From Polaribacter sp. L3A8 (GTDB lineage Bacteria > Bacteroidota > Bacteroidia > Flavobacteriales > Flavobacteriaceae): DNA of 64,000 nucleotides. The first letter of the stretch is position 1. Each line of letters opens with the position of its first letter. The stretch spans positions 3,268,501-3,332,500 of the forward strand of contig NZ_CP047026.1 in the NCBI RefSeq assembly GCF_009796785.1, given 5' to 3'. Both the position numbers and the translations under genes were made by a program. Shown piece by piece: positions 1-64,000 of this stretch. The notes below the pieces were generated by a model. It was not told the DNA's origin. It searched no databases and saw nothing but the letters and a program-made list of their open reading frames with translations.

Positions 1-1743
1 TCAATAGCAATGATTTTATCATTATTTGTAGCTTTAACAATTACGCCTTATTTAGGATATATTTTCTTAAAAGAGAAAGATAAAAAAGACGTTGAAGAAA
101 AACCAGAAAAACCTTTAGAAGAAACCTTTATTTATAAAATTTATAACAAATTTGAAAGACCGTTGTTAGAAAACGGAAAGAAACGTTGGTTGTTTTTAGG
201 CGGAACATTTGTTTTATTGATGGCAACAATGGTGTTGTTTTTTACAAAATCGGTTGCCGTAAAAATGTTGCCTTTTGATAACAAAAATGAGTTTCAGGTA
301 GTAATTGATATGCCAGAAGGCACTACTTTAGAACGTACAGGTGTTGTAACTCAAGAAATTGCACAGTATTTAGCAACTAGACCAGAAGTGGTTAATTATC
401 AGAATTATATAGGTACTTCTGCACCGATTACTTTTAATGGTTTGGTACGTCATTACGATTTACGTGGAGGTTCTAATATGGCTGATATTCAGGTAAATTT
501 AATAGATAAGGAAGAAAGAACTATTCAGAGTCACGGAATTGCAAAGTTATTAAGACCCGAAATTCAGAAAATAGCAAAGAAATACAATGCAAATGTAAAG
601 TTAGTAGAGGTACCACCAGGACCACCAGTTTTATCTACTATTGTTGCTGAGGTTTATGGACCTGATTATAATGAGCAGATTAAGATAGCAAATAGCGTTC
701 AGAATATTTTAAAGAATACAGAAGATGTTGTTGATATTGATTGGATGGTAGAAGATGATCAAACAGAATATCAATTTAATATTAATAAAGAAAAAGCCAT
801 GTTGTATGGTGTTGCACCACAACAAATTGCTTATACCATGAATATGGCTTTGTCTAACCGTGCTATTACTACTTTGTATGATGAAGATGCGGTGAGTCAA
901 GTTGGGTTGGTATTAGCTTTAGATGAAAAAGAGAAATCTACCATTTCTGATATTTCTCAATTAAAAGTAAAATCTAAACAAGGTAATTTAGTGCCTATTG
1001 CAGATTTGGTAGAGATTAAAGAAAACATTGCTGCAAAAAGTATTTACAGAAAAAACCAAAAGCGTGTAGTTTATGTAGTGGCAGATATGGCAGGAGAATT
1101 AGAGAGTCCGGCATACGCAATTTTAGGAATGGAAGAAAAATTAAATAAGATAACACTTCCTGAAGGATATAAATTGGATGAAATGTATTTGGGGCAGCCA
1201 GAATTTGAAGATAATTATACCGTGAAATGGGATGGAGAATGGCAAATTACTTTAGAGGTTTTTAGAGATTTAGGAATCGCCTTTTTAGGTGCTATTATTT
1301 TAATTTATATTTTAATTGTTGGATGGTTTCAAAACTTTAAAGCACCCATTGTAATGATGGTTGCCATACCGTTATCATTAATAGGAATTGTTTTAGGACA
1401 CTGGATTATGGGCGCATTTTTTACAGCAACTTCTTTTATTGGAATGATTGCACTGGCAGGAATTATGGTTCGGAATTCTGTTTTATTGATAGATTTTATC
1501 AACTTAAGAACAGATGAAGGCATTCCTTTAAAACAAGCTTGTATTGAGGCAGGAGCAGTAAGAACAACACCAATTTTATTAACTGCCGGAACCGTAGTTA
1601 TAGGAGCATTTGTTATTTTGTTTGATCCTATCTTTCAAGGACTAGCCATATCATTAATGGGAGGAACTATTGTTTCTACAGTATTAACGTTATTGGTTGT
1701 GCCTTTAGTTTACTATATGATAGAGAAGAAAAATTATAAATAA
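1..1743 (+). CDS. RND efflux transporter, C-terminal part (5' truncated by window)
   Basis: Inner-membrane proton-driven RND pump subunit of the CusA/AcrB superfamily; it exports metals or small toxic compounds with a periplasmic adaptor and an outer-membrane channel. The reading frame is open from base 1, so the ATG at 10 is internal. Visible parts are a membrane segment (SLFVALTITPYLG), a large periplasmic porter domain (about residues 85-400), then the C-terminal membrane bundle (GAIILIYILIVGWFQ, GMIALAGIMVRNSVLLIDF) and the conserved EAGAVRTTPILLTAG stretch. The stop is followed by an inverted repeat and two small genes on the same strand that probably belong to the same system. The substrate cannot be read from this fragment; a heavy-metal role is suggested only by the neighbours. 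Confidence 0.93.
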   Translation, partial: SIAMILSLFVALTITPYLGYIFLKEKDKKDVEEKPEKPLEETFIYKIYNKFERPLLENGKKRWLFLGGTFVLLMATMVLFFTKSVAVKMLPFDNKNEFQVVIDMPEGTTLERTGVVTQEIAQYLATRPEVVNYQNYIGTSAPITFNGLVRHYDLRGGSNMADIQVNLIDKEERTIQSHGIAKLLRPEIQKIAKKYNANVKLVEVPPGPPVLSTIVAEVYGPDYNEQIKIANSVQNILKNTEDVVDIDWMVEDDQTEYQFNINKEKAMLYGVAPQQIAYTMNMALSNRAITTLYDEDAVSQVGLVLALDEKEKSTISDISQLKVKSKQGNLVPIADLVEIKENIAAKSIYRKNQKRVVYVVADMAGELESPAYAILGMEEKLNKITLPEGYKLDEMYLGQPEFEDNYTVKWDGEWQITLEVFRDLGIAFLGAIILIYILIVGWFQNFKAPIVMMVAIPLSLIGIVLGHWIMGAFFTATSFIGMIALAGIMVRNSVLLIDFINLRTDEGIPLKQACIEAGAVRTTPILLTAGTVVIGAFVILFDPIFQGLAISLMGGTIVSTVLTLLVVPLVYYMIEKKNYK

Positions 1744-1754
1744 AAAATTAGTAG

Positions 1755-1824
1755 CCCGCGGATTACACGGATTTTCGCAGATAGAAATAGTATTAATCTG
1801 CGATTATCAGCGAAATCAGCGGGG
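1755..1824. repeat. Palindromic intergenic repeat (cccgcggatt...aatcagcggg)
   Basis: The arms CCCGCGGATT and AATCAGCGGG enclose a second pair, CGCAGAT and ATCTGCG, giving a nested imperfect palindrome of about 70 bp that is clearly richer in GC than its surroundings. It sits between the efflux pump and the next gene. From memory this belongs to a repeat type common between genes in Flavobacteriia. It could fold as RNA and attenuate or stabilise the message. Confidence 0.6.
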
Positions 1825-1838
1825 AAAAACAAAAAAAA

Positions 1839-2144
1839 ATGAAATTAGTAATAGTTACAGCAGTAGAAGAGTTTCAGAAAGATATTTTAAACATCTTTAA
1901 AAAAGCAAATATTGAAAATTTTAGTAGTTCTGATATTGATGGGCATAAAAATACTCCTTCATTATTAAAAGCTTCTAATTGGTTTTCTGGAGAGAAAAAT
2001 GGTAATGGATCGATTATGTTCTTTTCATTTACTAAAACAGATAAAATTGATGGTCTTTTTACGATTATAAAAGAGTTTAATAACAATTTAGAAACTAATA
2101 ACCCTATAAGAGCCATTGTGCTTCCTGTAGAAAGATTTATATAA
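1839..2144 (+). CDS. Small PII-like/DUF3240-type protein
   Basis: A 101-residue soluble protein with no signal peptide or membrane segment. The start MKLVIVTAVEEFQKDI and the alternating pattern of strands and helices resemble the PII-like fold of small proteins encoded beside metal-efflux RND pumps (DUF3240 type). That is a judgement by eye, not a database match. It lies 95 bp after the RND gene, across a palindromic repeat, and 19 bp before the next small membrane protein, so co-transcription is likely. A role in sensing or tuning the pump is an inference. The ATG follows an A-rich stretch without a Shine-Dalgarno sequence, normal for this phylum. Confidence 0.75.
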   Translation: MKLVIVTAVEEFQKDILNIFKKANIENFSSSDIDGHKNTPSLLKASNWFSGEKNGNGSIMFFSFTKTDKIDGLFTIIKEFNNNLETNNPIRAIVLPVERFI

Positions 2145-2163
2145 TTTAAAAAAAAGATAAAAA

Positions 2164-2349
2164 ATGTTAAACAAATATTTTAGAGTAATTGTAGGAGTAA
2201 TGGTTTTATTAAGTGTGGTGCTTTCGGTTTACGTAAGCCAAAACTGGATGTGGTTTACCGTTTTTATAGGGGTGAATTTAATTCAGTCTGCATTTACAAA
2301 ATGGTGTTTGTTAGAAACCATTTTAGTGAAATTAGGAGTTAAAAAATAA
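2164..2349 (+). CDS. DUF2892-type small inner-membrane protein
   Basis: A 61-residue protein with two hydrophobic segments (about residues 7-24 and 30-46) and the motif NLIQSAFTKWCLLETIL, typical of the DUF2892/YgaP-like membrane domain often found alone or fused to rhodanese domains. It is the third gene of the apparent efflux cluster. Function is unknown for the family; a link to metal or sulfur handling comes from context only. The conserved TKWC cysteine is present. Confidence 0.85.
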   Translation: MLNKYFRVIVGVMVLLSVVLSVYVSQNWMWFTVFIGVNLIQSAFTKWCLLETILVKLGVKK

Positions 2350-2370
2350 GAGCTCATCTAAAATTGATAC

Positions 2371-3264
2371 TTATTCGATAATTTTTTCTGGTTGTTTTAA
2401 AAGATATTTTATAGAATAAGTTCTTGTAAAATGTGCTCCATAAAAGAGAATTAAGCTTGTGTAAGAAACCCATAACATTATTAAAATTATTGAGCCCGCA
2501 GCACCATAAGTAGAACCTGGTTCTAGTTCGCTAAAATAAATTGCAAGTAAATATTTACCAACAACAAAAAGAATAGATGTTAATAAAGCACCAATTCTAA
2601 CAGCTCTCCATGGTACATTTGCATTTGGTAAAATTTTAAACATAGCTGCAAAAACAAAATAAATAGAAGCTAAAGAAATAAAAATATCCAACGTAAAAAT
2701 AGAATTCACTAAATCACTAGAAATAATATTTTTTAAATTTTCTCCAAAAGTACTTAGTAGTGAAGTTAAGACGAGGCTTATTAATAGTAAGAACACAATA
2801 ATAAGGATAAAACCAAAACTTTTTAATCTTACAAAAATAGTTTCTAAAACACCATTTTTAAACCTAGGTTTAGCATTCCAAATGGAATCTAAAATATTTT
2901 GTATTTGAAAAAATACACCTGTAGAACCGTATATTAAAGTTGCAATTCCAATTATTGTTGTAAAAAATGAAGTTTTTTTATCTCCATCATTAACCATCAT
3001 TCCTTTTATTGTATTTGCTGTTTCTGTACCAATAGCGTTCGATATTTCGTTTAAAATTTGTCCTTCTACAATTTCTTTTCCCCAAATAGAGCCAACTAGG
3101 TTAAAAATGATTATTATAAGCGCAGGTAAAGAGAGTATTGCATAATAAGCAATAATTGCAGCTTTATTAAAAGGGTCATCATTAAACCAAGATTTTGCAC
3201 TTGTTATTAATAATTCGGGCAAATGTTTTAGTTTGAATTTAATTTTATCTTTTTGCTTTGTCAT
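2371..3264 (-). CDS. YihY/virulence factor BrkB family membrane protein
   Basis: Predicted inner-membrane protein of about 297 residues with a short basic N-terminus and about six membrane segments, including AIIAYYAILSLPALIIIIFN and IILIMLWVSYTSLILFYGAH, characteristic of the YihY/BrkB family. The family's function is unresolved (once misnamed RNase BN). I chose the ATG at 3264 (MTKQKDK); the frame also permits an upstream TTG three codons earlier. The gene converges on the DUF2892 gene with only 21 bp between the stops. A hairpin at 3278-3320 separates it from the upstream receptor gene. Confidence 0.9.
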   Translation of the reverse strand: MTKQKDKIKFKLKHLPELLITSAKSWFNDDPFNKAAIIAYYAILSLPALIIIIFNLVGSIWGKEIVEGQILNEISNAIGTETANTIKGMMVNDGDKKTSFFTTIIGIATLIYGSTGVFFQIQNILDSIWNAKPRFKNGVLETIFVRLKSFGFILIIVFLLLISLVLTSLLSTFGENLKNIISSDLVNSIFTLDIFISLASIYFVFAAMFKILPNANVPWRAVRIGALLTSILFVVGKYLLAIYFSELEPGSTYGAAGSIILIMLWVSYTSLILFYGAHFTRTYSIKYLLKQPEKIIE

Positions 3265-3277
3265 ACAAAGCAAAAAT

Positions 3278-3320
3278 ACACATTGAAAAAGAATTTACAT
3301 ATTTATTTTTCAATGTGTGT
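3278..3320 (-). terminator. Hairpin terminator after the beta-barrel receptor gene
   Basis: Arms ACACATTGAAAAA and TTTTTCAATGTGT pair over 13 bp around a 15-base loop. On the minus strand the hairpin is followed by a run of T; on the plus strand by TTTTT as well, so it may work both ways. It lies 83 bp past the stop of the receptor gene (3403-6144) and just upstream of the YihY-family start. Confidence 0.65.
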
Positions 3321-3402
3321 TTTTAGTGTAATATATGCTGCTAATTTTTTAAGTTGTAAAAGAAGTATTAAATTCTACTTTTTAGTTTATATAATTTAGA
3401 AT

Positions 3403-6144
3403 TTATCCTCTATGTCTTCTTCTATTTCTAGGCTCAAATTTTTTACCTTCGCCTCCTAAACTATTAAATTTCCACGTAAAAGTTAACATTGCATATTGTT
3501 TTAGTACTGTACTAGAAGAATCTTGAATGTAATCTTCTGTAGCAACTCTTCTTGCATTTGTGTTTTGATTTAAGATGTCATACACCTTTATACCCAATGC
3601 TCCTTGGTCTTTTAAGATTGAATATCTTAAAGTAGTATTCCAGAACCAAGCACTTTTTTGAAAACCATCTGCAATATTTGGGTTGTAGTTAAATTTTACA
3701 TCATTTCTCCATTCTATTTTTTTTGGTAAAAATGTAGCTGTACTTATTAACACATCGTGACTGGTAAAATTTTTATCGCTAAATCGTTCTATGTCGTAGG
3801 TGTTTTTGTTTACAGAAATAGAATATGAAGGTCTAATTTGTAAGATATCGTCCCACATAAAATCAAAACCAATTCTTGGTGAAATGCTAGTTGTTTTACT
3901 CGAGTATTGTACACCATTGTTAAAATTTATATTTTTATTATGGTTACCAAATACTTTAAATTCAGTTTTTAAACTACCAAAATCTTCCCATTTTTTGGTA
4001 ACACTATAACTTCCGCCTGCTTGCATGTTATAAAAGCCATCTACATTTGCGTAAGAAGTTTCTCTAATAAGTGTATTTGTGTCTATTATGGTATTTGCAA
4101 CCACTCTATCATTTGTAAAAGAAAGGTTACCAAAAGCCCAAAAACCAGTTCTTTCTTTCCAATTAAAATTAGATATTCCAAAACGCAAACTGTGTGTTTT
4201 TGTTGGGGCTAATTCTGGATTACCTGTTACAATATTTAATGGGTTAGATTCATCTCTAAAGGGTTGTAGTTGAGATAATGAAGGTGTACCGTTTCTAAAA
4301 TTATATCTTAATCTATAACTACTTGTTCTATCTTTTCGATACCTAAGGTTTACTCCGTATTCTAAATTATTAAAATCTCTCGTTAAATTGGTTTCTGGTC
4401 TTAAGAAATCTTTGTTTTCTAGGGTTCTATTTACATAAGATACTTTTGCAGATGTAGACCATTTATCATTTCTAAACTCTAGTTTTGCACTCGGTTTTTT
4501 TACGTTGTCTAAATACTCAAAATCTGTACTTAATAAATTACTAAAGGCTGTGTAGTCACTTGTATTTTGATCAAAATTAAAAGTACTTCTTTTTCTTTTC
4601 GTTTTTGTGTTTGAATATTCATAACCTACATCAAAAAATAAAAGTTTAGATACTAATGGAAAACGATATACAACCTCACTACCTGTTTCTACGATGTCTG
4701 TAATTCCGTCTGAAAATTGGTCTCTAATAATTTGATCTGGATTGGTACCATAAATATTTGTTTCTGATTTTACCAAATCTTCAGTTTCCGTTTTTTTAAC
4801 ATTTACCGTTAGTTCTACTTTTAAAAAGGCGCCGTTATCACCAAATAACTTGGTTAGATTTATTTCGTTATCAATTTTTTTAATGTTAGAATCTGCAATA
4901 GAATTAGAGTTAGAGTCGTTGGTAAGATCATTAATATCATTAAAACTTTCTGAATTACTCATAAAGGTGTTTTTATTGATGTCTGCATTAAAATCAGTTT
5001 CAATATCAATTCTAAAAGTACTATCAATTTCAATTTCAAAATCTACGCTTGCGTCATGGCTATCACTTTCGTTAAAAGAAGTGTTATTCGATTTTCTGAT
5101 AAAGCTTGTTCCATCAGATAAAAAGGTTTCTCTGTCGCTGGTTGTTTTATTATCCGAATTACTGTTTTTATAGAAGTAGTCGCTAGAGAGTTCAAATATA
5201 TTTCCAAAAGCATTGATATAATTTACCCCATAATTGTTAGAAGTAACAATACCTTGTCCACCACCAAAACTTCTGTTGTTACCGCCAAACTGTAATCTTT
5301 GGTTTCCAAAACTAAAACCAGGTGAGTTTACATTGTTACCACCTGCTAAAAGACCAATTCTTTCGCTTTGTTTAAAACGAGTTGCCATACCTGCATATTC
5401 ATATCTACCATCGGTACCTTTACCTGCGGCAACTTTACCAAAATACCCTTTATTGTTTTCTTTTTTAATAGTTAAGTTAATGGTTTTGTTTTCTCCATCA
5501 GAATCTTCACCAGCAAATGCTTGAGCTTTTGTTTTTGTATCCGAAATTTGTATTTTTTCAATAATATCTTTGGTAAGGTTTCTGGTTGTAATGGTTGGGT
5601 CGTTACCAAAAAAGGGTTTTCCGTTTACCAATATTTTATTTACCTCTTTTCCGTTTACGGTAATATTACCTTCATCATCAACCTCTACACCGGGTAGTTT
5701 TTTAAGTAAATCTTCTACATTTGCATCTTTCTTGGTTTTAAAAGATTTTACATTAAACTCTACGGTATCTTTTTTAATTGTGATAGGAGCACTAGATCTA
5801 ATTACAATGGCATCTAATACGTTTGCAGGTTCTAATATTATGGTACCAATACTTTGGTTTTTTACAGTTACTATTTTACTGTAAGGCTTATAACCAAGAT
5901 AAGAAACTACTAGTTTTACTTTAGCATCTGCAGTTGTACCACCTACATTAAAATACCCTTTAGAGTTTGTAATGGTATATGCAATAATACTACTGTCTTT
6001 TAACCTTTCTGTATGTACTGTTGCAGATTCTAAGAACTCATTGTCTTCTGCGGATTTTATGTTTCCTCTTAATTCAAATGATTTTGTTTGCGAATACGTG
6101 AGGCAACTTAAAAGTAAGCAAGTTAATAAAAGAAGTTTCTTCAT
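3403..6144 (-). CDS. Outer-membrane beta-barrel receptor (TonB-receptor-like, CarboxypepD-reg domain)
   Basis: A 913-residue outer-membrane protein. Residues 1-18 form a signal peptide ending near TYSQ. A carboxypeptidase-regulatory-like Ig fold follows (about 23-110), then a plug domain (about 115-230, with LLKKLPGVEVDDEGNITVNG and ILVNGKPFFGNDP), then a beta-barrel to the C-terminus. This order fits the Bacteroidota 'outer membrane beta-barrel family 3' group related to TonB-dependent receptors. The C-terminus ends in a basic tail (FEPRNRRRHRG) instead of a final aromatic strand residue. Substrate unknown. The gene stands alone, with a terminator downstream and a 337-bp upstream gap. Confidence 0.9.
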   Translation of the reverse strand: MKKLLLLTCLLLSCLTYSQTKSFELRGNIKSAEDNEFLESATVHTERLKDSSIIAYTITNSKGYFNVGGTTADAKVKLVVSYLGYKPYSKIVTVKNQSIGTIILEPANVLDAIVIRSSAPITIKKDTVEFNVKSFKTKKDANVEDLLKKLPGVEVDDEGNITVNGKEVNKILVNGKPFFGNDPTITTRNLTKDIIEKIQISDTKTKAQAFAGEDSDGENKTINLTIKKENNKGYFGKVAAGKGTDGRYEYAGMATRFKQSERIGLLAGGNNVNSPGFSFGNQRLQFGGNNRSFGGGQGIVTSNNYGVNYINAFGNIFELSSDYFYKNSNSDNKTTSDRETFLSDGTSFIRKSNNTSFNESDSHDASVDFEIEIDSTFRIDIETDFNADINKNTFMSNSESFNDINDLTNDSNSNSIADSNIKKIDNEINLTKLFGDNGAFLKVELTVNVKKTETEDLVKSETNIYGTNPDQIIRDQFSDGITDIVETGSEVVYRFPLVSKLLFFDVGYEYSNTKTKRKRSTFNFDQNTSDYTAFSNLLSTDFEYLDNVKKPSAKLEFRNDKWSTSAKVSYVNRTLENKDFLRPETNLTRDFNNLEYGVNLRYRKDRTSSYRLRYNFRNGTPSLSQLQPFRDESNPLNIVTGNPELAPTKTHSLRFGISNFNWKERTGFWAFGNLSFTNDRVVANTIIDTNTLIRETSYANVDGFYNMQAGGSYSVTKKWEDFGSLKTEFKVFGNHNKNINFNNGVQYSSKTTSISPRIGFDFMWDDILQIRPSYSISVNKNTYDIERFSDKNFTSHDVLISTATFLPKKIEWRNDVKFNYNPNIADGFQKSAWFWNTTLRYSILKDQGALGIKVYDILNQNTNARRVATEDYIQDSSSTVLKQYAMLTFTWKFNSLGGEGKKFEPRNRRRHRG

Positions 6145-6481
6145 TTTTGTTTGGTTGATTGGTTATTTGAGTAAGGTTTGAATAACTGTAACTAAATTTC
6201 TAGGCAAAGGTTTAATCAAATAATTAGATAATCTATTTTTTAACACAACTTTGGGATTTTGACGGGTTTAATCGCTTTTTTATGTTAAAAAGAACAAGGT
6301 TATTTCTGTGTTATAAAGTAGGTCTTTATATTAAATTAGTTGAGGTTTTTTAGTATTAGTACTTTCCTTCTGATGTAAAGAAGTTGTAGTTTGGATAAAA
6401 ATATAGGACGAATGCATTTTTTAATTTCTTATTTTTATTTGTTCTAAATAAAAGCTTATATTTGCAGCATAATTATTTGTA
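6145..6481. other. Intergenic gap upstream of the receptor gene
   Basis: 337 bp between the divergent receptor gene and a small Cys-rich ORF. It is AT-rich and without an ORF that looks real. The right end holds a promoter-like TATATTTG at 6457-6464 with TTTG at 6438-6441 reading toward the small ORF (spacing 15, shorter than usual). I could not identify a convincing promoter for the receptor. Confidence 0.5.
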
Positions 6482-6655
6482 ATGATTGTTTTTTATACTG
6501 AAAGTAAGCCTGTAGTATCTTTGTTAAATGCATCTGTTTGTGATAGTGTTTGTTCTTCTAACTGCATAAAACCAAAAAGTAGCTGTTGCAATAAGTATAA
6601 AAAAAAGGGCATCAACTGTAAGCGATGCCCTAATATTTTGCTAAAAGCTTCTTAG
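6482..6655 (+). CDS. Possible 57-residue Cys-rich small protein
   Basis: ATG at 6482, TAG at 6653-6655. The product carries seven cysteines at residues 20, 24, 28, 35, 36, 46 and 49, arranged as CxxxCxxxC, CC, and a final CKRCP, with a lysine-rich stretch (CCNKYKKKG). Such spacing suggests metal or Fe-S binding, or a small redox/export peptide. A TATATTTG box lies 18 bp upstream of the start. The 3' part coincides with a hairpin that serves as terminator for the opposing acyl-CoA dehydrogenase gene, so part of the sequence has a second constraint. I cannot name the family; real coding status rests on cysteine clustering and promoter position. Confidence 0.5.
   Translation: MIVFYTESKPVVSLLNASVCDSVCSSNCIKPKSSCCNKYKKKGINCKRCPNILLKAS
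6599..6630 (-). terminator. Intrinsic terminator for the acyl-CoA dehydrogenase gene
   Basis: Read on the minus strand, GGGCATC pairs with GATGCCC around a 9-base loop and is directly followed by eight T residues. It lies 95 bp past the stop of the dehydrogenase gene and inside the small Cys-rich ORF on the other strand. Confidence 0.7.
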
Positions 6656-6725
6656 TATATTATTTTTCTGTTAAACCGTTTTAATTTAAGGCGGTTATTA
6701 TAAATATAAAAAAAGTGTGTAATTT

Positions 6726-7904
6726 TTATTTAAAAGCACTTAAACCTGTTACGTCTAGGCCTGTAATTAATAAATGAATATCATGCGTTCCTTCGTAGGT
6801 AATTACACTTTCTAGGTTCATCATGTGGCGCATAATAGAATACTCGCCAGTAATTCCCATTCCGCCTAACATTTGTCTTGCTTCTCTTGCAATAGTAATT
6901 GCCATGTCTACATTATTTCGTTTTGCCATAGAAATTTGCGCAGAGGTTGCTTTTTCTTCGTTTCTTAAAGTACCGAGTCTCCAAGCTAATAATTGCGCTT
7001 TGGTGATTTCTGTAATCATTTCAGCTAATTTTTTTTGTTGTAATTGAAACTGACCAATAGGTTTGCCAAATTGTTCGCGCTCCTTACAATAGCGTAATGC
7101 AGTGTCATAGCAATCCATAGCAGCGCCAATTGCGCCCCAAGCAATTCCGAAACGAGCCGAATCTAAACAACCTAATGGTGCTCCTAATCCAGATTTATTT
7201 GGTAACAAGTTTTCTTTGGGCACTTTTACATTATCAAAAATAAGTTCTCCGGTTGCAGAAGCACGTAGAGACCATTTATTATGCGTTGTAGGTGTTGTAA
7301 AACCTTCCATTCCGCGTTCTACTAATAAACCATGAATTCTACCTTCTTCATTTTTTGCCCAAACAACGGCAACTTGTGCAAAAGGAGCGTTAGAAATCCA
7401 CATTTTTGCACCATTTAAAAGATAATGATCTCCCATGTCTTTAAACTTCGTTTCCATGCCCGAAGGATTAGAACCGTGATTTGGTTCTGTTAATCCAAAG
7501 CATCCCATCCATTTGCCAGAAGCTAATTTTGGTAAATATTTTTTACGTTGTGCTTCATTTCCATAAGTGTAAATAGGATACATTACTAAAGAAGATTGTA
7601 CAGAAGCAGTAGAACGAACACCAGAATCTCCACGTTCTATTTCTTGCATAATTAATCCGTAAGAAATTTGATCTAAACCTGCTCCACCATATTCTTCTGG
7701 TATATAGGGGCCAAAAGCACCAATTTCTGCCAAACCTCCAATAATTTGAGTAGGAAATTCTGCTTTCTGAGCATATTCTTCGATAATAGGAGAAACATCG
7801 CGTTTTACCCAATCTCTTGCAGCATCTCGTATTAACTTGTGTTCTTCCGTTAATAAATCATCTAAATTATAATAATCTGGAGCTTGAAAAAGATCTTGTT
7901 TCAT
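6726..7904 (-). CDS. Acyl-CoA dehydrogenase (glutaryl-CoA dehydrogenase-like)
   Basis: FAD-dependent soluble enzyme of 392 residues that introduces a double bond into an acyl-CoA thioester and passes electrons to ETF. All three domains are visible: helical N-terminus (EEHKLIRDAARDWV), the middle beta domain with the FAD-binding GLTEPNHGSNPSGMET, and the C-terminal helical domain with CKEREQFGKPIGQFQLQQ. The catalytic base is Glu near residue 371 in TYEGTHDIH. This length and YEGTHDIH motif are typical of glutaryl-CoA dehydrogenases, which also decarboxylate to crotonyl-CoA in lysine/tryptophan breakdown. It is a single gene with its own terminator; a minus-strand TATATTTG lies upstream near 7970. 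Confidence 0.92.
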   Translation of the reverse strand: MKQDLFQAPDYYNLDDLLTEEHKLIRDAARDWVKRDVSPIIEEYAQKAEFPTQIIGGLAEIGAFGPYIPEEYGGAGLDQISYGLIMQEIERGDSGVRSTASVQSSLVMYPIYTYGNEAQRKKYLPKLASGKWMGCFGLTEPNHGSNPSGMETKFKDMGDHYLLNGAKMWISNAPFAQVAVVWAKNEEGRIHGLLVERGMEGFTTPTTHNKWSLRASATGELIFDNVKVPKENLLPNKSGLGAPLGCLDSARFGIAWGAIGAAMDCYDTALRYCKEREQFGKPIGQFQLQQKKLAEMITEITKAQLLAWRLGTLRNEEKATSAQISMAKRNNVDMAITIAREARQMLGGMGITGEYSIMRHMMNLESVITYEGTHDIHLLITGLDVTGLSAFK

Positions 7905-8077
7905 GTTTTGATATCTAAAAATTATACTATTAGTTTTTTTATGGGGTTGTTTAATTGTGTTATTTTAAACAAATATATGTATTGTTGTTAAATTTTAATT
8001 GATTTTAAATTAAAAATTAATAAAGTTAAAGATACAAAATCTATTAAAAGTAGATGATTTCTATTAAGTTTGTAAAT

Positions 8078-8470
8078 ATGAAGCATACCCTAGGAAAAGA
8101 AGAACGTTTAAAAAGCAAAAAGCTAATAGAAAGGTTGTATACGGAGAGAAATTCTGTAAAAGCGTTTCCTCTTAGAATGATTTTTTTACAAACAGAACAT
8201 ACATCAAATTTTCCTGCTCAGGTTGGTGTTTCTGTTCCAAAACGAAACTTTAAGTCTGCTGTAGATAGAAATCGATTGAAACGATTAATGCGAGAATCTT
8301 ATCGTTTGCAAAAAGAAATTGTGTACAATAATTTAGAAAAACCGTATATTTTTATGATTTCGTATATTGGAAAAGAAGCATGTAACTATGATGAAATGTT
8401 CTTAAAAATGGAAAAATTGTTAACTCGGTTTGCAGACGAAACCAAAAATATAAATAATGATAAAGTTTAA
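8078..8470 (+). CDS. rnpA: Ribonuclease P protein component
   Basis: Small basic protein (130 residues) that binds the RNase P RNA for 5' maturation of tRNAs. The family signature is present as SVPKRNFKSAVDRNRLKRLMRE, preceded by MKHTLGKEERLKSKK. I chose the ATG at 8078 because family members begin here; the frame is open to an ATG eight codons upstream. The stop overlaps the start of the next gene (the S41 protease) by 14 bp, implying translational coupling. rpmH, the usual neighbour in other phyla, is absent. Confidence 0.95.
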   Translation: MKHTLGKEERLKSKKLIERLYTERNSVKAFPLRMIFLQTEHTSNFPAQVGVSVPKRNFKSAVDRNRLKRLMRESYRLQKEIVYNNLEKPYIFMISYIGKEACNYDEMFLKMEKLLTRFADETKNINNDKV

Positions 8471-10088
8471 TCTTTCAAAAAAAACGATTCTTGTTCTTTT
8501 AGTCGGAACTCTTTTTTTGTCGTTTTCATTTAAATCTAAATTTTTTGAAGTTGCAAAGCAAATAGAAATTTACAATACGTTATTTAAGGAATTAAATATG
8601 TATTATATTGATGAAATTAATCCTGCAGAATTAACAAATAGTGCAATTAAAAATACATTGAAGGATTTAGATCCGTATACCAATTTTTATAATGAGCAAG
8701 ATGTAGAAGATGCTAAAATTAGAAGAGAAGGTGAGTATGGAGGTATTGGGGTTACGGTGTATTATTTAAAAAATGGAATTCAAATTAACGAAGTTTATAA
8801 AGGATACGCTGCAGATAAAGCAGGACTAAAAGCAGGAGATGTTATTATTTCAGTTGATGGGCAGTCTGTAAAAAATATGGAAAGAGAACAGCTTTCTATG
8901 TTGATAAAAGGAACGCCAAACAGTACGTTTTCTGTTACATTAGAAAGGCAAGGTAATACTATTCAGAAAGAAATTACTAGAGATAAAGTGGTTTTAAACC
9001 CAGTTCCGTTTTCTAAAATGATTGATAAAGAAACAGGGTATATTGTTTTAACACGTTTTAATAACAAAGCATCATCCGAAGTAAAAAAAGCATTTAGAGC
9101 ATTAAAAACAGCAGGAATGAAAAAGTTGGTTTTCGATTTAAGAGGAAATCCTGGAGGTTCATTATCTGAGTCTTTAAATATTTGTAACTTTTTTTTACCA
9201 AAAGGGAAAACACTTGTTACCACAAAAGCAAAAATTAAAAAATGGAGTAACATTTATAAAAGTAAAAATGAACCTTTAGATTTAGAAATTCCTATTGTGG
9301 TTTTGGTAAACGGTCGTTCTGCTTCTGCCTCTGAAATAGTAAGTGGTTCTTTACAAGATTATGATAGAGCTGTAATTATGGGGCAACGTTCTTTTGGAAA
9401 AGGATTAGTGCAACGTTATAGAAAACTAACGTATGGTACACAGTTAAAATTAACAATTTCTAAATATTATACACCAAGTGGTAGATGCATTCAAGAATTA
9501 GATTATGCCAATAGAGATAAAGATGGTAATGTGCCTAAGTTTTCAGATACAGGTATTAATGAGTTTAAAACGGCAAATGGTAGAAAGGTGTATGACGGAG
9601 GTGGTGTTTTACCAGATGTAGTTATTAAAACCTCTGAAAAAACAGCAGCAACTGAAAATTTATTAAGTTCTATGGCTGTTTTTAATTTTGTAACAAAGTA
9701 TTATTATAATCATCCACAAATAGAAAGTGAAATTAATTTTGACTTTAAAGAAGCAGGTTTTACAGACTTTACCGATTATTTAAAAGTAGATACTACGTTT
9801 GTTACAAAACAAGAAAAACTGTTTAAAGAAGCTTACAAGGCATCAGAAGGAAAAAATATTTCTAAAGAGTATAGCCAAATTAAAGAGAAATTATTTAAAG
9901 ATAAGGTTGATGAAATATCTAAAAATAAAGATATTTTAAAAAGCGTTATTAAAGAAGAAATATTAAAAAGATATTATTATGAAGAGGGTGTTTATATCCA
10001 TAATTTAAAGAACGATTTGGTTATAAAAGAAGCCGTTAATTTATTGTTTAACCAAGATAAATATAAGCAACTATTATCCGCTAAATAA
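8457..10088 (+). CDS. S41 family C-terminal processing peptidase
   Basis: Periplasmic serine protease of the CtpA/Prc family, 543 residues. It has an N-terminal hydrophobic export signal (about 8-25), a PDZ domain (about 85-170, GGIGVTVYYLKNGIQINEV and GLKAGDVIISVDG), and the S41 catalytic core with FDLRGNPGG. By spacing, the catalytic residues are Ser290 in GRSASASE, Lys315 in SFGKGLVQ and Gln319. A C-terminal helical extension of about 150 residues follows. It overlaps rnpA by 14 bp. In other bacteria the family trims C-termini and degrades envelope proteins; the substrates here are unknown. Confidence 0.93.
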   Translation: MIKFNLSKKTILVLLVGTLFLSFSFKSKFFEVAKQIEIYNTLFKELNMYYIDEINPAELTNSAIKNTLKDLDPYTNFYNEQDVEDAKIRREGEYGGIGVTVYYLKNGIQINEVYKGYAADKAGLKAGDVIISVDGQSVKNMEREQLSMLIKGTPNSTFSVTLERQGNTIQKEITRDKVVLNPVPFSKMIDKETGYIVLTRFNNKASSEVKKAFRALKTAGMKKLVFDLRGNPGGSLSESLNICNFFLPKGKTLVTTKAKIKKWSNIYKSKNEPLDLEIPIVVLVNGRSASASEIVSGSLQDYDRAVIMGQRSFGKGLVQRYRKLTYGTQLKLTISKYYTPSGRCIQELDYANRDKDGNVPKFSDTGINEFKTANGRKVYDGGGVLPDVVIKTSEKTAATENLLSSMAVFNFVTKYYYNHPQIESEINFDFKEAGFTDFTDYLKVDTTFVTKQEKLFKEAYKASEGKNISKEYSQIKEKLFKDKVDEISKNKDILKSVIKEEILKRYYYEEGVYIHNLKNDLVIKEAVNLLFNQDKYKQLLSAK

Positions 10089-10115
10089 TTTTATCTTTGA
10101 AAACTAAAATTTAGA

Positions 10116-11795
10116 ATGGGAAAAATAAATAAAACAGATAGAACTAGAGCACAAGAGTCTACAAACGCAATAGAAAAATTATACATTTCTATGCGTCATT
10201 TATTTAGTAGAGGTTTTTATAAACCAATGGGAATTTCTGGAGAAACGTTACGTAAATCTTTACTTTCTTTAAGACCCGAAATTTATGGTTCAATTGCAGA
10301 AGAAAGAATTGAGTTAAATGGTTTGGTGTATGTTATAGAAAGACTTCCAAAAGGAATTGAAGAATGCCAGTTTATAAATTTAACCGCAGATGAAGGATAT
10401 AGTGATTCTCATTTCGAAAGCATAATTCCACCAAAAAGAAGAAGAAACTGTTACAGAATAGATAAAGATCAAATGAACATAGAGATTACTCGTGGTCGTT
10501 CTGAAATTTATGATATTCTAACACACTTAACTTTTTTGTTTATTGAATCTCATAAAATTCAAAAAAGAGTAACCATAAATGAAGGAACAGACTTTATTAG
10601 AGAATGGAAATATTTAGAAGATATTGTTATTTATAATAAACAAATTACTGCCCAAGAAAGAGAAGTTGCTATTGCGCATTTAAGCAATATTTTAGGAAGA
10701 ACTTTTGAAGAAGTATTAGACATTCATAAAACATTTAAAACAGCCCAAAATCAAGATCGTTTTTTTCAGTTAATCTATTGGTTAGGTAAGTTGGCAATTA
10801 ATGAAGTTTTAGAGAATAAGAAAAGAAAGGTTACTTTTAGTTCTGTTTTAATTGAAGAAATTGGGCACCATATTTATGGTGATGTTTGGGCAAATAATAT
10901 AAAGGTAGTTTTAAAAGAAAATAAACTTTTAAAGAGACCAATACATATTATTAGTGCAAATATGCATAGTGTGTTAAACTCTATTTATGCTAAAGGTGCG
11001 TTGCCAAATGAAGCAAAAGAACATGAGGGTTTCGAGTTGTTTCAATTGTTAAGTAACGCAGACAGTAAGCCATTGCAAAAAGCTGTTAAAGAATATGCTT
11101 CAGAAAACGGTTTAATCTATATTAAAGATACTTCTGGTACAAATATAAATGTACAAGTTATAGATACTGATAAAATTGATTTTGAATATGCTCCGTTTGA
11201 TAAAGTAAATTCTATTAATAAAAGCCCTGTTATTATTGTAATGGATTATGCTTTTGGAGAACAAGCGTATGAAACAATGGATGAGCTTTTAAAACCTTAT
11301 AAAAACACGAAAAAGAAAAATCATTTAGATGTAAAATCTGTTTCTATAATGGGTAAAGCAGGTATTTTAGAAGGAGGTAAAGGAGATATTATGATTCCGT
11401 CTGCACATATTTTTGAAGGTACTGCAGACAATTATCCTTTTAAAAATGAGTTATCTAAAGAAGATCTAGAAGGTTTTGGAGTAAAAGTCTTTGATGGTTC
11501 TATGATTTCAGTGTTAGGAACCTCTTTACAAAATAAAGATTTGTTAGAGTTTTTTCATGACTCTACTTGGAATGTTATTGGTTTAGAAATGGAAGGAGCA
11601 CATTACCAAAAAGCAATTCAATCTGCATCAAAAATTAGAGGAAATATCGCAAAAAATGTAAAGGTGAGGTATGCTTATTATGCCTCTGATAATCCTTTAG
11701 AAACGGGTGGTACTTTAGCATCTGGAGGTTTAGGTATGACAGGAGTTACACCAACATATGCGATTACTCAAAAAATATTAGAACAAATTTTTTAA
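10116..11795 (+). CDS. Conserved flavobacterial protein with nucleoside-phosphorylase-like C-terminus
   Basis: A 559-residue cytoplasmic protein without signal or membrane segments. The N-terminal half (about 1-250) is helical and unassigned. The C-terminal half contains GLEMEGAHYQKAI followed by YYASDNPLETGGTLASGG; the EMEG motif and a following SDxP-like segment resemble the nucleoside phosphorylase/AMP nucleosidase superfamily, where the glutamates bind the ribose. I believe this corresponds to a domain-of-unknown-function family (DUF6909-like) of Flavobacteriia, but that is memory, not a match. It lies 27 bp after the S41 protease gene and 36 bp before the polysaccharide locus. A nucleotide hydrolase or phosphorylase role is an inference. 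Confidence 0.75.
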   Translation: MGKINKTDRTRAQESTNAIEKLYISMRHLFSRGFYKPMGISGETLRKSLLSLRPEIYGSIAEERIELNGLVYVIERLPKGIEECQFINLTADEGYSDSHFESIIPPKRRRNCYRIDKDQMNIEITRGRSEIYDILTHLTFLFIESHKIQKRVTINEGTDFIREWKYLEDIVIYNKQITAQEREVAIAHLSNILGRTFEEVLDIHKTFKTAQNQDRFFQLIYWLGKLAINEVLENKKRKVTFSSVLIEEIGHHIYGDVWANNIKVVLKENKLLKRPIHIISANMHSVLNSIYAKGALPNEAKEHEGFELFQLLSNADSKPLQKAVKEYASENGLIYIKDTSGTNINVQVIDTDKIDFEYAPFDKVNSINKSPVIIVMDYAFGEQAYETMDELLKPYKNTKKKNHLDVKSVSIMGKAGILEGGKGDIMIPSAHIFEGTADNYPFKNELSKEDLEGFGVKVFDGSMISVLGTSLQNKDLLEFFHDSTWNVIGLEMEGAHYQKAIQSASKIRGNIAKNVKVRYAYYASDNPLETGGTLASGGLGMTGVTPTYAITQKILEQIF

Positions 11796-11831
11796 TAGAT
11801 TAAGATAAAATTTTACAACCAAATTAAAACA

Positions 11832-12869
11832 ATGTCAACAAGTCAAAAAAATAGCGAAGAAGAAGTAGATTTAGGTTCTTTATTTGTAATTATAGGAAAA
11901 GGATTTTCTAAGTTTTTCAATTTTATTGCAAGTATTTTTAAAAGTATTTTTCATATACTAATTTTAATCTTACTCTTTTTTAAAAAAAATATTTTAAAAA
12001 TTGGAATAGCAGTTATAATTGGGGGAGGAATAGGTGTTTTTTTAGAGGTTAAAAAACAAGATTTATATAGCTCGGACTTATTAGTAAAACCTAATTTTAA
12101 AAGTGCTAGACAATTATATAGTAATATAGATTACTATAATGATTTAGCAAAACAAAAAGATACTGCTAGTTTAATAAAAACGTTTCATTTAGATAAAGAA
12201 ACAGCAGCTTCTTTAAAGAAGTTTACAATAGAACCTATAAAAACAGAGAATGATATTATAGATTCATATAATGATTTTATTACATCTGTAGATACTACAA
12301 CGGTAAAGAGTTATGATTATGAAGATTTTAAACTATCGTTTTCAGAATACGATTATAAGGTGCATCAAATTCGTGTACTTGCTGCAAAAAATAATGTGTT
12401 TGCTAGTTTAGATGATGTAATTATTTCTTCTGTTGTTAGTAATAAATATTTTGATAGGTTAAAATCATTAACTAATGAAAATTTAAATAGAACAGATTCT
12501 TTATTACGCCAGAATTTAGGGCAAGTAGATTCTTTAAGAAGAGTTTATATGCAGGTGATGATTGAGGAAGCAAAAAAACAAACAAGCGGTACAAATATTG
12601 ATCTAGGTGGAGAGAAACGAAGTACCAAGGAACTCGAACTGTTTGAAACTAACAGAAAAATTAATTCAGAATTAAAAGATGTTGTTAAAGATAGGTCAGA
12701 GAAATACGAAATTATAAATATTGTTTCAAATTTTCAGCCAATAGGTTATAAAATAAAAGGTGTAACTAAAAATTACGTCTTTTTATTAGGAGCTTTAGGA
12801 GCCGTTTTTATGATTTTATTTTTATTAATAAAACAACTAAATGTTTATTTAAATAATTATAAAAAATAA
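11832..12869 (+). CDS. Wzz-like chain-length determinant protein
   Basis: A 345-residue inner-membrane protein with the two-TM layout of polysaccharide co-polymerases: one segment at about 45-68 (IFHILILILLFF and ILKIGIAVIIGGGIGVFLEV), a long periplasmic coiled-coil domain, and a second at about 315-335 (NYVFLLGALGAVFMILFLLI). It is the first gene of the polysaccharide locus and is followed after 2 bp by rfbB. It lacks a kinase domain, so it fits Wzz of the Wzx/Wzy pathway, setting chain length, and not a tyrosine autokinase. Confidence 0.8.
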   Translation: MSTSQKNSEEEVDLGSLFVIIGKGFSKFFNFIASIFKSIFHILILILLFFKKNILKIGIAVIIGGGIGVFLEVKKQDLYSSDLLVKPNFKSARQLYSNIDYYNDLAKQKDTASLIKTFHLDKETAASLKKFTIEPIKTENDIIDSYNDFITSVDTTTVKSYDYEDFKLSFSEYDYKVHQIRVLAAKNNVFASLDDVIISSVVSNKYFDRLKSLTNENLNRTDSLLRQNLGQVDSLRRVYMQVMIEEAKKQTSGTNIDLGGEKRSTKELELFETNRKINSELKDVVKDRSEKYEIINIVSNFQPIGYKIKGVTKNYVFLLGALGAVFMILFLLIKQLNVYLNNYKK

Positions 12870-12871
12870 GG

Positions 12872-13879
12872 ATGCAATCAATTTTAATAACAGGAGGAGC
12901 AGGATTTATAGGGGCAAATTTTATACCTTATTTTTTAGAGAATAATAAAGAGGTACAAATTGTAAATTTAGACGTATTAACTTATGCAGGTGATATTTCA
13001 AATTTAAGTGAGATTAAGGATGATTCGAGATATACTTTTGTTCAAGGAGATATTTGTGATCGAACTTTAGTAGAAAAATTATTTAAACAATACAATTTTA
13101 ATGGTGTAATTCATTTTGCAGCAGAATCTCATGTAGATAACTCTATTAAGAACCCAGATGCATTTGTGAGAACAAATGTTTTTGGAACGTTTAATTTATT
13201 AGATGTTGCTAAAAATTACTGGATGGAAGCTCCAAACGTTTATAAAAAAGGATTTGAAACGGCTAGATTTCATCATATTTCTACAGATGAGGTATATGGA
13301 ACTTTAGGAGCAACAGGTTTGTTTACAGAACAAACTTCTTACGCGCCAAACAGCCCTTATAGTGCCTCAAAAGCGTCATCAGATTTTATGGTAAGAAGTT
13401 ATTTTCATACGTACGGAATGAATGTTGTTACCACAAATTGCTCTAATAACTATGGTCCAAAACAACATGATGAAAAGTTAATTCCTACTATAATTAGAAA
13501 AGCAATTTCAGGAGAAAATATCCCCATTTATGGAGATGGAAAAAATATTAGAGATTGGTTGTATGTTTTAGATCATTGTAAAGGAATTGAGTTGGTTTAT
13601 AAAACAGGTAAATCTGGTGAGACCTACAATATTGGAGGAAAAAATGAACGCGATAACTTATATATAGTTGATAAAATTTGTGGAATTTTAGATACAATTA
13701 TCCCTAAAAATACATCTTATAAAGAGCAAATTAGTTTTGTTAAAGATAGACCGGGTCACGATTTTAGGTATGCAATTGATGCATCAAAAATTGAAAGTGA
13801 ATTAGGTTGGAAAGCAGATGAGAACTTTGAAACAGGTATACAAAAAACCATTGAATGGTATTTAAAAAAGTATCAATAA
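12872..13879 (+). CDS. rfbB: dTDP-glucose 4,6-dehydratase
   Basis: Converts dTDP-glucose to dTDP-4-keto-6-deoxyglucose, the second step toward dTDP-L-rhamnose and other deoxysugars. It is a 335-residue extended SDR enzyme with the NAD-binding glycine motif TGGAGFIG (7-14), the catalytic TDEVYG (138-143; Asp139/Glu140) and YSASK (Tyr163, Lys167). Length is typical of RmlB. It lies 2 bp after the Wzz-like gene and 1 bp before rfbA, so it is part of a tight operon. Confidence 0.97.
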
Positions 13880-13880
13880 T

Positions 13881-14735
13881 ATGAAAGGAATAGTTTTAGC
13901 AGGAGGTTCGGGTACAAGGTTACATCCACTTACATTGGCAGTGAGTAAGCAGTTAATGCCCGTGTATGATAAACCAATGATTTACTACCCTCTTTCAACG
14001 TTAATTTCTGCGGGGATAAGAGAGATCTTAATTATTTCTACACCGCAAGATTTGCCCTTATTTAAAAAGCTATTAGGAAATGGAAATCAAATTGGTTGTA
14101 GTTTTCAGTATGAAGTTCAAGCAGAACCAAATGGGTTGGCAGAAGCGTTTATAATAGGTGAAAAATTTATTGGTAAAGATAAAGTAGCTTTAATTTTAGG
14201 TGATAATATTTTTTATGGTTCAGGGTTGTCTAATTTGTTAAAAGCCAATAACAATCCAGATGGAGGTATTGTATATGCGTATCATGTAAATGACCCAGAA
14301 AGATATGGTGTGGTTGAGTTTGATGACAATCAGAAAGCAATTTCAATAGAAGAAAAGCCAGAAAAACCTAAATCTAATTATGCAGTTCCTGGTATTTATT
14401 TTTATGATAATGACGTTGTGGAAATTGCTAAAAATATAAAACCAAGTAAAAGAGGCGAGTTAGAAATAACAGAAGTGAATAACGTGTATTTAAAAAAAGG
14501 GAAACTATCTGTAGAAATTTTAGATAGGGGAACCGCTTGGTTAGATACAGGGACTTTTGATTCTTTAATGCAAGCTGGTCAGTTTGTACAGGTAATAGAA
14601 GAAAGACAAGGTTTAAAAGTTGGTTCTATAGAAGAAGCAGCATACAGATCTGGTTTTATAACAAAAAAAGAAATGATAGAAATAACAAAACCTTTGTTAA
14701 AAAGCGGTTATTCTAATAATTTATTAAAAATATAA
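13881..14735 (+). CDS. rfbA: Glucose-1-phosphate thymidylyltransferase
   Basis: Makes dTDP-glucose from glucose-1-phosphate and dTTP, the first step of the dTDP-deoxysugar pathway. The 284-residue protein starts with [18 protein letters not shown], the nucleotidyltransferase signature, and contains [13 protein letters not shown] and [10 protein letters not shown], as in RmlA. It overlaps rfbC by 1 bp. Confidence 0.97.
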
Positions 14736-15274
14736 TGATAGTAAAAGAAACAAGTTTAAAAGATTGTTTTGTAATAGAACCAACTTTTTTTAAAGATAAC
14801 AGAGGTTGTTTTTTGTTGGAATACAATAAAAAAGAGTTTCAAGAAAAAACAGGTTTTGATGGAGATTTTGTATTAGGAAACCAATCTACTTCGCAATATG
14901 GTGTTGTAAGAGGTTTACACTTACAAAGAGGAGAATTTGCACAAGCAAAATTAGTACGAGTTGTAAAAGGTAAAATTTTAGATGTTGCTGTAGATGCAAG
15001 AAAAGGTTCTGAAACTTTTGGCAAAGTATTTTCTGTAGAATTATCTGCAGATAATAATAAACAATTATTTGTGCCTAGGGGGTTTTTACATGGCTTTTCT
15101 GTTTTAGAAGATGACACTATTGTATCTTATAAATGTGATAACTATTATGAGCCTGCAGCAGAAGATGGTGTTTTATTTGATGATAAAGATTTAAATATCG
15201 ATTGGCAAATACCTGTTGATAAAGTTACTTTGTCTGAGAAGGATACCAAGTTAAAAGCGTTTAATGGGTTTTAA
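14735..15274 (+). CDS. rfbC: dTDP-4-dehydrorhamnose 3,5-epimerase
   Basis: Cupin-fold epimerase of 179 residues that turns dTDP-4-keto-6-deoxyglucose into dTDP-4-keto-L-rhamnose. Family motifs include FFKDNRGCFLLEY, VRGLHLQRGEFAQAKLVRVV (with the active-site His) and VPRGFLHGFSVLEDDTIVSYKC. The next expected gene, rfbD (reductase giving dTDP-L-rhamnose), is not found after it or elsewhere in the window. Confidence 0.96.
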   Translation: MIVKETSLKDCFVIEPTFFKDNRGCFLLEYNKKEFQEKTGFDGDFVLGNQSTSQYGVVRGLHLQRGEFAQAKLVRVVKGKILDVAVDARKGSETFGKVFSVELSADNNKQLFVPRGFLHGFSVLEDDTIVSYKCDNYYEPAAEDGVLFDDKDLNIDWQIPVDKVTLSEKDTKLKAFNGF

Positions 15275-15478
15275 GTAATAACAAGTATAGAAATTTATCT
15301 AAAAAAATAGTTGTTTCTAGTTGTGCTTTTTAATTATATGATGAAGAGGGTATATTCTGAATATTTATTATTAGACAAAGATAAAGGAGGTAAGTTTGTA
15401 ACTTATTGGAAATAGACTCAGTAAAAAATAAGTTACTTAAAGTAAAAAAAAATTGAATAGAATATTAGACTTTATTAA
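15275..15478. other. Gap after rfbC, where rfbD would be expected
   Basis: About 200 bp of AT-rich sequence without a recognisable gene. A 35-codon open frame (15311-15415, TTG start) ends in a short hydrophilic tail (DKDKGGKFVTYWK) and matches nothing I know; it may be a relic. The flippase coding sequence seems to begin near the right end, from a TTG at 15453. Confidence 0.4.
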
Positions 15479-15556
15479 GATAAAAAGAATTTAAAAATAA
15501 TTAAGAATTTTTCAGCTCTTACATTAATTCAAGTACTTAATTATTTATTTGTTTTA

Positions 15557-16741
15557 TTGTTAATACCATATGTAGTTAGAATTATTCACGCAAATAATTT
15601 TGGGTTAATTACTTATTATAATGAGATATTAGTTTATTTTATAATTTTAGTTAATTTTGGTTTTGAATTTACCGCTACAAGAAAAATATCATTAAATATT
15701 GATGATAAATTAGAGATAAGAAAAATTTTTTGGGAGACAGTTTTTGTAAGAACTAGCTTAATGTTTTTTAGCTTTTTTGTCTTTTTCTTGATAATATTCT
15801 ATGCAGAAAGTATATCCAATATTAGTTTATTGATAATCATTTTTTGTAAGATTATTGGTTTAACCTACCTGCCTACTTGGTTTCTTACAGGAATAGAAAA
15901 GAATAATATAGCAGCCTATTTTGTTTTCTTTTCAAAGCTAAGTGCTTTGATTTTAATATTGTTATTTGTCAATAATGAAGATGATTTTATTCTTTATGCA
16001 TTAATTTTAACAATTGTAGAAATTGTAATAGGGTTATCTTTATTTATGTATGTAATTTATAAATATGATTTATCTGTAGTTATAAAACCAAACTTAAATT
16101 CGTTGTTTTCTATAGTAAAAGAAAATTTTTCAATTTTCTTAAATATTATTTTAAACCAATACGTAACTCTCAATTTTTTTCTATTAGGCTTCTTTGTTAG
16201 CGATGAATTATTAGGGTATTACGGAGGTGCTTTTAAAATAATTATGCCAATTATGATAATCACTTGGTTCCCTTTAAATCAATCAATTTATCCTTTAATG
16301 AACAGAGCATTTGATGAGGGTTTAAAAAAAGGAATTACCATTTTTAAAAAGATGTTACGCCCTATTTTAATATTTAATTGCTTATTAACGTTATTTATAT
16401 ATGTTGCTGCGCCTCTTTTAGTGAAAATAGTTTTAGGAAAAGAGTTTGTTAGTTCTGTTAGAATTTTAAGGATATTTTCATTTCTTCCAATTCTAGTAAC
16501 TCTAACAAATTATTTAACAATACAAGGTTTGTATGCAATGAAATTAGAAAGGTTATCGCCTTACATTGGGTTTTTTGTGGGGCTTACTTGTTTATCTTTA
16601 AATCTAATATTCACACCTGATTATGGTGTTTTATCTTCTGCATATATTTGGGTCTTTACTCAATTATTAGCAGTATTAATTACCATGTATGTATTGTATA
16701 AAAATGGACTAAATGTCTTAGAAAGAAATAAGAATAGTTAG
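15557..16741 (+). CDS. Wzx-type polysaccharide flippase; 5' end disturbed
   Basis: Multispanning inner-membrane protein of the MATE/MVF-type polysaccharide transporter family, moving undecaprenyl-linked repeat units across the inner membrane. It has about 12 hydrophobic segments and an N-terminal IPYVVRII, typical of Wzx. The first normal start codon in frame is TTG 15557, but that lies inside the first membrane helix. The frame stays open upstream to 15479 and reads NFSALTLIQVLNYLFVLL, clearly the missing N-terminal helix, without any ATG, GTG or TTG. A plausible start, TTG 15453 (MNRILDFIKIK), is one base out of frame and would join if the A5 run at 15482-15486 had six As. So either a frameshift, a sequence error or a rare start codon. 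Confidence 0.85.
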   Translation: MLIPYVVRIIHANNFGLITYYNEILVYFIILVNFGFEFTATRKISLNIDDKLEIRKIFWETVFVRTSLMFFSFFVFFLIIFYAESISNISLLIIIFCKIIGLTYLPTWFLTGIEKNNIAAYFVFFSKLSALILILLFVNNEDDFILYALILTIVEIVIGLSLFMYVIYKYDLSVVIKPNLNSLFSIVKENFSIFLNIILNQYVTLNFFLLGFFVSDELLGYYGGAFKIIMPIMIITWFPLNQSIYPLMNRAFDEGLKKGITIFKKMLRPILIFNCLLTLFIYVAAPLLVKIVLGKEFVSSVRILRIFSFLPILVTLTNYLTIQGLYAMKLERLSPYIGFFVGLTCLSLNLIFTPDYGVLSSAYIWVFTQLLAVLITMYVLYKNGLNVLERNKNS

Positions 16742-16830
16742 AAATATTAAATTGACTTTTATATTATTTTTTATGAAAAGAAAAAAGGTCAAGGTAGTTT
16801 TTAAAATAATAAGTTAATTAATTTTTTAGA

Positions 16831-17454
16831 ATGATTAGAAAGATTGTTGAGATTTTTGCGCATTTTGTTAGTCTATTCTTTAATTATAGTTTAATTAAAT
16901 ATTGGAGGTTTTTCATAAATAATATTTACAGTTACAGTGTAAAGAGAAGGTTTAAAAAATGTGGTAATAATACTTTTATAGAAGCGCCAATATATATAGA
17001 AGGAGCTAGAAATATTACGATTGGTAATGATTTTTATTGTTTTAAAAGGTTACGAATTGAAGCTTATGAGAAGCATCTTCAAAGCAAGTTTAAACCTGTT
17101 ATTTTAATAGGTAATAACGTTAGTATAAACTATGATTGTCATATAGGCTGTATTAATGAAATTGTTCTTGGAGATAACGTTCTTATAGGAAGTAGAGTGT
17201 TTATTACAGATCATTATCATGGAGATACAGATAATTCTAACATATTAGATGTTGCTCCAAACAAAAGGCAGTTAGTGTCAAAAGGTCCTGTTATCATTGA
17301 AAGCAATGTTTGGATTGGTGAAGGAGTGTCAATTATGCCTAATGTCACTATTGGAAAAAATTCAATTATTGGTGCCAATGCTGTTGTAACTAAAAGTTTT
17401 CCGGCTAATTCTATTATTGGTGGTGTGCCTGCCAAATTGATAAAAAAAGTGTAA
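16831..17454 (+). CDS. Hexapeptide-repeat acyl(acetyl)transferase
   Basis: A 207-residue left-handed beta-helix transferase, probably O-acetylating a sugar of the repeat unit with acetyl-CoA. Repeats of the [LIV]GxxxX4 type run from about residue 55 to the end (ITIGNDFYC, IVLGDNVLIGSRVFITDHYH, VWIGEGVSIMPNVTIGKNSI), ending in the family hallmark GGVPAKLIKK. The His pair in TDHYHGD fits the catalytic site. The N-terminal 45 residues are basic and aromatic and may touch the membrane. It lies 5 bp before the next glycosyltransferase gene. Confidence 0.9.
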   Translation: MIRKIVEIFAHFVSLFFNYSLIKYWRFFINNIYSYSVKRRFKKCGNNTFIEAPIYIEGARNITIGNDFYCFKRLRIEAYEKHLQSKFKPVILIGNNVSINYDCHIGCINEIVLGDNVLIGSRVFITDHYHGDTDNSNILDVAPNKRQLVSKGPVIIESNVWIGEGVSIMPNVTIGKNSIIGANAVVTKSFPANSIIGGVPAKLIKKV

Positions 17455-17459
17455 AAAAA

Positions 17460-18485
17460 ATGAAAGTAAGTTTAGAAGGATTTAGTGTTGCTATTCCAGC
17501 ATATAGTAGAGTAAAGGAGTTTGAAGAATTATTGAGATCAATTTATGATATGTCTTTTTTACCAAATGAAATTGTTATTTGTGAAGATGGTTCTAAAGAA
17601 CGAAAGGAATTGTCAGCAATAGGATCTCAATGGAAATCTAAATTTCAAGAAAAAAACTGTAACCTTATTTTTATTGAAAACGAAATAAATTTAGGTTACG
17701 ACGCTAACGTTAGAAAATTAATTGAAGTCTCTTCTTTTAAATGGGTTGTTTTAATTGGTAATGATGATTTGTTTTTAAAAGACGGTTTAAGTGTTTTAAA
17801 GGAGTTTACTGACAGAAATGAAAATATTTCTATGGTGTCAAGGCCTTTTATAAGGTTTAGTGATGATATTAATAAGCCATTAGGATTCTCTACTATAGAT
17901 AGTAAAGAAAATATATATAGTAATTCTAACAAGAGTTCTTCAAAAATGATTTTTAGATCTTGTGGATTTGTTGGAGGATTAGTAATAAATAGAAATTGGG
18001 CTTTACCATTAGCAACAAAGAAATATGATGGTTCTTTGTACTATCAAATCTATTTAGCATGTAATGCTTTTTGTACAAATGGAATTGGTTATTTGAATAG
18101 ACCTACTGTTGGTGGTAGAACAGGTAACCCACCTTTATTTGGTTCTGCCAAAAGTGAATCTGAAATTCATGTACCAGGAGCTTACTCAGCAAAAGGAAGA
18201 GCAAAAATGTGGAAATCTGTATTAGAAATCTCGCAAGACATAGGTACAAAATATAAAGTAGATATATATAAAGATTTAAAAAAAGAGTTAATGGTTAAAC
18301 AGTCTTTTCATGTTTTTGAAATGAATGTTGGAGTTGGAGTAAGAGAATTAAAGGAGTTGAAAAGTGAATTAAAGAAAATAGAATTGTTTAATCATATTGT
18401 TCCAAAATTTTTATTTACTATAAATTATTTCTTTGGTAGAAATGCTTTAATTTTTTATCGATTAATTAGAAAAATAGCACAATAA
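17460..18485 (+). CDS. Family 2 glycosyltransferase
   Basis: A 341-residue cytoplasmic GT-A fold enzyme. The N-terminus reads FSVAIPAYSRVKEFEELLRS, followed by EIVICEDGS and VVLIGNDDLFLKDGL, where the aspartates bind the nucleotide-sugar and metal. It adds one sugar to the lipid-linked repeat unit; donor and acceptor cannot be read from sequence. The C-terminal part is amphipathic. It is separated from the next gene by 4 bp. Confidence 0.88.
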   Translation: MKVSLEGFSVAIPAYSRVKEFEELLRSIYDMSFLPNEIVICEDGSKERKELSAIGSQWKSKFQEKNCNLIFIENEINLGYDANVRKLIEVSSFKWVVLIGNDDLFLKDGLSVLKEFTDRNENISMVSRPFIRFSDDINKPLGFSTIDSKENIYSNSNKSSSKMIFRSCGFVGGLVINRNWALPLATKKYDGSLYYQIYLACNAFCTNGIGYLNRPTVGGRTGNPPLFGSAKSESEIHVPGAYSAKGRAKMWKSVLEISQDIGTKYKVDIYKDLKKELMVKQSFHVFEMNVGVGVRELKELKSELKKIELFNHIVPKFLFTINYFFGRNALIFYRLIRKIAQ

Positions 18486-18489
18486 TAAA

Positions 18490-19671
18490 TTGATAATAAA
18501 AACAAAATATTCACTTTTTAGAATTGTTTTAGTATTGGCTATAATATTTAATATAGCCTTACCTAAAGGAGGATTTGATGTTGGAGGTATACCTATTACT
18601 TGGGGTTATATTATCCTCTTTTTGATTATTTTTTCAACTTTCTTAAAAAGTTTACTTTTAACTAAAATAGGAACCTATAGGCTTCAAGCCTATTTACTAT
18701 CATTACCATTTACTATATGTTTTATTTCTTATTTATTTTATGTTGAGAAGTTTTCTCTTGGAGGAGGTTTTTTAATATCCTGTATTATAAGTTTTGTTTT
18801 TTTTCCAATCATATTTTTATTGTTTTTTGAAGAATGGGTGAAAAAAATCATTAAAGATTTTGATTTTTTTCACAAAATATTATTACGTACAATATTATTT
18901 ATATCTGTATTTGGTATTATATTATTTTTTTATAAAATAATTACCGGGCTAGCTTTTGAAATTCCTTATTTAACAGTAAATATTAAAGATTATGGTTTAC
19001 TCAATTCGAAGCATAATAATAGGGGAGGTGGGATATTTAAATTAATATCAACTTATAGTAACGGAAATATTTTTGGAGTTTGTATGTTATTTCTCCTGCC
19101 ATTTACAAAAAATCATAAATGGCATAAAACTTTTTTAAAATTAGCGATGATTCTTACATTATCCAGAACAGTATGGGCAGGACTTATTATTTATGAAATT
19201 ATTTCTTATAGAAAACATTTTGTTAAAATGGCTCTAATAGGTTCAGGTGTTGCCTTTGCTTTAGTATTTGTATTGGTATTTGTTTTAGGAAAAGATATGA
19301 GCTATCTTTTAGACCCTACTTTGAATGGTCGGTTAAATGGGAGTTTTTTTCAAAAAATACATTTGTTTTTTTATGATTTAGATTTTAAAGGGATTGCCGA
19401 AATGACCTACAAGAGTATTTTAGAGCAAATGGGTATTGTTGGTTTTATATTATTCATTATTCATTTTTTTTCTTCATTAATTGTGAATCAATTTTATAAA
19501 TTATCTCAATATCAAAATGAATATCAAAAACAATTAAAAGTAGGGATATTAACATATTTAATTGTAGCATTTGTAGATGGAGCTTATGTTTTAATACCAG
19601 TTAGTTTATTTTTGTGGTTCTTTAATTCTTTAATTTTAACAAAACAATTAAAAGAAAATGAAGAAGGCTAG
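18490..19671 (+). CDS. Polytopic membrane protein, probable O-antigen polymerase (Wzy-like)
   Basis: A 393-residue protein with about ten hydrophobic segments and few conserved motifs, as usual for Wzy polymerases. A large loop lies around residues 155-195 (LTVNIKDYGLLNSKHNNRGGG), and LMSRTVW-like residues (LTLSRTVWAGLI) resemble the arginine segment of the O-antigen polymerase/ligase superfamily. It starts at TTG 18490, since no ATG fits, and overlaps the next gene by 14 bp. Two consecutive proteins of this kind suggest one polymerase and one ligase; which is which is unsettled. Confidence 0.75.
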   Translation: MIIKTKYSLFRIVLVLAIIFNIALPKGGFDVGGIPITWGYIILFLIIFSTFLKSLLLTKIGTYRLQAYLLSLPFTICFISYLFYVEKFSLGGGFLISCIISFVFFPIIFLLFFEEWVKKIIKDFDFFHKILLRTILFISVFGIILFFYKIITGLAFEIPYLTVNIKDYGLLNSKHNNRGGGIFKLISTYSNGNIFGVCMLFLLPFTKNHKWHKTFLKLAMILTLSRTVWAGLIIYEIISYRKHFVKMALIGSGVAFALVFVLVFVLGKDMSYLLDPTLNGRLNGSFFQKIHLFFYDLDFKGIAEMTYKSILEQMGIVGFILFIIHFFSSLIVNQFYKLSQYQNEYQKQLKVGILTYLIVAFVDGAYVLIPVSLFLWFFNSLILTKQLKENEEG

Positions 19672-20845
19672 TTTGTTTTTACTGCCCTTAGCAGTGTCTT
19701 TTCCTATTGAAAAGTTAAGTAATGTTTTTTTAGTATTGTTTTTGCTTACTCAATTGATTCTGTTTTTTTTAAAAAAGATACAATTTACTTTCACTTACAA
19801 GATTTTTAAAAATCCATTAGTAATTTTGTTTTTTTTTACTTTTTTCTTATTAAAATTAAGAACCTCTTTAGGTGGATGGGATAGGGATTTATCGTTGCTA
19901 TTATTACCTATCTTTTTCTCTTTTAGGGAATTTAAACAAGAAGATATTTATTTTATTTTAAAGTGGTTTGTTTATTTCCTTGGTTTAGGATTGATAACAT
20001 GTCTATTTTATGAAATAATAGCAGAGTTTTATTTTAATAATTATGTAAATGAATGGAAATTAGTAGAACATTATAAAAATAACCATATTTTTTATTTAAT
20101 ACATTCAATTTCAGAAAGAATAGGCTTTCATCATATTTATTTGTCATTATATTTGTTTTTCGGTTTTATTATTAGTCATTGGTTGTTGAATGAAAAAGTT
20201 ATTGAAAGTAAAAATGAAAGATCTTTTGTAATAATTTTGATGATTTTCTTTTTTCTTTTTTCTTTTTTATCAATATCAAGAATGACTATTATTTCTTTTA
20301 TTATTTATTTTTTAGGAGTAGTTTTCTATAGCTTAAAAAAAAGAAATAAGATAAATTATGGTTTAATAATATTCTTTATTTTTATAGGAGTATCCACTGT
20401 CTTTTTTTCAAACAAATTTACGGAAAGGTTTAAGAATATAAAAAATGACCCTAGAATTAATCTTTTTAATTTGTCTGTTGATTTATCTCAAGAAGCCTTT
20501 TTTTTAGGATATGGTGCTAGAAGAGGTGAAGAATTATTAATTGAAAAACAAAGGAAAGAAGGGGGTAATGTATATTACAATAATCCTCATAACCAATATT
20601 TAGATTATTTATTAAAAGGAGGAGGTCTTATGCTTTTATTCTTTTTAACACTTCTTTTTTTATTATCTAAGTATTTTATTGTAAATAATTTATATATAGG
20701 ATATATATTTGTTTTCTTTTTTGCCTTACAATGCTTAACAGAAGCTTTAATGGAACGTTACAGAGGGATTATTTTGTTTTCTTTTTTAATTAGTATATTT
20801 CTTAAATTGGTGTCTTTTAAAAGTGAAAAAAAAATAATAAATTAA
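19658..20845 (+). CDS. O-antigen ligase/polymerase family membrane protein
   Basis: A 395-residue polytopic protein of the O-antigen ligase (WaaL/Wzy_C) family. A long periplasmic loop carries GYGARRGEELL and NNPHNQYLDYLLKGG; the HNxxL-type histidine motif is the family hallmark and essential in characterised ligases. About ten hydrophobic segments surround it. It starts 14 bp inside the preceding polymerase-like gene, indicating translational coupling. Extremely T-rich sequence reflects the hydrophobic content and the AT-rich island. Confidence 0.85.
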   Translation: MKKASLFLLPLAVSFPIEKLSNVFLVLFLLTQLILFFLKKIQFTFTYKIFKNPLVILFFFTFFLLKLRTSLGGWDRDLSLLLLPIFFSFREFKQEDIYFILKWFVYFLGLGLITCLFYEIIAEFYFNNYVNEWKLVEHYKNNHIFYLIHSISERIGFHHIYLSLYLFFGFIISHWLLNEKVIESKNERSFVIILMIFFFLFSFLSISRMTIISFIIYFLGVVFYSLKKRNKINYGLIIFFIFIGVSTVFFSNKFTERFKNIKNDPRINLFNLSVDLSQEAFFLGYGARRGEELLIEKQRKEGGNVYYNNPHNQYLDYLLKGGGLMLLFFLTLLFLLSKYFIVNNLYIGYIFVFFFALQCLTEALMERYRGIILFSFLISIFLKLVSFKSEKKIIN

Positions 20846-20849
20846 ATTG

Positions 20850-21962
20850 ATGAAAGTAGCTATTATACATTATTGGTTTATTTCAAGAAGAGGAGGAGAA
20901 AAAGTTGTCGAATCTCTTTTAAAATTATATCCAGATGCAGACATTTATACCCTTTTTTATGATGAAGAAAAATATGGAAATCATTTAAAGAAACATAATG
21001 TATACACCTCAAAGTATAATACTCCTTTTTATAGAAAATATTATCAAAAGATTTTCCCATTATACCCAAAAGCAGTTAAATCTTTAAAACTTAAACAAGA
21101 TTATGATTTAATAATTTCTTCAGAATCAGGGCCTGCAAAAGGTATTCAGATAGATAATAATGCAAAACATGTGTGTTATATTCATAGTCCAATGAGATAT
21201 TGTTGGGGGTTTACACAAGATTATTTAAACTCCATGAATATTCTTTTAAGGCCTTTTGCACGATTTTTTTTTAATAAATTAAAAGATTGGGATACTACTA
21301 CTATTGATAATGTTGATTTGTATGTTGCAAATTCAATGAATGTAGCAAAAAGAGTGGAACAGTATTATAATAGAAAAGCAATTGTAGTTTATCCTCCAAT
21401 AGAAGCTAAATTATTCGAGGAGCCTTTAGATTTAAAAAAGCATAAAGAGTTTTATTTAAGTTTTGGTGCTATAACACCTTATAAAAGAATAGATTTATTG
21501 GTTGATTGTTTTAATAATAATGGAAAAAAATTAATTATTATAGGTAATGGGTCTGAAAAAGAAAAGTTACAAAGGAAAGCCAAATCAAATATTGAGTTTA
21601 AAGGTTTTTTAGAGACTAAAGAGTTAGAAGAGTTTATTAAAGGAGCAAAAGCACTTTTGTTTCCTGGGGAAGAAGATTTTGGAATGATTCCCTTAGAGGT
21701 TATGTCATTTGGGATACCTGTAATTGCTTATAATAAAGGAGGAGCGCTTGAAACGGTTATTGAAAATAAGGAGGAAATTTCTAAATCTACAGGTGTTTTT
21801 TTTAAGGAACAGGAAGTGAGTAGTTTACAGTCTGCAATTGATTTCTTTGATAAAGTTGAAAATAAGTTCAATCCAATTTGGATAAGAAAACACGCTAAAA
21901 AATTTGAAGAGAATAAGTTTTTATTTAGTTTTAGCGAAACAATTACTAATCTGTTAAAATAA
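20850..21962 (+). CDS. Family 4 glycosyltransferase
   Basis: GT-B fold enzyme of 370 residues. The N-terminal domain starts MKVAIIHYWFISRRGGEKV; the C-terminal domain has SFGAITPYKRIDLLVDCF and the E-x7-E donor-binding motif in PGEEDFGMIPLEVMSFG. It is a retaining transferase of the mannosyl/galactosyl type acting in repeat-unit assembly; sugar unknown. The ATG at 20850 was preferred to the adjacent TTG at 20847. It is 5 bp before the phosphoglycosyltransferase gene. Confidence 0.92.
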   Translation: MKVAIIHYWFISRRGGEKVVESLLKLYPDADIYTLFYDEEKYGNHLKKHNVYTSKYNTPFYRKYYQKIFPLYPKAVKSLKLKQDYDLIISSESGPAKGIQIDNNAKHVCYIHSPMRYCWGFTQDYLNSMNILLRPFARFFFNKLKDWDTTTIDNVDLYVANSMNVAKRVEQYYNRKAIVVYPPIEAKLFEEPLDLKKHKEFYLSFGAITPYKRIDLLVDCFNNNGKKLIIIGNGSEKEKLQRKAKSNIEFKGFLETKELEEFIKGAKALLFPGEEDFGMIPLEVMSFGIPVIAYNKGGALETVIENKEEISKSTGVFFKEQEVSSLQSAIDFFDKVENKFNPIWIRKHAKKFEENKFLFSFSETITNLLK

Positions 21963-21967
21963 TAAAT

Positions 21968-23323
21968 TTGAAAAAAAGATATTCTTATTTAATAAAACCA
22001 TTACAAATTATTTTAGATATCATAATAATTAATTTAATTACTTACGTGATTTATGATATAGAATATTTTAATATATATTTTTTATCTTATATTACTAGTT
22101 TTTGGTTAGTTACCTCTTATTTATTTGGTTTTTATAAGATTTATAGATACACAAGTGTACTAAGGGTTTTTACACTTTTAGGAAAGCAGTTTTTAATTTT
22201 TACTTTAGGATATTTTGCTTATTTCGGTATTTTTAAAGAGGGGAGCGTTGTAAATAATCAATTCTTAATTTTAACTTCAATATTAAGTACTATAACCATC
22301 TTTAAGTTTTTGTTTTTTTTCTTATTAAAAAAATACAGATCCCTTGGAAATAATTTTAGAACTACTGTCGTTCTAGGATTTGATGATTCTGCTAAAAAAG
22401 TAATTAAAATTTTTCAAAGCAAAGCTAATTTAGGTTATAAATACCTAGGTTTTTTTTCTGATAAAGAATCTAAATACTCTAATTATTTAGGTAAATTAAA
22501 TGAATGTTTTAAATATATTTCCGAAAATTCGGTAGATGAAATTTACTGTTCATTATCCGTTTTAACTAAAGAACAAATTAAAGAATTAAATAAATTTGTT
22601 ATCGAAAAAGGGATAGTTTTAAAACTAATTCCAGAGTCAAACGAGCTTTACAGTAAGAATCAAAGTGCAGAGTATTATGATGATACGCTGTTAGTTTTAA
22701 ATGTAAATAAATTGCCATTTGAATTTGCTGAAAATTTTTATATTAAAAGAATTTTCGATATTTTTTTCTCTTTGTTTGTTTGTTTATTTGTACTCTCTTG
22801 GTTATGGCCAATTCTTTGGGTTTTAGTGAAATTAGAATCAAAAGGTCCCTTACTCTTTAAACAAAAAAGAGAAGGTATTAACGGTGAAGAATTTGTTTGT
22901 TACAAATTTAGGTCGATGAAAATAAATAAATTATCGGATAAAATACATGCTACAAAAAATGATGCTAGAGTAACAAAAATGGGAGCGTTTTTACGCAAAA
23001 CAAGTATGGATGAATTGCCTCAGTTTTTTAATGTATTAGTTGGTGACATGAGTGTAGTTGGACCCAGACCACATTTAGAAAGTTTGTCTTTAGAGTATCA
23101 AAAAGATGTAGATGATTATTTAAAAAGACATATTGTAAAACCAGGAATTACGGGCTTAGCCCAAGTAAGTGGGTATAGAGGAGAAATAAAAAGAAGAACA
23201 GATATTAAAAATAGAGTAAGGTTAGATATTTTTTATATCGAGAATTGGTCATTTTTTCTAGATATCAAAATTATTTTACAGACCATTCTTAATGTTTTTA
23301 AAGGGGAAGAAAAGGCGTATTAG
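21968..23323 (+). CDS. Initiating polyprenyl phosphoglycosyltransferase (WcaJ/WbaP type)
   Basis: Inner-membrane enzyme of 451 residues that starts repeat-unit synthesis by transferring a sugar-1-phosphate to undecaprenyl phosphate. Four N-terminal membrane helices (about 12-110), a Rossmann-like CoA-binding-type domain (about 130-245), then a re-entrant helix (RIFDIFFSLFVCLFVLSWLW) and the catalytic domain with CYKFRSMKI, RKTSMDELPQFFNVL and GDMSVVGPRP. The order is that of long polytopic PGTs. The start is TTG 21968, 5 bp after the previous stop. The next gene starts immediately after the stop. Confidence 0.93.
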   Translation: MKKRYSYLIKPLQIILDIIIINLITYVIYDIEYFNIYFLSYITSFWLVTSYLFGFYKIYRYTSVLRVFTLLGKQFLIFTLGYFAYFGIFKEGSVVNNQFLILTSILSTITIFKFLFFFLLKKYRSLGNNFRTTVVLGFDDSAKKVIKIFQSKANLGYKYLGFFSDKESKYSNYLGKLNECFKYISENSVDEIYCSLSVLTKEQIKELNKFVIEKGIVLKLIPESNELYSKNQSAEYYDDTLLVLNVNKLPFEFAENFYIKRIFDIFFSLFVCLFVLSWLWPILWVLVKLESKGPLLFKQKREGINGEEFVCYKFRSMKINKLSDKIHATKNDARVTKMGAFLRKTSMDELPQFFNVLVGDMSVVGPRPHLESLSLEYQKDVDDYLKRHIVKPGITGLAQVSGYRGEIKRRTDIKNRVRLDIFYIENWSFFLDIKIILQTILNVFKGEEKAY

Positions 23324-24076
23324 ATGACCGAAAATGTTACACTTACAGCCACAATTGTTCTTTACAATGAAAATCTATCATTATTAAAAAAAACAATTGA
23401 CTCTTTTTTAAAAATAAATTTAGATAAGAAACTTTTTTTAATTGATAATTCACCCTCAAATACGTTACAGAAACACTTTATTTCTCCTGAAATTGAATAT
23501 GTTTTTGTTGGTAAAAACATAGGTTTTGGTAGTGCTCATAATTTAGTTTTAGATAAAGTTAATTCACAATTTCATTTAGTTTTAAATCCAGATATTGAGT
23601 TTGACTCTCTAATTATTCCTATTTTAATTAGTAAATTAGAAGAAGAAAAAGAGGTTGCTTTTATAACACCTAAAGTTATTTATTCAAATAAAGAAAAACA
23701 ATACGTTTGTAGAAAACATCCAACTTTTTTTGATTTGATAAATAGAAAACTAAAGATCTCTAAAAATCAAATTTTAATAAACGAGTATAGAAATAAAGAT
23801 TTATCAAAACCATTTTATCCAGAATTTATTCATGGTTGCTTTATGCTTTTTAAAACAGCCGATTTTAAAAATTTAAAAGGGTTCGATGAACGTTATTTCT
23901 TATATATGGAGGATGCTGATATTTGTAGGAAAATAGATGATTCAGGAAAAAAGAAACTATATTATCCAAACATAGAAATTATTCATCAACATCAAAAAGG
24001 TTCATCAAAAAATATTAAATTATTTTTTTATCACCTAGCATCCGCAATTAAATATTTTACAAAATGGGGATTTTAA
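23324..24076 (+). CDS. Family 2 glycosyltransferase, rhamnosyltransferase-like
   Basis: A 250-residue GT-A transferase with LTATIVLYNENLSLLKKTI at the start, VGKNIGFGSAHN, the metal-binding LNPDIEFD, and a C-terminal GCFMLFKTADF...GFDERYFLYMEDADICRKI. That ensemble is typical of WbbL/RfbF-type rhamnosyltransferases, which fits the rfbBAC genes, although rfbD is missing here. It is the last gene of the polysaccharide locus and abuts the preceding gene with no gap. Confidence 0.9.
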   Translation: MTENVTLTATIVLYNENLSLLKKTIDSFLKINLDKKLFLIDNSPSNTLQKHFISPEIEYVFVGKNIGFGSAHNLVLDKVNSQFHLVLNPDIEFDSLIIPILISKLEEEKEVAFITPKVIYSNKEKQYVCRKHPTFFDLINRKLKISKNQILINEYRNKDLSKPFYPEFIHGCFMLFKTADFKNLKGFDERYFLYMEDADICRKIDDSGKKKLYYPNIEIIHQHQKGSSKNIKLFFYHLASAIKYFTKWGF

Positions 24077-24154
24077 TACAATACGCTTTTGCCATCAATT
24101 AAGGTTTCCTTAAAAATGTCTTTCTAATCAAAGGGCAATCCAATTTTTTTAAAA

Positions 24155-24162
24155 TATATTTG
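24155..24162 (+). promoter_or_regulatory. -7 box (TATATTTG) of the purD promoter
   Basis: TATATTTG fits the Bacteroidota TAnnTTTG consensus and lies 25 bp before the purD start, in the 111-bp gap after the polysaccharide locus. No clear -33 TTG is seen at the right spacing. Confidence 0.5.
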
Positions 24163-24187
24163 CAACAACAACACAACACAACAAACA

Positions 24188-25462
24188 ATGAATGTACTTA
24201 TTTTAGGTTCTGGAGGTAGAGAACACGCTTTTGCTATTAAATTATTAGAAAGTAAAAAAATTAATCAACTTTTTGTAGCGCCAGGAAATGCAGGGACAGA
24301 TAAAATAGCAACCAACGTTAATATTAGTGTTACCGATTTTGAAGCTGTTAAGAAAATTACCTTAGAAAACGATATTAAAATGGTCGTTGTTGGTCCAGAA
24401 GTACCTTTGGTAGCTGGAGTTCACGATTTCTTTTTAGCGGATGAAGAATTGAAAAACATTCCGGTAATTGGACCTAAAAAAGACGGAGCTTTATTAGAAG
24501 GAAGTAAAGATTTCTCTAAGCAATTTATGCAAAAACACGGCGTTCCTACAGCGCGTTACCAATCTTTTACTAAAAAGAACTTAACCGATGGTTTTGCTTT
24601 CTTAGAAACCCTAGAACCACCTTACGTGTTAAAAGCAGATGGTTTAGCAGCAGGAAAAGGAGTGTTAATTTTAAACTCTTTAGAAGAAGCAAAAACCGAA
24701 TTAGAAGAAATGGTTTCTAATCAGAAATTCGGAGATGCATCTACAACCGTGGTTATCGAAGAATTTTTAAAAGGAATAGAATTATCTGTCTTTGTGTTAA
24801 CAGACGGAAAAAGTTATAAAATTTTACCTTCAGCCAAAGATTATAAAAGAATTGGCGAAGGAGATGCAGGTTTAAATACTGGTGGAATGGGCGCAATTTC
24901 TCCTGTACCATTTGCCGATAAAGCATTTTTAGATAAAGTAGAAGAATTGGTTGTAAAACCTACCATTGCTGGTTTACAAAAAGACGGCATCGATTATAGA
25001 GGTTTTATTTTTATTGGGTTAATGAATGATAATGGAAACCCTTCTGTGGTTGAGTACAATGTAAGAATGGGAGATCCAGAAACAGAAGTTGTATTACCAA
25101 GAATAAATTCTGATTTATTTGACTTATTCGAAGGTGTTGCACATCAAAATTTAAATGAAAAATCTTTTTCTGTAACAAATCAAACAGCAACAACGGTAAT
25201 GTTGGTCGCTGGCGGATATCCAGAAGCCTACGAGAAAAACAAAGAAATTACAGGTTTCGATACTGTAGAAGAATCTTTCGTTTTTCATGCAGGTACTACC
25301 ATTAAAGACAATAAAGTGGTTACAAACGGAGGTAGAGTTATGGCCGTAACTTCTTTCGGAGACACTATAGAAGAGGCTTTAGAAAAAAGTTACAGAAGTA
25401 TAGATAAGATTCATTTCGATAAAATGAACTACAGAAAAGATATTGGTTTCGATTTAGTGTAG
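24188..25462 (+). CDS. purD: Phosphoribosylamine-glycine ligase
   Basis: Second enzyme of de novo purine synthesis: joins glycine to 5-phosphoribosylamine using ATP. The 424-residue protein has the N-terminal MNVLILGSGGREHAFA, the ATP-grasp region VLKADGLAAGKGVLI, and GFIFIGLMND...VEYNVRMGDPETEVVLPR, the PurD signature. Length is normal. It has its own promoter box and is flanked by a diverged dispersed repeat. Confidence 0.97.
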   Translation: MNVLILGSGGREHAFAIKLLESKKINQLFVAPGNAGTDKIATNVNISVTDFEAVKKITLENDIKMVVVGPEVPLVAGVHDFFLADEELKNIPVIGPKKDGALLEGSKDFSKQFMQKHGVPTARYQSFTKKNLTDGFAFLETLEPPYVLKADGLAAGKGVLILNSLEEAKTELEEMVSNQKFGDASTTVVIEEFLKGIELSVFVLTDGKSYKILPSAKDYKRIGEGDAGLNTGGMGAISPVPFADKAFLDKVEELVVKPTIAGLQKDGIDYRGFIFIGLMNDNGNPSVVEYNVRMGDPETEVVLPRINSDLFDLFEGVAHQNLNEKSFSVTNQTATTVMLVAGGYPEAYEKNKEITGFDTVEESFVFHAGTTIKDNKVVTNGGRVMAVTSFGDTIEEALEKSYRSIDKIHFDKMNYRKDIGFDLV

Positions 25463-25470
25463 ATGTTTTA

Positions 25471-25552
25471 TTTGGGCGTTTTAACAGGCTTTCAACTATA
25501 TCTTTTTTTTCAGAAAAAGAAAAAAAAGGATGCCGTTTCAATCCTTAACGCA
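25471..25552. repeat. Dispersed intergenic repeat, copy 1 (diverged)
   Basis: Starts with TTTGGGCGTT and ends with ATCCTTAACGCA, with an internal hairpin-like region of T and A runs (CTTTTTTTTCAGAAAAAG). It shares both ends and the middle with the copy at 54097-54192 and more loosely with 42856-42940. It lies between purD and the MurG-like gene. Confidence 0.6.
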
Positions 25553-25627
25553 CATGTTTAAAATCAAAAATTTAGCCCTAAATTTTAATACGTATTAAAA
25601 AAATGGTAGCTTTAAATTGAACTAAAA

Positions 25628-26686
25628 ATGAATGCTACCCAAAATAAAATAATTGTAGCTCCTTTAAATTGGGGCTTAGGGCATGCAACGCGTTGTGTGC
25701 CAATTATAAATGCGTTGTTAGAAAACAATTTTACACCAATAATTGCATCAGACGGAAATGCTTTCAACTTTTTAAGAAAAGAGTTTCCTAATTTAGAATA
25801 TATAGAAATCCCAGCTTATAACATTTCTTACCATAGAAATTTAAAGTTGGGATTCATTTTTCAACTTCCTAGAATTATAAGTGTTGTTCGTAAAGAACAT
25901 CAAATTATAAATAACTTTATTCTTAAAAATAAAGAGGTTGTTGGTCTTATTTCGGATAATAGATTCGGAGTAAGAAGCAACTTAATTCCTTCTGTGTATA
26001 TTACACATCAAGTAAATGTCTTGTCTGGTAGTACAACTTTCCTTACAGGTTATTTTCATCAAAAAATAATTAAGAAGTTTGATGAATGTTGGATTCCTGA
26101 TACAACAAATTCTACTTTTTCAGGAAAATTGTCATCAACCCAAAAAAATCTAAATACAAAATTTATAGGTGTTTTAAGCCGATTTAAAAAACAAGAATTA
26201 CCCAAAAATATAGCGATTTTAGTCATTATTTCTGGACCAGAACCCAATAGAACTCTTTTAGAAAATAAATTGACTTCAGCCTTTAAAAACGATGCTAGAG
26301 ATGTTGTTTTTGTTTTGGGTAAAGTAGAAGCTGTGCAAAAAAAATGGATTTCAGGTAATATTACTTTTTACAACTATGTACTTTCAGAAGAACTTCAAAA
26401 TTTAATTAACTCTTGTGAGGTTGTTATTTGTAGGTCTGGTTATTCCTCTATAATGGATTTGGCTGTTTTAGATAAAAAAGTGTTTTTTATTCCTACTAAA
26501 AATCAAGATGAACAAGAATATTTAGCAGAATTTTTAGAAGCAAAAAAAATAGCTCCATTTGCTAAAACTGAAGATTTCTCTAAAGAAGAAATCTTAAAAA
26601 CAGCAAACTATAAAGGTTTAAAAACAAATGAAACAAGATTAGATTCTAGCCTATTTAGCCTTTTCGAGCGTAAAAGAAAACTCTGA
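25628..26686 (+). CDS. MurG-like glycosyltransferase (GT28 family type)
   Basis: A 352-residue GT-B protein. It begins IIVAPLNWGLGHATRCVPI, the glycine/His pattern of UDP-GlcNAc transferases of the MurG/YjiC superfamily. The C-terminal half has NLINSCEVVICRSGYSSIMDL and FIPTKNQDEQEYLAEF, typical of the donor site. It is not MurG itself, which lies in the division cluster; the acceptor is unknown. Its 3' end overlaps the convergent sensor kinase gene by 36 bp. Confidence 0.88.
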   Translation: MNATQNKIIVAPLNWGLGHATRCVPIINALLENNFTPIIASDGNAFNFLRKEFPNLEYIEIPAYNISYHRNLKLGFIFQLPRIISVVRKEHQIINNFILKNKEVVGLISDNRFGVRSNLIPSVYITHQVNVLSGSTTFLTGYFHQKIIKKFDECWIPDTTNSTFSGKLSSTQKNLNTKFIGVLSRFKKQELPKNIAILVIISGPEPNRTLLENKLTSAFKNDARDVVFVLGKVEAVQKKWISGNITFYNYVLSEELQNLINSCEVVICRSGYSSIMDLAVLDKKVFFIPTKNQDEQEYLAEFLEAKKIAPFAKTEDFSKEEILKTANYKGLKTNETRLDSSLFSLFERKRKL

Positions 26687-27691
26687 TCCTTCTCCGTAAG
26701 TACTTTTTAACAAAATGGTTTCATCATGCGCTTCTATAATGTGTTTTACAATAGATAAGCCCAAACCAGAACCACCTTGCTCTCTAGATCTACTTTGGTC
26801 TACTCTGTAGAAACGTTCAAAAAGGCGAGAAAGATGTTGTGGTTTAATTCCTTCTCCATTATCAATGGTTTTTACAATAAATTTATTTTCGTTGTAGCTT
26901 TCTACGGTAACAATGGTGGTGCCATTGGGTTTCCCGTATTTAATAGAGTTAACCACTAAATTTATTAAAACTTGTTCAATTTTTTCTATATCACCTTTTA
27001 CAAATAGAGGAAACTCATAAATTCTATCAAACTTTAAAATGATGTTTCTTTTTTTTGCTTTCATTTCAAACAAATCAAAAACATTTTGCACCAATTCTAA
27101 AATGTTAAAAACAACCTTTTTAGGTTTCATTCCATCATTTTCTAATTTGGCAATCATATCTAAATCTTTAATAACAGCAACCAGTCTTTCTACTCCTTTA
27201 TTGGCTCTTTCTAGGTATTTTGTTCTAATTTCTTTGTCGTTTACAGCACCTTCAATTAAGGTTAAAATATAACCTTGTACGGTAAATAAAGGTGTTTTAA
27301 GTTCGTGTGCAACGTTGCCTAAAAAGTCTCTTCTAAAAGAATCTCTTTCGGTTAAACTTTTTATTTCTAGCCTTTTACCCTCTACAAAACGTTGCATTCT
27401 TTTAGATAGTTTTTCAATATCTGTAGTAACAGAATCTCTACGTAAGTCATTTACATTTAAGATAGAAACATCCTCATATATTTTTTTAAGACGTCTATAA
27501 ATAAAATGTTCCGTTCTATATTGAATGATAAAAAAAGAGATGATAAAAAGCGTAAGAATAGCTATAACAATGGTACATATCCCTAATTCTTTTGTAAATA
27601 GAAAATAAGAAACAAGCGCAATTGTTGAAGACAGTAAGGTTAAATATACTGCAGACCAAAGCGCATAAGAGTATGTTTTTTTAAATTTCAT
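26651..27691 (-). CDS. Sensor histidine kinase, PhoR-like
   Basis: A 346-residue membrane kinase with two adjacent hydrophobic segments (about 10-33 and 36-54) and almost no periplasmic loop. The dimerisation domain holds the phosphoacceptor His in GNVAHELKTPLFTVQGY; the ATPase domain has the N box NLVVNSIKYG, the G1 box DNGEGI and G2 GGSGLGLSIV. It is encoded 10 bp downstream of its response regulator. The short sensor region and the PhoR-like order suggest envelope or phosphate sensing, but the signal is unknown. It overlaps the convergent glycosyltransferase by 36 bp. Confidence 0.92.
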   Translation of the reverse strand: MKFKKTYSYALWSAVYLTLLSSTIALVSYFLFTKELGICTIVIAILTLFIISFFIIQYRTEHFIYRRLKKIYEDVSILNVNDLRRDSVTTDIEKLSKRMQRFVEGKRLEIKSLTERDSFRRDFLGNVAHELKTPLFTVQGYILTLIEGAVNDKEIRTKYLERANKGVERLVAVIKDLDMIAKLENDGMKPKKVVFNILELVQNVFDLFEMKAKKRNIILKFDRIYEFPLFVKGDIEKIEQVLINLVVNSIKYGKPNGTTIVTVESYNENKFIVKTIDNGEGIKPQHLSRLFERFYRVDQSRSREQGGSGLGLSIVKHIIEAHDETILLKSTYGEGSEFSFTLEKAK

Positions 27692-27701
27692 GAAGGCAAT
27701 T

Positions 27702-28400
27702 TTAATGTTCTGCTCCTTCTAAAACAAACTTATAACCGACTCCTTTTACGGTTTTAAAGTGATCGTCACCAATTTTTTCTCTCAGTTTTCTAATGTGTAC
27801 ATCAATAGTTCTACCACCAACAACAACTTCATTTCCCCAAACGGTATCTAAAATAACTTCTCTCTTAAAAACTTTACCTGGTTTAGAAGTTAATAAAGAG
27901 AATAATTCAAATTCTTTCCTTGGTAAAGAAATTCTTTTACCTGCTTTGTAAACTACATATTCATCTCTGTCAATAACAATATCTCCTATTTTAAAGGTTT
28001 CTTCGCTATCTTTTTCAGTTTTTAGTCTACGTAAAAGAGATTTTACCTTGCTTACTAAAACTTTTGGTTTTATCGGTTTTGTAATATAATCATCAGCACC
28101 TGCCTCAAAACCAGCTACTTGAGAGTAGTCTTCGCCTCTTGCGGTTAAGAAAGAAATAATAACATTCTCTAGCGTTTTAATTTTTCTAATTTTCTCACAA
28201 GCTTCTATTCCATCCATTTCTGGCATCATAATATCTAATAAAATTAGATGTGGAATATTTTTTTTAGCAGATTTTATGGCCTCTTGTCCATTTGTAGCTG
28301 TAAAGATTTGATATCCTTCATTTTTTAAGTTGTAACCAACAATTTCTAGAATATCTGGCTCATCATCTACCAGTAAAATTTTAAAATCACTTTTGTTCAT
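27702..28400 (-). CDS. OmpR/PhoB-type response regulator
   Basis: A 232-residue DNA-binding response regulator. The receiver domain (about 1-120) has the acidic pair in LLVDDEPDILE, the phosphoacceptor Asp in LILLDIMMPEMDG and the conserved Lys in DYITKPIKP. The winged-helix domain (about 135-230) ends in GGRTIDVHIRKLREKIGDD and TVKGVGYKFV. I chose the ATG at 28400 (MNKSDFKILL); the frame extends ten codons upstream. It forms an operon with the kinase gene after it. Confidence 0.95.
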   Translation of the reverse strand: MNKSDFKILLVDDEPDILEIVGYNLKNEGYQIFTATNGQEAIKSAKKNIPHLILLDIMMPEMDGIEACEKIRKIKTLENVIISFLTARGEDYSQVAGFEAGADDYITKPIKPKVLVSKVKSLLRRLKTEKDSEETFKIGDIVIDRDEYVVYKAGKRISLPRKEFELFSLLTSKPGKVFKREVILDTVWGNEVVVGGRTIDVHIRKLREKIGDDHFKTVKGVGYKFVLEGAEH

Positions 28401-28643
28401 ATAACTAGTTAATGTACTATTCAATATCAAAAATAGTAATAATTATATTAGCAATACGATTCCTTAACAATCATTTAATGTCATTACTGTCAGTTAACGT
28501 TAATGTAACATAAGAATAATTAATTATTTAAAATTTAGTGTTTTACTATATTCTTTAAGTTAACGATAATTTAATCTGTTTTAAATACTATTTTATTTAA
28601 TTATTTATATTTTTACATACATTATTTTTAAAATAACTACCAC

Positions 28644-29450
28644 ATGAAAAAAAATTACATTTTTACATTTATGCTTACACTTTGTTTAATAGGAGTTTCT
28701 TTTGGACAAGAAATGTTGTTAAACGGAGATTTTGAAACCTGGGATGATGACGCTACACCAACAAGTTGGACGAAAGCAGAGGCTGTAACAAAATCTACAG
28801 AGGCACATTCTGGCTCTTTTTCTGCTTTTAGAAATGGAGGTTCTGGCACAAAAGATTTATCTCAAACAATTACAGGTATTGTTCCTGGTGAGAGCTACAC
28901 AATTAGTTTTTGGTATAAAGTTACTGACGGAGATGATAAAGATGCTAGAATTTGGTGTACTTGGAAAAACGGAAGTGCAACTATTTATCATGTAGGAGAT
29001 GGAAATGATCGCTCAAGTGATCCTTTAAGAGGTCCACAAGATGGATATTTAGATAATAATGGTGGTGTTTGGACTAAATACGAAGTTACTGTTACTGCTC
29101 CTGCAGCTGTAGATGCTTTTTATTTTGAGGTAAGGTCTTATTCTAACTCATTAACTTATTTTGATGATTTATCATTTGTAAAAAATGCAACGGCTTCTTT
29201 AAAAAAGAATTCAATAGAAGGTTTTGCAACGTATCCAAACCCAATTACAGCTAAAAAAATCACAATATCTAGTAATAGTTCAGATGTTAAAGAAGTATCT
29301 ATTTTTAATGTTATTGGTAAAAGAGTGTTTTCTACTTCTTTTTCTGGTTTAAAGAAAAATTTAGATGTTTCTGCAATTAATTCTGGAATCTATATTTTAA
29401 CAGTTACAGAAACTGGTAAAACGGCTACTAAAAAATTAGTGATTAGATAA
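28644..29450 (+). CDS. T9SS-secreted protein with carbohydrate-binding-like domain
   Basis: A 268-residue secreted protein. Signal peptide 1-21 (ending VSFGQ), then a jelly-roll CBM4/9-like domain (about 22-178: LLNGDFETWDDD...PTSWTK, GESYTISFWYKV, YFDDLSFV), and a C-terminal T9SS type A sorting domain (about 192-268: YPNPITAKKITIS, VSIFNVIGKRVF, SGIYILTVTETGKTATKKLVI). The tail directs export by the gliding-linked type IX system. The N-terminal domain probably binds polysaccharide; there is no catalytic domain. It ends at a strong terminator. Confidence 0.9.
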   Translation: MKKNYIFTFMLTLCLIGVSFGQEMLLNGDFETWDDDATPTSWTKAEAVTKSTEAHSGSFSAFRNGGSGTKDLSQTITGIVPGESYTISFWYKVTDGDDKDARIWCTWKNGSATIYHVGDGNDRSSDPLRGPQDGYLDNNGGVWTKYEVTVTAPAAVDAFYFEVRSYSNSLTYFDDLSFVKNATASLKKNSIEGFATYPNPITAKKITISSNSSDVKEVSIFNVIGKRVFSTSFSGLKKNLDVSAINSGIYILTVTETGKTATKKLVIR

Positions 29451-29475
29451 TTTCTAAACACGTTTTTAATTTATA

Positions 29476-29500
29476 AAGCTCCGAATTTAATTCGGAGCTT
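29476..29500 (+). terminator. Intrinsic terminator after the T9SS cargo gene
   Basis: Inverted repeat AAGCTCCGAATT / AATTCGGAGCTT with a 12-bp stem, followed by TTTTTATTTT. It lies 25 bp past the stop. Confidence 0.88.
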
Positions 29501-29543
29501 TTTTATTTTCCTTATCTTTAAAAGAAAAAGAAAATAGATTGCT

Positions 29544-30260
29544 ATGAATTTACCTGTAAAATTAAACGATGTCCTTTTTTTAGATATTGAAACCGTACCA
29601 CAAGAAGAAAGTTGGGATAGGTTATCTAAGGAAACACAAGAATTGTATACTAAGAAAACACAGTACCAACGTAAGGATGAATATAGCGCATCAGAATTTT
29701 ACGGACGAGCAGGTATTTGGGCAGAGTTTGGTAAAATAATATGTATTTCTGTTGGTTATTTTGTGGATGTAAAAAATAAGAAACAACTCCGTTTAACTTC
29801 TTTCTTTGGTGATGACGAACATCAACTTTTAAGTGATTTTAAAGTGTTATTAGATAAACACTTTGCTAAGAAGAGTAATGTTTTGTGTGGGCATAATGGT
29901 AAAGAATTCGATTTTCCTTTTATTGCAAGAAGAATGATTGTACATCAAATAGAATTACCTAAAAAGCTAAATTTATTTGGTAAAAAACCGTGGGAAGTTC
30001 CACATTTAGATACACTAGAGTTATGGAAATTTGGAGACTATAAACATTATACTTCTTTAAAGCTTTTAACGTCTATTTTAGGAATTCCGTCTCCAAAAGA
30101 TGATATTGATGGCAGTGAGGTAGCTGATGTTTATTATAAAGAAAAAAATATACAAAGAATAGTAGACTATTGTGAAAAGGATACTATTGCTGTTGCACAA
30201 ATTTTGTTGCGTTTTAATAATCAAGAATTGATCAAAACGGAAGATATTGTGAGTGTTTAA
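29544..30260 (+). CDS. Predicted DEDDy 3'-5' exonuclease (PolB-like)
   Basis: A 238-residue nuclease of the DnaQ-like superfamily. The first acidic pair is D14/E16 in FLDIETVP; the middle motif is CGHNGKEFDFPFIARRM; the last is Tyr209 and Asp213 in DYCEKD, spaced as in the DEDDy subclass and in the PolB-exonuclease-2 group. No polymerase domain is attached. A DNA repair role is likely by family but untested. Confidence 0.88.
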   Translation: MNLPVKLNDVLFLDIETVPQEESWDRLSKETQELYTKKTQYQRKDEYSASEFYGRAGIWAEFGKIICISVGYFVDVKNKKQLRLTSFFGDDEHQLLSDFKVLLDKHFAKKSNVLCGHNGKEFDFPFIARRMIVHQIELPKKLNLFGKKPWEVPHLDTLELWKFGDYKHYTSLKLLTSILGIPSPKDDIDGSEVADVYYKEKNIQRIVDYCEKDTIAVAQILLRFNNQELIKTEDIVSV

Positions 30261-30518
30261 CTGTTTTACGGAGATTTACAGAGAAACTCAGAAGCACACA
30301 AAGAAAATAATAAGTTCTTTCCTGTAAGGTTTTCAAAAACCTTACAGGTATTTTATTTATAAGGAGTTATTTGATATAACACCTACAAGATCAAAAAAAG
30401 ACCTTGCAGGTGAATATTGTTTGTTTATTTTACGCTAATATTTTTTGAAGTTTTCTCTGTCAATCTCTTAAAAATCTGCGAACTTTGCGAAAAAAAATTG
30501 CATTTTTGCGGTAAATTA
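30261..30518. repeat. Intergenic cluster of palindromic repeats
   Basis: Two strong hairpins lie here: CCTGTAAGGTTTT / AAAACCTTACAGG (about 30320-30350) and ACCTACAAGATC... / ...GACCTTGCAGGT (about 30382-30414). Flanking GGAGATTTACAGAGA and ATCTGCGAACTTTGCG (about 30475-30490) are partly complementary to each other. The segment separates the exonuclease gene from the end of the convergent ABC-F gene. Both elements look like families of dispersed repeats known in Flavobacteriia. Confidence 0.6.
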
Positions 30519-32390
30519 CTAATCTTCTAATTTCATAGAAAGCTCTAACCAGCGCTCTTCTTTTTGTTCTAGATTAGCAATTGTTTCTTGTAATTCTTCA
30601 GATTTTTTAGCAATATCATCAGGTGCAATTTCTACATTTAAAAATTCTGCCTCTATAGTTGCTTTTCTTCTTTGAAGTCTTTCAATATCTCCTTCTAAAG
30701 CACCAAACTCTCTTTTTTCATCAAAAGTTAAGGTGTTTTTATTTGATTTTTTTACCTCTTTTTTCTCTTCCTTTTTTCCTATAGGTTTTGCAACAACTTC
30801 TGTTAAAGCAGAACCATCATCGTAAGCTCTAAAATCTGAATAATTTCCTGGAAAATTCTCTACAACACCTTCGCCTCTAAAAACAAATAATGCGTCTACA
30901 ATTTTATCCATAAAATACCTATCGTGAGAAACAACCAATAAGTTTCCCGGAAAATCTAATAAGAAACTTTCTAATACATTTAATGTTACAACATCTAAAT
31001 CGTTTGTTGGCTCATCTAAAATTAAAAAGTTAGGATTCTGAATTAAAACAGCACATAAATACAAACGTTTTTGTTCTCCTCCAGATAATCTTTCTACAAA
31101 ATCATACTGTTTCTTTTTATCGAATAAAAAACGCTCTAATAACTGAGATGCAGAAATTTTTCTTCCTTTAGTTAAAGGGATAAATTCTCCAAATTCTTTA
31201 ACAACATCAATTACTTTCTGTCCTTCTTTTATATCAATTCCGGCTTGTGTGTAGTAACCGTATTTTACCGTTTCTCCTAAAATAACTTTACCAGAATCTA
31301 ACTCTGCTGTTTCTGTAATAATATTTAAGAAAGAAGATTTACCTGTTCCGTTTTTACCAATAATACCAATACGTTCTCCTCGTTTAAAAACGTAATCGAA
31401 ATTGTCTAATATTTTTTTCTCACCAAAAGATTTAGATACTTTATGAAGTTCAAGAATTTTACTTCCTAAACGTTCCATATTTATTTCTAATTGAACCTGA
31501 TGATCTTGTCTACGTTGATGTGCTTTTTCTTTAATTTGATAAAAATCATCTGTTCTAGATTTAGACTTGGTAGTTCTTGCCTTTGGCTGCTTACGCATCC
31601 ATTCTAATTCTTTTTTAAACAGACTTTTAGCTTTCCCCAAATTGGTTGCTTCTAAAGCTAAACGTTCTTCTTTATTTTGTAAATAGTAAGAGTAATTCCC
31701 TTTGTATTTATATATTTTACCTTCATCTAACTCTAAGATTTCGTTACAAACACGTTCTAAGAAATAACGATCATGGGTAACCATAAATAAGGTAATCTTT
31801 TCTTTTGCAAAGAAAGCCTCTAACCATTCTATCATTTCTAAATCTAAATGATTTGTAGGTTCATCTAAAATTAATAAATCTGGTTTGTTAATTAAAACAA
31901 TGGCTAAAGACAGCCGTTTTCTTTGTCCACCAGAAAGTGCACCAACTTTTAAAGTTAGGTCGTCTAGTTTTAATTTTGATAAAATTTGTCTGTATTGCGT
32001 TTCAAAATCCCATGCATTGTATTGTTCCATTTGCTCAAAAGCTGTTTGGTACGCATCGGTATCATCTAAATTTAATAAAGCTTTTTCATATTGATTAACA
32101 ATAGAAAGAATTTTATTATCGGTTGCAAAAATGGTTTCTTCTATCGTTAAATCAGGATTAATGTCATCCTTTTGGGCTAAGTAAGCAATAGAAATACCTT
32201 TTCTGCTTACTACTTGTCCGGAGTCTGGTACATCTAAACCAGCTATAATGTTTAAGATAGATGTTTTACCACTACCATTTTTAGCTACAAAGGCAACTTT
32301 TTGGTCTTTACTAATTCCAAAAGAGATGTCTTCAAATAATACGCGTTCTCCATAAGATTTAGAGATATTTTCAACAGATAAATAATTCAC
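30519..32390 (-). CDS. ABC-F family ATPase (Uup-like)
   Basis: Soluble twin-ATPase protein without membrane segments, 623 residues from the GTG chosen here. First domain: Walker A AKNGSGKTS, signature LSGGQRKRL, Walker B LLILDEPTNHLD. An arm linker rich in basic residues follows. Second domain: GKNGTGKSS, LSGGEQKRL, FLILDEPTNDLD. The last 65 residues form a coiled coil (EGDIERLQRRKATIEAEFL, LEQKEERWLEL) as in Uup. The GTG at 32390 gives the normal start MNYLSVENISKSYG; the longer frame to 32456 would run through a terminator hairpin and is rejected. ABC-F proteins act on the ribosome; Uup also affects transposon excision. Confidence 0.93.
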   Translation of the reverse strand: MNYLSVENISKSYGERVLFEDISFGISKDQKVAFVAKNGSGKTSILNIIAGLDVPDSGQVVSRKGISIAYLAQKDDINPDLTIEETIFATDNKILSIVNQYEKALLNLDDTDAYQTAFEQMEQYNAWDFETQYRQILSKLKLDDLTLKVGALSGGQRKRLSLAIVLINKPDLLILDEPTNHLDLEMIEWLEAFFAKEKITLFMVTHDRYFLERVCNEILELDEGKIYKYKGNYSYYLQNKEERLALEATNLGKAKSLFKKELEWMRKQPKARTTKSKSRTDDFYQIKEKAHQRRQDHQVQLEINMERLGSKILELHKVSKSFGEKKILDNFDYVFKRGERIGIIGKNGTGKSSFLNIITETAELDSGKVILGETVKYGYYTQAGIDIKEGQKVIDVVKEFGEFIPLTKGRKISASQLLERFLFDKKKQYDFVERLSGGEQKRLYLCAVLIQNPNFLILDEPTNDLDVVTLNVLESFLLDFPGNLLVVSHDRYFMDKIVDALFVFRGEGVVENFPGNYSDFRAYDDGSALTEVVAKPIGKKEEKKEVKKSNKNTLTFDEKREFGALEGDIERLQRRKATIEAEFLNVEIAPDDIAKKSEELQETIANLEQKEERWLELSMKLED

Positions 32391-32420
32391 AGAGATAAAT
32401 TTGTTTTTTGCAAAGAAACA

Positions 32421-32448
32421 AAAAACCCAAGCGTTAACTTGGGTTTTT
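32421..32448 (-). terminator. Hairpin terminator upstream of the ABC-F gene
   Basis: Arms AAAAACCCAAG and CTTGGGTTTTT, 11 bp stem with a 6-base loop, followed on the minus strand by T residues. It would end the short transcript from the promoter at 32514-32544, just before the ABC-F start. Confidence 0.75.
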
Positions 32449-32513
32449 GATATCATTTAATTTTTTTGGGGGAATTTTTGGGGGAAATAAATTAAATGTT
32501 TACTAATATGAAG

Positions 32514-32544
32514 TAAATATATGGTAAAAAATAGTACTTGTCAA
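32514..32544 (-). promoter_or_regulatory. Minus-strand promoter A
   Basis: TTGACA at 32544-32539 and TATATTTA at 32521-32514, with 20 bp between TTG and the -7 box. The three operator boxes lie directly upstream. The predicted transcript is short (about 90 nt) and ends at the hairpin 32448-32421. It contains two copies of TTCCCCC separated by AAAAA. Confidence 0.6.
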
Positions 32545-32608
32545 TCACTGAAAACAGTGAAATTTTCTTCTCCCTGAAATTGGTGAGAAGACTCCCTGAA
32601 AATGGTGA
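32545..32608 (-). promoter_or_regulatory. Triple operator-like cluster A
   Basis: Three 16-bp boxes at 32545-32560 (TCACTGAAAACAGTGA, a palindrome with arms TCACTG/CAGTGA), 32571-32586 (TCCCTGAAATTGGTGA) and 32593-32608 (TCCCTGAAAATGGTGA). Gaps are 10 and 6 bp, identical in all three clusters. The perfect palindrome abuts the TTGACA of promoter A. Confidence 0.7.
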
Positions 32609-32616
32609 TACAAAGA

Positions 32617-32648
32617 AAAAAACCCTCAAGATATACTTAAGGGTTTTA
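32617..32648 (-). terminator. Hairpin terminator in repeat unit A
   Basis: AAACCCTCAAG pairs with CTTAAGGGTTT (one mismatch), followed on the minus strand by a run of seven T. It lies 29 bp past the stop of the decayed sorting-tail reading frame. Confidence 0.8.
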
Positions 32649-32676
32649 GTAGTGTTGGTTAGTTGATTTTTACTGT

Positions 32677-32799
32677 TTAGTTAATTTTGTTGGTAAACGT
32701 TTTTTCTTTATCTCTTACTGTTGTTAAATAAATCTCTTTTTTCAAAGTATTTATATCTACAGTGTTATTTTTAAAGATATTACTTAAGCCAATAAACTC
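32677..32799 (-). pseudogene. Decayed T9SS sorting-domain tail, copy 1
   Basis: On the minus strand the frame reads EFIGLSNIFKNNTVDINT then LKKEIYLTTVRDKEKTF and ends in a stop at 32677. The pattern VDINTLKK-x-IYL-x-x-V-x-DKE is that of the last strands of type A T9SS C-terminal domains. There is no start codon between promoter B and this frame, and an in-frame stop lies upstream, so it is a remnant of the 3' end of a secreted-protein gene. Confidence 0.65.
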
Positions 32800-32815
32800 T
32801 TAAACAATAATGATG

Positions 32816-32846
32816 TAAATATATAATGAAAAAAGGTGCTTGTCAA
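32816..32846 (-). promoter_or_regulatory. Minus-strand promoter B
   Basis: TTGACA at 32846-32841 and TATATTTA at 32823-32816, spacing 20 bp between TTG and the -7 box. The predicted transcript runs from about 32808 through sorting-tail copy 1 to the hairpin in unit A (about 200 nt). Confidence 0.6.
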
Positions 32847-32910
32847 TCACTGAAAACAGTGAAATCTTCTTCTCCCTGAAAATGGTGAGAAGACTCCCTG
32901 AAAATGGTGA
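32847..32910 (-). promoter_or_regulatory. Triple operator-like cluster B
   Basis: Boxes at 32847-32862 (TCACTGAAAACAGTGA), 32873-32888 and 32895-32910 (both TCCCTGAAAATGGTGA), with gaps of 10 and 6 bp. The palindrome abuts the TTGACA of promoter B. Confidence 0.7.
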
Positions 32911-32918
32911 TACAAAAA

Positions 32919-32944
32919 AAACCCTTAAGTTTTACTTAAGGGTC
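32919..32944 (-). terminator. Hairpin terminator in repeat unit B
   Basis: ACCCTTAAG pairs with CTTAAGGGT around TTTTA, followed on the minus strand by eight T residues. Confidence 0.82.
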
Positions 32945-32978
32945 TTAGTAGTTAGGTTAGTTGATTTTTACTGTTTAG

Positions 32979-33098
32979 TTAATTTTTTTGGTAAAAGTTG
33001 TCTTTATTTGTTACTGTAGTCAAATAAAATTCTTTTTTCAAAGTATTTAGATCTACAGTATTATTTTTAAAGGTATCTAACGTTATTACTTAATCCAA
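32979..33098 (-). pseudogene. Decayed T9SS sorting-domain tail, copy 2
   Basis: The minus-strand frame reads FKNNTVDLNTLKKEFYLTTV and then TNKDNFYQKN before the stop at 32979. It is homologous to copy 1 but differs by indels, ending in another frame. The upstream part (EFIGLSNNV) is in a different frame, so it cannot be an intact gene. Confidence 0.6.
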
Positions 33099-33121
33099 TA
33101 AATTCTAATACAATAATGATG

Positions 33122-33152
33122 TAAATATATAATGAAAAAAGGTGCTTGTCAA
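33122..33152 (-). promoter_or_regulatory. Minus-strand promoter C
   Basis: TTGACA at 33152-33147 and TATATTTA at 33129-33122 with 20 bp between TTG and the -7 box. It would transcribe sorting-tail copy 2 and stop at the hairpin in unit B. Confidence 0.6.
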
Positions 33153-33216
33153 TCACTGAAAACAGTGAAATTTTTATCTCCCTGAAAACAGTGAGGATAC
33201 TCCCTAAAAATGGTGA
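33153..33216 (-). promoter_or_regulatory. Triple operator-like cluster C
   Basis: Boxes at 33153-33168 (TCACTGAAAACAGTGA), 33179-33194 (TCCCTGAAAACAGTGA) and 33201-33216 (TCCCTAAAAATGGTGA), again with gaps of 10 and 6 bp. Sequence has drifted in the outer boxes while spacing has not. Confidence 0.7.
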
Positions 33217-33251
33217 TACAAATCAAAAAATCACTAACTATAGCTGAAATC

Positions 33252-33347
33252 TTAATTTTTTTGGTTGTAGATAATTAATTGTTTAATTATTTTTTGAATA
33301 AAAAGTTCTTCTTTATCTTTTGGTTTTATTAAATAGTTCCCTTTATT
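33252..33347 (-). pseudogene. Decayed T9SS sorting-domain tail, copy 3
   Basis: The minus-strand frame KGNYLIKPKDKEELFIQKII reads like a normal sorting-domain end (KGxYLIKxKDKEGxFxxKII). The frame is stopped just upstream, with similar sequence continuing in another frame, so the gene is broken. Confidence 0.6.
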
Positions 33348-33677
33348 TTAAACACTAATGTTTATAGAATTAATAAATTAGTGATGTTATTATATCTAGA
33401 TTAGGATTCGTGTTTTTCTATTTAAACCTTAATTTTAGGTTTTAATATTCGGTATCTTTTTTAAGAGCAGGTAATTTTAGGTTTCTCTAAGAGTGTGGGC
33501 TTTTTGTAAAGATTTATTAGAGGGGATAATAAGTTTTTACTTTTTTAGTAACTTCTTGTTAAAATTTATATTAACGAGAAACAGGTTATTTATACGGGCA
33601 TATAATTTTTAAATATTATAGAAACTAAAATTAGAAATGGTTAATAAAATGGTGTGTCTTTGTTAAATTCAAATTTC
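33348..33677. other. Gap between repeat array and nucleotidyltransferase promoter
   Basis: About 330 bp of AT-rich DNA with frequent stops in all frames. It probably contains more of the decayed secreted-protein gene upstream of copy 3, but I could not recognise any part. I found no further operator box or tRNA. Confidence 0.5.
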
Positions 33678-33705
33678 TTGAATTTCTTAATTAGTGCTAT
33701 ATTGC
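33678..33705 (+). promoter_or_regulatory. Promoter of the nucleotidyltransferase operon
   Basis: TTG at 33678-33680 and TATATTGC at 33698-33705, with 17 bp between. It lies 28 bp before the ATG at 33733 and matches the Bacteroidota promoter pattern with one mismatch. Confidence 0.5.
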
Positions 33706-33732
33706 GTCCATATTTATTGATAAAAGAAAAAC

Positions 33733-34749
33733 ATGAAAATAATAGTACCAATGGCCGGAATGGGGTCTCGTTTAAGACCACATACATTAACAATTCCAAA
33801 ACCTTTAACTGTAATTGCAGGAAAACCAATTGTACAACGTTTGGTAGAAGATATTGCTTCTGTAATAGACGAAGAAATTGAAGAAATTGCATTTGTTATA
33901 GGAACAACAGCCAAAGGATTTCCTACCGATACAGAAGCTCAATTATTAAAGATTGCGGCAGAATTAGGTGCTAAAGGATCTGTTTATGTGCAAGAAGAAG
34001 CTTTAGGAACAGCACATGCAATTTATATGGCCAAAGAATCTTTAAGCGGGCCTTGTGTTGTTGCGTATGCAGATACTTTATTTAAAGCAGATTTTAAATT
34101 AGATGCGAATGCAGATGGCGCAATTTGGGTAAGTAAAGTAGAAAACCCTAGTGCCTTTGGCGTTGTAAAATTACAAGATGGTTTTATCACCGATTTTATA
34201 GAGAAACCAAAAGATTTTGTTTCTGATTTAGCAATTATCGGAATTTATTATTTTAAAAGTGGAGATAAATTATTAGAAGAAATTCAATATTTAATCGATA
34301 ATGATTTAAAGGAGAATAATGAATATCAATTAACCAATGTTTTAGAGTCTTTAAAACAACAGGGAGCTAAATTTATTCCAGGAACGGTAAATGCTTGGAT
34401 GGATTGTGGTAAAAAAGACCCAACAGTAGATACTAATAAACAAGTTTTAGGTTTTGAGCATGAAGCTGGAAATGACTTAGTAGCTAAAGATGTTGTTTTA
34501 GAAAATTCAGAAATTATTCAGCCTTGTTTTATTGGTGAAAATGTGGTGCTTAAAAACACAAAAATAGGGCCTTATGTTTCTATTGGAGCAAATAGTGTGG
34601 TAGAAAATTCTACAATTGTAAATTCTCTTATACAATCTAATGTTGCTATTTCTAACGCAAATTTAAACAATGCAATGATTGGTAATCACGCAAAATATAA
34701 CGGTAAATATACTTCTGTAAGTATTGGAGATTATACCGAATTAACATAA
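33733..34749 (+). CDS. Sugar-phosphate nucleotidyltransferase
   Basis: A 338-residue enzyme activating a sugar-1-phosphate with a nucleoside triphosphate. The N-terminal Rossmann domain begins MKIIVPMAGMGSRLRPHT and TIPKPL, the nucleotidyltransferase signature; EEALGTAHAIYMAKE and VAYADTLF (metal-binding Asp) follow. From about residue 255 there is a left-handed beta-helix (VLENSEIIQPCFIGENVVL, IGPYVSIGANSVVENS). The architecture resembles GlmU/mannose-1-phosphate guanylyltransferases, but it is too short for bifunctional GlmU. It heads an operon of four genes ending at 37738. Confidence 0.9.
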   Translation: MKIIVPMAGMGSRLRPHTLTIPKPLTVIAGKPIVQRLVEDIASVIDEEIEEIAFVIGTTAKGFPTDTEAQLLKIAAELGAKGSVYVQEEALGTAHAIYMAKESLSGPCVVAYADTLFKADFKLDANADGAIWVSKVENPSAFGVVKLQDGFITDFIEKPKDFVSDLAIIGIYYFKSGDKLLEEIQYLIDNDLKENNEYQLTNVLESLKQQGAKFIPGTVNAWMDCGKKDPTVDTNKQVLGFEHEAGNDLVAKDVVLENSEIIQPCFIGENVVLKNTKIGPYVSIGANSVVENSTIVNSLIQSNVAISNANLNNAMIGNHAKYNGKYTSVSIGDYTELT

Positions 34750-35727
34750 ATGATTATAAGATTAGAGCATAAAGCACAGAGAAAAAAGAGAGCTACTTAT
34801 GTAAAGTATGCTCTGTTCTCTCTTTTTTTTATGCTCTGTTCTTTCAAATTTTACGCACAAGATAGCATACCAATTACTAAAGATTTAACAGAAGAAAAAG
34901 AGTTGAATTTTCAGCAATTTTTTTTTAAGGCTTTGTCAGAAAAGTCAATTGGTAATTATCAAAAAGCAATTGAAAATTTAGAAAGCTGTAACCAGATTTC
35001 AAACGAGAATAAGGCTGTTTATTTTGAGTTTTCTAAAAATTACTTACTCCTTAATAAAACTTTATTAGCAAAAGAGTATATTAAAAGAGCGCTAGAGGAG
35101 GAGCCAAATAATAATTGGATGCTCAAACATTTGGTTCAAGTTTATGTAAAGGATAGAAATTATTCTGAAGCCATATCTGTTCAACAAAAATTAGTTGAAG
35201 GCAATCTAAAAGAACGATCGTATTTGTTGCAATTATATTTGCAACAAAAAGAGTATAAAAAAGCTATTTTATTGATGGATGAAATGGAGCATGATAATAT
35301 GTTGTCTTCATCCTATAAAAAAATAAAAAGTAACCTAGAAAATAAAGAAAGTAAAACGATTGTTGATAAAAAAACAGCATCAGAAGTTTCTTTAGAAGAA
35401 CAATTTAAAGAACACAAATCGTATGTTGTCTTAAAGCAAATTTTAATAGCATCTAAAGAGAATTCAGAAGTGCTTTTAAAGTATTCAAGTGAAGGTATTT
35501 CACTTTTTCCTGCTCAACCTTTTGTATATTTAATGAAAGGAAAGGCCTTAAATTATCAGAAAAAGTTTAAAATAGCGTTATTGAGTTTACAGAACGGTAT
35601 CGATTTTGTGATAGAAGATACAATGGAATCTGATTTTTACAAAGAAATGGCTATTTCCTATAAAGGTTTGGGTAATTTTAATGAGGAAAAAAAGTTTATA
35701 GAAAAATCAAAAAAAATAAAAGAGTAA
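34750..35727 (+). CDS. Exported TPR-repeat protein
   Basis: A 325-residue protein with an N-terminal export signal that starts unusually late (hydrophobic YALFSLFFMLCSFKFYAQ at about 20-37), followed by helical TPR-type repeats (KAIENLESCNQISNENKAVY, ALEEEPNNNWMLKHLVQVY, and others). It starts directly after the preceding stop. Its first 30 codons coincide with an imperfect inverted repeat. A scaffold role in the periplasm, with the next lipoprotein, is an inference. Confidence 0.82.
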   Translation: MIIRLEHKAQRKKRATYVKYALFSLFFMLCSFKFYAQDSIPITKDLTEEKELNFQQFFFKALSEKSIGNYQKAIENLESCNQISNENKAVYFEFSKNYLLLNKTLLAKEYIKRALEEEPNNNWMLKHLVQVYVKDRNYSEAISVQQKLVEGNLKERSYLLQLYLQQKEYKKAILLMDEMEHDNMLSSSYKKIKSNLENKESKTIVDKKTASEVSLEEQFKEHKSYVVLKQILIASKENSEVLLKYSSEGISLFPAQPFVYLMKGKALNYQKKFKIALLSLQNGIDFVIEDTMESDFYKEMAISYKGLGNFNEEKKFIEKSKKIKE

Positions 35728-35729
35728 GA

Positions 35730-36500
35730 ATGAAATTTTTAAAATATTTTGTAGTCTTTGCAGTTGTATTTACTTCTTGTAAAGCAAAAAAGAATTTAAT
35801 AGATGTAAATGCTATTGCTACAGAAATGTCAGCTAAAAAAGTTGCTAAAAAACATGTTGCTGCTAATTTTGATAAAAAAACAGTGGATGCCAAGTTAAAA
35901 GCAAATTATAATAACGGAAAAATAAATCAGAGTATTTCTGTGAGTTTAAAAATGGTGAAAGATGAGGTAATCTGGTTAAAAGGAACTAAGTTTATTACCG
36001 TATTTAAGGCTAAAATTACACCAACTTCTGTAAGTTATTATTCTCCTTATGCTAAAAATTATTTTGAAGGAGATTTTACTATGTTAAAAAAGTTGTTAGG
36101 TACAGATATTAATTTTAATCAGCTGCAAAATTTATTCTTAGGACAATCTTTAACAAATGTAAAAGAGCAAAAGCAAACGGTAGTTATTGCAGATAATTCT
36201 TATGTTTTATCGCCAGAAATACAAGCAAGTTTGTTTGATCTTTTCTTTTCTGTAAATCCGTCTCATTTTAAATTAGATAAACAATCTATTGTTAATTCGG
36301 CAAAAAATCAACGTTTAGATGTTTTTTATCCTTCGTACAATGTTTTTGATGATGTTGTTTTTCCATCAGAAATTCAGATAAAAGCAAAACAACCCGGTAA
36401 ATTTACAGACATAGATTTTATTGTAAAATCTGTTGAATTTAATAAAGATATTGATGCTTCATTTTCGATACCTAATGGTTACAAGCAAATTAAACTATAG
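35730..36500 (+). CDS. DUF4292 family lipoprotein
   Basis: A 256-residue lipoprotein: signal peptide with lipobox ending at Cys17 (VVFTSCKAKK), then a beta-rich domain resembling LolA/LolB-type folds (KLKANYNNGKINQSISVSLKM, DEVIWLKGTKF). The DUF4292 family is typical of Bacteroidota; function is unproven, possibly in lipoprotein or outer-membrane assembly. It starts 2 bp after the TPR gene and shares one base with the next start. Confidence 0.88.
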   Translation: MKFLKYFVVFAVVFTSCKAKKNLIDVNAIATEMSAKKVAKKHVAANFDKKTVDAKLKANYNNGKINQSISVSLKMVKDEVIWLKGTKFITVFKAKITPTSVSYYSPYAKNYFEGDFTMLKKLLGTDINFNQLQNLFLGQSLTNVKEQKQTVVIADNSYVLSPEIQASLFDLFFSVNPSHFKLDKQSIVNSAKNQRLDVFYPSYNVFDDVVFPSEIQIKAKQPGKFTDIDFIVKSVEFNKDIDASFSIPNGYKQIKL

Positions 36501-37738
36501 TGAAAAGTAGAAAGTTTTACATACCCGTTTTAATTTTTTTTATAAGTATTTTTTCTGTTTTTGGACAAACAAGAAAAGAATTAGAAGCACAACGTAAAAA
36601 ACTTAATTATGAAATTAAGCAAGTAAATTCGTTGCTTTTTAAAGAAAAGAAAAAAGTAAACAATGCGTTAGAAGACTTAAAAGACTTAAATAGAAAAATA
36701 TATGTTAGAACGAAGTTAATTGCTACAATTAACTCCGAAGCAAAAATTCTATTAAAAGAAATTCACGAAAATGAAACGGAGCTAAAAAGTTTAAAAAAGA
36801 AGCTAGCAGACTTAAAAGAAGATTATGCTGATATGATTTTTAGATCGTACAAAAGTAAATCTCAACAAAGTAGAATGATGTTTTTACTCTCTTCACAGAG
36901 TTTTTATCAGGCTTATAAAAGGTTAGAGTATATGAAACAATATACTTCCTTTAGAAAGAAACAGGGAGAAGGTATTTTAGTTCATACAAAAGAAGTAGAA
37001 CAGTTAAATGATTCTTTATTGGTTCAAAAGGCTTTAAAAGATACTTTGATATTATCTCAGAAAGAACAAAAGAAGGAAATTGAAATTGATAAAAAGAACC
37101 AAGAAAAGTTACTTGCTACCATTAAGAAAAAAGAAAGTAAATATAAAAAAGATCTTCAAAATATAGTTAGAGAAGAGAAAAGAGTTACCGTTAAAATAGA
37201 TAAGAAAATCCGTGAAGAAATTGAAAGAGCAAATAGAATTGCACGAGCTAAATTAAAGGATAAACCAAAGACGGCAGTTAAGAAAAATGAATTTATTTTA
37301 AGTCCAGAAGCCAAAGCTTTAGCAACAAAGTTCGAGTTAAATAAAGGTAGGTTGCCTTGGCCTGTAAGCGAAGGTATTGTTGTTAGAAAATTTGGTAAAC
37401 AGCCACATCCATCATTTCCTGGGATTACCGTTAACGGTACCGGTTTGCATATTGTTACCAAACAAGGCAGAGATGCAGAAGCTATCTTTAATGGAAGTGT
37501 GCTGAATATTTTGGTAAGTGCAGAGGGTAGAAAAAACGTTTTAATTCAGCATGGTAATTATATTTCATCATACAACAACTTAGAAAAATCGTATGTTAAA
37601 AAAGGTGATCATGTTGTAACTGGACAAAAAATTGGTCAGATTTTTACAGACAAAGTTTCTAAAAAAACAAAGTTAATTTTTGTGTTGTTTAAGAACACAA
37701 CACGTTTAAATCCTTCTTCTTGGATTTTAAGAAGATAA
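36500..37738 (+). CDS. EnvC-like murein hydrolase activator (degenerate LytM/M23)
   Basis: A 412-residue periplasmic protein: signal peptide 1-22 (ending SVFGQ), a long coiled coil (about 25-265, rich in E/K heptads), and a C-terminal LytM domain (about 290-412). The LytM domain lacks the HxxxD zinc site (NGTGLHI is found) and has HGNYISSYNNL where active enzymes have a second His, so it should be catalytically dead, as in EnvC, which activates amidases at the septum. The start is GTG 36500, overlapping the previous stop. Confidence 0.9.
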   Translation: MKSRKFYIPVLIFFISIFSVFGQTRKELEAQRKKLNYEIKQVNSLLFKEKKKVNNALEDLKDLNRKIYVRTKLIATINSEAKILLKEIHENETELKSLKKKLADLKEDYADMIFRSYKSKSQQSRMMFLLSSQSFYQAYKRLEYMKQYTSFRKKQGEGILVHTKEVEQLNDSLLVQKALKDTLILSQKEQKKEIEIDKKNQEKLLATIKKKESKYKKDLQNIVREEKRVTVKIDKKIREEIERANRIARAKLKDKPKTAVKKNEFILSPEAKALATKFELNKGRLPWPVSEGIVVRKFGKQPHPSFPGITVNGTGLHIVTKQGRDAEAIFNGSVLNILVSAEGRKNVLIQHGNYISSYNNLEKSYVKKGDHVVTGQKIGQIFTDKVSKKTKLIFVLFKNTTRLNPSSWILRR

Positions 37739-37858
37739 ACTACTTAAAATAGTATTTACGTTAAAATAGAATTTGATACCACACATAAGAACGCTGGTTA
37801 ATAATTAATTTTGTTATAGAAATTACAAATTTTTTATATTAATTAAAATTTTATTAAA

Positions 37859-38419
37859 ATGGAAAACTTAAAAAGAAAGACCGTTGCAATATTAGCAACT
37901 AATGGATTTGAAGAAAGTGAATTAAGAGAACCTAAGAAAGCTTTAGAAGCCTCTGGTGCAGAGGTGCACATTGTGTCTTTAGAATCTGGAGAAATAAAAT
38001 CTTGGAATGACGGTAATTGGGGAAAAACATATAAAGTAGATAAAACTTTAAAGGAAGTATCTCAAGAAAACTATAATGCATTGATGTTGCCTGGTGGAGT
38101 TATAAACCCAGACTTATTACGTAATAATACAGACGCAGTTCGTTTTGTAAAATCTTTCTTTGAGCATCATAAACCTGTTGGTGCTATTTGCCATGGACCT
38201 TGGTTATTGGCAGAAGCAGATGTTTTAAAAGGGAGAAAAATAACTTCATATAGCTCTATTAAAACAGATTTAATAAACGCCGGAGCAAATTGGATTGATG
38301 AAGAAGTAGTTGTAGATAAAGGATTAGTTACGAGTAGAAACCCTGATGATTTACCTGCTTTTAATGCTAAGTTAGTGGAAGAAGTATATGAAGGTAAACA
38401 CAAAGGCCAAATGGCTTAA
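37859..38419 (+). CDS. DJ-1/PfpI family protein
   Basis: A 186-residue class I glutamine-amidotransferase-like protein. It starts KTVAILATNGFEESELREP, with the conserved glutamate, and carries the nucleophile Cys111-His112 in AICHGPWLLAEA. YhbO/PfpI-type relatives act in stress survival, described as protease, glyoxalase or deglycase; activity here is unknown. Single gene with a strong terminator. Confidence 0.92.
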   Translation: MENLKRKTVAILATNGFEESELREPKKALEASGAEVHIVSLESGEIKSWNDGNWGKTYKVDKTLKEVSQENYNALMLPGGVINPDLLRNNTDAVRFVKSFFEHHKPVGAICHGPWLLAEADVLKGRKITSYSSIKTDLINAGANWIDEEVVVDKGLVTSRNPDDLPAFNAKLVEEVYEGKHKGQMA

Positions 38420-38450
38420 TTTTATCTTATTACTATTAGTAAATAAAAAA

Positions 38451-38478
38451 AGAAGCGCAAATTTAAATTTGCGCTTCT
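38451..38478. terminator. Bidirectional terminator
   Basis: Perfect 28-bp palindrome, arms AGAAGCGCAAATTT / AAATTTGCGCTTCT, followed by TTTC on the plus strand and preceded by a run of A (T on minus). It separates the converging PfpI and MscS genes. Confidence 0.85.
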
Positions 38479-38544
38479 TTTCTATGATAACATTTAACTA
38501 TTTTAACCTAAACAAAAACCTTTACTAGAAAGATTAAATGAAGA

Positions 38545-39048
38545 CTACTCTGGTTGCGGAGAATATTTAATATTTTTTTGAAGAATAACGGCATTTGGTA
38601 AGGTAATTAATTCTTTTTCTGGTGTTCTTAATGTGATAAAAAAAGCACCAATATCTCTAATTTCGCCTGTAATATTATTGTCTTTTTCTAGAATTGTAAT
38701 GGTGTCTCCAATTTTTACTGGGTAGTTTATAAATAAAATTAAACCTGCTGTAATATTAGAAAGAATAGACCATTGTGCAAAAAATGCAATCCCTAATATA
38801 GTTAAAAAAGAAGATACATAAACTAACAGTTGTTTTTCATCAACCCCCCAAATAAAAGAGACTAGTACAATAACGGTAATATAAATTAGTACTGTAACTA
38901 TTTTATTAGTCACTATAATTCTCGCCTTTTGAAATCCAAACTTTGTTTGAATTTTCTTTAAAGAATTGGTAATTAATAATCGTGTTAAAATAGCAGTTAC
39001 AAAAATTGCAACTGAGTAAATGATTTTATATTTGTATAGCTCCATCAT
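38545..39048 (-). CDS. Small MscS-type mechanosensitive channel
   Basis: A 167-residue inner-membrane protein with three hydrophobic segments (about 8-25, 48-66, 75-105) followed by the start of the MscS beta domain (GLILFINYPVKIGDTITIL, and RDIGAFFITLRTPEKELITLPNA). It keeps the pore-helix/beta core but lacks the large C-terminal cage of MscS, so it belongs to the minimal group. The role is osmotic relief or envelope tension sensing by family. It is 11 bp downstream of the thioesterase gene on the same strand. Confidence 0.88.
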   Translation of the reverse strand: MMELYKYKIIYSVAIFVTAILTRLLITNSLKKIQTKFGFQKARIIVTNKIVTVLIYITVIVLVSFIWGVDEKQLLVYVSSFLTILGIAFFAQWSILSNITAGLILFINYPVKIGDTITILEKDNNITGEIRDIGAFFITLRTPEKELITLPNAVILQKNIKYSPQPE

Positions 39049-39059
39049 AATTAGAGTAT

Positions 39060-39569
39060 TTAACTAAATAGAGCTTTTAAAGCAGTTGCATCACTAGGTT
39101 TTAGTTTACCCGCTAAAACTAAGCTTAGTTCTTTACGTCTTAAAGCTCCTTCAAAACGAGTTTCTTCTAAATCTGTTTCGGGTCTAATTTGAGGAATTGT
39201 AACAGGTTTTCCTGTTTCATCTACGGCAACAAAAGTATAAATACCTTCGTTTACTTTTGTTCTAGATCCAGACTGTCTGTCTTCCGTCCATACATCTACA
39301 TAGGTTTCCATAGAAGAGTTAAACGCCCTAGAAACTTTAGCTTCTATTGTAACTACACTACCAACAGGTATTGCTTTGCTAAAAGCAACATGGTTTACAG
39401 AGGCTGTAACTACAATTCTTCTAGAGTGTCTTCTAGCAGCAATGCTGCAAGCTCTATCCATTCTGGCAAGTAATTCTCCTCCAAAAAGGTTGTCTAGATA
39501 ATTGGTGTCACCAGGTAAAACCAAGTCGGTAAGTATTGTTAAAGATTCTTTTGGCGTTTTTGCTTCCAT
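39060..39569 (-). CDS. Hotdog-fold acyl-CoA thioesterase
   Basis: A 169-residue acyl-CoA hydrolase of the YciA/BACH type. The core has TNYLDNLFGGELLARMD, with the catalytic Asn/Asp region, and SVNHVAFSKAIPVGSVVTIEA. I chose the ATG at 39569 (MEAKTPKESL), as the longer frame adds nine residues without support. Probably cotranscribed with the channel gene downstream. Confidence 0.9.
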   Translation of the reverse strand: MEAKTPKESLTILTDLVLPGDTNYLDNLFGGELLARMDRACSIAARRHSRRIVVTASVNHVAFSKAIPVGSVVTIEAKVSRAFNSSMETYVDVWTEDRQSGSRTKVNEGIYTFVAVDETGKPVTIPQIRPETDLEETRFEGALRRKELSLVLAGKLKPSDATALKALFS

Positions 39570-39642
39570 CAAAAAATGTTTTTTGCAAAGATACAATCCC
39601 TTATTTAAAGGTGAAGTTTAAAAAACGTTAAAGAAAAAGGAG

Positions 39643-40554
39643 TTAATCTAATTTTTTAGTCAATAACCAAGCGTCTTTAGAAACCGTTTTTTGAATCTGA
39701 TAAAGACTGTTAATGGCTTTATTACGATTAGAATAACTGTTAAAAGTAACTTGTGTAAGGCCCCATTTGTTAACCCCAATTATTTTGGCGTCATACCCTT
39801 TTGTTTTTAATTCTTTAACTTTCTTTTCTGCATTTTCTGCAAATTGAAAAGCACCAGCAACAATATGGTATGGTTTTACTACTTCTTTAGCAACATTTAA
39901 ATGGATGGTTGGTAAAGGGTTAGAGATTACAAAAGTTGCAGCTTGTATTTTTTTCTGTATTGCTTTTTCTTGATTGGCTGCTGTTATTTTTTGTTGATTA
40001 TTTTCATAACCATTATAACCTGCAACACCTAAAGTTAATAAAATAGCAGCAGTTGCAGCATATTTTATAAATGCAGGTATTCCTTTTTTCTTTTCTTCTG
40101 CAATAATAGAAGTTAAAGGTTTTACTTGTTCTTTATATCTTGCAATTGCAGAAGATTGTACCGTTGCTAAACCAAAAGACTGCGTTAAATAATTAACAGT
40201 AGTATTGGGTTCAAAAATAATTTGTTTAGCTTCATTTAAAGACAAAACACCTAAATTATCAATTTGTACAAATTTAGATTGTAATTCATTTTGCCACTTA
40301 ATTACAGACATCGAAATAGCTGTAGAAGCTTTCTCGAAAGAAATGTTTTCTGCAGAAGCAATATAATTTGCTAATAAACCATCATTATGCTTTAACAGGC
40401 TGTTAAAGGTAATTTGTTTTGTAGGTGGTGTAAAAGTGTGTGTAAAGTTATTCACTTTTGCACCAATTCTATTGGTTACAAATCCTCCAAAGTCAGGCAC
40501 AATTACGCAATCGTATCTGTATAGTAAATCGTTTATATAAGTAGCTAAATTCAT
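39643..40554 (-). CDS. HU-CCDC81-like and SPOR domain membrane protein
   Basis: A 303-residue protein typical of Bacteroidota. The N-terminal part matches the bacterial CCDC81-type double HU-like domains (LATYINDLLYRYDCVIVPDF, GGFVTNRIGA; then FNSLLKHNDGLLANYI), one membrane helix lies at about 157-176 (YAATAAILLTLGVAGYNGY), and a SPOR domain lies at about 222-300 (YHIVAGAFQFAENAEKKV). SPOR domains bind denuded glycan strands at the division site. This joins a cytoplasmic, possibly DNA- or protein-binding end to a periplasmic septal end. Divergent from dprA. Confidence 0.88.
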   Translation of the reverse strand: MNLATYINDLLYRYDCVIVPDFGGFVTNRIGAKVNNFTHTFTPPTKQITFNSLLKHNDGLLANYIASAENISFEKASTAISMSVIKWQNELQSKFVQIDNLGVLSLNEAKQIIFEPNTTVNYLTQSFGLATVQSSAIARYKEQVKPLTSIIAEEKKKGIPAFIKYAATAAILLTLGVAGYNGYENNQQKITAANQEKAIQKKIQAATFVISNPLPTIHLNVAKEVVKPYHIVAGAFQFAENAEKKVKELKTKGYDAKIIGVNKWGLTQVTFNSYSNRNKAINSLYQIQKTVSKDAWLLTKKLD

Positions 40555-40650
40555 TGTAACAAATATAGAAATTAAGACGTTTTGTAAAAGTTTTTCTTAA
40601 CAATTTTATCAACAAATATTTTATATATTGGTATTCAAATTGTTATCAGA

Positions 40651-41751
40651 TTGAAAGAAGAAAAATTATTAGCCATCTTACGATTGCAAAAATGCAAAAC
40701 TATTGGAGATATTATAGCCAAAAAACTCATTGTAAATGTGGGTGATGTAGCACAGGTTTTTAAAGAAAAGGCTGTGGTACTATCAAAAATTAACGGAATT
40801 GGAAATCATGTTTTAAAGAATTTGTTTGATACTAAAAATATAGAATTAGCAGAAAAAGAGCTAAAATACATTCAAGATAACAATATTTCTTATACCTACT
40901 TTTTAGACGATGATTACCCTAAAAACCTTCAACATTGTATCGATAGTCCTATTTTATTGTTTAAAGATGGCAATTTAGATTTTTCTAATTCTAGAATTAT
41001 TTCTATTGTAGGTACACGAAATATTAGCTCTTATGGGCGCGATTTCTGCAATCAGTTTATAAAAGAAATTGCAAGCTATAATCCTATAATTGTAAGTGGT
41101 TTTGCCTACGGTGTAGATATTTGTGCGCATAAAGCAGCAATAGAAAATAAGTTGCAAACAATTGCCGTTTTAGCACACGGTTTCGAGCAAATTTATCCGA
41201 AGGTTCATAAAAAATATATCAATCAAGTAAATGAAAATGGTGGTTTTTTAACCGAGTTTTGGAGTGAAGAAGATCCTTTAAGAGAAAATTTTTTAAAACG
41301 CAATAGAATTGTTGCAGGCATTTCTAAAGCAACAATTATTATAGAATCAGCATCTAAAGGAGGTTCTTTGGTAACTGCAGATATTGCTAACTCTTATAAC
41401 AAAGATGTGTTTGCTGTGCCTGGTAGAAGTACAGATTTGTATAGTAAAGGCTGTAATGGTTTAATTAAAAACAATAGAGCATATTTACTAAACTCAGCAT
41501 CAGATGTTGTAAAAATGCTAAATTGGGATGTTCAAGAAAAAACGAAACCAATTCAAAAACAATTATTTGTAGAATTAAATGAGAACGAGCAGAAAATTCA
41601 TGATCTATTGCACGATAAAGGACAACAATTATTAGACGTTATTTCTTTAGAATGTAACATTCCTATCTATCAATTATCATCTATTTTATTGCAAATGGAA
41701 TTAAAAGGTGTTACAAAACCTTTGCCAGGAAAGATGTTCGAACTTACTTAA
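40651..41751 (+). CDS. dprA: DNA-processing protein DprA
   Basis: A 366-residue protein that loads RecA on incoming single-stranded DNA during natural transformation. It has a helix-hairpin-helix-like N-terminus, the Rossmann DprA core (SIVGTRNISSYGRDF, GFAYGVDICAH, GGFLTEF, NRIVAGIS) and a C-terminal winged-helix domain (from about 300). The start is TTG 40651 (MKEEKLLAILRLQK). Its presence suggests that competence is possible, but no uptake genes are in this window. Confidence 0.95.
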   Translation: MKEEKLLAILRLQKCKTIGDIIAKKLIVNVGDVAQVFKEKAVVLSKINGIGNHVLKNLFDTKNIELAEKELKYIQDNNISYTYFLDDDYPKNLQHCIDSPILLFKDGNLDFSNSRIISIVGTRNISSYGRDFCNQFIKEIASYNPIIVSGFAYGVDICAHKAAIENKLQTIAVLAHGFEQIYPKVHKKYINQVNENGGFLTEFWSEEDPLRENFLKRNRIVAGISKATIIIESASKGGSLVTADIANSYNKDVFAVPGRSTDLYSKGCNGLIKNNRAYLLNSASDVVKMLNWDVQEKTKPIQKQLFVELNENEQKIHDLLHDKGQQLLDVISLECNIPIYQLSSILLQMELKGVTKPLPGKMFELT

Positions 41752-41785
41752 TAATGCTTATTTTTGATAAAAATCAGAAGTAAAG

Positions 41786-42853
41786 ATGGCGATAGAGAAA
41801 AAATTGATGTCCAAGAAAAAACCAACATTTCCTGTAAATGAAATGTTGCATGCGTATTTAAAGAATTACAACAGAAATACAAAAATTTCTCTTTATTACG
41901 ATGATTTGTTGCGTTTTCAAGGATCAATTATTGTCTATGATAAAAATGACGAAGACACTTTGTGGGTAAGAACCTATTATTCTCAATACGAAAGAGAAGA
42001 GATTGATAGAAACTTAAAGAAAATTTATACAAGACTACATTCTGATGGAAATGATGATAGCATTCCGTATTTAAATATAGATGCTATTGATTATTGTACG
42101 TTTGGTAACTCTAAACCATTTAGAATAAAAGTTAGAAATATTTTAAATGATAACTTTACCTATTTTTATGTAAAAAAAGCTGATGCTTCTCGTGTTTATG
42201 GTTTAGAATTAGAGCATATTTTGTCTCCCCATAACATGAACTTTTTAGTATTTAAAGACACTTTAATTGAAGAGCACATTGCAGGAATACCTGGAGATGA
42301 TTTTATAAGAGATATCTTACCCGATTGTACCGAATTAGAGAAAGCACAAATAGCCAAAGAATTTGTAAAGTTTAAAGAACGATGTTTAATCCGTTTGTTA
42401 GGCGATATGCGTTCTTACAATTACGTAATTACGCCAATACACGATTTTGATCAGGTTATTTATAAAATTAGAGCCATAGATTTCGATCAGCAATCTTTTG
42501 AAGGAAACTTAAAGGTCTACAACTTACAGTTTATGAAAGAGAACTTTAAAATGGTAGAAATGGTAGGTAAAAAGTTACAGAACACTTCTATAGATCAATA
42601 TAAAATAGAAGAACGTTCTTTTATGGCAAAAAGGATGATTACTGCTCCCAGAAGAACAACCCGTTTAATAAAATGTATGAAGGCAGATACTATTTCTTAC
42701 CCAGAAAATGTAGCGCTTCTTAAAAAACAGTTAATGAAATATGTTGGTGATGTAGAGTTTAAAAAATGCACCAATATGGGTGAAATTTTAGAAACCATTT
42801 TAGCCTTTGTAAAACGTAATTACTTAGATATTAGTAATAAAGAATTGTTTTAG
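41786..42853 (+). CDS. Conserved hypothetical protein
   Basis: A 355-residue soluble protein without signal peptide or membrane segments. It is rich in aromatic and charged residues (YYSQYEREEIDRNLKKIY, FRIKVRNILNDNFTYFYVKK). I recognise no domain. The even alternation of strands and helices and lack of low-complexity sequence suggest a normal, folded cytoplasmic protein. It follows dprA by 34 bp on the same strand and is probably cotranscribed, ending before a dispersed repeat. Confidence 0.8.
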   Translation: MAIEKKLMSKKKPTFPVNEMLHAYLKNYNRNTKISLYYDDLLRFQGSIIVYDKNDEDTLWVRTYYSQYEREEIDRNLKKIYTRLHSDGNDDSIPYLNIDAIDYCTFGNSKPFRIKVRNILNDNFTYFYVKKADASRVYGLELEHILSPHNMNFLVFKDTLIEEHIAGIPGDDFIRDILPDCTELEKAQIAKEFVKFKERCLIRLLGDMRSYNYVITPIHDFDQVIYKIRAIDFDQQSFEGNLKVYNLQFMKENFKMVEMVGKKLQNTSIDQYKIEERSFMAKRMITAPRRTTRLIKCMKADTISYPENVALLKKQLMKYVGDVEFKKCTNMGEILETILAFVKRNYLDISNKELF

Positions 42854-42855
42854 AA

Positions 42856-42940
42856 GCTATTTCCTGCTTTCACTACTCGCTTTTTTTATCCCCAAAAAGG
42901 AATAAAAAAGAGCTCAAACAGACCGTTCTATCAGGGCTAT
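42856..42940. repeat. Dispersed intergenic repeat, copy 2 (diverged)
   Basis: CCTGCTTTCACTACTCGC, then CTTTTTTTATCC facing GGAATAAAAAAG, then GAGCTCAAACAGACC and TCAGGGCTAT. The middle (CGCTTTTTTTAT...AATAAAAAAGAGCTC) is nearly the same as in the copy at 54097-54192. Confidence 0.65.
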
Positions 42941-43010
42941 AATTGTTTGTAAACTTTTTTTCTTAAAACAGTTTCAAGCATCAATATAAGTAAAGAGATT
43001 ACTAAAATAA

Positions 43011-43047
43011 AAAAGCGTCGTAAAAATATTTTTTACAACGCTTTTTA
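43011..43047 (-). terminator. Terminator of the receptor/DUF4374 operon
   Basis: AAAAGCGTCGTAAAAA pairs with TTTTTACAACGCTTTT (one mismatch). On the minus strand it is followed by TTTTTTATTTT. It lies 25 bp past the stop of the DUF4374 gene. Confidence 0.8.
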
Positions 43048-43071
43048 ACTTGTTTTATTTTTAGTAAAATA

Positions 43072-44427
43072 TTACCAAGCACCAATAAAGTGACTTCCTG
43101 TTGCGTTTACTAATGTTGCACCTTTAGTAACTGCACCAGTATCAGTGTTAACAACATAAATGTTTCCATTTTGTCCAACAGGTGCTTGCGTTAAATAGAT
43201 TTCATTTCCATCAACCGCAAAACCTTGGTATTGAAATAAGTAAAAATCTGGATCATAATGAATGTCGTCAATTTTAGTAGCCGTTTTAGCATTTAAATCA
43301 ACCAAAGCAAAAAAGCCTTGTGCCCCTGCTAAACCGTCTACAGAACCATCATGTCTATAAGCTAATACCGCTTTTCCGTTTGCTGCAGGTCTCCAAGCAA
43401 GAATATAAGCGCCTGTTACACCTAAAGCATCATCTAAGTTAAAGTCATAAGAATTATCATATTCGTTATTAGCTCCAATTTTTAAAATATGAGAACCTTC
43501 TGGATCACTTTGGTTTGCTTGGTAAACACTTCCTTCGTATTCAAAAGCATTAATACTACGGTATCCGTTTGTGTTTCCATGCCCTAGAGTAGACGTAATT
43601 ACTGTTGGGTTTAATAAAGAAGGATAATCTAAAATAATTGTTTTAGAACCTAAAATTTCATAACCTCTATCACTTTCTACAGTTGCAGGATCTACTTTAC
43701 TTAAACGAGCACCGATATATAGTTTATCTCCAGCTTTATTTAAAGTAGGCATGTCAATTCTAGAAATATAATAACCTTTTGCTTCTTCTTCTGCACTTAA
43801 ACGTACAACATGTTCTTTAAACTCTTTTATTAAAGAGTTTTCTAAATCTAAAGTAACTACACCTATGGTAGCTTCTGTGTAAGTATAAACATCATCCGTA
43901 ACGTCATCTGTTGTTCCATTGTCATCAACTTGGTGTTCTGTAGATACGTATACTGCAGAACCAGTTTGGTCTCCATCAAATAATTTTATCCACCTTGGTG
44001 CAGTTCCTACATAAGGAGCAATACTAACTTCAGAACCAGTAGCGGTAAAGGTTTGTCCGCCTTCTACAGTGTATTTTGTGTAATTACCACCAGTATCTCC
44101 AGCGTAGCTAATATTAAAAATAGTACTTCCATCTTCAGAAGCTTGTAATCTAGCCGTTCTATTAGAAGGTGCTATAAATCCGTTTTCAAAAGGATCTATA
44201 GATACGGTTGGGTCTTTAGCGTCTTCACTAGTTACAGCGTAAATTAATGTTCCTCCATTTCCGTCTCCTGGGTTATCGCCCATTTTTGCTCCTGCAATTG
44301 TTATCCATCTAGTTTCTTCAACTGGATCTACGGTTTGATTTTCATTAATATCATCACTACATGCAGTTAATGCACTAAATGTTAATATAAAGGCTAATGC
44401 TTTGTAGTTTAAAAAAGTGTGTTTCAT
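43072..44427 (-). CDS. DUF4374 family lipoprotein
   Basis: A 451-residue lipoprotein with lipobox near Cys23 (FSALTACSDD). The rest has beta-propeller-like repeats (TLIYAVTSEDAKDP, GSAVYVSTEHQVD, AYILAWRPAANGKAVLAYRHDG) typical of DUF4374, a family encoded next to TonB-dependent siderophore or iron receptors in Bacteroidota. It starts 19 bp after the receptor gene. It probably sits on the outer membrane and binds or hands over the iron ligand; this comes from context. Confidence 0.9.
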   Translation of the reverse strand: MKHTFLNYKALAFILTFSALTACSDDINENQTVDPVEETRWITIAGAKMGDNPGDGNGGTLIYAVTSEDAKDPTVSIDPFENGFIAPSNRTARLQASEDGSTIFNISYAGDTGGNYTKYTVEGGQTFTATGSEVSIAPYVGTAPRWIKLFDGDQTGSAVYVSTEHQVDDNGTTDDVTDDVYTYTEATIGVVTLDLENSLIKEFKEHVVRLSAEEEAKGYYISRIDMPTLNKAGDKLYIGARLSKVDPATVESDRGYEILGSKTIILDYPSLLNPTVITSTLGHGNTNGYRSINAFEYEGSVYQANQSDPEGSHILKIGANNEYDNSYDFNLDDALGVTGAYILAWRPAANGKAVLAYRHDGSVDGLAGAQGFFALVDLNAKTATKIDDIHYDPDFYLFQYQGFAVDGNEIYLTQAPVGQNGNIYVVNTDTGAVTKGATLVNATGSHFIGAW

Positions 44428-44446
44428 TTTATGTTATTTTGAATGG

Positions 44447-46861
44447 TTAAAATTTATTGATTGTGTAATTTAATTTTAGGTAAAAAGCTCTTCCTGGTTT
44501 CTGTACAGATAAATTATCATAAACAGGTTTGTCGAATATGTTTTTAACATCAAAACTTGCTACAAGTTTCTTGTTAGGAAAAGCATAGCTAAGCCCAATG
44601 TCTTGCGCTAGTTGTTTAGGTACTTCAAAGAAATCATTACCAACAGTATTTGATCCTTGAGAAGTTAGGTATGAAAAATCATCAGTAAAATACATGTTGT
44701 AGAATAGATTTAATCGAGAATTTTTCTGAATTACATCTTTAAATGAGTAACGTAAACTACCGTTCATTGTAAAAAAAGGTGTGTTAGGCACATCTATTTC
44801 TACTCCATTATTCATTATTTTTAAATCGAATTTAGAGACATTAAAATTTAACCCAAAGTTTCTGTTATAGGTGTAGTTTATTTGTGCGTCTATTCCTTTA
44901 GAGGTTCCGCTACCTTGGTTTACATATACTATTAGTTCATCATCAACATTAAACGATGTTTCTATTGGTAAACCGATTCTGTCTTTAATATTTCGTGTAA
45001 ATAAATTTGTAGAAATTGTAAAATCATGTTTTTTTACATGAAAAGTTCCGAATCTAAAACCTAAATTGTAGTTGTTACTTTGTTCTGGATTAATGCTAGC
45101 ATTGGCAACTACATTATCCCCATCGTTACCAAAAACTTCTGTTTCATCTGGCAAACGAATCGCTTTTTCAGCAGAAGCTAATAATGTAACTTTTGGAGAA
45201 ATAGCATATGAAGCTGCAAACCCGTATCCATCCTTCTTGTTATTACTACTTATAATTTCATCAACGATACTTTTTGTTCCGTTTGAATCTGTTTTGATTT
45301 CAGGATCAATACTTGTTGTTTTTTGTTGATAATGTTTTCCGAAGACACTTGTTCTTAATCGGTTTTGAAATGCTGTAAATTCATAAGTTAAAGAATATAT
45401 GTTTTTATCAATATTTCTAGTACCTTTAAAAGTGTTTTCTAAAACAGAAACTAAAACATCGCTATCTTCTCTATCAACACCACTATACACGTGGTTCGCT
45501 AAAATTTTATGTTGGTCATTGATATTGTAAGATATTCCAGATCTAATAGAAGCTACTTTTCTTTTAATTTTAGATAATGTTGGTCCGCCTTCTTGTTGAG
45601 AGCCCCAAGTGTATTTGTATTCATTTCCTCTAAAATCAATAGCTCTTTCTCCGTTCCAGTTATAAGCCCAAGCCACCGTATCGTTAACGGCACGGTTTCT
45701 TTTACCGTACAATCCATTTATTTTTAAGTTTAATCCTTTTGTAAAAAGGTTTTTCTTCTTGTAAGTTAGGTTTGCTAATAAAGCGTCTGATTCTAAATGC
45801 CTGTCTTTGTATGGAGTAATTGTCATAAAAGCACCATGTTGTACTTCTTTATAATCATCAGAACCTGTAATCCCAACAAAAAATTGATCTGCCCATTTTA
45901 CGTTTGTAAAACCAGCTTGTATCATTCCGCCTGTAGAGCTGTAAGCATCATTAAATCTTCTTGCAGTTATTGGTTTTTGTACACCACCTAAACCAGTAAC
46001 TACAACGCTTCTACCGGAAACTTTATAATCATTATTTGAATAATTATGAAAAAGAGAAGCTTTAACGGTGAAACCCGTTTTCTCAAAACGATATAAACCG
46101 TTTACATTTGCCTGTAAAGTATTAAAAGATCCGTAAGAAACAGATGCGTTTAAGTTGGTTTTTGCATCATTATGAAGTACAATATTAATAGCGCCACCCA
46201 AAGCATCATCTGCTAAATGACCGGGAACTACGCCTTTGTAAACTTCAATATTTTTAATCATTGAAGGCGGAATGCTGTTTAAATTAAAAGAAGAACCATA
46301 AACAGCACTAGGAATTCCGTCTATGAAAATTCGTACTGCATTTCCAGATAATCCATTTAAACTATAACTAACATCTGAACCTAAACCACCATTTTGACGA
46401 ATCTTTACACCAACTGTTGTGTTTAATAATTCGTTTGTTTGGATGTTTCTAAGACTTGCTTCTTTGGTTTTTATAACATTTACTGCAAAACCTTGTGTCT
46501 CTTTTTTTGTCTTTTCTGTTTTGGTAGTTATTCGAACTTCGTCTAATTGGTTTTTTATCAACTCTAAGGAAACATTAACTTCTTTTTTCTTGGTGTTAAG
46601 TAGTACAGTAACTGTCTTCTTTTTTGAATTTAAAGAATGAAATTGAATTTTATGTGTACCATAAGGGATTGATTTTATATAAAATTCTCCATTAAAATCT
46701 GTAATAGTTTCTTTGTAGAAATGCGCTCCTTTTATAACGACAAATACATCTATTGCAGGTTCGTCATTGTTAAATTTTACTTTACCATAAAAATCTCCTT
46801 CTTGACTAAAAGTAGTATATGATATAAGTAGAAGTAAACCTATTTTGATAAAATGAGACAT
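44447..46861 (-). CDS. TonB-dependent receptor, probably for iron/siderophore
   Basis: An 804-residue outer-membrane receptor: signal peptide 1-20, CarboxypepD-like domain (about 22-105), plug (about 130-235: VGVKIRQNGGLGSDVSYSLN, SMIKNIEVYKGVVPGHLADD, ALGGAINIVLHN), and a 22-strand-type barrel ending in an aromatic residue (NYTINKF). The plug motif GGAINI is typical of siderophore/iron receptors. An operator-like palindrome overlaps its promoter. It is cotranscribed with the DUF4374 gene. Substrate not determined by sequence. Confidence 0.93.
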   Translation of the reverse strand: MSHFIKIGLLLLISYTTFSQEGDFYGKVKFNNDEPAIDVFVVIKGAHFYKETITDFNGEFYIKSIPYGTHKIQFHSLNSKKKTVTVLLNTKKKEVNVSLELIKNQLDEVRITTKTEKTKKETQGFAVNVIKTKEASLRNIQTNELLNTTVGVKIRQNGGLGSDVSYSLNGLSGNAVRIFIDGIPSAVYGSSFNLNSIPPSMIKNIEVYKGVVPGHLADDALGGAINIVLHNDAKTNLNASVSYGSFNTLQANVNGLYRFEKTGFTVKASLFHNYSNNDYKVSGRSVVVTGLGGVQKPITARRFNDAYSSTGGMIQAGFTNVKWADQFFVGITGSDDYKEVQHGAFMTITPYKDRHLESDALLANLTYKKKNLFTKGLNLKINGLYGKRNRAVNDTVAWAYNWNGERAIDFRGNEYKYTWGSQQEGGPTLSKIKRKVASIRSGISYNINDQHKILANHVYSGVDREDSDVLVSVLENTFKGTRNIDKNIYSLTYEFTAFQNRLRTSVFGKHYQQKTTSIDPEIKTDSNGTKSIVDEIISSNNKKDGYGFAASYAISPKVTLLASAEKAIRLPDETEVFGNDGDNVVANASINPEQSNNYNLGFRFGTFHVKKHDFTISTNLFTRNIKDRIGLPIETSFNVDDELIVYVNQGSGTSKGIDAQINYTYNRNFGLNFNVSKFDLKIMNNGVEIDVPNTPFFTMNGSLRYSFKDVIQKNSRLNLFYNMYFTDDFSYLTSQGSNTVGNDFFEVPKQLAQDIGLSYAFPNKKLVASFDVKNIFDKPVYDNLSVQKPGRAFYLKLNYTINKF

Positions 46862-46874
46862 TCCTTTTTTTTGA

Positions 46875-46882
46875 CAAATATA
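46875..46882 (-). promoter_or_regulatory. -7 box (TATATTTG) of the receptor promoter
   Basis: On the minus strand TATATTTG lies 14 bp before the receptor ATG, giving a very short leader. The palindrome at 46886-46908 covers the spacer and the -33 region. Confidence 0.6.
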
Positions 46883-46885
46883 TGT

Positions 46886-46908
46886 TTATTTGTATTTAAT
46901 CTAAATAA
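46886..46908 (-). promoter_or_regulatory. Fur-box-like 23-bp palindrome
   Basis: TTATTTAGATTAAATACAAATAA on the minus strand is built of arms TTATTT-xx-AT facing AT-xx-AAATAA around TAA; inside, TATTTA-GAT-TAAATA is a perfect palindrome. It overlaps the spacer of the receptor promoter, where a bound repressor would block transcription. The AT-rich form and the iron-receptor context fit a Fur site. No regulator gene is in the window. Confidence 0.45.
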
Positions 46909-47167
46909 GTATAGGTGTTTTAATGAATTATAATTTAAAAGAAGGTTTTAAAATTAATGTGTCAATTTTTAGGTATAGATATTCGTAATAATCAAATAAA
47001 TGAACCTTATTTTTAATGATTCTATATAGTGTGTTTTGTGTATTTGATCGTTTTGCAATAGAAAACTCCTTTAAAAAATGATATTATGTCGTTTTTTAGA
47101 GTTGAAATATAAATAATCGTTAAATTTTGTATGTTTACTTCTTTTGATGTTTCGGAAACAGTAGATG
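46909..47167. other. Intergenic gap upstream of the iron-receptor promoter
   Basis: With the promoter and palindrome, the full gap is 306 bp. This part is AT-rich, with stops in all frames, and I see no structure or second promoter in it that I can support. Confidence 0.5.
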
Positions 47168-48025
47168 TTATTTTCGGCTTCTTATGCTTTCAATAATTAC
47201 TGTCGATAAAATTAAACTTCCGCCAATAAAAGTATTTAAACTAGGGATTTCGTTTACAAAGATATAAGCAATTATAATTCCGAAAATTGGCTGAACACTG
47301 CTAATAATACTGGCTGTAGATACTGTAAAATGTTTTAGCGAATGTACCATCATTGTGTGACCAATAGAAGTAGTTATTAATGCAACTAATATTAAAAGGG
47401 GAATTTGACTTTGAAAGTTAGAAAAATCACTAAAAAATAAAACAGGAGCTAATAGCACTGTAACTACAACCATTTGATGTAGCATTAACGCACTACCGTT
47501 ATACTTTTTTACGTGTTTTTTAATGGTAAGATTTCTAAGCGCATAACAGAAGGCAGATAAAATTCCGAATAAAACACCTTTTAAATCATTGTTTTCTAAA
47601 GAGAAATCTGGCACCAAAATGTATACACCAATTAAAACTAAAATGGCTAAAAAGACATGTACGGGATTTAGTTTTTGTTTAGAAAAAAAAGGTTCTAAAA
47701 AGGCAGTAATTACAGGGAAAGTGTAGATAGATAACATGCCTAAAGCAACATTAGATAACTTTAATGCTATAAAATAGGTAACCCAATGTGCGCCCATAAA
47801 AAAACCACTAATGATAAAAGAAATAAAATCTGCTTTCGATTTTATTTTTAAATCTATCTTTTTAACTTTACAAAAAGCAAACATAAAAGCAGCCGCTAAA
47901 ATAGCTCTACATAAAATAATTGCTTCTGCTGGTAGCGCAATATATTTTCCTAAAACACCAGAAGTACTTACAAAAAGAGTTCCTAAAAGTAAAAATGATA
48001 CGTTTTTTCCGTGTGAATTTTCCAT
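47168..48025 (-). CDS. DMT-family (EamA) transporter
   Basis: A 285-residue inner-membrane protein with ten hydrophobic segments in two EamA halves (GVLGKYIALPAEAIILCRAI in the first; LFGILSAFCYALRNLTIKKH and VQPIFGIIIAYIFVNEIP in the second). It is a drug/metabolite exporter by family; substrate unknown. Stands alone, downstream of the divergent spacer. Confidence 0.92.
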   Translation of the reverse strand: MENSHGKNVSFLLLGTLFVSTSGVLGKYIALPAEAIILCRAILAAAFMFAFCKVKKIDLKIKSKADFISFIISGFFMGAHWVTYFIALKLSNVALGMLSIYTFPVITAFLEPFFSKQKLNPVHVFLAILVLIGVYILVPDFSLENNDLKGVLFGILSAFCYALRNLTIKKHVKKYNGSALMLHQMVVVTVLLAPVLFFSDFSNFQSQIPLLILVALITTSIGHTMMVHSLKHFTVSTASIISSVQPIFGIIIAYIFVNEIPSLNTFIGGSLILSTVIIESIRSRK

Positions 48026-48129
48026 TAAATGTTATTGCAGTTTTAAAGTATCATTATTTTTAAGTGTTGCAAAATTGAGGAAAAATCAAAGAAGACTAGG
48101 TTTTTAGTTTGAGTATTTTTATAGAACTG

Positions 48130-48678
48130 TTATTTCCACTCTAGGGTTTCAACCAAACGCAGAATATCTTCTTTTATATAATCTACAGCAGGTAAAATAG
48201 AATCGTAATTTGGTTTTGCGTAAAAATATAAAGATCCTTTTATAAAGTTAGTAGTGCTGTCTGTAATATGAAACTGAATTTGTGAAGCTGCATTTCCAGT
48301 AATTTCATACATACTACCAAAGACTCTTTTTTTAGGATTTACAAAATCTTTAGGAATAATTTGATCTGCTTTTATAGTGTGTTTAAATACTAATTTTTCG
48401 GCCTCAGTAAGTAGTTCTTTAATATTGTTTTTTACGGGTCTGTAGGTAATGTCTATAGAGGCTTTTAATTTAGGGTATGTAATAGTTAGCCAGTTATTTG
48501 CATCGTCTTTAACCTTGGTGTTCTTTAAAACATCAAAAGAATATGGGCGTTCTAAAGCTAATTTAGTATATGATTTTTTAGGGTACGTTAAGCTTAAGTA
48601 CGCTTTAGGTTTTGGTAATGTATCTTCTTTGCAAGAAAGAAAGGTGATTGTAAAAATTAATAGAAAAATGTTACGCAT
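48130..48678 (-). CDS. gldD: Gliding motility lipoprotein GldD
   Basis: A 182-residue lipoprotein with signal and lipobox ending at Cys16 (TITFLSCKED). The body matches GldD (AYLSLTYPKKSYTKLALERPY, GNAASQIQFHITDS, KGSLYFYAKPNYDSILP). GldD is required for gliding and type IX secretion in Flavobacterium johnsoniae. Its start overlaps the 3' end of gldE by 8 bp; the pair is a conserved operon. Confidence 0.95.
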   Translation of the reverse strand: MRNIFLLIFTITFLSCKEDTLPKPKAYLSLTYPKKSYTKLALERPYSFDVLKNTKVKDDANNWLTITYPKLKASIDITYRPVKNNIKELLTEAEKLVFKHTIKADQIIPKDFVNPKKRVFGSMYEITGNAASQIQFHITDSTTNFIKGSLYFYAKPNYDSILPAVDYIKEDILRLVETLEWK

Positions 48679-49999
48679 TTCTGGTTGCTTTAACTTGTTT
48701 AATACGTTTTTTATCTAACGCTTCTATGGTAAACGTATAGTTCTTGAAGTTTATTTTCTCACCCTTTTTAGGAAATTTACCAGAAATCTCTAAAATAAAG
48801 CCGGCTAAGGTTTCGCTTTCCCCTTTTTCTTCTTCAAAAATTTCTTCATCTTCATCATCTAAAACTCTACAGAAATCTTTAATAGAGGTTTTACCTTCAA
48901 AAATATAATTGTTGATGTCTATTTTAGAGTATTGTAAATCTTCATCATCAAACTCATCATTAATATCACCTACAATTTCTTCTATTACATCTTGTAAGCT
49001 TACCAAACCACTTGTGCCTCCATACTCATCAACCACAATTGCCAAGTGATTCTTCTTCTCTCTAAAATCGCCCAATAAATCATCTAATTTTTTGTTTTCT
49101 GGTACAAAAAAGGGTTCCCTTAATAATGTAGGCCACTTAAAAGTTGTTTTATTTAAATGCGCTAATAAATCTTTAGCATATAAAATACCAATTATATTAT
49201 CGATACTGTCTTTGTAAACAGGATTTCTAGAATAGCCGTTTTTTAGAATTTTATCTAAAACAACTTCGTACGATTCAGTATCCGAAAGTGCAAAAACATC
49301 TATACGAGGTACCATAATTTGTACGGTTTCTGTGTTACCGAAATTTACAATTCCTTCCAAAATTTTTTGTTCATCTTTGGTAGTGGCTCCTTCAGAAGTT
49401 AATTCTAGTGCTTGCGATAAAGTTTCTACAGAAAAATTAGAGTTTTTACTTCCTAATTTTTTCTCAATCCATTTTGTTAAAGTAATTAAAGGTAAGCTAA
49501 AAGGTGTTAATAAGATATTTATAAAGTGTATAAATTTAGACATTGTTCTAGAAAAACGCAGCGCATTTCTAGAAGCATAAACCTTTGGTAAAACTTCACC
49601 AAATAAAAGGATTAAGAAGGTTACTAAAACAATTTCTAATAAAAAACGAATAGGAATGGTAAAGAGGTAAACGTTTAATTGATAATCAAAATTGCCAAAT
49701 AAAGTTTCTGCAAGAGAAGCAAATAATAACACAATTAAAATATTTATAAAATTGTTGGTTATTAGAATTGTTGCTAATAGTTTTCTGGGCCTTTCTAATA
49801 AAGTGACTACAATATTTTGCTCTTTTCCGTTGTTAGAAAGTTCGTTTAAATCGGTTTGAGATAGTGAGAAAAAAGCAACTTCAGCTCCAGAAACTAATGC
49901 AGAACTTATAAGTAAAGCAATTAGTAGAATTGCATTAAATGTGGTTAGTAAATCTGTTGAAGCTAGTAGTAAAAACAATATTTCGGGATCTGGGTCCAA
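48671..49999 (-). CDS. gldE: Gliding motility-associated protein GldE (CNNM/CorC type)
   Basis: A 442-residue membrane protein of the hemolysin C/CorC superfamily: DUF21 membrane domain (about 15-190, GAEVAFFSLSQTDL), paired CBS domains (about 215-340, MVPRIDVFALSD and NHLAIVVDEYGGTSGLVSL), and a CorC_HlyC transporter-associated domain (about 355-440). In flavobacteria this gene lies next to gldD and supports gliding. The relatives are linked to magnesium or cobalt export. 19 bp downstream of ssb. Confidence 0.94.
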   Translation of the reverse strand: MDPDPEILFLLLASTDLLTTFNAILLIALLISSALVSGAEVAFFSLSQTDLNELSNNGKEQNIVVTLLERPRKLLATILITNNFINILIVLLFASLAETLFGNFDYQLNVYLFTIPIRFLLEIVLVTFLILLFGEVLPKVYASRNALRFSRTMSKFIHFINILLTPFSLPLITLTKWIEKKLGSKNSNFSVETLSQALELTSEGATTKDEQKILEGIVNFGNTETVQIMVPRIDVFALSDTESYEVVLDKILKNGYSRNPVYKDSIDNIIGILYAKDLLAHLNKTTFKWPTLLREPFFVPENKKLDDLLGDFREKKNHLAIVVDEYGGTSGLVSLQDVIEEIVGDINDEFDDEDLQYSKIDINNYIFEGKTSIKDFCRVLDDEDEEIFEEEKGESETLAGFILEISGKFPKKGEKINFKNYTFTIEALDKKRIKQVKATRNA

Positions 50000-50018
50000 G
50001 TGCTTTAAGTTTGATTAA

Positions 50019-50459
50019 TTAAAAAGGTAAATCATCATTTTCTTCTTCTTGAACAGCTTTTGGTGCTGGTGCAGAAGGTTTTTGATCTTGTTGTGGGGTG
50101 TTGTTAGGTGTTTCTACGTTTTTCTTTGTAGATAACATGGTCATTTCATTTACATGAATCTCTGTAGAATAGCGTTTTACGCCATCTTGTTCCCATTGTC
50201 TGTTTTTTAATTTACCTTCAACATACACTTTATCACCTTTAGATAAATATTTTTCACAAACCTTTGCTAATCCGTTTCTTACAACAATATTATGCCAGTC
50301 TGTAGAGGTTACTTTTTCTCCGGTAGTTTTATTGGTGTAGCTTTCGCTAGTTGCTATAGGAAATCTACCAACACAGTTTTGATCATCAAAATAATGCATC
50401 TTAACATCATCACCTAAGTTACCAATTAAAATTACTTTATTTATTGTTCCTGCTGCCAT
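50019..50459 (-). CDS. ssb: Single-stranded DNA-binding protein
   Basis: A 146-residue SSB: OB fold in residues 1-108 (INKVILIGNLGDDVKMHYF, TDWHNIVVRNGLAKVCEKYL, KGDKVYVEGKLKNRQWEQDG), then a proline- and glutamine-rich linker and the acidic tip DDLPF that recruits replication and repair partners. It is followed by gldE and gldD, an arrangement seen in flavobacteria. Confidence 0.97.
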   Translation of the reverse strand: MAAGTINKVILIGNLGDDVKMHYFDDQNCVGRFPIATSESYTNKTTGEKVTSTDWHNIVVRNGLAKVCEKYLSKGDKVYVEGKLKNRQWEQDGVKRYSTEIHVNEMTMLSTKKNVETPNNTPQQDQKPSAPAPKAVQEEENDDLPF

Positions 50460-50631
50460 AGCTTTATTTTTTTTGTTGATAGGTGTAGCGCAGTCTAAAC
50501 CTATAAATTATAATTTTTAGAGAAACTACGCTCTTACGTTTAATCAAAATATTTTTTAATTTTTAGTAAGTCTCTACTAGATAAATTTATTGTGTTCAAT
50601 AATTTTACATCAAAAGTACTAAAAATATCAA

Positions 50632-51675
50632 TTACTTTTTAGTTAGAAAGGCTTCTATAAAATTCGCAATTAAAATAGGAACAGGGTGTTTTTCTATTTC
50701 GGTCCATTTTATAGTAGCTTCAGGTGATTTATCGGTTTCTACAATCCAGAATTGAGTATATAAATGTTGATGCGATAATTTATGTACTATTACTTTTTCA
50801 TTGAAAAGAGAAGTAGTTGTTTCTGCCGGAAATAGATCCATGAATTCTTCGGATGAAACGAGTTCGTTTTTATTGATGTTTTTATCGCTTTCAATTAATG
50901 GAAATTGAAATAAGCCTTGCCAGATTCCTTTTCCTTTTCTTTCTGATAAAATAGTTTTATTGTTAGCTGTTTTTATCACCAGAAAATTAAAATAACGTTT
51001 TCTAACCTTTATTTTTTTCTCTTTTACAGGCAATTCTTTTGTTAATTTTTTTTCTAAGGCTACACAGCTATTTGCAAAAGGACAGGTTTCGCATAGCGGA
51101 TTTTGAGGTTTGCAATGCAGTGCGCCAAAATCCATAATTGCTTGGTTATAAGTTCCTGGTTTAGATGTATCAATTAAAGTCTGCGCTAAGGCTTTAAACT
51201 CTTTTATTCCTGCAGATGAGTTAATAGGTGTTTTAATTCCGTAATAGCGAGAAAGTACTCTGTAAACGTTTCCATCTACAACAGCGGTTGGTTCGTTAAA
51301 ACAAATTGATGCAATTGCAGAAGCGGTATAATCTCCTATTCCTTTTAGTTTTATAATCTCTTTATAAGTAGAAGGGAATTCGCCATTTAATTCGTTTGCT
51401 ATTTGTTTTGCAGAAAAATGAAGGTTTCTTGCTCTAGAATAATATCCTAAGCCTTGCCACATTTTTAAAACAGTACTTTCATCCGCTTTAGCGAGGTCGA
51501 AAACAGTAGGAAAAGTGTCTGTAAATTTTAAATAATAAGACAAACCTTGGGCAACTCTTGTTTGTTGCAGCATGATTTCTGATAGCCAAATAAAGTATGG
51601 GTTTTTAGATTTTCGCCAAGGCAAATCTCTATTATTTTGTAAGTACCAGTAAATTAATGTGTTATGAAATGTCAT
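50632..51675 (-). CDS. mutY: A/G-specific adenine glycosylase MutY
   Basis: A 347-residue DNA glycosylase removing A opposite 8-oxoG. It has the helix-hairpin-helix and catalytic Asp region (KGIGDYTASAIASICF, AVVDGNVYRVLSRYYG), the 4Fe-4S loop CKPQNPLCETCPFANSC (C-x6-C-x2-C-x5-C), and a NUDIX-like C-terminal domain for 8-oxoG recognition (KGIWQGLFQFPLIE). Divergent from the HU gene. Confidence 0.97.
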   Translation of the reverse strand: MTFHNTLIYWYLQNNRDLPWRKSKNPYFIWLSEIMLQQTRVAQGLSYYLKFTDTFPTVFDLAKADESTVLKMWQGLGYYSRARNLHFSAKQIANELNGEFPSTYKEIIKLKGIGDYTASAIASICFNEPTAVVDGNVYRVLSRYYGIKTPINSSAGIKEFKALAQTLIDTSKPGTYNQAIMDFGALHCKPQNPLCETCPFANSCVALEKKLTKELPVKEKKIKVRKRYFNFLVIKTANNKTILSERKGKGIWQGLFQFPLIESDKNINKNELVSSEEFMDLFPAETTTSLFNEKVIVHKLSHQHLYTQFWIVETDKSPEATIKWTEIEKHPVPILIANFIEAFLTKK

Positions 51676-51738
51676 TGCTTAAAAATAGGTTTGCAATATT
51701 ACATTATAAAATTCACATAAATTTAAGTGTTATTATTC

Positions 51739-51766
51739 TTGGAGTTGATTAATTATCATATATTTG
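51739..51766 (+). promoter_or_regulatory. Promoter of the HU gene
   Basis: TTG at 51739-51741 and TATATTTG at 51759-51766 with 17 bp between, a full match to the Bacteroidota pattern, about 50 bp upstream of the HU ATG. Confidence 0.65.
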
Positions 51767-51816
51767 CATCCGCATTTTTGAAAGTAAATTAATAAAAATA
51801 TAGTAAAAATAGAGAC

Positions 51817-52107
51817 ATGACGAAAGCAGATATCGTATCAAAAATATCAGATAAATCAGGGATTGAAAAAACAGATGTATTAGCAACTGTAGAAGCATTC
51901 ATGACTGAAGTTAAAGATGCATTAGAAAATGGCGACAACGTTTATTTAAGAGGTTTTGGTAGTTTTATTATCAAAACAAGAGCAGAAAAAACTGGTAGAA
52001 ATATTTCTAAGAATACTACAATTAAGATTCCAGCACACAATATTCCAGCCTTTAAACCGGCAAAAACTTTTACAGAAGGAGTAAAAAGTAAAGTAGTAGT
52101 TAAGTAA
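51817..52107 (+). CDS. HU/IHF family DNA-binding protein
   Basis: A 96-residue nucleoid protein with the HU fold: helix pair at the N-terminus (MTKADIVSKISDKSGIEKTD), then FGSFIIKTRAEKTGRNI and the DNA-binding arm IPAHNIPAFKPAKTF with the intercalating proline. It bends and compacts DNA. Lying before a tiny basic ORF and RNase G is a conserved order in this phylum. Confidence 0.95.
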   Translation: MTKADIVSKISDKSGIEKTDVLATVEAFMTEVKDALENGDNVYLRGFGSFIIKTRAEKTGRNISKNTTIKIPAHNIPAFKPAKTFTEGVKSKVVVK

Positions 52108-52155
52108 CACACAATATTAATCTAAATCTTAACAGATTTAAAAAATCGTAACATT

Positions 52156-52245
52156 ATGCCAAGTGGTAAAAAAAGAAAGAGAGCTAAGATCTCTACACAC
52201 AAAAGAAAGAAAAGAGCTAGAGCAAATAGACACAAGAAAAAGTAA
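52156..52245 (+). CDS. 29-residue highly basic peptide (ribosomal-protein-like)
   Basis: ATG 52156, TAA 52243-52245. The peptide MPSGKKRKRAKISTHKRKKR continues ARANRHKKK; 17 of 29 residues are Lys or Arg and 2 are His. It follows HU by 48 bp. I recall this small ORF as present between HU and RNase G in many Bacteroidota. The composition is that of a small rRNA-binding ribosomal protein; it is not bTHX by sequence. A match to the Bacteroidota-specific ribosomal protein called bL38 should be considered but I cannot confirm it. The stop codon lies inside a terminator. Confidence 0.75.
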   Translation: MPSGKKRKRAKISTHKRKKRARANRHKKK

Positions 52246-52262
52246 GCATCCGCTTACTTTTT
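52237..52262 (+). terminator. Terminator after the HU/basic peptide operon
   Basis: AAAAAGTAAGC pairs with GCTTACTTTTT, 11-bp stem and 4-base loop, overlapping the stop codon of the basic peptide. The T-run is the right arm itself. Confidence 0.8.
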
Positions 52263-52307
52263 CGTTTATAGTTTAGCGCAAAAAAAACAACAAGTTCATT
52301 GACATAA

Positions 52308-52343
52308 GAGGTTAAACTAACCTCACACGGTATTACAAATACC
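52308..52343 (+). promoter_or_regulatory. Two small hairpins in the leader of the RNase G gene
   Basis: GAGGTTA-AAC-TAACCTC (52308-52324) and GGTATT-ACA-AATACC (52329-52343) are two perfect short hairpins 4 bp apart, 54 bp upstream of the RNase G start. Leader structures of RNase E genes mediate autoregulation in other bacteria; a similar use here is inference. Confidence 0.4.
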
Positions 52344-52396
52344 TGACAATATTAACCCATCTGCACAATTATGTGTGGAGTTAAAACCATTTCAGC

Positions 52397-53926
52397 ATGA
52401 AAACAGAATTAATAATTCGTTCAAATTCATCTGATATTGATTTTGCCTTATTAAGAGATGGAAAACTTATTGAATTAAATAATGAAACTAGTGATAACAA
52501 ATTCTCGGTTGGCGATATTTTTTTAGCCAAAATAGGAAAAGTTTTAACTGGCTTAAATGCAGCTTTTGTAAATGTAGGCTACCCAAAAGATGGGTTCTTA
52601 CATTATCATGATTTAGGTGCGCAAGTAAACTCATTAAATACATTCATTAAGAAAGTAAGCACAGGTAAGTATAAAGAATTCACTTTAAAGAACTTCCAAA
52701 AGGAAGAAGACATTAACAAAGACGGTAGTATTAACCAAGTACTAAAAACAGGGCAAAACCTATTAGTACAAATTGTAAAAGAACCGATTTCTACAAAAGG
52801 ACCCAGACTAAGTTCTGAGTTATCAATAGCAGGTAGATATTTGGTTTTAGTTCCTTTTTCTAACCGAGTTTCTGTTTCTCAAAAAATAGCAGACCCAAAA
52901 GAAAAAGAACGTTTAAAAAGATTAGCAAAGAGCATTAAACCCAAAGGGTTTGGTGTTATTTTAAGAACTGTTGCCGAAGGCAAAAAAGTAGCAGAATTAG
53001 ATAAAGATTTGCAAAACTCATTAGAACGTTGGGTAAGAATGTGTAAAAGTATACCTAATACAAACACACCAGCAAAGATTTTAAGCGAGTTAAACAGAGC
53101 ATCTTCTATCTTAAGAGATGTAATGAATGATTCTTTTACAAGTATTGTAACAAATGATGAAACTTTGAAAGAAGAAATAAAAGAATATTTACAAGAAATT
53201 TATCCCGAAAAGGAAAAAATTGTAAAATTGCACAGATCTGAAACTCCTATTTTTGAAAAATACGGAATAGAAAGACAAATTAAAACATCATTTGGTAAAA
53301 CAGTTTCTATGAGTAGAGGTGCCTATTTAGTTATAGAGCACACAGAAGCATTGCACGTTATTGATGTCAATAGCGGAAACCGTTCTAACAAAGCAGGTTC
53401 TCAAGAAGATACTGCATTAGAAGTAAATCTAATTTCAGCTACAGAAATAGCACGCCAGTTACAACTGCGTGATATGGGAGGAATTATAGTTGTAGATTTT
53501 ATTGATATGCACAAAGCAGAAAACAGAAATAAACTGTTTCAGCATCTAAAAGACCAAATGGCTTTAGATAGAACAAAGCACAAAATATTACCTCCAAGTA
53601 AATTTGGATTGGTACAAATTACAAGACAAAGGGTAAGACCCGAGTTAAGTATAAAAACTACCGAAGCCAACCCAAACAAAAATGGAGAAGTAGAAGCACC
53701 AATAGTTTTGTTAGACAAAATTGAGGCAGATTTAGAGAAGTTTATGTCAAACTCTAAAGCAGGGAAAATACAGTTAAATGTACATCCCTTTATTGCAGCT
53801 TATCTAACAAAAGGAGTGAGTTCTATACGTTTTAAATGGTATTTAAAACACAAAAAGTGGATTACAATTATACCTCGTGACGCTTACACATACTTAAATT
53901 ATAAATTTAAAACCTCAAAGTCTTAA
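52397..53926 (+). CDS. rng: Ribonuclease G/E family endoribonuclease
   Basis: A 509-residue single-strand-specific endoribonuclease, short like RNase G and without the RNase E scaffold. It has the S1 domain (about 37-125: GKVLTGLNAAFVNVGYPKDG), the 5' sensor/RNase H-like region, and the DNase I-like catalytic site with Asp323 and Asn325 in HVIDVNSGNRS and Asp367 in GGIIVVDFIDM, for Mg2+ binding. Functions in rRNA 5' end processing and mRNA decay by family. The leader carries two hairpins and the gene ends at a strong terminator. Confidence 0.95.
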   Translation: MKTELIIRSNSSDIDFALLRDGKLIELNNETSDNKFSVGDIFLAKIGKVLTGLNAAFVNVGYPKDGFLHYHDLGAQVNSLNTFIKKVSTGKYKEFTLKNFQKEEDINKDGSINQVLKTGQNLLVQIVKEPISTKGPRLSSELSIAGRYLVLVPFSNRVSVSQKIADPKEKERLKRLAKSIKPKGFGVILRTVAEGKKVAELDKDLQNSLERWVRMCKSIPNTNTPAKILSELNRASSILRDVMNDSFTSIVTNDETLKEEIKEYLQEIYPEKEKIVKLHRSETPIFEKYGIERQIKTSFGKTVSMSRGAYLVIEHTEALHVIDVNSGNRSNKAGSQEDTALEVNLISATEIARQLQLRDMGGIIVVDFIDMHKAENRNKLFQHLKDQMALDRTKHKILPPSKFGLVQITRQRVRPELSIKTTEANPNKNGEVEAPIVLLDKIEADLEKFMSNSKAGKIQLNVHPFIAAYLTKGVSSIRFKWYLKHKKWITIIPRDAYTYLNYKFKTSKS

Positions 53927-53960
53927 ATTCTTATAATATAAAGGCAATAATTTTTTATCA

Positions 53961-53994
53961 AAAAACCCCGTAACTTTTTAGTTGCGGGGTTTTT
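53961..53994 (+). terminator. Terminator after RNase G gene
   Basis: AAAAACCCCGTAAC pairs with GTTGCGGGGTTTTT (one mismatch), followed by TTTTT within the arm and G/T-rich sequence. It lies 35 bp past the stop. Confidence 0.85.
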
Positions 53995-54096
53995 GTGTTT
54001 TATAAGATTTTGTAATTATACAAAATACACCCAATTTGTCATTTCGAACATAGTGAGAAATCACACACCAAGTTTCATTTATTTAATCATGTTATT

Positions 54097-54192
54097 TTTG
54101 GGCGTTCCCACAAGGGGCAGGCTTTCGCACTCGCTTTTTTTATTCAGAAAAAGAATAAAAAAGAGCTCAGACAATTGCTCTATCCTTAACGC
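54097..54192. repeat. Dispersed intergenic repeat, copy 3 (best preserved)
   Basis: Begins TTTGGGCGTTCCCACAAGGG and continues GCAGGCTTTCGCACTCGC, then CTTTTTTTATTC facing GAATAAAAAAG, then GAGCTCAGAC and finally TATCCTTAACGC. It is GC-richer than its surroundings and relates to copies at 25471-25552 and 42856-42940. Confidence 0.7.
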
Positions 54193-54246
54193 GTAGTGAA
54201 TATTATCTTGTAAGATTCTTAAAATCTAATTGGTTGTAAATCACTC

Positions 54247-54278
54247 AGACCCTTCAGGTTTTTAAAACCTGAAGGGTC
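54247..54278. repeat. Hairpin AGACCCTTCAGGTTTT / AAAACCTGAAGGGTCT
   Basis: A perfect inverted repeat with 16-base arms and no unpaired centre, followed by TTTT. It may act as a terminator for either strand. The same general type (AGG/CCT core around TTTTCAAAA) is seen at about 30320-30350. Confidence 0.7.
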
Positions 54279-54557
54279 TTTTATAGAGGCCTCTTAACAG
54301 TGATTTCTCAATAATATTTACAAGTTATATGAGATTTATCCATCGCTTAAAAAAGCTCATTTCGAAATGACAAACTAAGTAGTTGTTAGGTGTGTAAGTG
54401 GTTCTTTTCACTCAAAAAAAAGATCCAAGCTTGTCACTTCGAAGTATTGAGAAGTCTCATAACAGTGATAAGATAACACAAACCAAATCCCATAAAAGTT
54501 CTCTCAAAACGTTAAAATGACAACCTAAACGCAAAGAAATACGTTTTAATTATAAAA

Positions 54558-55613
54558 CTATTTAGCCTCTTTAATTAAATATAAATAAACAGGGTAATGA
54601 TCAGAATAGCCACCTGTATAACCTCCGTTAGAAAAACTTCTAAAAGGATATCCTTTATATTTTCCTTTTTTAGTTGTTAAAAAGCGTTTGTTAAAAATCA
54701 TCGCTTTGTACATTTTATAAGTAGAAAAATCTTTTTCTCCTTTATCTAATAAAGGAGATGTAAAGAAAACCATGTCAAATAAATTTATTTTATCTCGGTA
54801 TTTTAAAGTGTTAAAGCCTCTGCGAAACATGTCTTCGTAAGGATTGTACAAATCTCCTTCGGTTACATCTTTCTTTCTGCTTTTTGTTTTTAATACGTTT
54901 TTAAAACTAGAATTTATAGGATCATCATTAAAATCACCCATAATTAAAATCTTAGCATTGGCATCTTGCTCTCTAACCTGCGCTATTATTTTTGTGTTCT
55001 GGTAGGCTGCTTTTTCTCTGTTTGGTCTACTTGCGGCTTCTCCGCCCCTTCTAGAAGGCCAATGGTTTACAATGATGTGTATCAATTCATCATCTAGGTA
55101 ACCAGAAACCAATAGTTGATCTCTAGTATAAACAGGATAATTGTCTTTAAATATTTTCGGATTAAAGGCTTCGTGATAAATAGGATTAAAATATTTTTTC
55201 TGATATAATAAAGCAACATCGATTCCTCTTTTATCGGGAGAATCGTAATGTATAATGCCGTAATCATTTTTTATTAAGTGTTTAGAGTGTATTAAATCTT
55301 CTAAAACATTTAAATTTTCTACTTCAGAAACTCCTATAATTGCCGGACTTGTATTGGTTTTATCTGCACCAATTTGAGCAATTGTGCTACTCAGTTTTTC
55401 AATTTTATCCCAATAAACCTTAGATCTGTTCGATTTTAGCTCCATCATTGGGCTTGCCTCATCATTCTTATTTACATCATTAATGGTGTCAAATAAGTTT
55501 TCTAAATTGTAAAAAGCAATGGTTCTAATCTTATATTTTTTTCCATTTTTTTGAGCATTACCAACTGTAATTGTTAGCGAAAAAATAATAATAAAAAATA
55601 TTTTCTTATCCAT
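54558..55613 (-). CDS. Secreted endonuclease/exonuclease/phosphatase-family enzyme
   Basis: A 351-residue protein with a signal peptide (1-20, ending GNAQ). It shows the DNase I/phosphodiesterase fold motifs: AFYNLENLFD, the metal-binding Glu in IGVSEVENLNVL, NHWPSRRGG, GDFNDDPIN and the catalytic GYSDHYPVYL (Asp-His). It hydrolyses a phosphodiester or phosphomonoester bond outside the cytoplasm. It is encoded divergently from a TonB receptor and a DUF5689 lipoprotein. A role in scavenging phosphate from nucleic acids or nucleotides is a family- and context-based inference. Confidence 0.9.
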   Translation of the reverse strand: MDKKIFFIIIFSLTITVGNAQKNGKKYKIRTIAFYNLENLFDTINDVNKNDEASPMMELKSNRSKVYWDKIEKLSSTIAQIGADKTNTSPAIIGVSEVENLNVLEDLIHSKHLIKNDYGIIHYDSPDKRGIDVALLYQKKYFNPIYHEAFNPKIFKDNYPVYTRDQLLVSGYLDDELIHIIVNHWPSRRGGEAASRPNREKAAYQNTKIIAQVREQDANAKILIMGDFNDDPINSSFKNVLKTKSRKKDVTEGDLYNPYEDMFRRGFNTLKYRDKINLFDMVFFTSPLLDKGEKDFSTYKMYKAMIFNKRFLTTKKGKYKGYPFRSFSNGGYTGGYSDHYPVYLYLIKEAK

Positions 55614-55745
55614 TTTAGTGTTTTTTATAATCTAGTAAAAGTAAGAAACTGAAGCTATTTTAAGTGTTAAGAAAACTTCAAATTCTTTGATTTATTTTTT
55701 TTTCATTAACTTTAAGTGCAAAAGAAAAAGAAAATTTTATTATTT

Positions 55746-58502
55746 ATGAAAAAAATTGTTATGGCAACTTGCTTGCTATTAGCCTCATTTTCGGGGCTTC
55801 ATAGTCAGGGAGTTGTAAAAGGTATTGTTTTAGATAACAATTCTAAGAAACCGATAAAAGGTGTTCTTGTTACTATTAAAAACACGTCTAAAAATCACAC
55901 CACAGACTTAAATGGTAATTTTATAATTAAGAATTTCCAAAACGGAAAAGCTGTTTTAGAATTAAAACTGATGGGGTATGAAACTCAAAATATTCCCATA
56001 GAACTCTCTGCTATAACGTTAGATTTAGGAAGTATCTTTTTATTTAAAGAGGTTGTAGAAAACCAAGACTTAAGTTTAATTACCCTTTCTGATGATGAAT
56101 TAAATGATGATGCAAGTGCTGCCGATAATATTTCTGGACTCTTACAATCATCAAAAGATATTTTTCTTAGAACCGCTGCTTATGAGTTTAGTTCTTCCTT
56201 TTTTAAGATAAAAGGATTAGATTCTGGAAACGGAAAAGTGCTTATAAACGGCATAGAAATGAATAAAATCTATGATGGTAGAGCACAATGGAGTAATTGG
56301 GGAGGTTTAAATGATGTGTTAAGAAACCAAGAATTTAGAAACGGTCTATCACCTTCAGATGTTACTTTTGGAGGGCTTTTAGGTGCTACAAATATGAATA
56401 CTAGAGCATCGGAACAAAGACCTGGGTTACGGGTTTCGTATTCTTCATCAAACAGAAGTTATCAGCATAGAGCCATGGCAACCTATGCTACGGGGATGTT
56501 AAAAAACAATTGGGCCTTTACTTTTTCTGGAAGCGGTAGACTAGGAAACGAAGGTTTTAATGACGCTACTTCTTATAAGGCGTATGCTGTTTTTACATCC
56601 GTAGAAAAAAAGTTGAACGATAAAAGCAGTATAAACTTTACAGGAATTTTCGCATTAAATAGAAGAGGGAAGTCATCGCCAAACACACAAGAAGTGTTTG
56701 ATTTAAAAGGAATAAAGTACAACGATTATTGGGGTTTTTTAGATGGAGAAAAGAGAAATTCTAGAATTAAAGAAGTAAATGAGCCTATTTTAATGTTAAA
56801 CCATTATTGGAATATTACTGAAAAAACTTCTATAAACACCAATATTGCTTATCAATTTGGTAAAATAGGCAACAGCAGAATCGATTATAATGGAGGTGCT
56901 AACCCAAGTGCCGCTTATTATCAAAATTTGCCAAGTTATTTTTTAAGAAATAACGATTTTGAAGGTGCTTATAATGCTGAAAATAATTTTAAAAAAGACG
57001 GACAAATAAATTGGAATCGGATTTTTGATGCAAATAAAACCAATGAAACTGCAGGTTTGGAAAATGCCTATGTTTTGTATGAAGATAGAAATGATGATAA
57101 ACAATTTACTATAAATGCCATTTTAAATACAGAGGTAAATGACAATGTTTCCTTAAATGGAAAAATTGAATACAAACAATTACGGTCTCAAAATTTTGCA
57201 GAAGTTATCGATTTGCTAGGTGGAGTCGGCTACTTAGATATAGATCCTTTTGGGGCTACAGAAGATGAAAAACAAAACGATCTTTTAAACCCCAATAGAG
57301 TAGTTGGTAAAGGAGATCAATTTAAGTACAACTTTAATTTAAATTCTGATATTATTTCTGCCTTTACACAAGCGCAATTTCAATACCATAAAATAGATTT
57401 TTTTGCAGCTCTAAAAGTAACAAGTACAACACATCAGCGAGAAGGTTTATATAAAAATGGAAGTTTTTCTGAGAATTCTTTAGGTGCATCCGAAGCACAG
57501 AAATTTATAGATTATGGTTTTAAAATGGGGGCTACGTATAAAATTACGGGTCGTCATTTGGTAGATATAAATGCAGCATATATTACTGAGGCACCAACCC
57601 TTAGAAATACATTTTCTAACTCTAGAGAAAATAACAATGTGGTTTTAAGTTTACAAAGCGAAAAAATAATTTCTACGGATGTGAGTTATGTTTATAGAAG
57701 TCCAATTATTACATCAAAAGTAACAGCGTATTATACCTCTGTAAAAGATGCAACGGAGATTTCTTTTTATTTTGCAGATGGAGTTGGAGGAGATAACACA
57801 GCCTTTGTGCAAGAGGTTTTGAGTGGAATTCGTAAAAAACATTTGGGGTTAGAGTTAGGGATAGAAGCGCAAATAACATCAACTTTTAAATTGAAAGGAG
57901 CTGCTTCTGTTGGTCAATTCACGTATGATAACAATCCTGATTTATACTTAACCACAGAAGCAGATACAGAATCTTTAACGGCGGGTTTTGTAGATGGATT
58001 TAAAGATTTTGGCAAGACAAATCTTGAGAATTACAAATTAGCTGCCGGACCACAAAATGCGTATTCGGTTGGTTTTGAATATCGTGACCCAAGTTATTGG
58101 TGGTGTGGTGCCACTTTAAATTTTTTCAGCAACACATTTATAGATGTTTCACCTTTAAACAGGTCTCGAAATTTTTATACAGATGATGATGGTTTGCCTT
58201 TTTTAGAATATGATAATGAGATTGCAAAAGAACTTTTAACGCAAGAGAAATTCAACGATTATTCTGTTGTAAATTTTGTTGGAGGAAAATCTTTTATCAT
58301 TAATAAACATTACATAAGTTTTTTTGTAACAGTAAATAATTTGTTGAATAAAACCTATAAATCTGGCGGATTTGAACAAGGAAGAAATGCCAATTACAGA
58401 CAATTATTAGAAGATAAATCTTTAGATAAACCTGTTTTTGGGAATAAGTATTGGTATGGTAGAGGCGCAACTTATTTTTTAAATGTAAGTGTGTCGTTTT
58501 AA
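55746..58502 (+). CDS. TonB-dependent receptor with CarboxypepD-reg domain
   Basis: A 918-residue outer-membrane receptor. I chose the ATG at 55746, which gives a normal signal peptide MKKIVMATCLLLASFSG; the frame is open ten codons further. Then a CarboxypepD-like domain (about 22-110: GVVKGIVLDNNSKKPIKGVL), a plug (about 120-225, ADNISGLLQSSKDIFLRTAA and LINGIEMNKIYDGRAQW), and a barrel. The plug is SusC-like but without a full SusC signature. It faces the secreted phosphatase gene and is followed by a DUF5689 protein, which suggests uptake of a product of that enzyme. Confidence 0.9.
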   Translation: MKKIVMATCLLLASFSGLHSQGVVKGIVLDNNSKKPIKGVLVTIKNTSKNHTTDLNGNFIIKNFQNGKAVLELKLMGYETQNIPIELSAITLDLGSIFLFKEVVENQDLSLITLSDDELNDDASAADNISGLLQSSKDIFLRTAAYEFSSSFFKIKGLDSGNGKVLINGIEMNKIYDGRAQWSNWGGLNDVLRNQEFRNGLSPSDVTFGGLLGATNMNTRASEQRPGLRVSYSSSNRSYQHRAMATYATGMLKNNWAFTFSGSGRLGNEGFNDATSYKAYAVFTSVEKKLNDKSSINFTGIFALNRRGKSSPNTQEVFDLKGIKYNDYWGFLDGEKRNSRIKEVNEPILMLNHYWNITEKTSINTNIAYQFGKIGNSRIDYNGGANPSAAYYQNLPSYFLRNNDFEGAYNAENNFKKDGQINWNRIFDANKTNETAGLENAYVLYEDRNDDKQFTINAILNTEVNDNVSLNGKIEYKQLRSQNFAEVIDLLGGVGYLDIDPFGATEDEKQNDLLNPNRVVGKGDQFKYNFNLNSDIISAFTQAQFQYHKIDFFAALKVTSTTHQREGLYKNGSFSENSLGASEAQKFIDYGFKMGATYKITGRHLVDINAAYITEAPTLRNTFSNSRENNNVVLSLQSEKIISTDVSYVYRSPIITSKVTAYYTSVKDATEISFYFADGVGGDNTAFVQEVLSGIRKKHLGLELGIEAQITSTFKLKGAASVGQFTYDNNPDLYLTTEADTESLTAGFVDGFKDFGKTNLENYKLAAGPQNAYSVGFEYRDPSYWWCGATLNFFSNTFIDVSPLNRSRNFYTDDDGLPFLEYDNEIAKELLTQEKFNDYSVVNFVGGKSFIINKHYISFFVTVNNLLNKTYKSGGFEQGRNANYRQLLEDKSLDKPVFGNKYWYGRGATYFLNVSVSF

Positions 58503-58588
58503 TCGCGGGGCGATAGCCAAGGGTTTAATTCTCGAGGTGAAAAAGCATGTTTCGGAAGCATGTCTCGTACCCTTGAGGGGAGGTTGTT
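58503..58588 (+). promoter_or_regulatory. GC-richer structured element between receptor and DUF5689 gene
   Basis: About 85 bp of unusually high GC for this genome. CAAGGGT (58518-58524) can pair with ACCCTTG (58569-58575), enclosing GCATGTTTCGGAAGCATG (two GCATG copies) and the palindrome CTCGAG. It could be an RNA element between two genes of one operon, or a repeat. I cannot assign it. Confidence 0.4.
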
Positions 58589-58607
58589 AATTAAAAAAAA
58601 ATGAAAA

Positions 58608-60029
58608 ATGAAAAAGAATAGAATAATCACAATAGTATGGGTGTTTATAGCGAGCATCTCTTTTATTACCTGTGTAGAAGATGGAAGTTTTACAGTGCCA
58701 GAAAGTTTAGGGAATGAAGAAAACGAAGCTGTAAGTCAGATTTTAGATAGTATTGCTGCCGGAACACTTCAATTAAAAACGATACAACAGCTAAAAGGAC
58801 AGTATATAATTGGTAGTGATCCTTTAGAAATTACTTCTAACATTGTGGTAAAAGGATATGTAATTTCTTCGGATAAATCTGGTAATTTTTATAAAGAGTT
58901 TTATATGCAAGATGCTCCCGAAAACCCGACTGCAGGCATAAAAGTTGCCTTAAATTTAAGCAATAGTTATAATAAATTTAATATCGGTAGAGAAATTTAC
59001 ATTCGTTTAAAAGGGTTGTATGTTGGCGAAACTAATTCTGGAGATGGTAATATTACCATTGGAGGAAAAGTAAGTGCTACAGATCTTAATGAAATTGAAA
59101 ACGTAACAACAAATCAAATTCCAAACCATATTTTTAGAACAGAAACAACCGAAGATATTGTACCAAAATTAATTGATTTTGCAGGGATTAATGAAACTAA
59201 TATAGGAACTTTTGTAGCTTTAGAAAACGTGTTTTTTGATGCTGAATTAGCCGGTAAATCGTATGTAGACCCAAAAGAAGATTTTGATACACAACGTAAA
59301 ATTCAAACTTGTTTAGGGTTAGGGTATGATTATATATGGTTAGAAACGAGTTCTTTTTCTCGTTTTTCAACAGAAACGTTACCCGAAAAAGCAGGAAGTA
59401 TTAAAGCTATTGTTTCAAAAGATTTTAGTGGAGATCTTATTGTCCTTAATTTGAATGATACGGATGATGTTTACATGAATGATGAAAGATGTATGCCTTT
59501 GCCAATAGAAGAGTATACTACAATTTTGTTAGAAGAAAATTTTGATAATGAGTCTGGTGAAATAGATGTTTTAAATTGGATTAACTTTAGAGAAGAAGGG
59601 ACTAAATCTTGGAGGTCTTATACAGATACCTATTCGCAAAGTAAAGCGGCAAGAATAGGTTCTAGTAGTTCTGGAGATGAAAGTACAATAACGTGGTTAA
59701 TTACTTCGGGCGTTAATCTAGACACAACATCACAAGAATTTTTGTCTTTTGAAACCTCTAATAGCTTTGGAAATGGAAGTAATTTACAGGTTTTAATTTC
59801 TACAGATTTTGATGGAGATGATAACAATATAAACACGGCTACATGGACTGTTTTACCTGCAAAAATAGTTTCTAATGGAACGAATTATAAGAGTTGGGTG
59901 CATTCTACGTATATCGATTTATCTAATTATTCCGGGACAGCTTTTATCGCTTTTAAGTATACAGGAAACGGAAATGTTAATTTTGATGGAACTTATGAGC
60001 TAGATAATATTAGTGTTATTGCTAAATAA
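58608..60029 (+). CDS. DUF5689 / choice-of-anchor-type lipoprotein
   Basis: A 473-residue exported lipoprotein with a signal ending near Cys22 (ASISFITCVED). The first domain (about 40-300, YIIGSDPLEITSNIVVKGYV, ITIGGKVSATDL) resembles DUF5689, an OB-fold-like domain in Bacteroidota surface lipoproteins; the second (about 305-473, ILLEENFDNESGEID, FIAFKYTGNGN, GTYELDNISV) is a jelly-roll of the choice-of-anchor J type. It follows the TonB receptor and is likely its surface partner. No T9SS tail. Confidence 0.85.
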   Translation: MKKNRIITIVWVFIASISFITCVEDGSFTVPESLGNEENEAVSQILDSIAAGTLQLKTIQQLKGQYIIGSDPLEITSNIVVKGYVISSDKSGNFYKEFYMQDAPENPTAGIKVALNLSNSYNKFNIGREIYIRLKGLYVGETNSGDGNITIGGKVSATDLNEIENVTTNQIPNHIFRTETTEDIVPKLIDFAGINETNIGTFVALENVFFDAELAGKSYVDPKEDFDTQRKIQTCLGLGYDYIWLETSSFSRFSTETLPEKAGSIKAIVSKDFSGDLIVLNLNDTDDVYMNDERCMPLPIEEYTTILLEENFDNESGEIDVLNWINFREEGTKSWRSYTDTYSQSKAARIGSSSSGDESTITWLITSGVNLDTTSQEFLSFETSNSFGNGSNLQVLISTDFDGDDNNINTATWTVLPAKIVSNGTNYKSWVHSTYIDLSNYSGTAFIAFKYTGNGNVNFDGTYELDNISVIAK

Positions 60030-60042
60030 CTCTTATCTAAGA

Positions 60043-60076
60043 GGTGTTTCCCTTATCTAAAAAAGGGAAAAACACT
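60043..60076 (+). terminator. Probable terminator after the DUF5689 gene
   Basis: GTGTTTCCCTT pairs with AAGGGAAAAACAC with a small bulge, followed by TTTCCTTT. It lies 14 bp past the stop. Confidence 0.55.
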
Positions 60077-60178
60077 TTCCTTTATTAATGTGTTTTACTT
60101 CTGTTAATCAGTTGTTTACCTGTTGTTGTCCTTTTTTTTTATTGCAATTTTGATGTGTTGAAAATTAAAAGCATTAAG

Positions 60179-60850
60179 ATGAAAAATTTATTAAGTGTTG
60201 CAATTAATGAAATAGGTGTAAAAGAAATAGCAGGAAGTAGACATAGCAAGCGCATTTTAGAGTACGCAAAAGAATCTGGTTTTCCTTGGGTTAATGATGA
60301 TGAAACCCCTTGGTGTAGCATTTTTATGAATTGGGTAGCTAAAAAAGCGGGCTTAAAAAATAGTAATTCTGCAGCTGCACGTTCTTGGCTAAATGTGGGG
60401 GAATCTGTAAATAGCCCAGAACCTGGTGATGTAGTTGTTTATTACAGAGGAGACTTCAATTCATGGGAAGGTCATGTTGGTGTTTTTATGGGGTATTCTG
60501 CAGATGGAACTAGAATTTACACTCTAGGAGGAAACCAATCTGATACTGTTTCTATATCTGCTTATGCGGCTGATAAATTATTAGGTTTTAGAAGGTTAAG
60601 CCCTAGTAGAAAGCCAGTTTTACCAAAACCAACTCTAAAAAGAGGGTCAAAAGGAGAAGAAGTTGTAAGACTCCAAAATATATTAAAAAGTCTAGACTAC
60701 GCTGTAGGAACTTCGGACGGAGATTTTGGACCTAAAACACAAAACGCACTTATCTTATTACAATCTACAGAATTCGGTAGAGAAGCCAACGGAATTTATG
60801 ATGAAGGTACTAAAACATACATCAATTCTTTATTAGAAAATAGAAGCTAA
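60179..60850 (+). CDS. NlpC/CHAP-like amidase with peptidoglycan-binding domain (TIGR02594-type)
   Basis: A 223-residue protein from the ATG at 60179. The N-terminal Cys protease-like domain (about 1-145) resembles TIGR02594: EIGVKEIAGSRHSKRILEY, the Cys in DDETPWCSIFMNWVAKKAG, the His in WEGHVGVFMGY. A PG_binding_1 domain follows (about 160-222: LKRGSKGEEVVRLQNILKSL, DFGPKTQNALILLQ). There is no signal peptide, as in phage endolysins and some effectors. It probably cleaves peptidoglycan peptides; export would need a holin or a secretion machine. It heads a group of large unassigned proteins. Confidence 0.85.
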   Translation: MKNLLSVAINEIGVKEIAGSRHSKRILEYAKESGFPWVNDDETPWCSIFMNWVAKKAGLKNSNSAAARSWLNVGESVNSPEPGDVVVYYRGDFNSWEGHVGVFMGYSADGTRIYTLGGNQSDTVSISAYAADKLLGFRRLSPSRKPVLPKPTLKRGSKGEEVVRLQNILKSLDYAVGTSDGDFGPKTQNALILLQSTEFGREANGIYDEGTKTYINSLLENRS

Positions 60851-60926
60851 TCAATTTAAAAATAAAACCAAACGGCGTTAACCGAAAAGCCATAACAGAG
60901 TACGTAAAAACTAAAAACTAAAAAAG

Positions 60927-62939
60927 ATGTCAAAAGTTCAACCACTAGGTTATCCTCACGCAGGTGCAGGAACCGTAGAAATTTTATTAAAAGAAGAAGA
61001 TGGTGCAGATTATGCAGTATTATTTTCTCCAGATCCAAACAATATTTTGTTAAGAGAAAATAATCAGGCAATGCAGTTTTATTATTATCCTAAAAACCCA
61101 AGATTGGCAAAGTTTCCTGATGATAGATTTAAATTTTCTATGCAAGTTTTTAAATCTGAAGCAGATGAAACTACCGTAATTGGGGCAGAAGGTTTAGAAG
61201 AAGAAGCAGGTGGTTACACAACACTTACTACAACCATAGATTTGCCAGAGGCTTTACTTAAAATAGCAATAGATAAATTAAAAGATAAACTTCATAAAGA
61301 ATTTAACAACAATAGAACATCTAAGTTATTTGGACTATTTTCTTTTAAAAAAGGGGTAGATAGAGACTTTAATGAAACAAACGTTAGGCCAATTCAGTTA
61401 GTAGAAAACAATATTAATATGCATATTATTGGCGAAGATGGAGGCGATAAACCTTTTGGAGGTATGAATCCTTGGAGCTTTAATGTGCAAGGAGATGGAG
61501 CAGGTAGTACTTTTGGTTTGGGAGAAAATGCATTTTCTATCTTAATGGGGCGTAACAGTGCATCATTAGTTAAAAGTGCATTAGAAAACGGAAACAATAA
61601 TTTAGTTGTAGAAAATGCTATTAGGTATAAAGGTTATTTGCCAACTACTACAATTAAAACTACTGTAAATGCTAAAAAGGTACATAACTACTTTTCTGCG
61701 AAAAGTAATGTAAATTTTGCTTTTGTAGATATAAATTGGGAACATGAGTACGAAAAAATTAGAACAGAGGGAGGTATTGTCTCTGAGGTAATTACGGATG
61801 AGCAATTTTCTTCTGATGAAAGAAAAACATTAGAAGAAAGTTTACTAACAAAACAAAGAGAGTTTGCTTTCGAAATTCTAAAAAAACAAATTTTTGATGT
61901 TGCAGATAAAGAATTTACACCTGCAGAAGCTCCAGAAAAAAGAGGTGGGTTGTTTAATATTTTTAGATGGAAAGGTAGTGTAGGAGTTAGTTTAAAATCT
62001 GGAAAACAAATTAGAGAAGTAGACTTTACAGACGAAATTAAATTTTCTGCAATAGAGGTTATGGACTCTAAAATAAGCGGAAGTTTAGATCCTTTAACAG
62101 ATCAAACAGGAGATGCTGCAAAAGAAGATCTTAAAAAATATATTACAGAAGTTCGTTTAGATGAAGATTTTCAAAAAGTACAAATTATTACCTCTTTAAA
62201 TGGTGGTTTAATAAAACTAGATAGAGATGGTGATATTATAAATGATAGTCCTGTAAGTCAGGTTTCTATAGAGGTTGGTTATCCTAACTCTAGAGGTAAT
62301 CTGGTTTGGAAAAGTTCTGGAAGAATGATTGCTCCAGAAGGTACTCCATACATAACCAAAACCAGTAGATCTGGTAAAACGATAGACGCTATTTTTCCGG
62401 CAACTTGGGGTTCTAGAGAAACAGAAAAAAATGCCTTTGTTTTTAGTTTTGTAAAAAACGAAACACCTAGTAAAATTAAGATACGCCAAAACATAATGTA
62501 TGAAAAAGATAAGCGCGTAAGAGTTAAGGATAAAGTAAACGAATTTGAGTTTGATGGCACTAAAATATTTATTCCGTTGCCAGTACAAAATGCTGTAAAC
62601 TATACTTTATCTACAGAAGAGCTTTATGAATGTGATACTTTAGAAGTTAGAATTAAGGCAGATAAAATGGCTACTAAAAAAATTAGATTTACAGAAGATA
62701 ATTATGAGGATTTAATTCCGCTAAAGGTTTGGTATGAAAACGATTATGAAATTAAGCCTACTAAGTTTAAAGTTAAATATACTTGCAAAGGCAAAGTAGA
62801 TGGTAAAACAGAAAAAGTAAAAATTTCTACAGATTGGCAAGAACTAGACTATCAAGAAGGAGATGTTTTATTTGAAATTCCGTCTGGTACAGAAGAAGAA
62901 AATGAAATGATTGTTGCTATAAGAGAAGAGCTAGAGTAA
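60927..62939 (+). CDS. Unassigned 670-residue protein
   Basis: I do not recognise this protein. It has no signal peptide or membrane segment, is acidic, and is beta-rich in the second half. Landmarks: an N-terminal LGYPHAGAGTVEILLKEEDG; a Gly-rich stretch at about 170-205 (GEDGGDKPFGGMNPWSF, GDGAGSTFGLGENAF); an amphipathic helical part at about 295-330; then repeated beta-strand-like segments to the end. It lies 76 bp after the lysin-like gene and 82 bp before the next one, all on one strand, suggesting a shared operon. A structural protein of a particle, or a large effector, would fit size and context but is speculation. Confidence 0.8.
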   Translation: MSKVQPLGYPHAGAGTVEILLKEEDGADYAVLFSPDPNNILLRENNQAMQFYYYPKNPRLAKFPDDRFKFSMQVFKSEADETTVIGAEGLEEEAGGYTTLTTTIDLPEALLKIAIDKLKDKLHKEFNNNRTSKLFGLFSFKKGVDRDFNETNVRPIQLVENNINMHIIGEDGGDKPFGGMNPWSFNVQGDGAGSTFGLGENAFSILMGRNSASLVKSALENGNNNLVVENAIRYKGYLPTTTIKTTVNAKKVHNYFSAKSNVNFAFVDINWEHEYEKIRTEGGIVSEVITDEQFSSDERKTLEESLLTKQREFAFEILKKQIFDVADKEFTPAEAPEKRGGLFNIFRWKGSVGVSLKSGKQIREVDFTDEIKFSAIEVMDSKISGSLDPLTDQTGDAAKEDLKKYITEVRLDEDFQKVQIITSLNGGLIKLDRDGDIINDSPVSQVSIEVGYPNSRGNLVWKSSGRMIAPEGTPYITKTSRSGKTIDAIFPATWGSRETEKNAFVFSFVKNETPSKIKIRQNIMYEKDKRVRVKDKVNEFEFDGTKIFIPLPVQNAVNYTLSTEELYECDTLEVRIKADKMATKKIRFTEDNYEDLIPLKVWYENDYEIKPTKFKVKYTCKGKVDGKTEKVKISTDWQELDYQEGDVLFEIPSGTEEENEMIVAIREELE

Positions 62940-63021
62940 ACTTAAAAACTATAATGTTAAGAGGTTGTTTTTAAATTAATTCTTTATAAATAACCTCTTT
63001 TTAATTTTAAAAATAAATGAT

Positions 63022-64000
63022 ATGCCAAATGCTAAACTTTTTAAAGTACAAGGTTCTAAAATTGTACCTGCAAATAGATTTAACCTTAAAGCGTCTAAGC
63101 CTAGTATTAGTTTTAACGCTATAAAACCAAATGTTTTTTCTGTAATAAAACATCCTGTTGTACATTCTATTAACTTTGTTCCGGTTAAAAGTGAAGCTCA
63201 TTTACCGTTGGTTAGTAACAGAAGTAAAATAACTAAAACAACTGTTTTTACAGATAAAAACAACTCAAAACTTAAATTACAGTTTCCAAAAATTGTAATA
63301 ACACCACTTAATAATACTCTTTTTTATTATGAAACTACTTTAGATTCTAAAGGCAATGAAGATGGTTATTTGGGTAAGGTAACCTTAAAGTATAGTGTAG
63401 TAAAAATTAAAAAAGCTGGGTTTAATTATGTCGATTTAGATTTAAAAGAAGTTATTTTAAATTTAAAAGTTAAGCAAGAAGTTATAAAAATTAATGGTTT
63501 AATTGATGTTAAAGCTAAAAGTATCATTTTTAAATTAAAAGACGAAGCTGTAAAAATTGCTTTTTTTAGCCTTATTACAGAATTTGATGATTTTAAGTCT
63601 AGTGTAGATTTGTTTTTTGCTTTTAAGGGGTATTCTAATCCACAAGTAAATTCTAAGTTGGCAGTTCAATTTAACAGAATAAAAGATTTTAGTTTACTAA
63701 GAAAGAAAGTAAAATTAACACAAAGCCCTTTATTATTTAGAAATAAAAAAGTAGAAAGTAATTTAACAATTAGAAACTTTAAGAAGCTTCAAATTAAAAA
63801 TAAAGTAAAACCAACAAAAGACTCAGGTTTAGTAAAAAGCACATTTTTGTTAAGAATTAATGAGAAATTAAATTATCAATTGCCAGAAAATACGGCAGAC
63901 AGTATTTATAAAAATGTAAACGGAGGCTTAAATAATAACCCATTTAATTTAAATGTAGAGTATTCAGAATTTCAGCAAATTTATTTACCGGGTATAGAAA
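63022..64000 (+). CDS. Unassigned protein, 3' end outside the window
   Basis: An open frame from ATG 63022 to the window end (326 complete codons, no stop). The start reads MPNAKLFKVQGSKIVPANRF. It is lysine-rich and beta-strand-like throughout (KLKLQFPKIVITPLNNTLFY, LKYSVVKIKKAG, VILNLKVKQEVIKINGLIDV), without signal peptide or recognised domain. It is 82 bp downstream of the 670-residue protein and probably in the same operon. Codon use and AT content match the neighbours, supporting real coding. Confidence 0.8.
   Translation, partial: MPNAKLFKVQGSKIVPANRFNLKASKPSISFNAIKPNVFSVIKHPVVHSINFVPVKSEAHLPLVSNRSKITKTTVFTDKNNSKLKLQFPKIVITPLNNTLFYYETTLDSKGNEDGYLGKVTLKYSVVKIKKAGFNYVDLDLKEVILNLKVKQEVIKINGLIDVKAKSIIFKLKDEAVKIAFFSLITEFDDFKSSVDLFFAFKGYSNPQVNSKLAVQFNRIKDFSLLRKKVKLTQSPLLFRNKKVESNLTIRNFKKLQIKNKVKPTKDSGLVKSTFLLRINEKLNYQLPENTADSIYKNVNGGLNNNPFNLNVEYSEFQQIYLPGIE

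Follow-up and report, generated by a model that had tools for sequence, protein, structure and literature searches.

Background

Listeria monocytogenes possesses the multicopy small RNA LhrC1-5, which depends on LisRK and carries UCCC motifs in loops and in a single-stranded stretch. These motifs pair with mRNA, and the mode described is pairing with the Shine-Dalgarno (SD) sequence (PMC4132741). For the GacA-RsmX/Y/Z system, a tandem arrangement of rsmX-1 and rsmX-2 has been reported, and P. syringae can have as many as five copies of rsmX (PMC7911923). Among the Bacteroidota, the FopS family of Bacteroides thetaiotaomicron has 14 members, bound by the RRM protein RbpB (PMC11697453). In Flavobacterium psychrophilum, the small RNA Rfp18 was tied to metalloprotease expression; the same report describes flavobacteria as lacking SD sequences and gives TAnnTTTG as the flavobacterial -7 consensus (PMC9723704). 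An earlier note on the DNA analysed here had recognised tandem units of operator, promoter and short transcript upstream of an ABC-F gene and could name no known system built in this way. This was too strong, LhrC1-5 and the tandem rsmX genes being similar in outline.

Structure of the array

The array occupies positions 32414-33216 on the minus strand of the window, the whole 64-kb stretch of Polaribacter DNA that was analysed (source genome G000). It is built of three 64-bp operator clusters, three promoters and three intrinsic terminators in alternating order. A repeat search yielded a 150-nt direct repeat in three copies with spacings of 302 and 306. The operator site is a 16-bp near-palindrome of the type TCACYR-TTTT-CAGKGA. 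Nine sites form three triplets with a spacing of 22 and 26 bp within each, and the last site abuts the TTG of the -33 element. In a search of the window for TCACYRTTTTCAGKGA that allowed up to two mismatches, nine matches with 0-1 mismatch each were obtained, all on the minus strand: triplet A (32545-32608) with sites at 32545-32560, 32571-32586 and 32593-32608, triplet B (32847-32910) with sites at 32847-32862, 32873-32888 and 32895-32910, and triplet C (33153-33216) with sites at 33153-33168, 33179-33194 and 33201-33216. The expectation across the whole window was 0.26, and none of 100 shuffles reached nine matches. The repeat and the sites thus bear out the tandem array with triple operator clusters.

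The promoter search placed promoter A at 32513-32544, promoter B at 32815-32846 and promoter C at 33121-33152 (minus strand). All three are TTGACA-17-TATATT, equal to TTG-20-TATATTTAC, so that the constant 20-bp spacing seen before holds; under the -7 consensus, promoter A reads as a -33 TTG and a -7 TAnnTTT. Promoter-like matches as such were not above shuffles in the window (6 vs 5.4); terminator predictions numbered 7 vs 0.3 in shuffles. With the -7 box at -12 to -5, transcription is predicted to start at ~32509, ~32811 and ~33117 on the minus strand, and the operator sites are by arithmetic centred at ~-43, ~-69 and ~-91. The hairpin terminators expected behind two coding remnants and the leftmost transcript were found, leftward, at 32946-32918, 32647-32619 and 32448-32421.

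The transcripts predicted from these elements are, on the minus strand, T1 (32914-33114, ~200 nt, fold z -3.24, with identity to relatives), T2 (32614-32808, ~195 nt, fold z -3.26, supported by alignments) and the leftmost RNA, sRNA1 (32414-32509, ~90 nt with its terminator, start predicted). sRNA1 ends before a gene for an EttA/Uup-like ABC-F ATPase (30519-32390, minus strand; open reading frame and profile matches), which lies beyond the terminator and is assumed to have its own promoter. A transcript had been attributed to each of three units. The DNA right of ~33220 is the decayed end of a secreted-protein gene (33252-33345, minus strand, ends set by eye), one frame of which reads KGNYLIKPKDKEELFIQKIIKQ; the array therefore holds two tail transcripts and one short RNA. 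Comparison of positions 31500-34500 of the window and of eight further loci with Rfam gave only matches below the gathering scores.

A response regulator with the same operators

The same operator triplet precedes a response regulator (RR) gene at G000:C1:3771014, ~470 kb from the array. The protein combines a receiver and a GerE domain (PF00072 and PF00196, both above cut-offs) and belongs to the NarL/FixJ type (GacA-like). The NCBIfam GacA model was second best with 128.8 bits, below its cut-off of 280, and among the 25 NCBIfam models listed no equivalog cut-off was reached. The operon consists of the RR gene, a gene read by eye as that of a lipoprotein, for which Pfam gave no match, and a gene for a TPR/HisKA_3/HATPase kinase. 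The RR-lipoprotein spacer, taken as the first 150 nt behind the RR gene, contains four or more consecutive C in 28 of 30 genomes, vs 192 of 2554 window stretches; this C-run stretch was seen at L114:9681-9854 and downstream of the RR in L085-L113.

With at most one mismatch, the source genome contained 19 sites vs one for the reversed control pattern. Nine are in the array, two in the RR promoter, two at a second small RNA (sRNA2, locus L118), three in the promoter of a putative lipoprotein gene (L119), and three stand alone (L013, L015, L122), those of L013 and L015 inside long open frames. At three mismatches the search was no better than the control (158+132 vs 140+134). At L122, a pair of near-operator palindromes with a spacing of 26 bp adjoins a small reading frame that is XRE-like by eye, and a promoter was not recognisable at the usual place. 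The triplet geometry of 22 and 26 bp recurs at the RR promoters of relatives; at L169 (G020) the RR promoter shows, by eye, four palindromes instead of three. A triplet (G118, G067) or two sites (G125) also stand before a reading frame with a signal-like start beside a nucleotidyltransferase gene. In G091 and G005 a triplet likewise precedes a reading frame at this place; in G091 this frame encodes an M4 protease. By its sites, the array is one locus of the predicted RR regulon. The gene between the nucleotidyltransferase gene and sRNA1 varies: an M4 metalloprotease in G091, a Sortilin/Vps10-like protein in G125 and others elsewhere (L200, L201, L202, L205, L206, L117). This variable gene bears its own operator, and its slot is emptied in the source window.

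A close RR, defined as a match at E <= 1e-70, was present in 82 of 146 Polaribacter genomes; G019 falls below this cut, yet has an RR-like gene with operator sites (L048). Among 27 genomes that have a close RR, 25 showed an operator at the sRNA1 place (score >=24), G133 and G157 being the exceptions; of three that lack a close RR (G066, G101, G116), none did. Within genomes, RR and sRNA1 operators agreed in 14.08 of 16 positions vs 11.02 +- 0.39 (sd) after permutation, a value reached in 0 of 20000 permutations; the test comprised 25 of the 27 genomes, G133 and G157 having no recognisable sRNA1 operator. The unusual TCCCTGCTGTCAGGGA of G074 was present at both loci. For 18 of 25 genomes no other RR operators matched better than their own; for 7 of 25 those of another genome did. 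The within-genome match did not exceed what the trend with RR similarity would give (15.8 at identity 1), and, taking the permutation test alone, shared descent may also have produced it.

The operator classes extend the comparison. Each of five H-type genomes had 7-11 sites with the H-class operator TCCCTGAATTCAGGGA; G000, G005, G101 and G116 had none. The N-class operator TCACYRTTTTCAGKGA was counted 3-13 times per genome in seven N-type genomes, and once in total in six H-type genomes; eight genomes that have no close RR were free of it. The control pattern gave zero, except three per strand in G041. Residue X of the recognition helix (SxXT[VI]) went with the distal operator class throughout the 71 classified loci apart from two exceptions (69 of 71), the classes having been set after part of the data had been seen and the loci being phylogenetically non-independent. 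The pairs were N-TCAC (24), H-TCCCTG (11), S-TCCCnA (16), K-AGGGTnnACCCT (16) and R-CTACGTA (2). This set was drawn from Polaribacter, Tenacibaculum and others; 109 loci remained after removal of 9 duplicates among 118, and 38 of the 109 were unclassified. Helix residue and operator class co-varied across the RR loci of the Flavobacteriaceae (L084-L113, L123-L130, L207-L286). The joint change of operator letters and recognition-helix residue makes it very probable that the RR binds the operators of the array.

Predicted small RNAs with exposed C-runs

sRNA1 folds into a 10-bp, mostly A/U stem and a loop with two unpaired C5 runs, followed by the terminator. The fold z-score was -4.89, and four relatives gave -4.7 to -6.8. 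A covariance model (R1) matched the same place in relatives. In the R1 search 145 of 146 genomes matched at E <= 0.1, mostly noise, and matches weaker than ~1e-6 were inseparable from noise; for this reason the analysis was confined to the 30 best loci. sRNA1 is kept in at least 21 of the 146 genomes of the genus and is identical in 91 of 92 positions between G000 and G091. Four or more consecutive C occur in 25 of the 30 loci; G016, G066, G101, G116 and G133 lack them. The aligned set is a selection of 21 of the 30 loci (omitted were L073 and L076-L083, four with and five without a C-run of four); in it, a run of at least four C occurred in 21 of 21 and two runs of at least three in 18 of 21, compared with 6% and 3% of composition-matched shuffles. 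The runs were unpaired in the folds of all 21, except for one or two bases in L054, L055 and L061. GGA was absent from 20 of the 21, and the remaining one had a single GGA. The stems of the small RNAs showed almost no compensatory changes; the variation was too small to judge stems by covariation. G005 has a single unit at the locus: secreted-protein gene, terminator, operator triplet, promoter, sRNA1 and ABC-F gene. In G133, operator and C-runs of sRNA1 are lost. In G066, G101 and G116, which have no close RR, terminator and ABC-F leader remain and operator and C-runs are gone.

The second small RNA, sRNA2 (~110 nt), lies in L118 between genes taken by eye as a GH31 glucosidase gene and prfA. 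The sRNA2 model (R2) found it in 23 of 146 Polaribacter genomes, every one of which belongs to the 82 that have a close RR; genomes that had supplied units to the model match by construction. In 11 of the 23 genomes 2-5 copies occur. Operator-bearing units are 224-385 bp apart, each with its own predicted promoter and intrinsic terminator. Among 39 units chosen by the operator triplet, 35 have a first C-run (C>=4) and four do not. Thirty-five units were aligned; left out were unit 3 of L137, unit 4 of L138 (its RNA equals that of unit 2), unit 2 of L144 and unit 1 of L145. The first C-run lies in an internal loop, and 21 of the 35 aligned units have a second in the terminator part. GGA was absent from 33 of the 35, with one GGA in each of the other two. 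Tandem units of operator, promoter, RNA and terminator thus recur in the regulon, and the source window presents a second such locus. Loci L132-L145 contain sRNA2 arrays with up to five units between two genes, the copy number varying by species.

Origin and conservation of the tails

The coding remnants of the earlier note are indeed coding-derived and can be specified: the bodies of T1 and T2 align with the coding end of the T9SS C-terminal sorting domain of the neighbouring gene, as in relatives. This domain was recognised by Pfam and NCBIfam in the parent gene of G091 and G005. G091 has three units as in the source genome and an uninterrupted M4 metalloprotease gene upstream, where the source window retains only the end of the parent gene. 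The search of related genomes proposed in the note gave complete tail units in two other genomes of the 146; with the source genome these are G000 (two units), G091 (two) and G133 (one).

Identity between tails and parent gene was 0.73-0.81, and the two G091 tails are 98-99% alike. T1 was identical in 190 of 200 positions between G000 and G091 and in 176 of 191 between G000 and G133. The neighbouring parent-gene end matched only in 119 of 159 positions between G000 and G091. Four-fold sites were identical in 50 of 61 (RR) and 93 of 142 (ABC-F) positions between G000 and G091, and in 34 of 58 and 106 of 140 between G000 and G133. Other intergenic stretches of G000 and G091 had an identity of 0.88-0.96, and between G091 and G133 the intact parent-gene ends (176/199) resembled the tails (177/195). 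Because intergenic stretches and intact parent-gene ends are similarly conserved, the conservation of the tails is at the level of regulatory or coding DNA and does not exceed it. Operator and promoter had been thought better conserved than the tail; this holds for promoters B and C, but the first tail (174/184 across species) at least equals its operator (60/68).

A C-run of four is absent from T1 and T2. A reading of the tails as short open reading frames was rejected: by eye, the frames differ between the G000 and G091 units, thus a conserved peptide is not present. The G133 tail unit keeps its promoter and an operator in which the interval between sites 2 and 3 is shorter by one base. That it outlasted the operator and C-runs of sRNA1 would favour a function of the tail. 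A relic of gene duplication, one of three options put forward before, describes the probable origin of the tails, yet they do not look merely decaying. T1 and T2 are probably additional small RNAs.

Proposed circuit and alternative explanations

Anatomy, conservation, regulon and helix-operator covariation, as read from the sequence, are as a whole best explained by an array that is the target of a TPR-histidine-kinase/LuxR-type RR system switching three short transcripts, the leftmost of which would be an ancestral small RNA of part of the genus (probability about 0.7). A signal to the kinase would lead to phosphorylated RR, which would bind the three palindromes at each promoter and switch on the three transcripts. 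Activation is preferred, because the operator position next to the -33 element suits an activator; the RR may instead repress. The two unpaired C-runs would be the active part of sRNA1; as the most conserved feature outside the stems they are likely its working surface. They may act by base-pairing to G-runs in target mRNAs, or by sequestering an RNA-binding protein for which C-runs in mRNAs are also binding sites. The RR-lipoprotein spacer offers candidate C-runs, which would suit a factor shared by the small RNAs and that mRNA. The distal promoters would stem from tandem duplication of a segment made up of the final part of a T9SS cargo gene, terminator, operator and promoter, and would now make frame-broken, conserved ~200-nt RNAs, probably further small RNAs.

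Only sRNA1 might matter, the distal units being neutral products of unequal recombination, briefly kept in a small clade. The occurrence of tail units in just 3 of 146 genomes, the lack of C-runs of four and of a kept reading frame, the near identity of the two G091 tails, which suits ongoing exchange, and a G000-G091 tail identity within the intergenic range speak for this. However, T1 is better conserved across species than the parent-gene end (119/159) and the four-fold sites (0.59-0.82), and G133 retained a tail unit with operator and promoter after the loss of the sRNA1 operator. We regard this explanation as possible, but rather doubtful. A more far-reaching proposal takes T1 and T2 as newborn small-RNA genes: the end of a T9SS sorting domain and its terminator would have been duplicated under an RR promoter, the frame lost and the RNA kept by selection, in G133 as replacement of the original small RNA. 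The whole circuit of RR, co-evolving operator code, expandable arrays of C-run small RNAs and secreted protease would then be a Bacteroidota counterpart of Gac/Rsm with C-runs instead of GGA. This proposal is tentative, its chance being somewhat below even.

Antibiotic-inducible ABC-F genes are known to have terminator-based leaders (attenuators), and sRNA1 could be such a leader without being a free RNA. It lies directly upstream of the ABC-F gene with the terminator in between, conserved at that place. Neither a leader peptide nor an anti-terminator was noticed by eye, and G066, G101 and G116 keep terminator and ABC-F leader without operator and C-runs; sRNA1 features and ABC-F leader are therefore separable, and an attenuator is unlikely. 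The decoy sites suggested before would form a titration sink that buffers the RR level, with incidental transcripts. Nine close sites do exceed the number at the RR's own promoter, but all three triplets stand at a constant distance to the TTG, with promoter and terminator, and in the sRNA2 arrays 35 of 39 units, judged by their C-run, carry a similar RNA. Since the triplets keep the same place against the promoter, the decoy is unneeded, and we give it very little credence. Equally improbable is a different regulator that owns the operators and also controls the RR operon. It would be compatible with an RR binding deduced from sequence, but the helix residue follows the operator class in all but two of the 71 classified loci and the class-specific sites go with the RR type. 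A family of small regulatory RNAs, the third option put forward before, is best supported by the conserved structured leftmost RNA, the arrays of the same build in the genus and the conservation of the tails in three species.

Comparison with known systems

Among the literature matches listed, none was a publication on this circuit in Polaribacter or Tenacibaculum. The locus presents a concrete and testable candidate for a two-component/small-RNA circuit in the Flavobacteriaceae, with a tandem copy number that differs between species at two loci. The joint change of operator and RR helix provides a natural series for the DNA-recognition codes of LuxR-type domains, and the tails may illustrate the birth of small RNAs from the 3' ends of protein genes.

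By description, Rfp18 shares the link to a protease, an RR operator preceding the M4 protease gene in G091. FopS resembles the present RNAs as a multicopy family of paralogous small RNAs in Bacteroidota, but its description mentions neither two-component control nor tandem units (PMC11697453). The closest known kinds appear to be LhrC1-5 under LisRK and GacA-RsmXYZ. With LhrC1-5 the array would share several small-RNA copies, each under a promoter governed by the same two-component regulator, here as predicted from sequence. Unpaired C-rich motifs (C>=4 in 25 of 30 sRNA1 loci and 35 of 39 sRNA2 units) are a likeness in motif only; as flavobacteria are described without SD sequences, SD pairing in the manner of LhrC is not obvious here. 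The array differs from LhrC by its occurrence in Bacteroidota and by a LuxR/NarL-type RR with a triple palindrome. GacA-Rsm has in common with it the same broad RR family, an upstream activating site and duplicated ~110-nt small RNAs with repeated exposed motifs, whereas in Polaribacter the motif is a C-run, not GGA, and the operator consists of three 16-bp palindromes.
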